This document shows positions 1 to 43,083 of a stretch of 43,083 nucleotides of DNA, piece by piece. The DNA is from Tabrizicola sp. GTDB taxonomy: Bacteria > Pseudomonadota > Alphaproteobacteria > Rhodobacterales > Rhodobacteraceae. The stretch covers positions 1 to 43,083 of the forward strand of contig NZ_JAEULO010000070.1 of the NCBI RefSeq assembly GCF_016793705.1, written 5' to 3'. The notes under the pieces were generated by a model, which worked only from the letters and a program-made list of their open reading frames with translations, was not told the DNA's origin and did not search any database. The number at the start of each line of letters is the position of its first letter. Positions within the stretch are counted from its first letter, which is position 1. The translations under genes were made by a program, and so were the position numbers.

Positions 1-1
1 G

Positions 2-1822
<1,821 letters not shown>

Positions 1823-1828
1823 TCACCG

Positions 1829-1856
1829 AAAAGGCCCCGCATCGCCGGGGCCTTTT
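1829..1856 (+). terminator. Rho-independent terminator after ftsH
   Basis: A 7-bp GC stem (GGCCCCG at 1833-1839 with CGGGGCC at 1846-1852) and a six-base loop are flanked by AAAA on the left and TTTT on the right, seven bases after the ftsH stop codon. The A/T flanks extend the pairing and supply the U tract on either strand. This is the clearest intrinsic terminator in the window. Confidence 0.9.
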
Positions 1857-1974
1857 GCTTTCCCCGCATTGGCTTGTCGGGCATTTGCGTCGCAATCCGC
1901 GCGGCGCCGAGAGAAGTGCTCGACGAGCGGTCCGTGGCAGGGGATAGTCCCGGCATCGCCTTCTGGAGACTGGC

Positions 1975-2952
1975 ATGATCTCGGCCTACCTGTCGCATCA
2001 CAACCGGCTGGAGAAGCTGGACCTTTCTGACCGGCACCTGTCCGAGGCGGTCTGGATCGACCTGGAAGCCCCGACGGAGGCCGAGGAAGACGCGGTGGAA
2101 GCGGCGCTTGGCCTGGATATCCCGACGCGCGAGGACATGCAGGAGATCGAGGTTTCGTCCCGCATCTACCGCGAAGGGGGCGTGCTGTTCCTGACCGCGC
2201 AGGTCATCGCCAGCCCCGAGGCGCGCGAGGCCGAGATCGGGCCGGTGACCTTCGCCGTCCAGCCCGACCGGCTGGTGACGGTGCATTACCACCACCCGCG
2301 CTCGCTGACCTATTTCGCCGACTGGGCTGCGCGCCACGACACGGCGCTGGAAACCGGGCTGGATGCGGCTTTGGGTCTTCTGGAGGCCATCGTCGATCGG
2401 CTGGCCGACATTCTGGAGGGTGAGACCCGGCAGCACGAGGCGCTGGCGAAGGCGATCTTCGCGGCGCATCGCCCGTCCGGCAAGGCCGAGACCTTGCAGG
2501 TGGTCTTGCAGCGGATCGGGCGGGCCGAGGCGATGAACGGCAAGGTCAACGAAAGCCTGGCGACGGTGCTGCGGCTGCTGACCTACCTGACCTCTACCCC
2601 CGAGGCGGCGGACGGGCCCTGCCTGCACGCCCGGCAGATGCCGATGGCGCTGGCGCAGTTGCAGGACTTGCGGTCCCTGCGCGAGGTGGCGGCGGCGCAG
2701 GCCGACAAGGTGCGGTTCCTTCTGGATGCGACGCTGGGGGTGATCAACATCCGGCAGTCGGACGTGATCAAGATATTCTCGGTCGTGGCCTTCGTCTTCC
2801 TGCCGCCGACGCTGATCGCCAGCATCTACGGGATGAACTTCAAGCACATGCCCGAACTGGACTGGACCTGGGGCTATCCGATGGCGCTGGGGCTGATGGT
2901 GATCTCGGCGCTGGTGCCCTGGCTTTTGTTCAAGTGGAAGAAATGGCTGTGA
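1975..2952 (+). CDS. corA: CorA-family divalent metal ion transporter
   Basis: Inner-membrane channel for Mg2+ (or Ni2+/Co2+; Zn2+ in ZntB-type relatives). The 325-residue length is normal for CorA. The protein begins with a long acidic, helical cytosolic domain and ends with two membrane helices; the first helix (residues about 262-281) runs into the family signature YGMNF (about bases 2827-2841), which forms the pore mouth, followed by the acidic loop MPELDW and the second helix. The C-terminus is short and lysine-rich, as expected for a cytosolic tail. The ATG is preceded by a TGGAGAC ribosome-binding sequence. The stop overlaps the start of the downstream methyltransferase, so the two are probably translated together. 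Mg2+ versus Zn2+ specificity cannot be read from the sequence. Confidence 0.93.
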   Translation: MISAYLSHHNRLEKLDLSDRHLSEAVWIDLEAPTEAEEDAVEAALGLDIPTREDMQEIEVSSRIYREGGVLFLTAQVIASPEAREAEIGPVTFAVQPDRLVTVHYHHPRSLTYFADWAARHDTALETGLDAALGLLEAIVDRLADILEGETRQHEALAKAIFAAHRPSGKAETLQVVLQRIGRAEAMNGKVNESLATVLRLLTYLTSTPEAADGPCLHARQMPMALAQLQDLRSLREVAAAQADKVRFLLDATLGVINIRQSDVIKIFSVVAFVFLPPTLIASIYGMNFKHMPELDWTWGYPMALGLMVISALVPWLLFKWKKWL

Positions 2953-3752
2953 CCGGACCGACGACGAAGGATTGGGACCCCGCCCGCTATGGGGCTTTCC
3001 GCGACCTGCGGCTGCGGCCGGCGCTGGATTTGCTGGCGCAGGTGGGGGAGCTGCCGTCGGGCGATGTGGTGGACCTTGGCTGCGGCGACGGGGCGGTGGC
3101 CGAGGCGCTGGCGGCGCGGTTCAGGCCGGATCATCCGCTGATCGGCGTGGATTCCTCGGCTGCGATGCTGGAGAAGGCCGCCGAGCGGATGACGCAATGG
3201 GAAAACCCGCTCTACAGCCGCCTGAAGCAGGCGGACATTGCGCTTTGGGCGGCGGAGACGCCGCCCGCGCTGATCTTCTCCAACGCCGCGCTGAACTGGC
3301 TGCCGGATCACGCGAGCCTGATGCCACGGCTGGCGGGGATGCTGGCGCCGGGCGGGGTGCTGGCGGTGCAGATGCCGCGGCAGGAAGCGGCGGCGTCGCA
3401 CCGGCTGCTTCGAGAAGTGGCGGAGCGGCTGTTTCCGGGGCGCTTCCCGGCGAAGCCCGCGCCGGTTTTGCCCGCAGGGGACTATGCGCGTATGCTTCTG
3501 CCTCTGGGCGAGGTCCGGGCCTGGACGACCGACTATGTCCAGATCCTCGACCCCGTGCCGCAGGGCCATCCGGTCCGCGCCTTCACCGAAAGCACCGCGA
3601 TGCGGCGTTTCGTGGAAGGATTGACCGAAGCCGAAGTGGCGGCCTACGTCTCCGCTTATGACGAGGCCCTGCCCGAGGCCTATCCGGCGCTGCCCGACGG
3701 GCGGGTGCTGTTTCCCTTCACCCGCGTGTTCTTCATCCTGGAGCGTTCCTGA
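2943..3752 (+). CDS. tam: Trans-aconitate 2-methyltransferase-like SAM-dependent methyltransferase
   Basis: Class I SAM-dependent methyltransferase. Resemblance to E. coli Tam runs along the whole length: N-terminal DWDPARY, SAM-binding motif I VVDLGCGDG, acidic motif GVDSSAAML, motif with SNAALNWLPDH, then GGVLAVQMPR, and a C-terminal half rich in conserved aromatic positions ending FPFTRVFFILE. Tam methylates trans-aconitate, a by-product that inhibits the TCA cycle. The ATG at 2943 is chosen; a GTG at 2934 would add three residues. The start lies inside the end of corA and the stop overlaps the next gene (TGATG), so corA, this gene and the MOSC gene look like one transcript. Methyltransferase identity is firm; the exact substrate is inferred from similarity. 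Confidence 0.85.
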   Translation: MAVTGPTTKDWDPARYGAFRDLRLRPALDLLAQVGELPSGDVVDLGCGDGAVAEALAARFRPDHPLIGVDSSAAMLEKAAERMTQWENPLYSRLKQADIALWAAETPPALIFSNAALNWLPDHASLMPRLAGMLAPGGVLAVQMPRQEAAASHRLLREVAERLFPGRFPAKPAPVLPAGDYARMLLPLGEVRAWTTDYVQILDPVPQGHPVRAFTESTAMRRFVEGLTEAEVAAYVSAYDEALPEAYPALPDGRVLFPFTRVFFILERS

Positions 3753-4348
3753 TGCCCCCGTTGATCCCCACCACTCACAGCGCCCGCGTCACCTGGCTGG
3801 GCTACCAGCCGGTGCCGGTGGAGAAGCTGGTGATCACCTCGGCGCCGGTGGGGGAGATGCCGCTGAGCTTCGCCGGGTTCGAGGGCGAGGTCCATGCCGG
3901 GCTGACCCGCCCCTCGTGCTCGCGCGTGCTGAAGCTGTACCCACGCGATACCGAGATCCGGAACGTGCGCCAGTTGAGCATTGTCAGCGCCGAGGAGATG
4001 GCGGAGGTCGCGCGGGACATGGGGCTGGAGGCGATGGACTATGCCTGGGTCGGGGCCTCGCTGGTCGTGGAAGGCATCCCGGATTTCAGCCATCTGCCGC
4101 CCTCCAGCCGGTTGCAGGGGCCGGACGGGGTGACGCTGGTCGTCGACATGGAGAACCTGCCCTGCCAGGAGCCCGCGGTGACGATCGAGAAGGCGCGACC
4201 GGGGTTGGGCAAGGGGTTCAAGCCGGCGGCCGAAGGCAAGCGCGGGGTGACCGCCTGGGTGGAGCGCGAGGGCATCCTGCGGCTGGGCGATGAGCTGCGC
4301 CTGTTCATCCCGGCGCAGCGGGGCTGGGAGCCGGAGCGCGTGGAATAA
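3752..4348 (+). CDS. MOSC domain-containing protein
   Basis: A 198-residue single-domain MOSC protein (molybdenum cofactor sulfurase C-terminal fold). Characteristic features: the central segment VRQLSIVSAEEMAEVA, a conserved acidic/aromatic stretch ending GIPDFSHLPPSSRL, and a conserved cysteine in ENLPCQEPA, the position that carries sulfur in this superfamily. The tail shows RGVTAWVEREG, typical of stand-alone bacterial MOSC proteins. Such proteins are thought to bind Mo cofactor or to move sulfur, but the role of this small subgroup is not established. It starts one base into the stop codon of the methyltransferase and is followed by 162 non-coding bases before fhs, so it closes the corA transcript. 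Confidence 0.88.
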   Translation: MPPLIPTTHSARVTWLGYQPVPVEKLVITSAPVGEMPLSFAGFEGEVHAGLTRPSCSRVLKLYPRDTEIRNVRQLSIVSAEEMAEVARDMGLEAMDYAWVGASLVVEGIPDFSHLPPSSRLQGPDGVTLVVDMENLPCQEPAVTIEKARPGLGKGFKPAAEGKRGVTAWVEREGILRLGDELRLFIPAQRGWEPERVE

Positions 4349-4365
4349 GCGTTCCGGAATTAGGG

Positions 4366-4441
4366 CGTTTCATGTAAACGTTCCACAGTTTCGTATCGGA
4401 AACACGGCAGGGCGAATTTCGCGGGTTTCAGGTCGGAAACC
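4366..4441. promoter_or_regulatory. Cluster of inverted repeats upstream of fhs (putative operators)
   Basis: The 162-bp gap before fhs holds three short dyads: CGTTT-N5-AAACG (4366-4380), GTTTC-N6-GAAAC (4388-4403) and GGTTTC-N6-GAAACC (4424-4441). The last two are versions of the same element with centres 37 bp apart, as expected for paired operator half-complexes on one DNA face plus half a turn. They lie 70-125 bp before the start codon. No regulator gene is adjacent, and I cannot name the protein that would bind. A regulatory role is inferred only from symmetry and position. Confidence 0.4.
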
Positions 4442-4510
4442 GCCTTCGGGAAGTGCCCCCGGCCCGCTATCACGTCGCAAATGGCACAATCCGCCCCGTG
4501 GGAGACACAC

Positions 4511-6187
4511 ATGGCCTTCAAGACCGACATCGAGATTGCGCGCGAAGCGAAGAAGAAGCCGATCATGGAGATCGGTCAGAAGCTCGGCATTCCCTCGGAG
4601 CATTTGCTGCCCTATGGCCATGACAAGGCCAAGGTGAGCCAGGAGTTCATCAAGTCATTGTCCGGCAAGAAGGACGGCAAGCTGATCCTCGTCACCGCGA
4701 TCAACCCGACCCCGGCGGGCGAGGGCAAGACCACGACCACCGTGGGCCTGGGCGACGGGCTGAACCGGATCGGCAAGAAGGCGGTGATCTGCATCCGCGA
4801 AGCCTCCTTGGGCCCGAACTTCGGGATGAAAGGTGGCGCGGCCGGCGGCGGCATGGCGCAGGTCGTGCCGATGGAGGAGATGAACCTTCACTTCACCGGC
4901 GACTTCCACGCGATCACCTCGGCCCACAACCTTCTGTCGGCGATGATCGACAACCACATCTACTGGGGCAACGAGCTGAACATCGACGCCCGCCGGGTGG
5001 TGTGGCGCCGGGTGATGGACATGAACGACCGCGCGTTGCGCGACATCGTCGTCAACCTCGGCGGCGTGTCGAACGGCTTCCCACGCCAGACCGGGTTCGA
5101 TATCACGGTCGCCTCGGAAGTCATGGCGATCCTTTGCCTGTCGAACGACCTGGAAGACCTGCAGAAGCGGCTGGGTGACATCGTGGTGGCCTACACCCGC
5201 GAGAAGAAGCCGATCTACTGCCGCGACATCAAGGCCGACGGCGCGATGACCGTGCTGTTGAAGGACGCGATGCAGCCGAACCTGGTGCAGACGCTGGAAA
5301 ACAACCCGGCTTTCGTCCACGGCGGGCCCTTCGCCAACATCGCCCACGGCTGCAACTCGGTCATCGCGACCAAGACCGCGCTGAAGCTGGGTGAGTATGT
5401 GGTGACGGAAGCGGGCTTCGGTGCTGACCTGGGCGCCGAGAAGTTCTTCGACATCAAGTGCCGCAAGGCCGGGCTGAAGCCCTCGGCGGCGGTGATCGTG
5501 GCCACGGTCCGCGCGATGAAGATGAACGGCGGGGTGGCGAAGGCCGACCTTGGCGCCGAGAACGTGGAGGCCGTGAAGAAGGGCTGCCCGAACCTTGGCC
5601 GCCACATCGCCAACGTGAAGTCGTTCGGCGTGCCCGTCGTCGTGGCGATCAACCACTTCTACAGCGACACCGATGCGGAAGTGGCGGCGGTGAAGGCCTA
5701 TGTCGCCGAACAGGGTGCCGAGGCGATCCTGTGCAAGCACTGGGCCAATGGCTCGGCCGGGATCGAAGACCTGGCGAAGAAGGTCGTTTCGCTGGCCGAA
5801 AGCGGCTCGGCCAACTTCGCGCCGCTCTATCCTGACGAGATGCCGCTCTTCCAGAAAGTCGAGACCATCGCCAAGCGTATCTACCACGCCGACGAGGTCA
5901 TCGCCGACAAGTCGATCCGCGACCAGTTGAAATCCTGGGAAGCAGCGGGCTACGGCAACCTGCCGATCTGCATGGCGAAGACGCAGTACAGCTTCACCAC
6001 CGACCCGAACGTCCGCGGCGCGCCGACGGGCCATTCGGTGCCGGTGCGCGAAGTGCGGCTGTCGGCGGGCGCAGGCTTCATCGTGGTGATCTGCGGCGAG
6101 ATCATGACCATGCCGGGCCTGCCCAAGGTGCCGTCTGCCGAAGTGATCCGGCTGAACGATCAGGGTCAGGTCGAGGGGCTGTTCTGA
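4511..6187 (+). CDS. fhs: Formate--tetrahydrofolate ligase
   Basis: ATP-dependent ligation of formate to tetrahydrofolate giving 10-formyl-THF, the entry of formate into the folate one-carbon pool, or its exit in reverse. The 558-residue length is normal. The P-loop-like nucleotide site [14 protein letters not shown] lies at residues 67-80; further hallmarks are [20 protein letters not shown], the segment with [18 protein letters not shown], and near the C-terminus CMAKTQYSF. The ATG at 4511 is chosen because GGGAGA sits six bases upstream and the protein then begins like known FTHFS enzymes; an in-frame upstream ATG at 4481 lacks support. It heads a cluster with chorismate mutase and two FolD-type genes, so formyl-THF made here can be converted onward by FolD to methylene-THF. 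Confidence 0.97.
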
Positions 6188-6193
6188 GTAGAG

Positions 6194-6251
6194 CCGGAGG
6201 AGCGGGGGCCAGCCCCCGCACCCCCGGGATACTTGTGGACAGAAAATGGGG
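6194..6251 (+). repeat. Dispersed intergenic repeat, copy A, with GC hairpin
   Basis: Directly after fhs is a perfect 8-bp hairpin (GCGGGGGC at 6202-6209 with GCCCCCGC at 6212-6219), then CCCCCGGGATACTTGTG and GACAGAAAATGG. The same order, a GC hairpin followed by GGGATAYTT and a purine-rich tail, recurs at 9128-9170 and 37224-37274. The hairpin has no U tract, so termination is possible but not shown. The terminal ATG (6246) is in frame with the chorismate mutase gene but is probably not its start. Confidence 0.6.
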
Positions 6252-6305
6252 TTTCCGGGAAGGGGCGGCTGTTCTAAGGAAGAGCCGACTTTTCAGGGGG
6301 CAGGG

Positions 6306-6617
6306 ATGCTGAAACCCGCAGATTGCACGACAATGGCCGAGATCAGGGCCGAGATCGACCGGCTGGACGAAGACCTCGTGCGGCTGTTCGCGGAACGGGC
6401 GGGCTATATCGACCGCGCGGCGGAGATCAAGGCCGAGGTCGACCTGCCAGCACGGATCGGAAGCCGGGTCGAGGAGGTGGTCGGGAATGTTCGCCATCAT
6501 GCCGAGACCTACGGATTGCCGCCCGATCTGGTGGAAAAGCTGTGGCGGCGGCTGATCGACTGGTCCATCGCCCGCGAGGAAAGCCGGTTGGGGCCGGACA
6601 GTCTGCGGAAGGGGTAA
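6306..6617 (+). CDS. Chorismate mutase (AroQ class, small monofunctional)
   Basis: Rearranges chorismate to prephenate, the branch-point reaction to phenylalanine and tyrosine. The 103-residue product is the size of a stand-alone AroQ mutase and is predicted all-helical. Family features: EIRAEIDRLDEDLVRLFAERAGY with the conserved Arg/Asp of helix 1, a lysine in AAEIKAE, and the C-terminal helix KLWRRLIDWSIAREE that carries the conserved acidic/glutamine active-site face. The ATG at 6306 has GGGGCAGGG upstream; an in-frame ATG at 6246 would add 20 unrelated residues derived from repeat copy A. It lies between fhs and a FolD paralogue, with only seven bases to the latter, so it is co-transcribed with folate genes rather than aromatic amino acid genes. 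Confidence 0.88.
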   Translation: MLKPADCTTMAEIRAEIDRLDEDLVRLFAERAGYIDRAAEIKAEVDLPARIGSRVEEVVGNVRHHAETYGLPPDLVEKLWRRLIDWSIAREESRLGPDSLRKG

Positions 6618-6624
6618 AGACGGG

Positions 6625-7503
6625 ATGACCGCAACGCTGATTGACGGCAAGGCCATCGCGGCCCGGATGCGGGACGAGACGCGCGCCGAGGCCGGGCGGT
6701 TGGCGGCTCTCGGCTGGGCGCCGAGGCTGGTGTCGATCTCGGTCGGCGACGTGGCGGCGGCGGAACTGTATGTCCGGAACCAGCAGCGGTCGGCGGAAGC
6801 GGCGGGCGTGGGGTTCGAGGCGCGGAACTATCCCGAGTCGATCAGCCTGGAGCAGTTGCAGGGCGTGCTGGCCGGGCTGAACGCCGACCCGCGGGTGAAC
6901 GGGATCATCATCCAGCGCCCCCTTCCGGCGCATATCCCGGTGAAGGCGCTGCAAAAGGCGGTGCATCCGATGAAGGATGTCGAGGGGATGCATCCCTCCT
7001 CCATCGGCAACATTGTCTACAACGACCTGACGCTCGGCCCCTGCACCGCCGTGGCGGCGGTGGAGATATTGAAGACGCTGCCCCTGAAGATGGAGGGGCT
7101 GGATGTCTGCGTGATCGGGCATTCGGAGATCGTGGGCAAACCGATTGCCTTCCTGATGATGGGGCTGGGGGCGACCGTGACGGTCTGCCACCACATGACC
7201 CGGCAGGTCGCAGTGCATTCCCGCGCGGCGGATGCGGTCTTCGTGGCGGTGGGCAAGCCCGGTCTGGTCAGGGGCGAGATGCTGAAACCGGGCGCGGCGC
7301 TGATCGACATCGGGATCAACCGGGTCGAAGGGCGGACGGTCGGTGACGCGGATTTCGCCAGCTGCGCCGAGGTGGCGGGCTGGATCACGCCGGTTCCCGG
7401 TGGGGTCGGGCCGGTGACGGTGGCGATCTTGATGAAGAACGCGGTGCTGGCGACGGCGATGCAGATGGACCATTACCGCACGGCCTTTGCCGCAGCGGTT
7501 TGA
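6625..7503 (+). CDS. Divergent FolD paralogue (methylenetetrahydrofolate dehydrogenase-like), altered active site
   Basis: A 292-residue FolD-family protein. The fold motifs are clear: LIDGKAIA at the N-terminus, [10 protein letters not shown], the nucleotide-binding loop GHSEIVGKP, and [10 protein letters not shown] near the end. Two core catalytic positions differ from bifunctional FolD. The lysine of YVxxK (Lys54 in E. coli) is a glutamine here (YVRNQ, residue 53), and the DVDG aspartate (Asp121 in E. coli) is glutamate (KDVEG, residue 120). The substrate-contacting glutamine of QxPLP is kept. From established work on human MTHFD1, replacing this lysine abolishes cyclohydrolase activity while dehydrogenase activity can persist, so a dehydrogenase-only role is the natural inference. 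It is followed 14 bases later by a canonical folD, so the pair is probably a functional division of labour, not redundancy. Confidence 0.85.
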
Positions 7504-7517
7504 ACGGAGGGAACGGG

Positions 7518-8408
7518 ATGACGGCCAAGGTGATCGACGGCAAGGCCTTTGCGGCGGGTGTGCGGGCGCAAGTGGCGGCGCATGTGACGCGGCTGAAGGA
7601 GGAGAACGGCATCCAGCCCGGGCTGGCCGTGGTGCTGGTGGGCGAAGACCCGGCCTCGAAGGTCTATGTGAAGAACAAGCACGCCTCGACCATCGAGGTC
7701 GGGATGGCATCATTCGAACATCGGCGGGATGCGTCCATCAGCGAGGCGGAGCTGCTGGCGCTGATCGACCAGTTGAACGCGGACCCGAAAGTGCACGGGA
7801 TTCTGGTGCAGCTGCCGCTGCCGGGCCATCTGAATTCGGAGCTGGTGATCAACCGGATCGATCCGGCGAAGGACGTGGACGGATTCCACATTTCGAACGT
7901 CGGCTTGCTGGGAACGGGGCAGAAGAGCATGGTGCCCTGCACGCCGCTCGGTTGCCTGATGATGCTGCGGGATCATCATGGCAAGCTTGCCGGGCTGAAC
8001 GCTGTGGTGGTGGGCCGGTCGAACATCGTTGGCAAGCCGATGGCGCAGCTTCTTCTGGGCGACAGCTGCACGGTGACGATCGCGCATTCGTGGACGAAGG
8101 ATCTGGCCGAGGTCTGCAAGCGGGCGGATATCCTGGTGGCGGCGGTCGGGCGGCCCGAGATGATCACCGGCGAGATGGTGCGTCCGGGGGCCACGGTGAT
8201 CGACGTCGGCATCAACCGGATCGAGCGCGACGGCAAGGCGAAGCTGGTCGGCGACGTGCATTACGAAAGTGCTGCGGCGGTGGCGGGGGCGATCACCCCG
8301 GTGCCGGGCGGGGTCGGGCCGATGACCATCGCCTGCCTCTTGGCCAACACGCTGACCGCCTGCTGCCGGGCGAATGGCCTCGCCGAGCCGGAGGGGCTGA
8401 CGGCTTGA
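7518..8408 (+). CDS. folD: Bifunctional methylenetetrahydrofolate dehydrogenase / methenyltetrahydrofolate cyclohydrolase
   Basis: Interconverts 5,10-methylene-, 5,10-methenyl- and 10-formyl-THF using NADP+. The 296-residue protein has every FolD landmark: KVIDGKAFA, the catalytic lysine in [17 protein letters not shown] with the catalytic glutamine, KDVDGFH with the catalytic aspartate, the dinucleotide loop [10 protein letters not shown], and [10 protein letters not shown]. The ATG at 7518 is chosen because GGAGG lies about seven bases upstream and the sequence begins in the standard way; an in-frame upstream start would overlap the preceding gene without support. With fhs it completes the formate to methylene-THF route. 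The gene ends two bases before a large palindrome shared with the convergent pdeM. Confidence 0.96.
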
Positions 8409-8410
8409 GC

Positions 8411-8444
8411 AAGTCTAAAAATTTTCGCGAAAATTTTTGGACTT
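8411..8444. terminator. AT-rich 34-bp palindrome between convergent folD and pdeM
   Basis: A nearly perfect 34-bp palindrome, with one T:G mismatch pair six bases from each end. Its core is AAAATTTTCGCGAAAATTTT. It lies exactly between the stop codons of two converging genes, and T-runs on each strand follow a stem, so it can act as a bidirectional terminator. A related palindrome occurs at 11670-11694. Confidence 0.7.
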
Positions 8445-8447
8445 GGG

Positions 8448-9092
8448 TCAGCGCGGCATCGGAATGGCAAGGACGCGCGGGCCGGTGAGGATGGCCAGCG
8501 CGTCCCTTGCCATCAGGGCAGTGAGCGTGGCGTCATGCGCGCGAAGGCCACCGGTGTAGGTGCCGTAGGCGGGCAGGATCAGGCGTTGGGCGTCGGCGAG
8601 GAAGCAGGGCCGCGACCGACCGGCAAGGCTGGCCTTGGGGTGGTAGTGGCCTGAGATTTCGGCCCTTTCCTGCGGTTCGGCGATGTGGCGGAAGGTGAAG
8701 GGCGTGAGCTTGAGGTCTGCCCGGTGGCTGCCGCCGATCTCGATCGGGCCGGGGTCGTGGTTGCCGGTGATCCAGGTCCAGTTGCGCCCGGCCATCAGGC
8801 GGATGAGCCAGAGGCGGGAGGCTTCCTCGATCCCGTCGGCGGCGGCGAGGTCGTCGAAACTGTCGCCGAGGCAGATGACGGTGGTCGCGCCGGTGGCTTC
8901 GAGGTCGCGGTCGAGTTTTTCCAGCGTGGCTTGTGTCTCGTAGGGAGGCAGCAGGGTGCCGCCGCGGCGGGCGAGGCGTTCGGATTTGCCGAGGTGGAGG
9001 TCGGAGACGGCGAGGGTGTTCCGCGCGGGCCAGTAGAGGCCGCCAGAGGGCAGGAGGTGCAGCGTCTCGCCGTGGAAGAAGAGCTTGTGCAT
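8448..9092 (-). CDS. pdeM: Ligase-associated DNA damage response endonuclease PdeM
   Basis: Calcineurin-like metallophosphoesterase of 214 residues. The metal-binding motifs appear in the canonical order: SDLHLGK (D-x-H), GDSFDD, GNHDP and GHYHP. The N-terminus MHKLFFHGETLHLLPSGGLYW is typical of the PdeM subgroup. The family occurs with an Lhr-type helicase, an exonuclease and an ATP-dependent DNA ligase in a predicted DNA repair module; here only the helicase is adjacent, 78 bases upstream on the same strand. No good Shine-Dalgarno precedes the start. It converges with folD across a palindromic terminator. Subfamily assignment is by motif and context. Confidence 0.88.
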   Translation of the reverse strand: MHKLFFHGETLHLLPSGGLYWPARNTLAVSDLHLGKSERLARRGGTLLPPYETQATLEKLDRDLEATGATTVICLGDSFDDLAAADGIEEASRLWLIRLMAGRNWTWITGNHDPGPIEIGGSHRADLKLTPFTFRHIAEPQERAEISGHYHPKASLAGRSRPCFLADAQRLILPAYGTYTGGLRAHDATLTALMARDALAILTGPRVLAIPMPR

Positions 9093-9127
9093 TTGGGGTG
9101 AATGCCCCGGCGGTGCGTGGGTGGCAA

Positions 9128-9170
9128 GGGCGGAGCCTCCGGCGGGGATATTTGCGCCAGTATGAAAGGG
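9128..9170 (+). repeat. Dispersed intergenic repeat, copy B
   Basis: Between the helicase stop and the pdeM start, reading on the plus strand: a hairpin CGGAG-C-CTCCG (9131-9141), then GGCGGGGATATTT and GCCAGTATGAAAGGG. It matches copies A (6194-6251) and C (37224-37274) in the GGGATAYTT core and in the hairpin-core-purine order. The plus-strand orientation is opposite to the surrounding transcription. Confidence 0.6.
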
Positions 9171-11558
9171 TCAGGCGAGGCCTGCGGCCTCCATCAGCGC
9201 TTGCGCTTGCGCGGCGGCGAGGCGGTCGCGGCCTGCGCCTTCGACGGGGACGCGGCCGGGTTCGAAGAACAGGGGTGCGGCGAGCGGGGTGACGCGGTCG
9301 AGGCGGATGAGGTCGATGTTTGGGCCGACGCGGGCGAGGCGCTGTTCGATGCGGGAGAAGTCGATCAGGCCGCGGAGGGCTTCCTCGCGGGTGATCCTGA
9401 GGAGCAGGTGGTCCGGGTCGTAGCGGCGCAGCGTGTCGTAGAGGATGTCGGAGGAGAAGGTGGCCTGCCGCCCGGTCTTGCGGCGGCCCTGGTGGGTGCG
9501 CTCGATCAGGCCGGAGATGATCGCGGTGTTGCGGAAGGTGCGCTTCATCACGGCGTTGCCGGAGAGCCAGGTTTCGAGGCCATCGCGGAGGGTGGCGAGG
9601 TCGAAGAGGGGGGCGGGGTCGGTGACGGGGTCGAGGCCCCAGATCAGCGTCGCATAGTCGGTGGCGACGAAGCCGAGAGGGGCAAGACCTTGGTATTCCA
9701 TCTGTTTCGTGACGAGGAGGCCGAGGGTCTGCTGGGCGTTCCTGCCCGCGAAGCCGTAGACGCAGAGGTGTTCCCGGCCGTCGTGGGGGAAGCTTTCGAG
9801 GAGCAGGGAGCGGGGGTCGGGGAGGCGGGAGACCTCGCGCTGTTTCGCCAGCCACCAGGCGGTGTGGGCGGGGAGGTCGGGCCAGCTCTCCTGCTGGAAG
9901 ATCTGGAGGATGCGGTCGGTGAGGAGGGTGGAGGTCGAGAACTTGGTGCCGGAGAAGACGGCGACTTTCGGGTCACGGCCGGGGCTGCGGGAGACTTCCA
10001 CAGTCATTTCGCGCAAGGATTCGTAGCGGACGACCTGTCCGCCGATCAGGAAGGTGTCGCCGGGGGTGAGGGAGGCGGCGAAGTCTTCCTCGACCTCGCC
10101 CAATGGGGCACCCTGGTTGCGGAGGCGGACCTTCAGGAGATCGGTGTCGATGATCGTGCCGAGGTTCTGGCGGATGAGGGCGGCGGCACGGGGGTCGCGG
10201 AGGTGCCATTTGCCGTTCGTCTGCTTCAGGCGTTGCCAGCGGTCATAGGCTTTCAGCGCATAGCCGCCGGTTGCCACGAAATCGAGGCAGGCTTCGAATT
10301 CCTGCTTGGTGAGAAGGGCATAGGGGCCTGCGGTGGTGACTTCCGCGTAAAGCTGGTCCGCGTCGAAGGGCCCGGCGCAGGCGGTGGCGAGGATGTGCTG
10401 GCAGAGCACGTCCTTCGGTCCCGGGCCGCGGGGTTCGCCGTCGAGCGTATGGGCGCGGACGGCGTCGAGGGCGGCCTGGCATTCCACCACCTCGAAGCGG
10501 TTGGCGGGGACGAGGAGGGCCTTGGAGGGGGCGTTGTAGCGGTGGTTGGCGCGGCCGATGCGCTGGACGAGGCGTTTGACGTTCTTCGGGGCGCCGACCT
10601 GGATGACGAGGTCCACGTCGCCCCAGTCGATGCCGAGGTCGAGCGAGCCGGTGCAGACGATGGCGCGCAAGGCCCCGTCGGTCATGGCTTTCTCCACCCG
10701 TTCGCGCTGTTCGCGGGAGAGGGAGCCGTGGTGGATGCCGATGGGGAGGTCCTCGATGTTCTGTAGCCAGAGGTCGTGGAAGAAGATTTCGCATTGGGCG
10801 CGGGTGTTGTGGAAGATGAGCGTGGTCTTGTGGCGGGTCACTTCGTTCAGGATGGCGGGGATGGCGTAGCGGCCGCCGCCGCCGGACCAGGGGGGCGGGG
10901 CCTCGGTTTCCAGCATCGAGATGTCGGGGTCGGGGCCGGGGTCGGCCTGGAGGATCGTTGTCGAGGGGCTGAGGAAGCGGGCCAGTGCGGGCGGGTTTTC
11001 CACGGTGGCGGAGAGGCCGATGCGGCGGAGGTTCGGGTTCAGGCTCTGCAGGCGGGCGATCTGCAGGGTGAGCTGGTCGCCGCGTTTGGATTCGGCGAGG
11101 GCGTGGATTTCGTCGATGATGACCCGTTGCAGCCCTGCGAAGATGCGGGGGGCGTCTTCGTAGCTGAGGAGGAGGGCGAGGCTTTCCGGCGTGGTCAGCA
11201 GGATATGCGGCGGGTCGGCGCGTTGGCGGCGGCGCTGGGTGTAGGAGGTGTCGCCGGTGCGGTCCTCGACGCGGATCTGAAGGCCCGCGCCTTCGATGGG
11301 GGTTCTGAGGTTGCGGCGGATGTCGGCGGTGAGCGCCTTGAGCGGGGAGACGTAGAGGGTGTGGAGGCCGGGGGGCGGGCTCTCGCCCAGCTCGGCGAGG
11401 GTGGGCAGGAAGCCGGCGAGGGTCTTGCCGCCGCCGGTGGGGGCGATGAGGAGGGTGGCGGGGTCGTCCGACCGGGCCAGCATGTCCTGTTGGTGGGGAT
11501 GCAGGGTCCAGCCCTTGGCGGCGAACCAGTCGGAAAGGGCGGCGGGGAGCGGCGTCAT
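9171..11558 (-). CDS. Ligase-associated DNA damage response DEXH-box helicase (Lhr type)
   Basis: Superfamily 2 ATP-dependent nucleic-acid helicase of 795 residues, the usual size for the ligase-associated Lhr subgroup and about half of full-length E. coli Lhr. Motifs in order: HPHQQDM (Q-like), APTGGGKT (Walker A, residues about 39-46), DEIHAL (motif II), GLSATV (motif III), then the second RecA domain with IVCTGSLDLGIDWGDVD and QRIGRANH (motif VI), followed by the winged-helix and Lhr-core C-terminal region. It is transcribed with pdeM. The ligase and exonuclease normally found beside them are not in this window. The start has no obvious Shine-Dalgarno. An AT palindrome and 259 non-coding bases separate it from the divergent gene at 11818. 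Confidence 0.92.
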   Translation of the reverse strand: MTPLPAALSDWFAAKGWTLHPHQQDMLARSDDPATLLIAPTGGGKTLAGFLPTLAELGESPPPGLHTLYVSPLKALTADIRRNLRTPIEGAGLQIRVEDRTGDTSYTQRRRQRADPPHILLTTPESLALLLSYEDAPRIFAGLQRVIIDEIHALAESKRGDQLTLQIARLQSLNPNLRRIGLSATVENPPALARFLSPSTTILQADPGPDPDISMLETEAPPPWSGGGGRYAIPAILNEVTRHKTTLIFHNTRAQCEIFFHDLWLQNIEDLPIGIHHGSLSREQRERVEKAMTDGALRAIVCTGSLDLGIDWGDVDLVIQVGAPKNVKRLVQRIGRANHRYNAPSKALLVPANRFEVVECQAALDAVRAHTLDGEPRGPGPKDVLCQHILATACAGPFDADQLYAEVTTAGPYALLTKQEFEACLDFVATGGYALKAYDRWQRLKQTNGKWHLRDPRAAALIRQNLGTIIDTDLLKVRLRNQGAPLGEVEEDFAASLTPGDTFLIGGQVVRYESLREMTVEVSRSPGRDPKVAVFSGTKFSTSTLLTDRILQIFQQESWPDLPAHTAWWLAKQREVSRLPDPRSLLLESFPHDGREHLCVYGFAGRNAQQTLGLLVTKQMEYQGLAPLGFVATDYATLIWGLDPVTDPAPLFDLATLRDGLETWLSGNAVMKRTFRNTAIISGLIERTHQGRRKTGRQATFSSDILYDTLRRYDPDHLLLRITREEALRGLIDFSRIEQRLARVGPNIDLIRLDRVTPLAAPLFFEPGRVPVEGAGRDRLAAAQAQALMEAAGLA

Positions 11559-11669
11559 GAAGGAAGAGATACTGCGGCGGGGCGGGTTGGGGAACGGGGT
11601 GAGACGTCAGGGGCTGACCTTTGACGGCGAATCGCCAGTGGTGAGGGATGCTCGGGCGTCGGTGGAGGC

Positions 11670-11694
11670 GAAGAATTTTCGGCGAAAATTCTTC
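11670..11694. repeat. AT-rich palindrome in the 259-bp divergent gap
   Basis: Perfect 12-bp arms (GAAGAATTTTCG and its complement) around one base. It shares the ATTTTCG/CGAAAAT core with the 34-bp palindrome at 8411-8444. A second, shorter perfect palindrome AGAAATTTCT lies at 11751-11760. The gap 11559-11817 otherwise shows no reading frame or RNA gene that I can support; it must hold the promoters of the helicase (minus) and the phosphodiesterase (plus). Confidence 0.55.
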
Positions 11695-11817
11695 TTCTCG
11701 GGCGGTTTTTCCGGGTGTGCCGGGGAATGTGGGGAGCTTCGGCCTTTCGGAGAAATTTCTTCCCCGGATGCTGCCAATTCGCTTGCCGGAACCCGGCCTC
11801 CCGCCTAATCGGGGCGG

Positions 11818-12630
11818 ATGAGACTGCTTTTCCTTGGCGATGTCGTGGGCCGGTCGGGCCGGACGGCGGTGACCCTTCGGCTTCCCGGTCTGCGGGCGGC
11901 CTGGGGATTGGATTTCGTCGTGGTCAACGGCGAGAACGCGAGCCAGGGGGCGGGGATCACCGGGGACCATGCGAAGGAATTGCTGGCGGCGGGGGCGGAT
12001 TGCCTGACGCTGGGCGACCATGCCTTCGACCAGAAGGACATGCTGAGCTTCATCGAGCAGGAGCCGCGGATCGTGCGGCCGCTGAACTTCTCCAAGGTCG
12101 CGCCGGGCCGGGGCGCGCGGGTGTTCGAGGCGACGCAGGGGCGCAAGGTGCTGGTGACGCAGGCGCTGGGGCAGGTGTTCATGAAGCGGCCCTTCGATGA
12201 TCCCTTCAGCGCGCTGGAGGTGGTGTTGAAGCAGCATACGCTAGGGGGCGTGGTGCAGGCGGCCATCGTCGATTTCCATGCCGAAGCCACGAGCGAGAAG
12301 ATGGGCATGGGGCATTGGTGCGACGGGATGGCCTCGCTGGTCGTCGGCACGCATACCCATGTGCCGACGTCCGACACGATGATCCTGGCGAAGGGCACGG
12401 CCTATCAATCGGATGCGGGCATGTGCGGGGACTATGATTCCGTGATCGGGATGGAGAAACTGGAGCCGCTGCGCCGCTTCCTTACGGGCATGGCAAAGGG
12501 GCGGTTTGAGCCGGCGAATGGCGAGGCGACGCTTTCCGGCGTGTATGTAGAGACGGACGACAGGACAGGTCTGGCGACGAAGGTGCGGATGATCCGCATC
12601 GGTGGGCGGTTGCAGGAGGCCCTGCCGTGA
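11818..12630 (+). CDS. YmdB-family metallophosphoesterase (2',3'-cyclic-nucleotide phosphodiesterase-like)
   Basis: Single-domain calcineurin-like phosphoesterase of 270 residues, full-length for the TIGR00282/YmdB family. Metal-site motifs: LFLGDVVGRSGR at the N-terminus, VVNGENAS, LGDHAFD (family usually GNH-type), IVDFHAEATSEK, and VVGTHTHVPT with the paired histidines. The family hydrolyses 2',3'-cyclic nucleotides in vitro, and B. subtilis YmdB affects biofilm and mRNA decay; the role in alphaproteobacteria is not known. In alphaproteobacteria it commonly precedes yebC, as it does here with two transporter genes in between. The start follows a weak ribosome-binding sequence (TCGGGGCGG). 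Family assignment is strong, cellular role is not. Confidence 0.88.
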   Translation: MRLLFLGDVVGRSGRTAVTLRLPGLRAAWGLDFVVVNGENASQGAGITGDHAKELLAAGADCLTLGDHAFDQKDMLSFIEQEPRIVRPLNFSKVAPGRGARVFEATQGRKVLVTQALGQVFMKRPFDDPFSALEVVLKQHTLGGVVQAAIVDFHAEATSEKMGMGHWCDGMASLVVGTHTHVPTSDTMILAKGTAYQSDAGMCGDYDSVIGMEKLEPLRRFLTGMAKGRFEPANGEATLSGVYVETDDRTGLATKVRMIRIGGRLQEALP

Positions 12631-12655
12631 CGGTCGACGCGGGGTTCGAGGTTGC

Positions 12656-12699
12656 TGGCCCCCCACCCCCGGCCCAACCCCACGGGGGGGAGGGGAGGC
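12656..12699. repeat. C-tract/G-tract inverted repeat before an EamA gene
   Basis: A run of Cs (CCCCCCACCCCC) followed 12 bases later by GGGGGGGAGGGG can fold into an imperfect GC hairpin. The segment resembles the GC-rich palindromic intergenic repeats widespread in alphaproteobacteria. Translated in the frame of the next gene it gives a low-complexity PPPPAQP stretch, which argues that it is not coding. Confidence 0.45.
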
Positions 12700-12737
12700 A
12701 CTTGCGACCAGCCGCGGACCAGAGGACAGGCTCTTGG

Positions 12738-13637
12738 GTGCCGGGGCGATGGTTCTTGGTGGGTGTTCTGGTCTGGCTGGGGGTTGGCTGGGGCTCGACG
12801 CATCCGCTGGGCAAGATCGCGACGGAGACGGGTCACGGGCCGTTCGGGTTGATCTTCTGGCAGCAGGTGGTGATGGTCGCGGTACTGGGCGCGATTGCGC
12901 TGGTCCGGCGCAAGGGGATGCGGCTGACCGTCCCGGCGATGCGGTTCTACGTGATCGTCGCAGTGCTGGGCACGCTGATCCCGAACGGCACTTTCTATGT
13001 CTCGGTCGCGCATCTGCCGGCGGGGATCATGTCGATCATCATCGCGACCGTGCCGATGCTGGCCTTCCCGATGGCGCTGGCTTTGGGGATGGATCGTTTC
13101 TCGGCACTGCGGCTGGCGGGGCTGGCGCTGGGGCTTCTGGGCGTGGCGCTGCTGGCGGCCCCCGGTGCGGCACTGCCGGATGCGGCGATGGCGGCCTGGC
13201 TGCCGGTGGCGCTGGTCGGGCCCTTGTTCTATGCCATCGAGGCAACCTATGTGGCGCATCGGGGCACGCAAGGCATGGACGCCTTGCAGGCGATGCTGGG
13301 GGTAAGCCTGACCGGGCTGGTCCTGTGCCTGCCGGTGATGCTGCTGCTGGGACAGGGCTATTCACCGCTGCCCCTGGGTCGGGACGATGCGGCGCTGGCG
13401 CTGTCCTCGGCGCTGCACGCGCTCCTCTACGCCACCTATGTCTGGCTGGCGGCGACGGCGGGGTCGGTGTTCGCGGCTCAGGCGAGCTATCTGGTGACGG
13501 GGGCGGGAATGATCTGGGCGATGGTGCTTCTGGGTGAGCGGCCTGCGCCTATGGTCTGGCTGGCGCTGGTGGTGATGCTGGCCGGTGTGGCGCTGGTGCA
13601 GCCGCGCGGGCGGGCGGGGAAAGCGGTGGCGGCCTGA
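12738..13637 (+). CDS. EamA/DMT-superfamily transporter
   Basis: Inner-membrane drug/metabolite transporter-type protein of about 299 residues with ten predicted membrane helices arranged as two EamA repeats (residues about 5-140 and 150-295). The first helix is FLVGVLVWLGVGWG; the repeat signature of a Gly/Pro-rich helix 4-5 region (HLPAGIMSIIIATVPMLAF) is visible in the first half and YLVTGAGMIWAMVLLGE in the second. A GTG at 12738 with AGGACAGG upstream is preferred. An alternative GTG at 12627 overlaps the upstream stop (GTGA) but would add 37 residues encoded by a GC repeat. The substrate, a small metabolite, cannot be predicted. The gene stops in the overlap TGATG with the SLC13 gene. 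Confidence 0.85.
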   Translation: MPGRWFLVGVLVWLGVGWGSTHPLGKIATETGHGPFGLIFWQQVVMVAVLGAIALVRRKGMRLTVPAMRFYVIVAVLGTLIPNGTFYVSVAHLPAGIMSIIIATVPMLAFPMALALGMDRFSALRLAGLALGLLGVALLAAPGAALPDAAMAAWLPVALVGPLFYAIEATYVAHRGTQGMDALQAMLGVSLTGLVLCLPVMLLLGQGYSPLPLGRDDAALALSSALHALLYATYVWLAATAGSVFAAQASYLVTGAGMIWAMVLLGERPAPMVWLALVVMLAGVALVQPRGRAGKAVAA

Positions 13638-15415
13638 TGTTCGGTATCTCGATCCCTGCGGAGGCCGCGCCCTGGGTGGCGATGGCGATTCTGGTGGTGA
13701 TGTTCGTCCTGTTCGTGCTGGAGCGGACGCCGGTCGAAGTGACGGCGATCGGCGGCGCTGCGCTGATGCTGGTCCTGGGAATCCTGCCGGTGAAGGAGGC
13801 GACGGAGGTGCTGGCCAACCCCGCACCCTGGACCATCGCGATGATGTTCCTGGTCATGGGCGGTCTGGTGCGGACCGGCGCGGTCGAGGCGGTGGTGGGC
13901 GCCGTCACGCGCCATGCGGGGGATCGTCCGAAGTCGACGGTCGCGGTGCTGATCGGAGCGGTTGCCGTCGCTTCTGCCTTCATGAACAACACGCCGCTGG
14001 TCGCCGTGATGATCCCGGTGGTGATCCAGCTGGCGATCCGGATCGGTGTGGCGCCGTCGAAACTGCTGATCCCATTGTCCTACATGACCGTGCTGGGGGG
14101 GATGATCACGCTGATCGGAACCTCGACCAACATCCTGGTGGACGGCGTGGCGGCGAAGGAGGGGCTACGGCATTTCGGCCTGTTCGAGATCGCGCCACTT
14201 GGGATTGCGGTCACGCTGGCGGGGGGTGCGTTCCTGGCGCTGTTCGGCGGGCGGCTGCTGCCGGACCGGCAGTCTATGGGGGTGCTCTTGAACGACCGGC
14301 GGAAGATGAAGTTCTTCACCGAGGTCGCAGTGCCCGAGGACAGCCAGTTGATCGGCCAGCCGGTGCTGGACATCGACATCTTCAAGCGCGACGGGGTCCG
14401 GGTGATTGACGTGCTGCGGGGCGACGCCTCGCTGCGGCGCGACCTGGCGCCGGTGACGCTGGAGGCCGGGGACAGGGTGGTCCTGCGCACCGAGATGACA
14501 GAACTGATGGGCCTGCATGCCCGCAAGGACGTGCATCTGGTGGACAAGCTGTCCTCGGTGAAGACCGAGACGGTGGAAGTGCTGATCGGCCCCGGCTGCC
14601 GGATGGAGGGCAACCGGCTGGGCGACCTGCGGCTCCGGCGGCGCTATGGGGTCTATGTGCTGGCGGTGCACCGGCACAACCAGAACATCGGACGGCAGCT
14701 TGACGATCTGGTCGTGCGGGTGGGGGATACGCTGCTTCTGGAGGGCACGGTCGAGGACATCCAGCGACTTGCGGCGGACATGAGCCTGCTGGACGTGAAC
14801 CGGCCGCGGGTGATGGCCTTCCGGCGCGACAAGGCGCCGATCGCGCTGGCGGCGCTGGCGCTGATCGTCACGCTTTCCGCGCTGGACCAGGCGCCCATCC
14901 TGCCGCTTGCGCTGCTGGCGGTCGCGGGCATCCTGATCACGCATTGCGTCGACAGCGACGAGGCGTTCGGTTTCGTCGACGGGCGACTGCTTGCGATGAT
15001 CTTCGCCATGCTGGCCGTGGGCGAGGGGCTGGACCAGTCCGGCGCGGTGGAGCTGATCGTGAACGGAGTCGCGCCCTGGCTGGCGGGGCTAGGCCCGTTC
15101 CTCTTGATCCTTGCGGTCTATTTCCTGGGCCTGGTGCTGACCGAGTTCCTGTCGAACAACGCGGTGGCGGTGATCTATACGCCTGTGGCGATCCAGCTGG
15201 CCGAGCGGCTGGGCCATGACCCGCGGCCCTTCGTGGTGGCGGTGATGTTCTCGGCCACGCTCGCCTTCGCGACGCCGGTGGGCTACCAGACCAACATGAT
15301 GGTCTACGGGCCAGGGGGCTATCGCTTCAGCGACTTCACCAGGGTGGGGCTGCCCCTGAACATCATCGTCATGCTGGTGGCTTCCGCCCTGATCCCGCTG
15401 ATCTGGCCGCTGTAG
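13637..15415 (+). CDS. SLC13-family permease with two RCK/TrkA-C domains
   Basis: Sodium-coupled anion (dicarboxylate or sulfate) carrier of 592 residues. The two inverted repeats each carry an asparagine signature: AFMNNTPLVAVMIP with GTSTNILVDG in the first half, and EFLSNNAVAVIYTP with PVGYQTNMMVYGPGGY in the second. Between them (residues about 220-385) are two TrkA-C/RCK-C regulatory domains, recognised by DSQLIGQPVLDIDIF and by the GNRLGDLRLRRRYGVYVLAV stretch. This arrangement is typical of bacterial SLC13 proteins annotated as sulfate or dicarboxylate permeases; the RCK domains presumably sense a ligand in the cytosol. The start overlaps the EamA stop by one base, so the genes are co-translated. 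Substrate unknown. Confidence 0.9.
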   Translation: MFGISIPAEAAPWVAMAILVVMFVLFVLERTPVEVTAIGGAALMLVLGILPVKEATEVLANPAPWTIAMMFLVMGGLVRTGAVEAVVGAVTRHAGDRPKSTVAVLIGAVAVASAFMNNTPLVAVMIPVVIQLAIRIGVAPSKLLIPLSYMTVLGGMITLIGTSTNILVDGVAAKEGLRHFGLFEIAPLGIAVTLAGGAFLALFGGRLLPDRQSMGVLLNDRRKMKFFTEVAVPEDSQLIGQPVLDIDIFKRDGVRVIDVLRGDASLRRDLAPVTLEAGDRVVLRTEMTELMGLHARKDVHLVDKLSSVKTETVEVLIGPGCRMEGNRLGDLRLRRRYGVYVLAVHRHNQNIGRQLDDLVVRVGDTLLLEGTVEDIQRLAADMSLLDVNRPRVMAFRRDKAPIALAALALIVTLSALDQAPILPLALLAVAGILITHCVDSDEAFGFVDGRLLAMIFAMLAVGEGLDQSGAVELIVNGVAPWLAGLGPFLLILAVYFLGLVLTEFLSNNAVAVIYTPVAIQLAERLGHDPRPFVVAVMFSATLAFATPVGYQTNMMVYGPGGYRFSDFTRVGLPLNIIVMLVASALIPLIWPL

Positions 15416-15491
15416 GCGCACGGGCTTGCCCTTGCCGCGCCTGCGGGTGTAGAGGGGCGCATCACCGAAATGGGACCGAGGTAAGGCCATC

Positions 15492-16232
15492 ATGGCAGGC
15501 CATTCGAAATGGGCGAACATCCAGCATCGCAAGGGCAAGCAGGACAAGCTGCGCTCCAAGGCGTTTTCCAAGCTGTCGAAGGAGATCACCGTCGCGGCCA
15601 AGATGGGGATGCCCGACCCCGACATGAACCCGCGCCTGCGGCTGGCCATCAAGGCGGCGAAGGCGGTGTCGATGCCGAAGGACGTGATCGACCGGGCGAT
15701 CAAGAAAAGCCAGATGGGCGACGGGGCGGATTACACCGAAATCCGCTATGAGGGCTATGGGGTCAACGGGATCGCGATCATCGTCGAGGCGATGACCGAC
15801 AACCTGAACCGCACCGCGTCGAACGTGCGGAGCTATTTCACCAAATGCGGCGGGAACCTTGGCACAACCGGCTCGGTCGCGCACAGCTTTGACCGGGTGG
15901 GCGAGATTTCCTATCCCGCCTCTGCCGGGTCGGCGGACGAGGTGATGATGGCGGCTCTGGAGGCCGGGGCCGATGACGTCGAAAGCGACGAGGACGGCCA
16001 CTGGATCTATTGCAAGGTCGAGAACCTGCCGGAAGTCTCGGATGCGCTGGAGAAAGCGCTGGGCGAGTCGACGGAATCGAAGCTGGTCTGGAAGCCGCAG
16101 GTGTTGACCGAGGTCGACCTGGAGACCGCGCAGAAGCTGATGCGGCTGGTCGACCTTCTGGAAGAGGATGACGACGTGCAGGCGGTGACGCACAACTTCG
16201 ACGTCCCCGAAGATGTCGCAGCGCAGCTCTGA
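15492..16232 (+). CDS. yebC: YebC/PmpR-family protein (transcriptional regulator / translation factor)
   Basis: Soluble three-domain protein of 246 residues, the standard size. It begins with the invariant [18 protein letters not shown] and continues with [13 protein letters not shown], the central [14 protein letters not shown] and [14 protein letters not shown], and ends with NFDVPEDV. The family is described as DNA-binding regulators (PmpR, YebC), and more recently some members as translation factors that relieve ribosome stalling at prolines; the sequence does not decide between these. It is preceded by 76 non-coding bases after the SLC13 gene, and a GAGGTAAGG ribosome-binding sequence supports the ATG. 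It converges with argP over 39 bases. Confidence 0.95.
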
Positions 16233-16271
16233 TCGCGGTCGGCGCAGGCCGCGCGATACAATGAACAGGTT

Positions 16272-17156
16272 TCAGGCCGGTGGCACCAGGGCGCTGCCGG
16301 CCTTTTGTCTGATCGCGGCCGTCACCGGGGCGAGGACGGGTCCGGCAAGCCGGGTGAACTGCCAGTAGAGTTCCACGTCGAGCGCGGTGTCGGGCAACAA
16401 CTCGACCAGCGCGCCCGAGGCGAGATGCGGGGCGACCAGCGGCTCGGGGTTCACGCCCCAGCCGAGACCGGCGAGACAGGCGTCGACAAAGGCCTGCGAC
16501 GAGGCCATGCGGTGCGTGGGCAGGGCCTGGCGCCGCCGTTTGAAATGGCGGTCGGCCCAGCGGGCCTGCAACTGGTCCTGATCCGAGAAGGTCAGGGTCG
16601 GCGCGGCCAGCAGCGCCGGGGCGGTGACGCCATCGGGAAACCAGCGCGCGACAAAAACGGGAGAGGCGGTCGCTCGGTAGGGCAGGAGGCCAAGCGGGAT
16701 CGTGTCGCAGCCTTGCAGCGGGCCGGGATGCGAGGTGATGGCGGCCACAACCTCGCCACGTCGCAGCCAGTCCTGGCTGACATCCTGATCGTCGATCACG
16801 AGGTCGAAGAGAAGGCCCGAGGTCGCGGCAAGGGCGGGGATGACCCAAGTGGCGAGGCTGTCGGCGTTGACGGCGATGCGCAGGGTGGCCGGGCCGGGCG
16901 CAAGGCCGGGAAGGTCGGCGGCAAGGCTGCGTTCCAGAAGCGCGATCTCGTCATGGTGGCGGATCAGGCGGAGGCCGGTCTCGGTGGCGGCGCAGGGCTG
17001 GCCGCGGCGGATCAGGAGGGTGCCGGTGACCTCTTCCAGCGCCTTGATCCGTTGGCTGACGGCCGAGGGGGTGACATGCAGCTCGGTCGCCGCAAGGTCG
17101 AAGGACCCGCGGCGATGGACGGCGGCAAGGGCGGCAAGCTGGGCAGGGTCGAGCAT
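16272..17156 (-). CDS. argP: ArgP/LysG-type LysR-family transcriptional regulator
   Basis: DNA-binding regulator that senses lysine or arginine and controls a basic amino acid exporter. The 294-residue length fits. An N-terminal winged helix-turn-helix (residues 1-62) shows HRRGSFDLAATELHVTPSAVSQRIKALE, the pattern of the ArgP subgroup, followed by a two-lobed effector domain starting at LRIAVNADSLATW, also characteristic of ArgP. The gene is divergent from an ArgO/LysE-family exporter, 88 bases apart, the standard arrangement of this regulator and its target. Autoregulation is likely for a divergent LysR pair. No unusual features. Confidence 0.9.
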   Translation of the reverse strand: MLDPAQLAALAAVHRRGSFDLAATELHVTPSAVSQRIKALEEVTGTLLIRRGQPCAATETGLRLIRHHDEIALLERSLAADLPGLAPGPATLRIAVNADSLATWVIPALAATSGLLFDLVIDDQDVSQDWLRRGEVVAAITSHPGPLQGCDTIPLGLLPYRATASPVFVARWFPDGVTAPALLAAPTLTFSDQDQLQARWADRHFKRRRQALPTHRMASSQAFVDACLAGLGWGVNPEPLVAPHLASGALVELLPDTALDVELYWQFTRLAGPVLAPVTAAIRQKAGSALVPPA

Positions 17157-17164
17157 TAGCGTGA

Positions 17165-17189
17165 CTTATGTTGCAAGAAAAAGATTAAG
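17165..17189. promoter_or_regulatory. Putative ArgP operator in the argP/argO intergenic region
   Basis: The 88-bp divergent gap is locally AT-rich and contains CTTA (17165-17168) and TAAG (17186-17189) as ends of a 25-bp partially symmetric segment. LysR-type regulators bind interrupted dyads in such divergent promoters. This is inferred from position and weak symmetry only. Confidence 0.35.
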
Positions 17190-17244
17190 TGGATTGTTGT
17201 CGCGGCGCGCGGTAGCCGTCAACCATGAAGGTAAGGGGTTGGTG

Positions 17245-17850
17245 ATGTTTCAAGCGGCGGTGAACGGTTATCTGGTGGCGCTGAGCCTGATTCTGGCGAT
17301 CGGGGCGCAGAATGCCTTCGTGCTGCGGCAGGGGCTGCGACGCGAGCATGTGGCGGCGGTGGTGGCGGTCTGCGCGCTGTCGGACGCGGTGCTGATCGCG
17401 GCGGGGGTGGCGGGGTTCGGCTCTCTCAGCGCGGCGGTCCCGTGGTTCGGCGAGGCGATGCGCTGGCTGGGGGTGGTGTTCCTGGCGGTCTACGGCGCGC
17501 TGCGGTTCCGGGCGGCGCTGCGGGGCGGGGAGGCGCTGAAACCGACCGAAAACGGGACGGCGCCGCTGGGGAAGGTGCTGGCGACCTGCCTGCTGCTGAC
17601 CTGGGCCAATCCGCATGTCTATCTGGACACGGTGGTGCTGATCGGGTCGATCTCGGCCCAGTATGATCCGTATCAGCTGGCCTTCGGGGTGGCGGCGGTC
17701 TGTGGCAGCTTGAGCTTCTTTGCGGCGCTGGGCTTCGGGGCGCGGCTGCTGGCGCCGGTCTTTGCGCGGCCTGCAGCCTGGGTCTGGCTGGAGGTCGGCG
17801 TGGGCCTGACGATGTGGGGCATCGCGGCGGGGCTGGCCTTCGGGGGGTGA
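17245..17850 (+). CDS. argO: LysE/ArgO-family basic amino acid exporter
   Basis: Inner-membrane exporter of arginine and/or lysine, 201 residues with about six hydrophobic segments. The N-terminus is the family hallmark: GYLVALSLILAIGAQNAFVLRQGL. Also typical are CALSDAVLIAAGVAGFG and LLTWANPHVYLDTVVLIGSI, a near-invariant segment of LysE/ArgO. The ATG at 17245 is preceded by AAGGGG; an in-frame GTG sits immediately before it. It is divergent from the ArgP-type regulator, consistent with effector-dependent induction. Whether it prefers lysine or arginine is not visible. Confidence 0.92.
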   Translation: MFQAAVNGYLVALSLILAIGAQNAFVLRQGLRREHVAAVVAVCALSDAVLIAAGVAGFGSLSAAVPWFGEAMRWLGVVFLAVYGALRFRAALRGGEALKPTENGTAPLGKVLATCLLLTWANPHVYLDTVVLIGSISAQYDPYQLAFGVAAVCGSLSFFAALGFGARLLAPVFARPAAWVWLEVGVGLTMWGIAAGLAFGG

Positions 17851-18045
17851 GCTGTGTCCACGCAGGACAGGCGGAGCGTGTCCCGTGATTTCAAGTGCTT
17901 GGCTGTGGGCGTTCAGAAAAGCTTTACCCTGTTCGCACGGTCTGGACCTAGTATCGCCCCGCCGGTGGCGCTAAGCCGGGGGTGAGCGGCGCGGCTAGCA
18001 AGGTCTGGCAAGAGCGTGCGCGGCGCGCGAGGGGAGAGCTGGACA

Positions 18046-18744
18046 ATGGCAGAGGACATGCGGCACTGGACGGCGCGGGAGCGGCCTTCGGCGCGGGTCA
18101 TCGAGGGGCGCTTTGTGCGGCTGGAGCGGCTGGACCCCGCGCGGCATGGCGAGGGGCTTTACGAGGCTTCGGCGACAGGGGAGGCGGAACAGAAGTTCCG
18201 CTGGTTGCCCGAGGCGCCGCCGAGCGACCGGGAGAGTTTCCGGGCCTGGGTCGAGAAGGTGGCGGCGAGCGAGGACCCGCTGTTCTATGCGGTGATCGAC
18301 AAGGCCTCGGGTCAGGTCGCCGGGCGGCAGACGCTGATGCGGATCGATGCGGCCAACGGGGTGATCGAGATCGGCAATATCTACTGGGGGCCGCTGATGG
18401 CGCAGCGCCCGGCGGCGACCGAGGCGCTGTATCTGTTCGCAAAGCATGTGTTCGACGATCTGGGCTACCGGCGCTTCGAGTGGAAGTGCAACGACGACAA
18501 CCTGCCGTCGAAGAAGGCGGCGGCGCGGTTCGGATTCACCGCCGAGGGGGTGTTCCGGCAGCATCTGGTGGTGAAGGGGCTGAACCGGGATACGGCCTGG
18601 TTTTCCATCATCGACAAGGAATGGCCGGCGTTGCGGCAGGCCTATGAGGCCTGGCTTCAGCCTGCGAATTTCGACGCCGAGGGTCGGCAGAAGCGGCGGC
18701 TGGAGGAGTTTCGGTCCGAGTTCGGGGTGGAGGCCGGGGCCTGA
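18046..18744 (+). CDS. GNAT-family N-acetyltransferase (RimJ/RimL-like)
   Basis: Acetyl-CoA-dependent acetyltransferase of the Acetyltransf_3 group, 232 residues. The N-terminal strand VIEGRFVRLERLDPARH is the typical opening. The acetyl-CoA binding region follows IGNIYWGPLMAQRPAATEAL, and the C-terminal motif B region has RRFEWKCNDDNLPSKKAAARFGF, very characteristic of RimJ/RimL-like proteins, where a downstream asparagine and phenylalanine line the site. The ATG at 18046 is chosen because GAGGGGAGAG lies just upstream; earlier in-frame starts are not supported. The 195 bases before it (17851-18045) show no reading frame or RNA that I can support. The substrate, a protein N-terminus or small amine, is unknown. 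Confidence 0.85.
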   Translation: MAEDMRHWTARERPSARVIEGRFVRLERLDPARHGEGLYEASATGEAEQKFRWLPEAPPSDRESFRAWVEKVAASEDPLFYAVIDKASGQVAGRQTLMRIDAANGVIEIGNIYWGPLMAQRPAATEALYLFAKHVFDDLGYRRFEWKCNDDNLPSKKAAARFGFTAEGVFRQHLVVKGLNRDTAWFSIIDKEWPALRQAYEAWLQPANFDAEGRQKRRLEEFRSEFGVEAGA

Positions 18745-18748
18745 GGTC

Positions 18749-19654
18749 ATGAGTGCGGTGCAGGCGAGCGATCTGGGGCGGCCCTTGGAGGGCGCGCTCT
18801 GGATGATGGGGGCTGGGCTGTCCTTCGTGGGGGTGAACGGGATCGTCCGTTACCTGGGCACCGAATTGCCCGCAGCGCAGTCGGCGTTCATCCGGTTCGG
18901 GTTCGGCTTGCTGTTCCTTCTCCCGGCCCTTTGGGCGATGCGCGGGATGCGCTTCGCGCCGGGGGTGGGGCGGATGTTCCTCGGGCGCGGGGCCTTGCAT
19001 GTGGTGGCGGTGATCCTGTGGTTCTACGCCATGGCGCGGGTGCCGGTGGCGGAAATGGCGGCGATCGGATTCCTGGGGCCGGTGATGGTGCTGGTGATCG
19101 GCGGGCTCTTGCTGGGCGAAGGCCTGGGCGCGCGGCGGATCGCGGCGGTGCTGGTGGCGGTCGCGGGCGGGCTGATCGTGCTGCGGCCGGGGGTGCGGGA
19201 GCTGAGCCTCGGACATCTGTCGCAGCTGGGGGCGACGGTGTTCTTTTCCATGAGCTACATCATCGCCAAGCGGCTGAGCCGTGAGGCCCCGGCCTCGGTC
19301 ATCGTGGGGGTCCTGTCGGTGACGGTGACGCTGGGGCTTCTGCCGCTGGCGGTGGCGCAGTGGCAGCCGGTGCGCTGGGAACAGGTCGGCTGGCTGGCCT
19401 GCGTGGCGGGGCTGGCGACGCTGGGGCACTATGCGATGGCGCGGGCGTTCCGGGCGGCTCCGCTGGCCGTGACGCAGCCGGTGACCTTCCTGCAACTGAT
19501 CTGGGCGGCGCTGCTGGGCGCCCTGGCCTTCGGCGAGCCGGTGGAGCCCTGGGTCATGGCGGGGGGCGCGCTGATCATCCTGGCGATCAGCGCGAACACC
19601 TGGGCCGAGGCGCGACGTGAGCGGGTGGGGCTGGTGGCTGCGGACGATCTGTAG
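18749..19654 (+). CDS. EamA/RhaT-family DMT transporter
   Basis: Inner-membrane DMT-superfamily protein of 301 residues with about ten helices and two EamA repeats. Recognisable segments are the first helix WMMGAGLSFVGVNGIVRYLG, AIGFLGPVMVLVIGGLLLGE (end of repeat 1), and FLQLIWAALLGALAFGEPVEP (end of repeat 2), where the FGE motif is diagnostic. It begins four bases after the acetyltransferase stop with GAGG as the ribosome-binding sequence, so the two are probably co-transcribed. It belongs to a different subgroup from the EamA protein at 12738. Substrate unknown. Confidence 0.86.
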   Translation: MSAVQASDLGRPLEGALWMMGAGLSFVGVNGIVRYLGTELPAAQSAFIRFGFGLLFLLPALWAMRGMRFAPGVGRMFLGRGALHVVAVILWFYAMARVPVAEMAAIGFLGPVMVLVIGGLLLGEGLGARRIAAVLVAVAGGLIVLRPGVRELSLGHLSQLGATVFFSMSYIIAKRLSREAPASVIVGVLSVTVTLGLLPLAVAQWQPVRWEQVGWLACVAGLATLGHYAMARAFRAAPLAVTQPVTFLQLIWAALLGALAFGEPVEPWVMAGGALIILAISANTWAEARRERVGLVAADDL

Positions 19655-19755
19655 GGGCGTTGCGCCAGACGGCGGGGCCGCGAGCGGACTGGTGAGGGGG
19701 CGTTGAGGGCTTTTGCCTAGCTTCCCCCGCCGAGGCGTTCCCGCGGAGGTTCCTG

Positions 19756-22275
19756 ATGCCCGACGATACGACGATCCTGTCGCTGCCCCTGATCCTTCCG
19801 GCGCAGGCGCAGAAGCATGTCACCCACAACGAGGCGCTGGTGAAGCTGGACCTGATGGTGCAGCTGGCGGTGATCAACCGGACGCTGACCGCTCCGCCGC
19901 CGCTGCCGGTGATCGGCGACCGGCATATCGTGGCGGCGGGGGCGACGGGGAGCTGGATCGGGCAGGCCGGGCGGATCGCGATGTACACGCAGGCGGGGTG
20001 GCAGTTTACCCAACCCCTGCCGGGCTGGCAGGCCTATGTGATGGCGGAAAGCCAGATGGCCTTTTTCAATGGACTGACCTGGATCGCGCTGTCGGACGGG
20101 CCGTTCGCGGTGGGGCGGCTGGGGGTTTCCGCCACGCCGGATGCGACGAACCGGCTGGCGGTGTCCTCTCCCGCGACGCTTCTGAACCATGCGGGGTCGG
20201 GGCACCAGCTGAAGCTGAACAAGGCGGTGGGATCGGACACGGCGAGCCTTCTGTTCCAGACGGGGTTCGGCGGGCGGGCCGAGATGGGGACGGCGGGGTC
20301 GGATGACTTCAGCGTCAAGGTTTCGGCGGATGGCTCGGCCTGGTCGGTGGCGATGGTCGCAGGCGCCGCGACGGGCGAGGTGACGCTGCCGCAGCCGGTG
20401 CATCTGGGCGGGCAGGCGGTGGACCCTGCGGCGCCGGTGGACGGGACGCTTTGGCTGAACACGACGACGGGCGAAGTGAAGGTGCGGTCGGCCGGGGCCA
20501 CTCAGGTGGTGGGCGGCGGGGGCGGGGGCGTCAGCGATGGCGACAAGGGGGATATCTCGGTCGCGGGGTCGGGCACGGTCTGGACCATCGACGCGGGGGC
20601 GGTGTCCCTGGGCAAGCTCGCGGACGTGGCGACCGACAGCTTCCTGGGCCGCGACAGTGCGGGGACGGGGAGCCCCGAGGCACTGACGGTGGCGCAGGCG
20701 CGGGGCATCCTGAACGTGGCGGACGGGGCGACGGCGAACGCGGCGGATGCGGCGCTGCGCGATCGCGCGACGCATACCGGGACGCAGGGTGCCGCCACGA
20801 TCACCGGGCTGGCGGCGGTGGCGACGAGCGGGTCGGCGGCGGATCTGACGGCGGGCACCCTGCCTGCGGCACGGTTCGACGACACGGCGCACGGGTCGCG
20901 GGCCGGGGGCGGCTTGCACGCGGTGGCGACGGGCGCGGCTGCGGGGTTCATGGCGGCGGCGGACAAGGCCAAGCTGGATGCAATCAGCGGGACCAACACC
21001 GGAGACCGGACGATCACGCTGACGGGGGATGTCACGGGATCGGGCACGGGGTCGTTCGGGGCGACCATCGCGGCGGGTGCGGTGACGAACGTGAAGCTTG
21101 CCGATGTGGCATCGGGTACGATCAAGGGCCGGGTGACAGCGGGCACGGGGGCGCCGGAGGACCTGACGGGCATGCAGGCGACCGCGTTGCTGGATGTGTT
21201 CGATGCGGTGGCGAAGGGGCTGGCCCCTCCCTCGGGCGGGGGAACGGTGAACTTCCTGCGGGCGGACGGGAGCTGGGCGGCGCCTGCGGGCGGTGGCGGT
21301 GGCTCTCCGGGCGGGGCGAGCGGCGCGCTGCAATACAACAGCGCCGGGGCCTTCGCGGGGGCGGCGGATGTGGAGATCGAGGGGGGGCAGTTGCGGTTGA
21401 ACGCGGTGGCTTCTCCCGGCGTCCCGGCGGCGGGCGGGGTGAAGCTTTACGGGACCGACTATCTGGGCCCGACGCGGCTTGGCTTCCTGGGGCCGGACGG
21501 CAAGGTGCGGTTGCTCCAGAACGACCTGGGCGAGTTCAGCGTCCAGCGCTTCCAGCCTGCTGCCGGGTTGAACAGCCTGGTGGGCGAGAACAGTCTGAAC
21601 CTGACAGTGATGGGGACCGCCACCGCGGCGGCCACGGCGATCACCCGGCTGCATGTGATGAAGCCGCGACTGGATGTGCTGGTGACGACGGCCTCGGCGA
21701 CGGCGATTGCGGGGATCAGGCCAAACGCCGCCGCAGCGGGCCGCCCGGTCCGGGTCGGGCGCGACGCGAACGCCCCCGGCGGCTTCCTTGTGCGCTTCGT
21801 CTGGGCGCCCGCGACGGGGGTGTCGAACGCCTCGCACCGGGCGTTCTGCGGGCTGGACGGGACGACGAACACGCCCACCGATGTCGAGCCATCGGGCAGC
21901 ACCAGCAACACCGGGATCGTCGGCATGGGCTGGGATGCGGCGGATGCCAACATCCAGATCATGCACAACGACACCTCTGGCACGGCCACGAAGATCGACC
22001 TGGGGTCGAGCTTCCCGGTGCCCTCGACCGACCGGGGCGAGGTCTACGAGGTGCAGCTTTACAGCCCGAACAGCCTGACGCAGTCGGTCAGCTACCGGGT
22101 GATCCGCTACGACACGTCCGACAACACGGTCCTGGCCGAGGCGACGGGCACGATCACCACCAATCTGCCGCCGGTCGGCACGCTGCTGGGGCCGCATATC
22201 CGCATGAGCGTGGGGGGCGTGTCCTCGGTCGTCGGCATTGCCTGCATGGGTATCCTGATCGGGAGGGAGTATTGA
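19756..22275 (+). CDS. DUF2793 phage/gene-transfer-agent-type fibre or spike protein
   Basis: An 839-residue modular protein. Residues 1-110 form a DUF2793 domain (ILPAQAQKHVTHNEALVKLD, then VIGDRHIVAAGATGSW and FNGLTWIAL). The middle is low-complexity, Gly/Ala/Thr-rich and fibre-like, with two copies of a tail-fibre type repeat, K-L-A-D-V-A-T/S followed by GR-N2-AGTG-SPE/APE-LT, at residues about 286 and 446, 160 residues apart. The last 300 residues are a globular domain with no catalytic motif I recognise, possibly carbohydrate-binding. From recollection of the literature, DUF2793-type proteins in Rhodobacteraceae include spike or fibre components of RcGTA-like particles. No capsid or tail genes are near. 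A small gene follows one base after the stop and probably encodes its partner or chaperone. Function is inferred. Confidence 0.8.
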   Translation: MPDDTTILSLPLILPAQAQKHVTHNEALVKLDLMVQLAVINRTLTAPPPLPVIGDRHIVAAGATGSWIGQAGRIAMYTQAGWQFTQPLPGWQAYVMAESQMAFFNGLTWIALSDGPFAVGRLGVSATPDATNRLAVSSPATLLNHAGSGHQLKLNKAVGSDTASLLFQTGFGGRAEMGTAGSDDFSVKVSADGSAWSVAMVAGAATGEVTLPQPVHLGGQAVDPAAPVDGTLWLNTTTGEVKVRSAGATQVVGGGGGGVSDGDKGDISVAGSGTVWTIDAGAVSLGKLADVATDSFLGRDSAGTGSPEALTVAQARGILNVADGATANAADAALRDRATHTGTQGAATITGLAAVATSGSAADLTAGTLPAARFDDTAHGSRAGGGLHAVATGAAAGFMAAADKAKLDAISGTNTGDRTITLTGDVTGSGTGSFGATIAAGAVTNVKLADVASGTIKGRVTAGTGAPEDLTGMQATALLDVFDAVAKGLAPPSGGGTVNFLRADGSWAAPAGGGGGSPGGASGALQYNSAGAFAGAADVEIEGGQLRLNAVASPGVPAAGGVKLYGTDYLGPTRLGFLGPDGKVRLLQNDLGEFSVQRFQPAAGLNSLVGENSLNLTVMGTATAAATAITRLHVMKPRLDVLVTTASATAIAGIRPNAAAAGRPVRVGRDANAPGGFLVRFVWAPATGVSNASHRAFCGLDGTTNTPTDVEPSGSTSNTGIVGMGWDAADANIQIMHNDTSGTATKIDLGSSFPVPSTDRGEVYEVQLYSPNSLTQSVSYRVIRYDTSDNTVLAEATGTITTNLPPVGTLLGPHIRMSVGGVSSVVGIACMGILIGREY

Positions 22276-22276
22276 G

Positions 22277-22648
22277 ATGAGGCTGCATGTCCTTTTCACC
22301 AAAGACGGCATCCCCGGCTGGATCGGCAGCGCCCCGCGCGCGGGCAGCGAGCCGGTCGAGGGGCTGACCATCGAGTTCCTGGCCGCGCATCGCCGGACGG
22401 CGAAGGGCAACTGGGTGGCGCGCGCGATCCCGGAGCCGGTGGCGCCCACGCCCGAGGAGATCGCGGCGGAAGCGGAGGCTGCATATGCGGCGGCGCTGGA
22501 GGCGCGCGACCAAGCCCTGCGCGAGGCGCTGGCCGCCGAGGCCGACCCGCAGTTCTTCCGCTGGCAGCGCGGCGAGGCGGAGAGGGAGGATTGGCTGGCC
22601 GCGGTCGCTGCCGTGAAGGCGCGGTTTCCGAAGCCGGAAAAGCCCTGA
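22277..22648 (+). CDS. Small protein downstream of the fibre gene (possible fibre-assembly partner)
   Basis: A 123-residue protein starting one base after the fibre gene stop, so clearly co-transcribed and probably translationally coupled (GGGAGGGAG lies upstream). The N-terminal 50 residues look like a small beta-rich domain (LHVLFTKDGIPGWIG). The rest is an Ala/Glu-rich helix, likely coiled-coil (PEEIAAEAEAAYAAALEARD), ending in a short basic tail. I do not recognise a named family. In phages, small proteins with a helical C-terminus encoded right after a fibre gene are often assembly chaperones, and that is the only basis for the suggestion. Confidence 0.7.
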   Translation: MRLHVLFTKDGIPGWIGSAPRAGSEPVEGLTIEFLAAHRRTAKGNWVARAIPEPVAPTPEEIAAEAEAAYAAALEARDQALREALAAEADPQFFRWQRGEAEREDWLAAVAAVKARFPKPEKP

Positions 22649-22768
22649 CAGTCCGGCGGCCGTCCGAAAGGGCGGGCCGTTTCAGTCGGCCCCGGCCAGT
22701 CGCGCATCGTTTGACAGCCCGGCGTGCCCTGCATAGACATGCCCTCGGCTTCACGGGAAGGCGGCACG

Positions 22769-24073
22769 ATGCGCATAGCGATGATCGGAACGGGATATGT
22801 CGGGCTGGTCTCGGGGGCGTGCTTTTCCGATTTCGGGCATGACGTGATCTGCGTCGACAAGGATGCCGGAAAGATCGAGCGGCTGCGGCGCGGCGAGGTG
22901 CCGATCTTTGAGCCGGGGCTGGAGGGGCTGATCGCCAAGAATGCGGCGGCGGGGCGGCTGTCTTTCACCACCGATCTGGTGGCGGCCGTCGACGGGGCCG
23001 ACGCGGTGTTCATCGCGGTCGGCACGCCGGTCCGGCGCGCCGATGGTCATGCCGACCTGAGCTATGTAATGGGGGCTGCGGAGGAAATCGGACGGGCGCT
23101 GACCGGCTATGCCGTCATCGTCACCAAGTCGACGGTCCCGGTCGGCACCAACCGCAAGGTGGCCGAGGCGGTCCGCGCCGCCAATCCGGCGGCAAGTTTC
23201 GATGTCGCCTCGAACCCGGAATTCCTGCGCGAGGGCGCGGCGATCGACGATTTCATGCATCCCGACCGGGTGGTGGTGGGGGTCGAGACGGTGCAGGCGC
23301 GCAAGGTGATGGCCGAGCTTTACCGCTCGCTGGCGCTGCGCGAGTTTCCGATGGTCTATACCGGGCTGGAAAGCGCCGAGATGATCAAATACGCGGCGAA
23401 CGCCTTCCTCGCGACCAAGATCACCTTCATCAACGAGATCGCCGCCCTGTGCGAGAAGGTGGGCGCCGACGTGAAGACGGTCGCGCGCGGCATCGGCATG
23501 GATGGGCGCATCGGCGACAAGTTCCTGCATGCAGGCCCCGGCTATGGCGGAAGCTGTTTTCCCAAGGATACCAAGGCCCTCGCGCGGATCGGGCAGGACC
23601 ATGCGGTGCCGATGCAGATCGTCGAGACGGTGATCAAGGTCAACGAGGAGGTGAAGCGGCGGATGATCGACAAGATCGTCGACCTCTGCGGCGGGTCGCT
23701 GCGCGACAAGACCATCGCCGTGCTGGGCGTGACCTTCAAGCCGAACACCGACGACATGCGTGATGCACCGTCGCTGACGATCATCCCGGCGCTGGTCGGC
23801 GCAGGGGCGCGGGTGCGGATCAGCGACCCGCAGGGCCGCCACGAGGGCGAGGCGCTGTTGCCCGGGGTGAAATGGATCGAGAACCCCTATCAGGCGGCGA
23901 ACGATGCCGACCTGCTGGTGCTTCTGACCGAATGGAACGAGTTCCGCGGCATCGACCTGGCCAAGATCGCCCGCAAGATGGCAGTGCCGCAGATGGCCGA
24001 CCTGCGCAACGTCTACGACCCGGCAGAAGTGCGCGAGGCGGGGTTCAAAGCTTACGTCGGTGTCGGACGCTGA
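22769..24073 (+). CDS. ugd: UDP-glucose 6-dehydrogenase
   Basis: NAD+-dependent double oxidation of UDP-glucose to UDP-glucuronate, a precursor for capsular and exopolysaccharide. The 434-residue length is normal. The N-terminal Rossmann motif is MRIAMIGTGYVGLVSGACFSDFG-like, followed by VIVTKSTVPVGT and NPEFLREGAAIDDF. The catalytic cysteine is Cys263 in GGSCFPKDTKAL, with the catalytic lysine in EMIKYAANAFLATKI. The second Rossmann domain starts at IAVLGVTFKPNTDDMR. The ATG at 22769 has GGGAAGGCGG upstream; an earlier in-frame ATG (22724) is unlikely. It shares the region with galE and a mutarotase-like gene. Confidence 0.96.
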   Translation: MRIAMIGTGYVGLVSGACFSDFGHDVICVDKDAGKIERLRRGEVPIFEPGLEGLIAKNAAAGRLSFTTDLVAAVDGADAVFIAVGTPVRRADGHADLSYVMGAAEEIGRALTGYAVIVTKSTVPVGTNRKVAEAVRAANPAASFDVASNPEFLREGAAIDDFMHPDRVVVGVETVQARKVMAELYRSLALREFPMVYTGLESAEMIKYAANAFLATKITFINEIAALCEKVGADVKTVARGIGMDGRIGDKFLHAGPGYGGSCFPKDTKALARIGQDHAVPMQIVETVIKVNEEVKRRMIDKIVDLCGGSLRDKTIAVLGVTFKPNTDDMRDAPSLTIIPALVGAGARVRISDPQGRHEGEALLPGVKWIENPYQAANDADLLVLLTEWNEFRGIDLAKIARKMAVPQMADLRNVYDPAEVREAGFKAYVGVGR

Positions 24074-24156
24074 GCACGGGCCGCCTCGGACAAGGCCGCA
24101 GTCTTCCTGTCGGACAGGCATCGTCAATCCTTCGGCTTTGCGGAAAATCGCGGTCA

Positions 24157-24171
24157 ATCGCCGCGATTGCG
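24157..24171. repeat. Short inverted repeat between ugd and the RTX gene
   Basis: Perfect 7-bp arms CAATCGC and GCGATTG around one base, inside the 175-bp gap 24074-24248. GATTGCG recurs at 24167 and 24177. It may be a protein-binding site; there is no U tract, so termination is less likely. The rest of the gap shows nothing I can name. Confidence 0.3.
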
Positions 24172-24248
24172 CCGTGATTGCGGCATCAGCCGACCCGCCC
24201 GCCCCGGCACCCTTGGCCTTGGGTAAATGGGTGTGACTGGGGCCGGAA

Positions 24249-26903
24249 GTGATCAGCTTTCAGGTTATGGAAACGTTCACGGCAGCGCCGCTGAACATGG
24301 TGTCGGGTATTTCGGATCTGGAGCTTGTGGTGCAGGAGGGGAGGACCCTCCTTTACACCGCGACGCGGGCCGGGGGCGGAGTGCTGGCGCTGGAGATCGA
24401 CGGCGCGATGGGGCTCGTCGACCAGGAGCTGATTGCGCCGGGACTGGCCCTGCCGGCCGAGGCCGAGATCGAGCGGGTGGTGATCAACGGCACGCCGCAT
24501 CTGATCGTCAGCGGGGCGAACCAGGCCGGGGTGCAGGCCTATGCCATCGCGGGCGACGGGTCGCTGGCCGCCGCAATGCAGCTGCCGGGCAGCCTGTCCG
24601 GCGCGCTGGCGGCGCAAAGCGTGGTGCAGGTCGGTGGGACGACCTATTTCTACGCCGCCCGGATGGGGGAAAGCACGATCCACTGCTATGCGGTCGCGAC
24701 CAACGGCAGTATGGTTCTGGTCGGCTCGCGGGTGATCGACGGGCCGCATAGCGGGGTCGACACCGCCGCGCTGACCCCGGTCACGGTGGGCGGGAACCGC
24801 TTTCTGGTCAGCCTGTCGCTGGAGGCCGACGTGGTCCGCGCCTTTCCGGTGGCGGCGAACGGGACGCTGGCGGCGCCGACGTTCATCGGCGCGCCGCAGG
24901 GGCTGGGGATTGCCGACCCCTCGGCGGTGAAAGTGGTCGAGTTGGCGGGGACGACCTATCTGCTGGTCGCCTCGGCGGGCTCGTCCTCGATCAGCGTGAT
25001 CGCCCTGGGGGCGGACGGGTCGATGCAGGTGGCCGACCATGTGATCGACACGCTGGATACCCGCTTTCAGGGCGTGCAGGCATTGGCGACGGCGCAGATC
25101 GGCGACCGGGTCTTCGTGATCGCGGGCGGCGGCGACGACGGGCTGACGGTGATGGTGCTGACGCCCGAGGGGCGGCTGCTGGACTGCGGGCAGATGCTGC
25201 AACTGCCGGGCCTGGCGCTGGACAACATCACCGCGATGACGGCACGGGCCATTGACGGGATGATCGAGCTGTTCGTCACCGGCGAGGGCACGGGGATCAC
25301 CCGGTTGCAGATCGACCCCGGCAGTCTGGCACCGATCCAGACGGGCGGGCCGGATGCGGCAGAGTTGTGCGGGACCTCCGGGGCCGACATGATCCTGGGC
25401 GGTGACGGGGATGAACTGGTGCAGGGTGGCGCGGGGTCCGACATCCTGGGCGACGGCGCGGGCTGCGATACGCTGTTCGGGGGCGCGGGCGACGATCTTT
25501 TCGTGCTGTCGGCAGATGGCAGTTATGACCGGATCGCCGATTTCCAGCTGGGGATCGACCGCATCGACCTGTCGCCCTGGGGTCCCATCCATTCGCTTGC
25601 CGCGCTGACCATCACCGCGACGGCGACCGGCGCTCTGATCGCCTGGGGCGACGAGGTGCTGGAACTGGTGACGCCGAACGGATTGCCGCTTCTGCCTGGC
25701 AGCTTCCGGGCGGGAGATTTCATCGGGCTCTGGCACGCGCTGCCCGCCGCGCCGGAGCTGCCGAACGCGGTCTTCGGCAGCAATCAGCCGGACCTGCTGC
25801 CCGGGACCGGGGCTGACGAGATGTTCGTGCTTTCCGCCGGGGCGGATACGATCCTGGGTGGGGACGGGTTCGACTGCATCGTGCTTTCGGGCGCGACCGC
25901 GGGGGTGCGGGTCAGCCTCGGCAGCTCGAACCTGGGCACCAATATTGCCAGCGGGCAGACCTATGTCTCGATCGAGGGGATCATCGGATCGGACTTTAGC
26001 GACCATCTGATCGGCAATGCCGGGGACAACCGGATCGAGGGGCGCGACGGCAATGACCGGCTGATCGGCGGCGCTGGCGCGGACAGCCTGTTCGGCGGTC
26101 TTGGCAACGATCTGCTTTACGGTGGCGCGGGCGCCGACTTGCTGGACGGCGGCCTCGGGAGGGACCGGGCAATCTACCGCGATGCGGCCACCGGGCTGGT
26201 GGCTGACCTTGAGCTTCCGGTGCGCAACAGCGGCGACGCGGCGGGCGACAGCTATGCGAGCATCGAGGATCTTGAAGGGACGGCGTTTTACGACACCCTT
26301 GGCGGCGATGCGCAGGCGAATGCGATCTACGGGCTGGACGGGAACGACCGCATTGAGGGGCGGCTGGGCAATGACAGCCTCTACGGCGGCGAGGGCGACG
26401 ACACGCTGTCGGGCGGCGAGGGGGCTGACCGGCTGGACGGCGGCAACGGCTTCGACATCGCCAGCTTCGAGACTGCGGCGACCGCGATCCGTCTTGATCT
26501 CCTGGCTGTGGCGTCGGCCACGGGTGAGGCGTCGGGCGACCAGTTCGTCTCGATCGAGGGGTTCCGGCTGGGCGAACTGGCCGACAGTTTCGCGGGCACC
26601 GACGTGACGGATCTGGTCTGGGGCGGGGCGGGCAATGACACGCTGACCGGGCGAGGCCGGAGCCGACTGGCTGTCGGGCGGCGCGGGCAACGACCTGCTT
26701 TACGGCGGGGATGGCGACGACACGCTGACGGGCGGGGCGGGGGCGGACCGGCTGGACGGCGGGTCTGGCCGGGACCGGGTGTCCTATGCCGATGCGGCCC
26801 AGGGGCTGAAGGTGGACCTCGCCACGCCCGCGCAGAACACCGGCGACGCGAAGGGCGATGTGCTGGTCGCGATCGAGGAGCTGGAGGGCTCGGCCTTCGA
26901 TGA
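24249..26903 (+). CDS. Beta-propeller/RTX calcium-binding secreted protein, N-terminal portion (frame broken near 26650)
   Basis: Large acidic, probably type I-secreted protein. Residues about 20-375 contain seven blocks of roughly 50 residues, each with a strand like [21 protein letters not shown] followed by a GxxG turn, which I read as a seven-bladed beta-propeller. From residue about 380 come RTX nonapeptides (GGxGxD) in clusters, interspersed with longer segments that each end in SIE. The reading frame is good up to [10 protein letters not shown]; then an extra G in the run 26649-26651 shifts it, and the last 80 or so residues become out-of-frame Arg/Gly-rich sequence. Removing one G restores GxGxD repeats without a gap into the fragment at 26779-27642 (about 1130 residues in total). 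The start is GTG at 24249 or ATG at 24267. There is no signal peptide, as expected for type I export. No exporter genes are nearby. Confidence 0.8.
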
Positions 26904-27642
26904 CACGCTGGTGGGCAATTCGGCGGCGAACCTGATCCTGGGGCTGGGGGGCAACGACCTTCTGCCGGGCCGGGCGGGCAATGACACGCTTGTGGGCGGC
27001 GAGGGCGACGACACGCTGATGGGGGGCGCGGGGGCGGACCGGCTGGAGGGAGGGGCGGGGCTGGACCTTGCGTCCTATGCCGAGTCCGGGGCGCTGCGGG
27101 TCGATCTCGCCACGCCGGGGCTGTCGACCGGCGAGGCGAAGGGGGACGTTTTCGACGGGATCGAGGGGCTTCTGGGCGGCAAGGGCAACGACACGCTGCT
27201 GGGCGACGGGCAGGCGAACGTGCTGATCGGCGGTGCGGGGCAGGACCAGCTGGACGGGCGGGACGGTGACGACACGCTCTTCGGCGGCGATGGCAACGAC
27301 AGGCTCTGGGGCGGCGAGGGGAGCGACCGGCTGGAGGGCGGTGGAGGTGCCGACCGGCTGGACGGCGGGGCGGGCGACGACATCCTGACGGGTGGTCTGG
27401 GCGCCGACAGCTTCATCTTCAGCGGCGGAGCCGATCTGATCACCGACTTCACCGGCTTGCAGGACAAGCTGGTTCTGGACCTGCGGTTGTGGAGCGGGCC
27501 GCCGCCTGCCATGGCCGATCTTCTTGCGGGGGCTCAGGTGACGGAGATGGGACTGCACTTCGATTTCGGGCCGGGGAACACGCTGGACATCGCCGGGATT
27601 TTCGACGCAAACCTGCTTATGGGCGACATTCTGTTCGTGTGA
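26779..27642 (+). CDS. RTX protein C-terminal portion with type I secretion signal (continuation of the 24249 gene)
   Basis: The 287 visible residues consist of RTX repeats ([20 protein letters not shown] and similar) separated by two SYA-containing spacer segments also seen in the upstream fragment, then a C-terminal domain [17 protein letters not shown] ending with hydrophobic GDILFV. That ending is the typical uncleaved type I secretion signal of RTX proteins. In-frame repeat sequence extends upstream of the GTG at 26779 to about 26652, which shows this is not an independent gene but the other side of a one-base frameshift. If the extra G is real, this part would not be made efficiently and the product could not be exported. 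galE begins 14 bases after the stop. Confidence 0.75.
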
Positions 27643-27655
27643 GAAGGCGGAACCG

Positions 27656-28642
27656 ATGGCTGAGAAGGTGCTGGTGACGGGCGGCGCGGGATATATCGGG
27701 TCGCATGCCTGCAAGGCACTGGCGCGGGCCGGCTTCGAGCCAGTGGTGTTCGACAATTTGTCGACCGGCTGGAAGGGTGCGGTGAGATGGGGGCCGCTGG
27801 TCGAGGGCGACCTGATGGACCGGGCGAGCATTGATACGGCGCTGGCCGAGCATCGCCCCGCAGCGGTGATGCATTTCGCGGCGCTGTCGCTGGTGGGGGA
27901 GTCGATGCGCGACCCGGGGCGTTACTGGCGGGTGAACGTCGGGGGTGCGCTGAACCTGCTGGAGGCCTGTGCGGCGGCGGGGGTGCGGAACTTCGTCTTT
28001 TCGTCCACCTGCGCGACTTACGGCGATCAGGATGGGGTGCTGCTGACCGAGGAGACGCCGCAGCGGCCGATCAACGCCTATGGCGGGTCGAAGCTGGCGA
28101 TTGAACAAATGCTACAGGATTTCGGCAAGTCAGCCGGGATTTCCCATGTGATCTTTCGATATTTCAACGTTGCGGGCGCTGACCCGGAGGGCGAGACCGG
28201 CGAACAGCATGTGCCGGAGACGCATCTCATCCCGCTGATGCTGGACGCGGTGGCGGGCAAGTGCCCGGCGCTGACGGTCTTCGGGACCGACTATCCGACG
28301 CGCGACGGCACCTGCGTGCGCGACTATGTCCATGTGACGGACCTGGCCGAGGCGCATGTGCTGGGGTTGCGGCGCCTGCTGGACGGCAAGGGCAATGGCG
28401 TTTTCTGCCTGGGCACCGGGCGGGGCTTTTCGGTGCGCGAAGTGATCGAGGCGAGCCGGGCGGTGACCAACCGCGAGGTGCCGGTGGAGATCGGCGGAAG
28501 GCGGGCAGGGGATGCGGCGGCGCTGGTGTCTTCCTCGACCCATGCGATCGAGGAATTGGGGTGGGAGCCGCAGCATTCGACCCTGCGGCAGATGATCGGC
28601 GACGCCTGGGCCTGGGCGCAGAAGCCGGGGTTTGCCGAGTAG
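27656..28642 (+). CDS. galE: UDP-glucose 4-epimerase
   Basis: NAD+-dependent interconversion of UDP-glucose and UDP-galactose. A 328-residue extended SDR with the N-terminal motif VLVTGGAGYIGSHACKALARAG, FDNLSTG, the catalytic SSTCATYG and YGGSK (Tyr-x-x-x-Lys), FRYFNVAGADPEGETGEQH, and GTCVRDYVHVTDLAEAH, all canonical for GalE. A GGCGGAAC ribosome-binding sequence precedes the ATG. It follows the RTX gene closely and, with ugd, supplies sugar nucleotides for surface polysaccharide. Its stop abuts that of the convergent mutarotase-like gene with no spacer. Confidence 0.95.
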   Translation: MAEKVLVTGGAGYIGSHACKALARAGFEPVVFDNLSTGWKGAVRWGPLVEGDLMDRASIDTALAEHRPAAVMHFAALSLVGESMRDPGRYWRVNVGGALNLLEACAAAGVRNFVFSSTCATYGDQDGVLLTEETPQRPINAYGGSKLAIEQMLQDFGKSAGISHVIFRYFNVAGADPEGETGEQHVPETHLIPLMLDAVAGKCPALTVFGTDYPTRDGTCVRDYVHVTDLAEAHVLGLRRLLDGKGNGVFCLGTGRGFSVREVIEASRAVTNREVPVEIGGRRAGDAAALVSSSTHAIEELGWEPQHSTLRQMIGDAWAWAQKPGFAE

Positions 28643-29743
28643 TCAGAGATCCCAGTCGACGGGTTTCTTCGGTGGGGTTGCCTCGGTCCCCAGCCCCAGC
28701 CAGGCGGATCGCAAGGGCAGCTTGCGTTCTGCGCCCCAGTCGCCGGTGATGGTCAGCTCGTCGCCCTCCAGCATCACGCCCGCCACCATCTGGCCCGAGG
28801 GCCAGTGGATCGCCCCAAGGATGTGACGGATTTCAACCGTGCCGAGGGGGTCGAGCGTCAGGAGCGCGGGTTGCCCGGCGGCGGTCAGCGGGTCGGGGGT
28901 TTCCTGCGAGGAGAGGCCGAGGACGGGGAGGGCGGCCCCTTCCTCGATGCCCAGACAGCCGGTGTGGCGGCTGTTCCAGGGGGCGTAGTCGCGTCCGCCG
29001 TTGGAGTGCCAGAGCATGGTCATCGGCAGTGCGCGGGCGTTGCGCAGGGTGAGGATGAGGTCGCCTTCAGTGGGGCGGGTGATGGCGGTCCAGCCGAGGC
29101 GAGAGGAGGGGTCCTCGATCCCGGCGACGAAATCCTCATGCGCCTCGCCCCAGGGGTAGCGGTGCAGGTTGACCGTGCTGCCATCGGCGGCGGGGAATTC
29201 GGCGGCGTCCTCGGCGCGGCGGGGGTAGGCGAGGCGGGAGCGACCCCTCGTGGTCTCCAAGGGCTCGGGCAGGGTTTCCCACCAGCGCTTGCGCGAGAAG
29301 GAGAGCTTCGCGCCGTTCGGGACCGAGATCATCGCGTGGTTGGCGGCGGGCAGCGCGCCGGTGCCGCCGATGAACAGGTGGCGCTGGTAGACGAAGGGGT
29401 GGTCGTCCGCGAGCGACAGCTCCTTGACCACGGTCGCGCCCTGCACGGCGCCTTCCAGCACGGCGCGAAGGGTGGCGGGGGTGGAGGGGGTGACGCGCCA
29501 GTCGCCGTTGGCGGTGAGGCCGTGGAGACCGTCGGGGTCGGCGCCAAAGGGGGCGGCGAGAAAGTCGCCCGCCAGCCAGCGCTGGTGCGGGGGCGCGTCG
29601 GCGGGGACCTCCTCGGGCGACCAGGGGGCGTGGTGCAGGGGGGCGATGGCGGCGCCCTCGTCGGTGACTTCCAGGTGGCGCAGGACGCCGCCCTGCGGGG
29701 CGAAGGTCAGGCGGATGCCGCGGGCGGTGAGCGTGTGGGTCAT
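28643..29743 (-). CDS. Galactose mutarotase-fold protein, function unknown
   Basis: A 366-residue all-beta protein resembling the galactose mutarotase-like/aldose epimerase superfamily: GGVLRHLEVTDEGAAIAPLHHAPW near the N-terminus, repeated short strands, and LPMTMLWHSNGGRDYAPWNSRHTGCLGIEEG where a histidine and an acidic residue in a GxEEG context resemble the sugar-binding face. I cannot confirm the exact catalytic His/Glu pair of GalM. A strong AAAGGAGG lies before the start. It lies 53 bases downstream of the thiolase gene on the same strand and abuts galE, so it could belong to either context; the sugar-related neighbour fits its fold better. Confidence 0.65.
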   Translation of the reverse strand: MTHTLTARGIRLTFAPQGGVLRHLEVTDEGAAIAPLHHAPWSPEEVPADAPPHQRWLAGDFLAAPFGADPDGLHGLTANGDWRVTPSTPATLRAVLEGAVQGATVVKELSLADDHPFVYQRHLFIGGTGALPAANHAMISVPNGAKLSFSRKRWWETLPEPLETTRGRSRLAYPRRAEDAAEFPAADGSTVNLHRYPWGEAHEDFVAGIEDPSSRLGWTAITRPTEGDLILTLRNARALPMTMLWHSNGGRDYAPWNSRHTGCLGIEEGAALPVLGLSSQETPDPLTAAGQPALLTLDPLGTVEIRHILGAIHWPSGQMVAGVMLEGDELTITGDWGAERKLPLRSAWLGLGTEATPPKKPVDWDL

Positions 29744-29796
29744 GGCGGCGCCTCCTTTGGCGCGAGGCTAGCCGCTGGGGTCGGCCCGGCGCAAGG

Positions 29797-30972
29797 TCAG
29801 GCGGGCAGAAGCTCCAGCGCGACGCCCTGGCCGACGCCGACGCAAAGGGTGACGAGGGCCGATTTGCCGCCGGTTTCGGCCAGGCGGCGGGCGGCGGTTC
29901 CGGCAAGCCGCGCGCCGGACATGCCAAGCGGGTGGCCCATGGCGATGGCGCCGCCATGCGCGTTCAGGCGCGGGTCGTCGTCGACCAGGCCCCAGGCGCG
30001 GGTGCAGGCGAGGACCTGAGCGGCGAAGGCCTCGTTCAGCTCGATCACGTCATGGTCCTGTGCGGCGCGGCCGGTGCGGGCGGTCAGGCGGCTGGCGGCC
30101 TCGACCGGACCTAGCCCCATGATGCGGGGTTCGACGCCCCCCGAGGCGGCGGCTCCGATGCGGGCGAGGGGGGTGAGGCGGTGTTTGCGGACGGCTTCGG
30201 TGCTGGCGAGGATGACGGCGGCGGCCCCGTCGTTCACGCCCGAGGCGTTTCCGGCGGTCACGGTGCCGGGCTTGCGGAAGGGGGCGGGGAGGGCGGCGAG
30301 TTTTTCCAGGCTGGTGGGTCTTGGGTGTTCGTCGGTGCTGACGATGGTGTCGCCCTTCCGGCTGGAGATGATGACCGGCAGGATGTCGGGCGCGTGCCAC
30401 TCGGCGTCGTAGCGGGACTGCGAGAGGAGGGCGTAGCGGTCCTGATCCTCGCGGCTGATGACATGGTCGGCGGCGAGGTTTTCGGCGGTTTCGGGCATGG
30501 ATTCGGTGCCCCAGAGTTGCGCCATCCGGGGGTGGATGAAGCGCCAGCCGATGGTGGTGTCGAAGATTTCCGGGGTGCGGGCGAAGGGGGTTTCGGACTT
30601 CGGCATGACGAAGGGGGCGCGGGACATGCTCTCGACGCCGCCGGCGATGATCACATCGGCGGCCCCGTCGCGGATGGTGCGGGCGGCGGTGATCACCGCA
30701 TCGAGGCCCGAGGCGCAGAGGCGGTTGACGGTCAGCGCGGGGACGGTCGGGCCGAGGCGGGACAGGAGGGTGGCCATGCGGGCGACGTTGCGGTTGTCCT
30801 CGCCCGCCTGGTTGGCGCAACCGAAGATCACCTCGTCGACCGGGAGGTCGTGCAGGTCGAGAAGGCCGTCGATGACGCGGGTGGCGAGGTCGTCGGGGCG
30901 GACGGGGGCAAGCGCCCCGGCATAGCGGCCGATGGGCGTGCGGCGATGGGCGCAGAGGAAGACTTCGGTCAT
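29797..30972 (-). CDS. 3-oxoadipyl-CoA thiolase (PcaF/PaaJ type)
   Basis: Thiolytic cleavage of a 3-oxoacyl-CoA, by similarity 3-oxoadipyl-CoA to succinyl-CoA and acetyl-CoA. A 391-residue thiolase with the nucleophilic Cys86 in NRLCASGLDA, GGVESMSRAPFVM, HGGAIAMGHPLGMSGAR and the second cysteine in LCVGVGQG. The segment FGCANQAGEDNRNVARMA is strongly typical of PcaF/PaaJ rather than biosynthetic acetoacetyl-CoA thiolases. The ATG at 30972 overlaps the stop of the dehydrogenase gene (ATGA), so it is the third gene of a minus-strand operon. An open frame continues upstream past this start but is only a shadow of the dehydrogenase gene. Confidence 0.9.
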   Translation of the reverse strand: MTEVFLCAHRRTPIGRYAGALAPVRPDDLATRVIDGLLDLHDLPVDEVIFGCANQAGEDNRNVARMATLLSRLGPTVPALTVNRLCASGLDAVITAARTIRDGAADVIIAGGVESMSRAPFVMPKSETPFARTPEIFDTTIGWRFIHPRMAQLWGTESMPETAENLAADHVISREDQDRYALLSQSRYDAEWHAPDILPVIISSRKGDTIVSTDEHPRPTSLEKLAALPAPFRKPGTVTAGNASGVNDGAAAVILASTEAVRKHRLTPLARIGAAASGGVEPRIMGLGPVEAASRLTARTGRAAQDHDVIELNEAFAAQVLACTRAWGLVDDDPRLNAHGGAIAMGHPLGMSGARLAGTAARRLAETGGKSALVTLCVGVGQGVALELLPA

Positions 30973-32096
30973 TTCGTCTCCAGCCCCGGTGCGGGGTCGT
31001 AGCGGGGTTTCAGCGCGTCTGGCGCGACGGCGCGGAGGCGGGCGAGTTCGGCGAGGATGGCTGGGCGGCCATACTTGGCCAAGGCCTCGAACGGGCCGCG
31101 GGGGAAGTTGAGGCCGAGGCGCATCGCGGTGTCGATGCCCTCGGGCGTGGTGCCGCCTTCGGCGAGGAGCCAGTGGGCTTCGTTGACGAGGGTCGCCTCG
31201 ATGCGGAGCGCGATGGCTGCGGCGTCGGCGGGCGGGCTGGCGGGCGGGTCGAGGAAGACGAAGCCCTTGCCCGTCTTGCGGCCGAGATTTCCGCTGGCGA
31301 CCTGGGCCTTCAGCGCCGGGAAGGGCAGGTAGCGTGGGTGCTGGCGCATGGCGGCGTGCATCCCCTCGGTCGCGGCGAGGTTGATGTCGGCGCCGATCAG
31401 GTCGATCAGGGCGAAGGGGCCAAGCTTGTAGCCTGCGGCGGTCATGGCGGCGTCGATCTCGGCGGCGCTGCGGCCTTCGGACAGAAGGGCCAGCGCCTCG
31501 CCGTAATAGGGCCGGGCGCAGCGGTTGACGATGAAGCCGGGGCGGTCGGGGCAGAGGATGACGGTCTTGCCTGCGGCCTCGGTCCATTGCTGCGCGCGGG
31601 CGATGGTGGTGGGGGAGGTGCCCGCATGGGGGGCGAGTTCTACCAGCTTCATCGCTGGCGGCGGGTTGAAGAAATGCAGCGCGAGGGTGCGGTCGGGGTG
31701 TTTCAGGCCGTCTGCGATGGCGTGGATCGGCAGCGAGGAGGTGTTGGTGGCGAGGATCGCGTCGGGGGCGATGAGCGGCTCCAGTGCGGCGAAGAGGGCC
31801 TGCTTGGCCTCCAGCTTCTCGACGATGGCCTCGATGATCAACTGGCAGGGGGCAAGTTCGGCCAAATCCCCGGCCACGGTGAGGCGGGCGAGGGTGGCAT
31901 CGCGGTCGGCCTCGGTCAGCCTTCCGGCGGTGACGCGGGATTGCAGGGTGTCGCCAAGCCTGGCGAGAGCGCTGTCTCGGGCGGGCTGATGGGCGTCGGT
32001 GGCGATGACCGGGAAGCCCGCCTGGGCGTAGACCTGTGCGATGCCGAGGCCCATGGTGCCCAGCCCGACGATGCCGATGGCGGGGCGAGCGGTCAT
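30969..32096 (-). CDS. 3-hydroxyacyl-CoA dehydrogenase
   Basis: NAD+-dependent oxidation of 3-hydroxyacyl-CoA to 3-oxoacyl-CoA. The 375-residue protein has the Rossmann motif [21 protein letters not shown], then ATNTSSLPI, the catalytic histidine in [17 protein letters not shown], and [16 protein letters not shown], followed by two helical C-terminal domains (the second from about residue 290, with a degenerate GINFPRGP-like motif). This domain layout resembles PaaH-type enzymes of aromatic degradation. Start and stop overlap the neighbouring genes by four bases on each side, so the three minus-strand genes are tightly coupled. The substrate is assigned only by context. Confidence 0.9.
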
Positions 32097-32848
32097 TGGC
32101 CGATAAACCCCGGCTTGCGCTTTTCGCGGAAGGCGCGGATGCCCTCGGCCTTGTCGGCGGTGTCGAGCAGGGTCTCGAAGGCGGCGCGTTCCTGGTCCAG
32201 CGCCAGCGCGCCTTCCGCCCCGGCGACAAGGGCGGCCTTGGCGGCTTGCAGGGCGAGGGGCGCGCGCTCGGCCAGCTTTTCGACCAGCGGGCGGGCGATC
32301 TCCTCCGCCGTGCCGTCCGAGAGCCAGCCCGCGATGCCCCAGTCATGGGCGGTGGCAGCAGGCAGGATTTCACCGGTCAGGACCAGCCGGGTCGCCCGTG
32401 CCCGGCCCACCAGCGACAACAACCGCTGCGCCCCGCCCGCGCCGGGGATCAGGCCGAGGTTCGTCTCGGGCAGGCCGACCCGCGCCGTCGCCCCCAGCAC
32501 AAAACAATCGGCCATCAGCGCCAGTTCGAACCCGCCGCCCAGGGCGAAACCGTCCACGGCGGCGACCAGCGGCTTCGGAAAGGCGCGGATGCGGGCCCAA
32601 TGCGCCTTGCGGGGGTCTGCTGCGCCATCCGCCGAAGATTTCCCCTCGATCTCGCCGATGTCGGCCCCGGCGGCGAAGTTGCCATCGGCGCCGGTCAAGA
32701 GCACTGCGCGACAGGCAGGGTCGCCCGCGAGTTCGGTCAACACCCCCGCCAGTTGCGCCAGAAGCGCGGTGTTCAGCGCGTTCTTCGCCTGCGGCCGGTT
32801 CAGCACCAGCCGGGTCCAGGCCCCCTGCGGTTCGACGATCAGATCCAT
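32093..32848 (-). CDS. Enoyl-CoA hydratase/isomerase, canonical active site
   Basis: Crotonase-fold enzyme adding water to a 2-enoyl-CoA, about 251 residues. Both catalytic glutamates of hydratases are present, in [12 protein letters not shown] and [15 protein letters not shown], and the oxyanion-hole segment is [11 protein letters not shown]. The internal ATG at 32848 is preferred because AGG lies nine bases upstream; an ATG at 32857 would add three residues but has no spacing to its AGG. It is the first gene of the minus-strand operon and starts 28 bases from the operator region shared with the divergent monooxygenase. It contrasts with the other crotonase in the cluster (36398-37225), which lacks both glutamates. 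Confidence 0.92.
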
Positions 32849-32875
32849 GCTTTGCATCCTGCACTGGCGGCACGT

Positions 32876-32907
32876 AATTTCAAGCTAGAAATTTCAAGCT
32901 TGAAATT
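32876..32907. promoter_or_regulatory. Tandem 18-bp palindromes in the divergent catabolic promoter (putative MarR operators)
   Basis: AATTTCAAGCTTGAAATT (32890-32907) is a perfect 18-bp palindrome. Its left neighbour AATTTCAAGCTAGAAATT (32876-32893) is the same element with one substitution, sharing four bases and offset by 14 bp. The 99-110-bp divergent gap is the only AT-rich stretch here and separates two catabolic operons. Size and symmetry fit a MarR dimer site, and a MarR gene lies in the plus-strand operon. I infer repression of both operons, relieved by a CoA-thioester or aromatic ligand. Confidence 0.7.
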
Positions 32908-32956
32908 ATTTTATCACGGTGGCAGGCTCCGGTCAGTCAGGGACTCGGAGGGTCAG

Positions 32957-35242
32957 GTGAAAGTTCTTTGCCTTGGGGGTGGTCCGGCGGGCCTGTATTT
33001 CGCCATCTCGATGAAGCTGCGCGATCCTTCGCACCAGGTCACGGTTCTGGAGCGGAACAAAGCGAACGACACGTTCGGCTGGGGTGTCGTGCTGTCGGAC
33101 GACGCGATGGCGCGGATGAAGAAGAACGATCCGCAATCCTACGAGGCGATCAAGGCGAGCTTCGCCTATTGGGACGACATTGCCGTGGTGCATCGCGGCG
33201 AACGGATCGTGTCGGGCGGGCATGGCTTTGCCGGGATCGGCCGGATGAAGATGCTGCTTCTGTTGCAGGACCGCGCGCGTGAGCTTGGGGTGGACCTGCG
33301 CTTCGAGACGGAGTTCAAGTCGGCCGAGGATTACCGCAAGGATTATGACCTGGTGGTGGCGACGGACGGGATCAACAGCCTGGTGCGCAAGGAATATGCC
33401 GAGGTGTTCAAGCCCGACATCGACCAGCGGCTGGTCAAGTTCATCTGGCTGGGCACGCACCAGAAATTCGACGACGCCTTCACCTTCATCTTCGAGGAGA
33501 CCGAGTGGGGCTGGTTCTGGGCGCATGTCTACCAGTTCGACAATGACACCGCGACCTTCATCGTCGACTGCATGCCCGAGACCTGGGACCGGGCGGGCTT
33601 CGCCGAGATGTCGAAGGAAGAGATCGTCGCCACCTGCCAGCGGATCTTCGCGAAGCATCTGGGCTGTCACGACCTGATCTCGAACGCCAATCACCTGCGG
33701 GGCAGCGCGGTCTGGATGCAGTTCCCGCGCGTGCTGTGCGAGCGGTGGTACAACGGCAATGTCGTGCTGATGGGCGACGCGGCGGCGACGGGGCATTATT
33801 CCATCGGCTCGGGCTCGCGGCTGGCCTTCGACTCGGCGATCGCGCTGGCGGATTACCTGCATTCCGAACCGACGATGGAGGCCGCCTTCCAGCGCTATCA
33901 GGAGGAGCGGCGGGTCGAGGTCCTGCGCCTGCAATCGGCGGCGCGGAACAGCCTGGAGTGGTTCGAGCGGGTCGAGCGCTATCTGGACATGGCGCCGATG
34001 CAGTTCGCCTATTCGCTGTTGACCCGCAGCCAGCGGATTTCGCATGAGAATCTGCGGTTGCGTGATCCGGAGTGGTTGCGCAAGGCCGAGGACTGGTTCC
34101 AGCGCCAGGCCGGGGGGCAGGCGGGCCGTCAGCCGATGTTCGCGCCGTTCCAGCTGCGCGGGATGCGGCTGGAGAACCGCGTCGTCGTGTCGCCGATGGC
34201 GCAGTACAAGGCGGTGGACGGATGCCCGACCGATTGGCACTTCTCGCATTACGCCGAACGGACCAAGGGCGGGGCGGGTCTGGTCTATGTCGAGATGACC
34301 TGCGTCTCGCCCGAGGGGCGGATCACGCCGGGCTGTCCGGGGCTTTATGCGCCCGAGCATGAGGTAGCGTGGAAGCGACTGGCCGATTTCGTCCATGCCG
34401 AGACCCATGCGAAGCTCTGCTGCCAGATCGGTCATTCGGGGCGGAAGGGCAGCACGCAACTCGGCTGGGAGGAGGGGGACGCCCCGCTGGCGTCGGGCAA
34501 CTGGCCGGTGATGAGCGCGAGTGCGATCCCGTGGAGCGCGGGCAATGCGGTGCCGAAGGCGATGACGCGGGCGGACATGGATGCGGTGCGCGAACAGTTC
34601 GTCGCCTCGACCAAGATGGCCGAGCGTGCCGGATTTGACATGATCGAACTTCATGCGGCGCATGGCTATCTGATTTCCTCCTTCATCAGCCCGAAATCGA
34701 ACATCCGGACGGATGAGTACGGTGGCAGTCTGGAGAACCGCCTGCGCTGGCCGCTGGAGGTGTTCCGCGCGATGCGGGCCGTGTGGCCCGAGGACAAGCC
34801 GATGTCGGTGCGGATTTCGGCGAGTGACTGGGTGGGCGATGAAGGGGTGACGCCGGAGGAGGCGGTGGAGATCGCCAAGGCCTTCGCGGAAGCCGGGGCG
34901 GATATCATCGACGTCAGCGCCGGGCAGACCAGCACGGACGCAAAGCCGGTCTATGGCCGGATGTTCCAGACCCCGTTCAGCGACCGTATCCGCAATGAGG
35001 CGGGGCTGGCGACGATGGCGGTCGGCAACATCACCGAGGCGGATCAGGTGAACGGCATCCTGCTGGCAGGGCGCGCCGATCTGGTGGCGCTGGCGCGACC
35101 GCATCTGGCCGATCCCTACTGGACGCTGCACGCGGCGGTGAAGGCGGGGGACGAGGGCGTCTTCTGGCCGAATCCCTATCTCAACGGCCGCGACCAGGCG
35201 CTGCGCTTGCAGGCGCGGGCGCAAGAGGTGATCCGGGTATGA
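32957..35242 (+). CDS. 2-aminobenzoyl-CoA monooxygenase/reductase-type fusion (also annotated bifunctional salicylyl-CoA 5-hydroxylase/oxidoreductase)
   Basis: A 761-residue natural fusion. Residues 1 to about 390 are a class A flavin monooxygenase: FAD motif [16 protein letters not shown], DGxNS-type [12 protein letters not shown], and the second FAD motif [20 protein letters not shown]. From residue 394 ([20 protein letters not shown]) to the end is an old-yellow-enzyme FMN reductase with [17 protein letters not shown] and [12 protein letters not shown]. The Azoarcus evansii 2-aminobenzoyl-CoA monooxygenase/reductase has this layout: it hydroxylates and then reduces the ring of anthraniloyl-CoA. 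The start is GTG at 32957 with CGGAGGG six bases upstream; the frame is open further upstream but antisense to the hydratase gene. First gene of the plus-strand operon. 2-Aminobenzoyl-CoA is the preferred substrate from context; salicylyl-CoA is the alternative. Confidence 0.88.
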
Positions 35243-35976
35243 CGCTTCAGGGCAAGCGCGTATTGATCACGGGGGGCGGTTCCGGTGCCGGGGCCGACCT
35301 TGCGCGCGGCTTTGCCGAGGCGGGGGCGGAGGTGGTGATCGCGGGCCGCCGGGCTGAGGCGCTGAAGGCGGTGGCAGAGCCGCTGGGTGCGCGCTGGGTG
35401 ACTGCCGATGTGACCGACGAGGCCTCGGTCGCGGCGATGTTCCGGGAGGCCGGGCCTTGCGACATTGTCATCGCCAATGCGGGCGCGGCGGACAGCGGGG
35501 TGCTGGCGAAGACCTCGCTGGCCCAGTGGAACGCGATGATTGCGGTGAACCTGACCGGCGTGTTCCTGACCTTCCGCGCGGCGCTTGGCCAGTTCCGGGG
35601 CGAGGGGCGGCTGATCGCGGTGGCCTCGACGGCGGGGCTGAAGGGCTATGCCAAGGTCGCGCCCTATGCCGCGGCGAAGCATGGGGTGATCGGCATGGTG
35701 CGGTCGCTGGCGCTGGAAGTGGCGCGGAAGGGGATCACGGTCAACGCGATCTGTCCGGGGTTCCTCGACACGCCGATGACGGAACATTCGGCGCAGGTGA
35801 TCGCGGATAAGACCGGCAAGAGCCTGGCCGAGGCGCGGGCGGCGCTGGAGGGTCTGAGCCCTCAGGGGCGGCTTTACCAACCCGCGGAAGTGACGGCGGC
35901 GGCGTTGTACCTGGCCTCTGACGTGGCGTCGGGCGTGAACGGGGCTTGCCTGACCATTTCGGGGGGCGAGGTGTGA
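35239..35976 (+). CDS. Short-chain dehydrogenase/reductase (SDR)
   Basis: NAD(P)-dependent oxidoreductase of 245 residues. Motifs: [22 protein letters not shown] (TGxxxGxG cofactor loop), IVIANAGAA (NAG), the catalytic serine in [15 protein letters not shown] (YxxxK), and [11 protein letters not shown]. It starts in a four-base overlap (ATGA) with the stop of the monooxygenase/reductase gene and ends in a GTGA overlap with the MarR gene. In the proposed pathway it could oxidise the ring hydroxyl or the ring-derived hydroxyacyl-CoA; the substrate is inferred from context only. Confidence 0.9.
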
Positions 35977-36401
35977 GCGAGGGATCGAAGCGGCGGCTGA
36001 AGATGTGGATCCGGCTGCTGGGCGTGACCCGGGCGGCTGAAAACGGGTTGCGCGAATACCTGCGGGTCAATCACGACACCACCTTGCCGCGGTTCGACGT
36101 GATGGCCGCGCTCTACCGCCGCCGCGAGGGCGTCACGATGAGCGAGCTTTCCCGGATGCTTCTGGTGTCGAACGGCAATGCGACGGCGGTGGTGGACCGG
36201 CTGGAGGCCGAGGAACTGGTCCGGCGGACGCCCTCGGAACTGGACCGGCGGACGGTGCATGTGGCACTGACGGCGGAGGGGACGACGGCTTTCGAGACCA
36301 TGGCCGAGGGGCACGAGGCGGAAGTGGCGCGTCTGTTCGCAGGGCTGAGGGACGAGGAACTGGAGCAGATGACGGCGATCCTGAAGAGGATGGGAAGATG
36401 A
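35973..36401 (+). CDS. MarR-family transcriptional regulator
   Basis: A 142-residue winged helix-turn-helix protein. The DNA-binding core is [20 protein letters not shown] with the recognition helix [19 protein letters not shown], and the wing [14 protein letters not shown]. The helical N- and C-termini form the dimer interface. It starts at GTG 35973, overlapping the SDR stop, and ends with ATGA overlapping the next gene, so it is made in proportion to the enzymes it probably controls. The tandem 18-bp palindromes at 32876-32907 are its most likely operators. MarR proteins of aromatic-CoA pathways commonly respond to CoA thioesters; the ligand here is unknown. Confidence 0.9.
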
Positions 36402-37225
36402 GCTTTTCGGTGGGGACGACGATGGCCGGTCTGAAGCCGGAGCATTTCCTGTGGGAGGTGAAGGACCGGATTGCCGTGGTGCGGCTGAACCGGCCCGACC
36501 GCAAGAACCCGCTGACCTTCGACAGCTATGCGGAATTGCGCGACAGCTTCCGCGCACTGGTCTATGCGACGGATGTGGACGTGGTGGTCTTTGCGTCAAA
36601 TGGCGGGAACTTCTGTTCGGGGGGCGATGTGCATGACATCATCGGCCCGCTGATCGGCCTGCCGATGAAGGACCTGCTGGCTTTCACGCGGATGACCGGC
36701 GATCTGGTCAAGGCGATGATTTCCTGCGGGAAACCGATCATCGCGGCGGTGGATGGGGTGGCGGTGGGGGCGGGCGCGATCATCGCGATGGCCTCGGACC
36801 TGCGGCTGGCGACGCCCGCTGCCAAATGCGCCTTCCTGTTCACGCGGGTGGGGCTTGCGGGCTGCGACATGGGCGCCTGTGCGATGCTGCCCCGGATCGT
36901 CGGGCAGGGCCGGGCGGCGGAGCTTCTGTACACCGGCCGGGTGATGGGGGCCGAGGAGGGAGAACACTGGGGCTTCTGGAACGCGCTTCATGCGCCCGAG
37001 GTTCTGGAGGCCGAGGCGATGGCCCTGGCCCGGCGATTGGCCTCGGGGCCGGTCTTTGCGCATGGGATCACCAAGACCCAGCTGAACCAGGAATGGAACA
37101 TGGGGCTGGAGCAGGCGATCGAGGCCGAGGCGCAGGCCCAGGCGATCTGCATGCAGACCAAGGACTTCGAGCGGGCCTATCGGGCCTTCGTCGCCAAGGA
37201 GAAACCCGTCTTCGCGGGTGACTGA
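36398..37225 (+). CDS. Atypical enoyl-CoA hydratase/isomerase-family protein lacking both catalytic glutamates
   Basis: Crotonase-fold protein of 275 residues. The CoA-binding and oxyanion-hole regions are present ([27 protein letters not shown]). The first hydratase glutamate is replaced ([11 protein letters not shown], Ile128) and the second position is Thr149/Arg150 (LFTRVGLAG). An aspartate (Asp157 in GCDMGACAM) lies 12 residues before the conserved RIVG glycine, which I believe is where 4-chlorobenzoyl-CoA dehalogenase has its nucleophilic aspartate. The protein is therefore probably not a simple hydratase; hydrolytic ring opening or substitution on a ring-CoA substrate is plausible in this cluster. 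It starts with ATGA overlapping the MarR stop. Fold assignment is firm; the reaction is inferred. Confidence 0.85.
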
Positions 37226-37274
37226 GCCCCGGGGCGCTGCCCCGGACCCCGGGATATTCAGAGACAGAAAATGG
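37224..37274 (+). repeat. Dispersed intergenic repeat, copy C, ending in a start codon
   Basis: A GC hairpin (CCGGGGC-GCT-GCCCCGG, 37229-37245) is followed by ACCCCGGGATATTC and GAGACAGAAAATGG. The CCCGGGATAYTT core and GACAGAAAATGG tail match copy A almost exactly, and the final ATG at 37271 is used as the start of the acyl-CoA dehydrogenase gene. No Shine-Dalgarno is visible other than the purine-rich tail of the repeat. Confidence 0.6.
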
Positions 37275-38407
37275 CAGATCAGAGTTTCCTTTCCTGGCCG
37301 TTCTTCGAGCCCCGCCACCGCGAAATGGCGGCGGCGCTGGAAGAGTGGTGCGTGGCCAATCTGCCGGTGTCGCATGGTGATGTGGACGCTGCCTGCAAGG
37401 GGCTGGTCGCGGCGCTGGGGGCGGGAGGCTGGCTTGGGCACTCCGGCGCGGGGGAGGGGGAGCGGCTGGATGTGCGCTCGTTGTGCCTGATCCGCGAGAC
37501 GCTGGCGCGGCATGACGGGCTGGCGGATTTCGCCTTTGCGATGCAGGGGCTGGGGATGGGGGCGGTGTCTCTGTTCGGCACGGCGGGGCAGCGGGAATGG
37601 CTGGCGAAGACGCGGGCGGGGCAGGCGATTTCCGGCTTTGCGCTGACCGAGCCGGGGTCGGGGTCGGATGTGGCGGCCACGGCGACCATGGCAGAGAAGG
37701 TGCCGGGCGGCTGGCGGCTCAACGGCGAGAAGACCTATATCTCGAATGGCGGGATAGCCGACGTCTACGTGATCTTCGCCCGCACCGGCGAGGCGCCGGG
37801 GGCGAAGGGGCTGTCGGCCTTCCTCATGCCTGCGGCGACCAAGGGGCTGGAGGTGGTGAGCCGGATCGAAGTGATGGCGCCGCATCCGCTGGCGCATCTG
37901 CGGTTGAACGACGTGGAGCTGCCCGAGGAGGCGCTGATCGGCAAGCCGGGCGATGGCTTCAAGATCGCCATGTCGGTCTTGGACGTTTTCCGCTCCACCG
38001 TCGGCGCGGCGGCGCTGGGGTTTGCCCGGCGGGCGCTGGACGAGGCGCTGGCGCGCACGCAGGGCCGCCGCATCCAGGGGCAGGCGCTGTCGGAGCTGCA
38101 ACTGGTGCAGGGGCACCTTGCCGACATGGCGCTGGAGATCGACGCCTCGGCGCTGCTGGTCTACCGGGCGGCCTGGGTGAAGGACATGGGCGCCGCGCGG
38201 GTCAGCCGCGAGGCGGCGATGGCGAAGCTCTACTCCACCGAGGCGGCGAGCCGTGTGATCGACATGGCGGTGCAGTTGCACGGCGGCGACGGGGTGCGGC
38301 AGGGCTTTGCGGTCGAAAGCCTGTATCGCGAAATCCGGGCCTTGCGCATTTACGAGGGCGCCAGCGACGTCCAGCGCATCATCATCGCGCGGGGCCTTCT
38401 GGGATGA
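37271..38407 (+). CDS. Acyl-CoA dehydrogenase
   Basis: FAD-dependent alpha,beta-dehydrogenation of an acyl-CoA, 378 residues. The helical N-terminal domain begins [19 protein letters not shown]. The flavin-contact strand is [17 protein letters not shown] with [16 protein letters not shown], and the C-terminal motif [12 protein letters not shown] is followed by the catalytic glutamate in [15 protein letters not shown]. All catalytic features are intact. The start codon is the last part of a dispersed repeat (37224-37274), so the upstream 5' region is a mobile-type sequence rather than a dedicated ribosome-binding site. It overlaps the thioesterase start by four bases. In the pathway it would act on the ring-opened or alicyclic acyl-CoA. 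Confidence 0.93.
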
Positions 38408-38820
38408 CCTATGAGCGCCTGATCCAGATCGAGTTCAACCATTGCGACCCTGCGGGGATCGTCTTCTATCCACGCTATTTCGAGATGGTGAACTCGGTCG
38501 TCGAGAATTTCTTCGCCGATGTGGTCGGCCGCTCCTTCGCGCAGATGCACAACGACGGGGCGTCGAACGGCGTCCCGACGGTCGCGATCGAGGCGGCGTT
38601 CCAGCGCCCGTCACGTCTGGGCGACAAGGTGCGCTTCACGCTGAAGGTCGAGAAGATCGGTGGCTCCTCGACGCGGGTGCTGGTCGAGGGTTTCGGGCCG
38701 GACGGCCCACGGTTGCAGGTCCGGATGACGGTTGCCTGGATCAACCAGATGAAAGCGGCGCCCTGGCCATCAGAGATGCGGGCGGCGCTGGATCACTACA
38801 GGGAGACGCAGGATGCATGA
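38404..38820 (+). CDS. 4-hydroxybenzoyl-CoA thioesterase-family (hotdog) acyl-CoA thioesterase
   Basis: Hotdog-fold thioesterase of 138 residues. The active-site motif FNHCDPAGIVFYPRYFEM contains the catalytic Asp15 in the position used by 4-hydroxybenzoyl-CoA thioesterase. VAIEAAFQRPSRLGDKVRF and the strand CVRVEK-like segment complete the fold. It begins in ATGA overlap with the dehydrogenase stop and overlaps the RidA gene by eight bases. In an aromatic-CoA pathway it may recover CoA from dead-end thioesters, or it could release a free aromatic acid (gentisate) if the monooxygenase acts on salicylyl-CoA. The sequence does not decide between these. Confidence 0.9.
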   Translation: MTYERLIQIEFNHCDPAGIVFYPRYFEMVNSVVENFFADVVGRSFAQMHNDGASNGVPTVAIEAAFQRPSRLGDKVRFTLKVEKIGGSSTRVLVEGFGPDGPRLQVRMTVAWINQMKAAPWPSEMRAALDHYRETQDA

Positions 38821-39211
38821 GATCCTTCATCCGAAGCACTGGAAGCCTGCCAAAGGCTACGCCAACGGCATGGCAGCCGAGGGGCGGATGGTGTTTACCG
38901 GCGGGATCATCGGCTGGAACGCCGAGCAGGACTTCGAGACGGATGATTTCGTGGGCCAGGTCGAACAGGCGCTGAAATCCATCGTCGAGGTGCTGGCCTG
39001 TGCCGGGGCGGGACCGGAGCATCTGGTGCGGCTGACCTGGTATGTCACGGACAAGCGCGAATACCTGGATCGGCTGAAGGACCTGGGCGCGGTGTACAAG
39101 GCCGTCATCGGGCGGAATTACCCGGCAATGGCCCTGGTGCAGGTGGTGGCGCTGGTCGAGGACCGGGCCAAAGTGGAAATCGAGGCGACCGCCGTCATTC
39201 CGAAGTCGTGA
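38813..39211 (+). CDS. RidA/YjgF/YER057c-family protein lacking the conserved arginine
   Basis: A 132-residue trimeric chorismate-mutase-like-fold protein of the enamine/imine deaminase family. Landmarks: GMAAEGRMVFTGGIIGW, QVEQALKSIVEVLACAGAGPEHLVRLTWYVTD and VEIEATAVIPK with the glutamate equivalent to E. coli RidA Glu120. The arginine that binds the substrate carboxylate in RidA (Arg105 in the P-x-R-S context) is methionine here (NYPAMALV, Met106). The 2-iminoacid carboxylate pocket is therefore lost. The gene overlaps the thioesterase stop by eight bases and sits just before the ligase. The monooxygenase product is an enamine attached to a CoA thioester rather than to a free acid, so a specialised deaminase of that intermediate is an attractive but unproven role. 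Confidence 0.87.
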   Translation: MHEILHPKHWKPAKGYANGMAAEGRMVFTGGIIGWNAEQDFETDDFVGQVEQALKSIVEVLACAGAGPEHLVRLTWYVTDKREYLDRLKDLGAVYKAVIGRNYPAMALVQVVALVEDRAKVEIEATAVIPKS

Positions 39212-39237
39212 CGCACAGGGTTTGGGAGGACTCCGCA

Positions 39238-40851
39238 ATGCTTGGACCGACAGGACATAGCGATACATTCACCCGTGACCGTCTGCCCGCCCCCGAGGAC
39301 TGGCCGGTCATAAAACTGGCTGGTTTCGACTACCCCGACTGGCTGAATGCCGGGGTGGAACTGACCGACGCGATGGTGACGAAGGGGTTTGGCGACAACA
39401 CCGCGCTGATCGGCAACGGGCGCAGCCGGACCTACAAGGAGCTGGCCGACTGGTCGAACCGCATCGCCCATGCGCTGGTCGAGGATTACGGGGTCAGGCC
39501 CGGCAACCGGGTGCTGATCCGGTCGGCCAACAACCCGGCGATGGTGGCCTGCTGGCTTGCGGCGACGAAAGCGGGCGCGGTGGTAGTCAACACCATGCCG
39601 ATGCTGCGCGCTGGAGAGCTGAGCCAGATCGTCGACAAGGCCGAGATCACCCATGCGCTCTGCGACACGCGGCTGATGGAGGAGCTTGTCGCCTGCGCCA
39701 AGACATCGAAATTCCTGCGGACGGTGGTTGGCTTCGACGGCACCGCGAACCATGACGCCGAGCTGGACCGGGTGGCGCTGTCGAAATCGGTGAAGTTCCA
39801 GGCGGTGCAGACCGGGCGCGACGACGTGGCGCTTCTGGGGTTTACCTCGGGCACGACCGGGGAGCCCAAGGCCACGGCGCATTTCCACCGCGACCTGATG
39901 ATCATCGCGGACGGCTATGCGAAGGAAGTGCTTGGCGTCACGCCGGAGGACGTCTTCATCGGCTCGCCTCCGCTGGCGTTCACCTTCGGGCTTGGCGGGC
40001 TGGCCGTGTTCCCGCTGCGCTTCGGCGCCGCGGCGGCGCTATTGGAGCAGGCCAGTCCGCCGAACATGATCGAGATCATCCAGAAGCACCGGGCAACGGT
40101 CTGCTTCACCGCACCCACGGCCTACCGCGTGATGCTGAAGGCGATGGCGGAAGGGGCGGACCTGTCCTCCTTGCGCGCCGCCGTCAGTGCGGGGGAAACG
40201 CTGCCCGGTCCGGTCTACGAGGAATGGATGGCCAAGACCGGCAAGCCGATGCTGGACGGGATCGGCGCCACGGAGATGCTGCATATCTTCATCACCAACC
40301 GCTTTGACGACCACCAGCCTGCCTGTACCGGCCGCCCCGTGACGGGCTACGAGGCGAAGATCGTCGGCGAGGACATGGCCGAACTTCCCCGCGGGGAAGT
40401 CGGGCGGCTGGCGGTGCGCGGGCCGACCGGCTGCCGCTATCTGTCTGACAAGCGGCAGAAGAGCTACGTCAAGGCGGGCTGGAACCTCACCGGCGACAGC
40501 TTCTGGCAGGACGAGGAGGGCCGCTTCCACTTTGCCGCCCGGTCGGACGACATGATCATCAGCGCGGGCTACAACATTGCCGGGCCGGAGGTGGAGGCGG
40601 CGCTCCTGTCGCATCCGGCGGTGCTGGAATGCGCGGTGATCGGCACTGCGGACGAAGAGCGCGGGCAGATCGTCGAGGCCCATGTCGTGCTTGCGCCGGG
40701 GCACCTTCCGGACGGGCTTCTGGTGAAGATCCTGCAGGATCACGTGAAGCGCACCATCGCGCCCTACAAGTATCCCCGCCGGGTGGTCTTTACCGACGCG
40801 CTGCCGAAGACGCAGACCGGAAAGATCCAGCGCTTCCGCCTGCGGACCTGA
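39238..40851 (+). CDS. 2-aminobenzoate--CoA ligase / benzoate-CoA ligase-family enzyme
   Basis: Adenylate-forming enzyme that activates an aromatic acid with ATP and CoA, 537 residues. Core motifs: LLGFTSGTTGEPKATAHFHR (A3 phosphate loop), DGIGATEMLHIF (A5), GWNLTGDSFWQDEEG (A7), SAGYNIAGPEVE (A8) and the catalytic lysine in LPKTQTGKIQRFRLR (A10). It belongs to the benzoate-CoA ligase group, which includes 2-aminobenzoate-CoA ligase; its operon with the monooxygenase/reductase favours anthranilate. The ATG at 39238 has GGGAGGA eight bases upstream; an earlier in-frame start overlapping the RidA gene is unlikely. It is the last gene of the plus-strand operon and provides the first step of the pathway. 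A 98-base gap leads to infA. Confidence 0.92.
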   Translation: MLGPTGHSDTFTRDRLPAPEDWPVIKLAGFDYPDWLNAGVELTDAMVTKGFGDNTALIGNGRSRTYKELADWSNRIAHALVEDYGVRPGNRVLIRSANNPAMVACWLAATKAGAVVVNTMPMLRAGELSQIVDKAEITHALCDTRLMEELVACAKTSKFLRTVVGFDGTANHDAELDRVALSKSVKFQAVQTGRDDVALLGFTSGTTGEPKATAHFHRDLMIIADGYAKEVLGVTPEDVFIGSPPLAFTFGLGGLAVFPLRFGAAAALLEQASPPNMIEIIQKHRATVCFTAPTAYRVMLKAMAEGADLSSLRAAVSAGETLPGPVYEEWMAKTGKPMLDGIGATEMLHIFITNRFDDHQPACTGRPVTGYEAKIVGEDMAELPRGEVGRLAVRGPTGCRYLSDKRQKSYVKAGWNLTGDSFWQDEEGRFHFAARSDDMIISAGYNIAGPEVEAALLSHPAVLECAVIGTADEERGQIVEAHVVLAPGHLPDGLLVKILQDHVKRTIAPYKYPRRVVFTDALPKTQTGKIQRFRLRT

Positions 40852-40868
40852 GTCGCACCAGAATCCGC

Positions 40869-40897
40869 TTGTAAACCGCCCCTTTCGCGGGCATATC
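40869..40897 (+). promoter_or_regulatory. Possible promoter of infA
   Basis: TTGTAA (40869-40874) and CATATC (40892-40897) are 17 bases apart, about 50 bases before the infA start, in an otherwise GC-rich gap (40852-40949). The -10 match is poor, so this is a weak suggestion. Confidence 0.3.
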
Positions 40898-40949
40898 GCC
40901 CCCCGGAAGCCTGCGGCCACCCCGTGGGCCCGTCTGCAATGGAGAGACC

Positions 40950-41168
40950 ATGGCCAAGGAAGACATTCTCGAATTCCCCGGTGTCGTGAAGGAACTCCTG
41001 CCGAACGCGACATTCAGGGTCGAACTCGAGAACGGCCATGAACTGATCGCGACCATGGCAGGCAAGATGCGCAAGAACCGCATCCGGGTTCTGGCCGGTG
41101 ACAAGGTGCAGGTCGAAATGACCCCGTATGACCTGTCGAAGGGCCGCATCAACTATCGCTTCAAGTGA
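40950..41168 (+). CDS. infA: Translation initiation factor IF-1
   Basis: Small OB-fold protein that occupies the A site of the 30S subunit during initiation. The 72-residue sequence [19 protein letters not shown], then [24 protein letters not shown] and [17 protein letters not shown], is nearly identical to alphaproteobacterial IF-1. GGAGAG lies just upstream. Its last bases overlap the maf start (the infA stop and the maf ATG share four bases), the usual organisation infA-maf-RNase E/G-yacG. Confidence 0.98.
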
Positions 41169-41740
41169 AATTCATCCTTGGATCGGGCAGCCCGCGCCGG
41201 AAGGAATTGCTGGCGGGGCTCGGGATCGTACCCGACCTGATCCTGCCCCCTGACATCGACGAAGACCCCCGCAGGGGAGAATTGCCCCGGCCCTATTGCC
41301 TGCGGCTGGCAGAGGAGAAGGCACGCGCCGTGCCTTCCGGTCCCGATGACGTGGTGCTCTGCGCCGACACCACCGTCGCGCTTGGCCGCCGCATCCTTGG
41401 CAAACCCGCAGACGCGGGCGAGGCCGCAGCTTTCCTGACGGCTCTGGGGGGCCGCAGGCATCAGGTGATTACCGCCATCGCGGTGCGCCGGGGTGCGCGC
41501 GTACTGGTGCGCGAAAGTGTCAGCACCGTCAAGATGAAGCGCCTCTCCGACGCCGAGATCAACGGCTATCTCGCCAGCGGAGAATGGCAGGGCAAGGCGG
41601 GCGGCTACGGCATCCAGGGGCTTGCGGGCGCGCTGATTCCATGGATTTCGGGGTCGTTTACCGGCATCATGGGCCTGCCGGTGGCCGAGACAGCAGCGCT
41701 TCTCTCGGCAGTCGGCTATCCGGTCTGGAGGCAGGAATGA
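41165..41740 (+). CDS. maf: Maf-family nucleoside triphosphate pyrophosphatase (YhdE-like)
   Basis: House-cleaning enzyme that hydrolyses non-canonical or excess nucleoside triphosphates (dTTP/UTP in the YhdE group) to the monophosphate. The 191-residue length is normal. The N-terminal [30 protein letters not shown] and the [16 protein letters not shown] segment are the Maf signatures. It overlaps infA at its start and the RNase E/G gene at its stop (ATGA), so all three are translated together. Confidence 0.95.
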
Positions 41741-42774
41741 AGGGCCGCGTTCTGGTGCTGGACGAGATCGAGGGCCGTCAGGCGGCCGCGCTGATGATCG
41801 ACGGGCGGCTGGAAGAGCTTGCCATCGATCCGGCGGGCGATGTGGCGGTCCCCGGCGCGATCTACCGCGCGGTTGCTGATCGTCCGGTCAAGGGGCAGGG
41901 CGGCATCTTCGTGAAGCTGCCTGCCGGCTCCGGTTTCCTGCGCCAGATTTCCGGTGTCGCACCCGGCCAGCGCCTGCTTGTGCAGGTGACGGGGCCGACC
42001 GAACCCGGCAAGGCCATTCCGGTCGCCACGCGGCTGCTCTTCAAGTCGCGCTTCGCCATCCTTACGCCGGACGCGCCCGGCCTGAACATCTCGCGCCGGA
42101 TCAAGGATGAGGAGCGTCGCGCCGATCTTGCCGACATGGCCGAGACGGGGATGGCAGGGGCGGACGAACGGCTGGGCCTGATCCTGCGCTCTGGCTGCCT
42201 TGAGGCCGAGGATACCGCCATAGCGGAGGACATCGCCGCGATGCGTGGCCTCGCCGAGGCGGTTCTGGCCGACTTGAGCGGCCCGCCGGAGCTTCTGGTC
42301 GACGGCCCCTCGGCGCATGACCTTGCCTTCCGCGACTGGCTGGACCCGGCGGTGGACGATGCCGACACCGATCCCGAAAGCTTTGGCCGCCACGGCGTGA
42401 CCGAGGCGCTGGATGCCCTGCGTAGCCCGCGTGTCGCGCTGGAGGCGGGGGCACATATGATGCTGGAGCCGACGCGCGCCCTGGTGGCGGTCGATGTGAA
42501 CACCGGCCCCGACACCTCTCCGGCAGCAAGCCTGAAGGCCAATATCGCCGCCGCCCGCGACCTGCCACGGCAGCTGCGGCTGCGGGGGCTGGGCGGGCAG
42601 GTGGTGGTGGATTTTGCGCCGATGCCGAAGCGCGACCGGCACATCCTCGACCAGGTCATGAAGGCCGCATTCAAGGCCGAGGGCGAGACGAACCTTGCCG
42701 GTTGGACGACGCTTGGCCTCTACGAGCTGACCCGCAAGCGCGACCGCCTGCCGCTGACCGAGCTTCTGTCATGA
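41737..42774 (+). CDS. Ribonuclease E/G family protein, short form
   Basis: Endoribonuclease-type protein of 345 residues, shorter than E. coli RNase G (489). It has an N-terminal S1-like segment and the DNase I-like catalytic core with two metal-binding aspartates, Asp253 ([10 protein letters not shown]) and Asp292 ([11 protein letters not shown]). It ends about 53 residues after the second aspartate, so the zinc-link (CPxCxG) and the small domain used for tetramerisation in RNase E/G are absent. The start overlaps the maf stop. A short protein with its own CPxCG motif (yacG) begins four bases before its stop. The reaction on RNA is inferred from conserved core residues; dimer or tetramer state is unknown. 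Confidence 0.88.
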
Positions 42775-42947
42775 CATGCCCGATCTGTGGCAAGCAGGCC
42801 TCTCCCGACTACCGTCCGTTTTGCTCGCGCCGCTGCGCCGATGTCGATCTTGGCCGATGGCTGACGGAGGGCTATCGCATCCCGGCAGAAGCCGAGAAAG
42901 AGGTTGAAGATCCCGCACCGGACGACACCCCGCCGAAGCCGCACTGA
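42771..42947 (+). CDS. yacG: YacG-family zinc-binding protein (DNA gyrase inhibitor)
   Basis: A 58-residue zinc protein with four cysteines, CPICGK near the N-terminus and CSRRCADVDLGRWL 15 residues later, the standard YacG pattern; E. coli YacG binds and inhibits DNA gyrase. The tail is acidic and proline-rich. It starts in ATGA overlap with the RNase E/G stop and is the last gene before tRNA-Phe. The small size and motif make the call secure. Confidence 0.93.
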   Translation: MTCPICGKQASPDYRPFCSRRCADVDLGRWLTEGYRIPAEAEKEVEDPAPDDTPPKPH

Positions 42948-43006
42948 GGGCGTTTTCCCTCTGGACAGCCCCCCGCAGCTTGGGTATCACCCCGCCACCC
43001 AACGGT

Positions 43007-43082
43007 GCCCAGATAGCTCAGTTGGTAGAGCAGCGGATTGAAAATCCGCGTGTCGCTGGTTCGATTCCGGCTCTGGGCACCA
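43007..43082 (+). tRNA. tRNA-Phe (anticodon GAA)
   Basis: Complete cloverleaf of 76 bases: acceptor stem GCCCAGA (43007-43013) pairing with TCTGGGC (43072-43078), D-loop with GTTGGTAGAGC, anticodon stem GCGGA/TCCGC with the loop TTGAAAA giving anticodon GAA, T-arm with GGTTCGATTCC, discriminator A and an encoded CCA (43080-43082). It lies 59 bases after yacG. Confidence 0.97.
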
Positions 43083-43083
43083 T

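Follow-up and report, generated by a model that had tools for sequence, protein, structure and literature searches.

A predicted gene cluster for anthranilate degradation through 2-aminobenzoyl-CoA in a Tabrizicola-like genome, its Rid-family protein and a palindrome shared with kynureninase

Known routes and gene content of the cluster

The degradation of anthranilate through 2-aminobenzoyl-CoA is already known from Azoarcus evansii, though it is little studied. The eight-gene operon attributed to Schuhle et al. 2001 reportedly includes a MarR gene, a "translation inhibitor" gene, which we take to be the Rid gene, and a transport gene, which the Tabrizicola operon lacks. The aerobic pathway of Azoarcus (Aromatoleum) evansii is described as a 2-aminobenzoate-CoA ligase and a monooxygenase/reductase followed by beta-oxidation (PMC4539516). 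In Arthrobacter sp. Rue61a, two anthranilate-CoA ligases are reported as verified, and only cells grown on anthranilate are reported to show CoA esters of acids with the formulae C7H7NO3 and C7H8O4; its authors suggest cyclohexanedione-carboxyl-CoA for the C7H8O4 ester (PMC3534580). A homologous fusion protein occurs in gentisate clusters of the SdgC type, whose salicylyl-CoA 5-hydroxylase/gentisate route is named in PMC13215587 and PMC11335346.

We analysed a window of 43,083 nucleotides (the whole stretch of DNA examined) from a Tabrizicola-like Rhodobacteraceae genome, in which eleven tightly packed genes form two divergent operons at 29797-40851 (Table 1). Eight of the nine junctions within the operons are overlaps of 4-8 bases, the exception being a 45-base gap between the crotonase and acyl-CoA dehydrogenase genes. 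The initial annotation had described eleven genes in two operons with a common promoter region, which was borne out; every gene that it listed was recovered in place and in the family given, and the MarR gene, absent from its list, makes eleven. The GTG start of the MarR gene, overlapping the SDR stop, is our choice among possible starts. The monooxygenase/reductase, the beta-oxidation and, putatively, the ligase are common to A. evansii and Tabrizicola; the Tabrizicola cluster adds the SDR, the thioesterase and the divergent hydratase-dehydrogenase-thiolase operon. Compared by description, Rue61a resembles the window in having a homologue of the fusion enzyme and anthranilate-CoA ligases, which are verified in Rue61a and proposed for the window (PMC3534580), but the gene order at a related Arthrobacter plasmid locus differs from that in the window (locus L274).

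Table 1. Genes and palindromes of the cluster, with family matches.
Feature	Position	Strand	Evidence
PcaF-type 3-oxoacyl-CoA thiolase	29797..30972	-	TIGR02430 550 bits (cut-off 597, below); PRK09050 560 bits (605, below)
3-hydroxyacyl-CoA dehydrogenase	30969..32096	-	PRK08268 371 bits (cut-off 508, below); PF02737 + PF00725 over cut-off
PaaF-like enoyl-CoA hydratase	32093..32857	-	PRK09674 251 bits (cut-off 371, below); PF00378
Second, imperfect palindrome copy	32876..32893	.	1 mismatch; shuffled versions of the window give an expectation of 0
18-bp perfect palindrome AATTTCAAGCTTGAAATT, candidate MarR operator	32890..32907	.	Exact copy also before kynureninase
FAD monooxygenase/OYE fusion (putative 2-aminobenzoyl-CoA monooxygenase/reductase), GTG start	32957..35242	+	PRK08255 1267 bits (cut-off 1078, over); PF01494 + PF00724
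SDR oxidoreductase	35239..35976	+	PF13561/PF00106; Y143, K147 conserved
MarR-family regulator	35973..36401	+	PF12802; closest solved sequence 3boq, 62 bits
Crotonase PRK08258	36398..37225	+	PRK08258 476 bits (cut-off 330, over); closest solved sequence 3g64; Asp157 conserved
Acyl-CoA dehydrogenase	37271..38407	+	PF00441, PF02770; E362 in RIYEGA conserved
4HBT-type acyl-CoA thioesterase	38404..38820	+	PF13279
Rid-family protein, Met106 at catalytic Arg position	38813..39211	+	PF01042 70 bits
Aryl-CoA ligase, proposed anthranilate-CoA ligase, GTG start	39208..40851	+	TIGR02262 359 bits (cut-off 375, just under)

Inspection of the translations located the catalytic Cys/His motifs of the thiolase and both residues of the catalytic Glu pair in the PaaF-like hydratase. 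Among solved sequences, the best match of the ligase was the anthranilate-CoA ligase 4wv3 (285 bits), with a benzoate-CoA ligase next (271 bits); the scores favour anthranilate enzymes over benzoate enzymes by only a small margin.

Conserved neighbourhood and a palindrome shared with kynureninase

Our sampling showed that the oxygenase is present in 83 of 397 genomes of the phylum. Synteny, a check suggested along with the initial annotation, was examined at 124 related loci where 7 kb or more flanks the oxygenase on either side, and the other genes of the right operon recur beside it (58-115 of 124): MarR in 115, the crotonase in 114, the SDR in 109, the acyl-CoA dehydrogenase in 108, the ligase in 103, Rid in 93 and the thioesterase in 58. 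The arrangement is therefore not due to chance. The left-operon genes were rarer in this sample (hydroxyacyl-CoA dehydrogenase, 20; thiolase and PaaF-like hydratase, 18 each). At 41 of the 124 loci, genes for kynurenine breakdown (kyn) are no more than about 10 kb away from the oxygenase; they are located inside the oxygenase operon in Thalassospira marina and adjoin the cluster in Ruegeria, Arthrobacter and Rhodococcus.

The perfect palindrome between the operons recurs exactly once more in the genome of 3.84 Mb, immediately upstream of the gene for kynureninase, the enzyme that forms anthranilate. With up to two mismatches allowed, it was still confined to two places, the oxygenase cluster and a site about 71 bp from the kynureninase match, where a tryptophan 2,3-dioxygenase gene lies on the same strand. 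Within the genus, the palindrome was found in all 22 genomes with the oxygenase and in none of the 10 without it; at up to two mismatches, it preceded kynureninase in 15 of the 22 (not in the other 7) versus 0 of 10, and was not found at the oxygenase itself in one of the 22 (G020). In another genome (G031), the palindrome and a broken oxygenase gene sit on different contigs. The MarR protein is probably the regulator of kynureninase as well as of both operons, acting at the common palindrome; its binding and its inducer are predictions.

Anthranilate versus other substrates

The 761-aa fusion protein, which joins PF01494 and PF00724 in one chain and retains the OYE active-site HxxH (His566, His569, Tyr571), bears the NCBIfam label of a salicylyl-CoA hydroxylase. 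Judged by its members' residues, the NCBI family "salicylyl-CoA 5-hydroxylase" is two types, split by His or Gln in the OYE site. Position 566 was His in 162 of 163 homologues whose neighbours include a crotonase, acyl-CoA dehydrogenase or Rid gene and Gln in all nine homologues near a gentisate dioxygenase, the latter falling in three places in the tree. This His566/Gln566 rule was derived in the present analysis and is not a published criterion; in the literature we found no description of it or of the Rid rule presented below. Gentisate dioxygenase homologues lay near the oxygenase at 3 of the 124 loci and, after targeted additions, at nine loci in total. In the stretches covered, these nine loci differed from the window in lacking a PRK08258 crotonase (250 bits), an acyl-CoA dehydrogenase and a Rid match of at least 45 bits, and no Met-type Rid was found there; two of them (L295 and L296) had a weak Rid match (32 bits) in which Asn takes the place of the Arg. 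A thioesterase was near seven of the nine.

On a salicylyl-CoA/gentisate route, the ligase would form salicylyl-CoA, the fusion protein would hydroxylate it at position 5 and the thioesterase would release gentisate. The PRK08255 family name, with a score over its cut-off, would fit, as would the thioesterase gene and a gentisate-dioxygenase-like gene elsewhere in the genome, the one homologue in a family search, which is below the family cut-off. That gene is on contig C73, however, and the window is contig C10, where no gentisate 1,2-dioxygenase was found near the oxygenase. The rarity of gentisate dioxygenase among the 124 loci and the Gln566-type, Rid-less and crotonase-less character of the gentisate-linked loci set them apart from the window, with its His566, Met-type Rid, crotonase, acyl-CoA dehydrogenase and kynureninase-shared palindrome, and make this route very improbable. 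We consider it equally improbable that the cluster is for a different substrate, for instance some other ortho-substituted benzoate or an auxin, with anthranilate merely one intermediate; iad-type auxin loci are described as turning indole-3-acetate into anthranilic acid and as carrying MarR regulators (PMC9613470), but, with up to two mismatches allowed, the palindrome is confined in this genome to the cluster and the site before kynureninase. The shared palindrome, the kyn genes inside or beside related clusters, His566 and the pairing of this Rid type with the oxygenase but not with gentisate dioxygenase each favour anthranilate over salicylate, and uphold the preference for anthranilate over gentisate formation in the initial annotation. 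The cyclohexanedione-carboxyl-CoA suggested for Rue61a corresponds to the deaminated intermediate of the scheme below and also counts for this reading (PMC3534580). Taken together, these results suggest that the cluster very probably degrades anthranilate made from tryptophan, through 2-aminobenzoyl-CoA.

The Rid-family protein and the predicted pathway

In the predicted pathway, the ligase would convert anthranilate to 2-aminobenzoyl-CoA, the fusion flavoenzyme would hydroxylate it at carbon 5 with O2, and the OYE half would reduce the ring to 2-amino-5-oxocyclohex-1-ene-1-carbonyl-CoA, a reaction known from A. evansii. Rid is proposed to deaminate this CoA-bound enamine by hydrolysis, giving ammonia and 2,5-dioxocyclohexane-carbonyl-CoA. 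The SDR is a possible reductase for the 5-keto group, and the crotonase with the conserved Asp157, proposed to be a ring-opening or isomerising enzyme, would hydrolytically open the beta-keto ring to 4-hydroxy- or 4-oxopimeloyl-CoA. One round of beta-oxidation by the acyl-CoA dehydrogenase, PaaF-like hydratase, hydroxyacyl-CoA dehydrogenase and thiolase would end in acetyl-CoA and a C5 dicarboxylyl-CoA, from which the thioesterase may release the C5 dicarboxylyl product. The analysis itself shows which genes are present, their conserved synteny, His566, Met106, the co-occurrence and the common palindrome; the ligase specificity and every reaction after the monooxygenase/reductase are inferred. 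In calling the cluster complete and in having it cover deamination, the initial annotation goes beyond the sequence, and the RidA-family member that it named is a Rid-family protein but no standard RidA, having methionine for the catalytic arginine.

Rid proteins already serve in aromatic amine breakdown (PMC6742747; PMC6449761). RidA and the 2-aminomuconate deaminase AmnE share with the window's Rid the family PF01042 and a Glu. We read E122, which is kept in at least 95% of 115 rows (two of them being the window's protein), as the conserved Glu of RidA. RidA and AmnE differ in having Arg where the window's protein has Met106 (Arg105 in RidA); Arg117 is among the conserved cleft residues of AmnE (PMC6742747), and we read it as the same Arg. 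This RidA-essential Arg was Met in 114 of 116 oxygenase-linked Rid domains. In two haloarchaea, Leu and Val stand at this position. Since the catalytic Arg of RidA is described as binding a free carboxylate (PMC4433059), its replacement by Met may reflect a CoA-ester substrate that has no free carboxylate.

Alternatively, the enamine may hydrolyse spontaneously or inside another enzyme, with Rid in a binding, regulatory or repair role, an explanation that covers the Rid step only. The missing Arg fits this, as Rid subfamilies that lack it are considered unable to hydrolyse imines (PMC4433059). So do the reported instability of the oxygenase product, which is deaminated hydrolytically below pH 5 (PMC3534580), and the 31 of 124 loci at which, with the limit applied, there is no nearby Rid. 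However, across the 397 genomes, Rid and the oxygenase occurred together in 81, one alone in 2 and 1 and neither in 313; Rid genes recur in actinobacterial and haloarchaeal clusters, the Glu is kept, and the carboxylate bound by the lost Arg is missing from a CoA ester. We regard this alternative as a serious but less probable one. We lean towards the combined reading that a dedicated Rid subfamily deaminates a CoA-thioester enamine, its carboxylate-free substrate accounting for the near-invariant Met, and that the fusion oxygenase became a salicylyl-CoA hydroxylase on three or more occasions, in every case with His changed to Gln in the OYE site and without a Met-type Rid.

By our count, 39 of the best 60 plasmid matches are named "bifunctional salicylyl-CoA 5-hydroxylase/oxidoreductase" and most of the others are unannotated; used in combination, residue 566 and the Rid partner would tell anthranilate from salicylate degraders and mend many such annotations. 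The Rid prediction gives a proposed function to a gene that was reportedly labelled just a "translation inhibitor" in the first description of the pathway and, if true, counters the view that Arg-less Rid proteins cannot deaminate. The common palindrome ties tryptophan breakdown via kynurenine directly to the predicted anthranilate-CoA route.

Gene content and conservation of the cluster

All eleven genes of the initial annotation were borne out, each in the place that it had assigned. The plus-strand operon contains eight genes, for the oxygenase (an FAD monooxygenase fused to an old-yellow-enzyme [OYE] half), an SDR, a MarR protein, a crotonase, an acyl-CoA dehydrogenase, a thioesterase, a Rid protein and a ligase; the minus-strand operon contains three, for a hydratase, a hydroxyacyl-CoA dehydrogenase and a thiolase. 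Genes overlapped by 4-8 bases at eight of the nine junctions within the operons. The flanking genes look unconnected to it.

Coordinates of the cluster and of other features in the window, in the same genome (contigs C1 and C73) and in fetched loci (L numbers)
Feature	Sequence	Position	Remark
Cluster	Window	29797-40851	
Fusion oxygenase	Window	32957-35242	Family PRK08255
Left flank	Window	27656-29743	galE-like and aldose-epimerase-like genes, by reading of translations
Right flank	Window	41165-42774	maf-like and RNase E/G-like genes, by reading of translations
18-bp palindrome	Window	32890-32907	Perfect
Palindrome copy	Window	32876-32893	Imperfect
Palindrome	C1	145397-145414	Exact
Kynureninase match	C1	144205-145326	Minus strand
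Gentisate-dioxygenase-like gene	C73	42126-43139	Below family cut-off; another OYE homologue on the same contig
RebB-family R-body genes and sigma factor	L037	20090-25077	Immediately downstream of the Ruegeria pomeroyi megaplasmid cluster
Oxygenase, Rid, acyl-CoA dehydrogenase, SDR and crotonase, then a trpB-annotated gene	L276	9366-22356	Haloarchaeal plasmid
Same gene set, then a trpB-annotated gene	L277	11063-18042	Haloarchaeal plasmid

Among the matches listed, the named relative closest to the oxygenase was from a Tabrizicola MAG (95% identity). At E <=1e-120, 83 of the 397 genomes sampled from the phylum, and 52 of 232 genera, have the oxygenase. Of 185 loci gathered, 163 were left once oxygenases sharing 95% identity or more had been removed, and in 124 of those the oxygenase was flanked by 7 kb or more on each side. 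Genes of the right operon were frequent in the 124 loci (MarR in 115, PRK08258 crotonase in 114, SDR in 109, acyl-CoA dehydrogenase in 108, ligase in 103, Rid in 93 and thioesterase in 58), and those of the left operon were found in 20 (hydroxyacyl-CoA dehydrogenase) or 18 (thiolase; PaaF-like hydratase). These counts indicate that the right operon is a conserved module and the left operon a minority addition. A similar module is borne by a Deinococcus plasmid, and plasmids of Actinomycetota and haloarchaea carry gene sets in a different order or with fewer members. Paracoccus denitrificans PD1222 and Ruegeria pomeroyi DSS-3 are named strains that carry related clusters. Viral contigs searched with the oxygenase gave no match.

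Regulation and gene neighbourhood

The NCBIfam name of the fusion protein is 'bifunctional salicylyl-CoA 5-hydroxylase/oxidoreductase', and conversion of salicylate to gentisate by a CoA route is already known from the accessible portions of two reports (PMC13215587, PMC11335346). The initial annotation had assigned the cluster to anthranilate degradation via 2-aminobenzoyl-CoA. On the question of ANTHRANILATE versus salicylate, four tests speak for anthranilate and support that assignment: regulation (the promoter palindrome), neighbours (the kyn genes), the OYE site (His566) and the co-occurrence of Rid with the oxygenase.

The divergent promoter contains a perfect palindrome and an overlapping imperfect copy; none would be expected in the window by chance. 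Allowing up to two mismatches, the 3.84-Mb genome has a single further site, approximately 71 bp from the edge of a kynureninase match (292 bits; cut-off, 246) that is followed on the same strand by a tryptophan 2,3-dioxygenase homologue. Across 32 genomes of the genus, the palindrome was found in all 22 that have the oxygenase and in none of the 10 that lack it (Fisher 1.6e-8). Twenty of the 22 have it ahead of the oxygenase; in genome G020 the kynureninase palindrome was the only one found, and in G031 the palindrome and a broken oxygenase gene lie on separate contigs. When positions were compared, it preceded kynureninase in 15 of the 22 oxygenase-bearing genomes and in 0/10 oxygenase-free ones. 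Among 29 genomes from outside the genus, the search matched five, two of which also matched the reversed control pattern. In 26 of 152 loci an exact TCAAGCTTGA palindrome lies upstream of the oxygenase, against 0.1 expected from base shuffles. The palindrome is a candidate operator, to which the MarR protein may bind.

The presence of kynureninase alone does not discriminate: among 61 relatives, 26 of 28 oxygenase-bearing genomes have it above the cut-off, but so do 13 of 33 others and, within the genus, 7 of the 10 without the oxygenase. Within approximately 10 kb of the oxygenase, kynureninase occurred in 20 and tryptophan 2,3-dioxygenase in 30 of the 124 loci, and any kyn gene, a count that includes the KynB-like cyclase, in 41. 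The operon of Thalassospira marina itself contains both genes, each above its family cut-off, and tryptophan 2,3-dioxygenase adjoins the cluster on the Ruegeria pomeroyi megaplasmid. Kynureninase is also found near the cluster of an Arthrobacter plasmid and, together with tryptophan 2,3-dioxygenase, near that of a Rhodococcus plasmid, where it scored 238 bits, slightly below the cut-off.

The OYE active site and the gentisate alternative

Judging from the known reactions, reduction of the ring would need the OYE half, and plain hydroxylation to gentisyl-CoA would not. The Azoarcus evansii route was traced to a non-aromatic ester followed by beta-oxidation, according to the available part of one report (PMC4539516). 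At position 566, the first His of the OYE HxxH motif, our first comparison showed His in 153 of 154 homologues whose surroundings are of the beta-oxidation or Rid kind, and Gln in each of the four with a gentisate dioxygenase homologue nearby (gentisate-linked). The comparison was extended to 187 proteins, of which 185 are distinct (L084 and L299 are one locus, as are L214 and L302, and each was counted once). Gln566 was present in all nine gentisate-linked homologues, of which three came from the 124-locus set and six from named plasmid records added later (L280, L292-L296), L292 and L293 being taken as the closest relatives of L088 and L294-L296 as Novosphingobium records, after the Gln rule had already been seen in the first four loci. 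With a crotonase, acyl-CoA dehydrogenase or Rid nearby, the residue was His in 162 of 163 homologues and Asn in one; with other or short surroundings, it was His in 12 of 13 and Asn in one. The window's protein has His566. Eight of the nine gentisate-linked homologues also carry Arg for Lys497 and Glu for Gln657. The nine occupy three positions in the oxygenase tree (FastTree, SH-like support only). One position is a long branch from haloarchaea whose placement is unsure, so that a count of three separate changes to Gln566 would depend partly on that row.

A distant gentisate-dioxygenase gene does not discriminate either, since 9 of the 12 genomes with a family match among the 61 relatives (only two above the cut-off) also have the oxygenase. 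The gentisate-dioxygenase neighbourhood and the OYE residues led us to reject the salicylate/gentisate reading of the cluster. A distinct clade of His566 oxygenases (L113, L114 and L115) lies apart from pathway genes in three genomes; their Rid is at another place, which in two of the genomes is within a pathway cluster (L284, L285).

The Rid protein, the crotonases and the probable anthranilate pathway

Of the 397 genomes, 82 encode a Rid closely related to that of the window (E <=1e-18, a limit set once other Rids were seen to score far lower). Both proteins were present in 81 genomes, the oxygenase only in two (G301, G354), the Rid only in one (G406) and neither in 313. Full scoring covered two oxygenase candidates and at most ten Rid candidates in each genome, so that second copies may be missed; because the genomes are related, the Fisher value of 3e-81 cannot be read as a true probability. 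G301 and G354 are both gentisate-linked. In G406 the Rid gene is grouped with MarR, crotonase, acyl-CoA dehydrogenase and ligase genes, and it is no clear exception, since these pathway genes are together and the sequence beside them is unreadable. The lack of a nearby Rid in 31 of the 124 loci counts against a role as deaminase, tempered by the 397-genome result that this Rid is usually present somewhere in the genome.

The accessible text of one study states that an essential Arg of RidA proteins touches the substrate carboxylate, that approximately 10% of them have Ser there, and that the Rid4-Rid7 subfamilies lack the Arg and are thought unable to hydrolyse imines (PMC4433059). The window's Rid has Met at this position, and the loss of the Arg led us to reject its identity as a classical RidA. 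Met was present in 114 of 116 Rid domains from 113 of the 163 loci, a count from which the copy of the window's Rid used as reference is left out. The two exceptions, with Asn, were weaker second matches, found in loci where the first Rid carries Met. The clusters of Deinococcus, Arthrobacter, Rhodococcus and Streptantibioticus have Met as well. Two haloarchaeal Rids (L276, L277) have Leu or Val. Of the window genome's four other Rids, one yielded a residue, Ser; control Rids outside such clusters (G301, G354, G406) had Arg (three), Asp, Asn and Trp, with Pro in a poorly aligned fragment, and four family matches (L223, L225, L268, L269) missed the model and were unaligned. Several genomes of one genus have second Rid copies 42-47% identical to the window's Rid; all four fetched (L286-L289) have Ser, and no other cluster genes surround them in the fetched stretches.

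We propose that the Rid substrate would be an enamine made by the oxygenase; since its carboxyl would be masked as a CoA ester, a hydrophobic residue may fit better than Arg. Deamination of 2-aminomuconate by Rid proteins is a precedent in the available sections of two papers (PMC6742747, PMC6449761), the latter of which also predicts Rid proteins within benzoate regulons; AmnE, as far as the accessible source describes it, has Arg117 in its cleft, unlike the window's Rid. In the available text on Arthrobacter, CoA esters of the acids C7H7NO3 and C7H8O4 were found only in anthranilate-grown cells (PMC3534580), and the latter formula fits the deaminated product.

By inspection, the left, PaaF-like crotonase retains both catalytic Glu residues. 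In the right one (PRK08258), Asp157 lines up with the Asp of PaaG and is kept in at least 95% of 145 rows, among which the window's protein appears twice, and the alignment reads Ile at the first Glu position; these residues make a plain hydratase unlikely. Its suggested role would be ring opening of a beta-keto thioester.

A literature search with little coverage of subscription papers gave, among the matches listed, neither a connection of Rid with the pathway nor a description of the His/Gln switch. The cluster is another member of a known pathway, and the two generalisations, on Rid and on the His/Gln switch, look new and easily tested.
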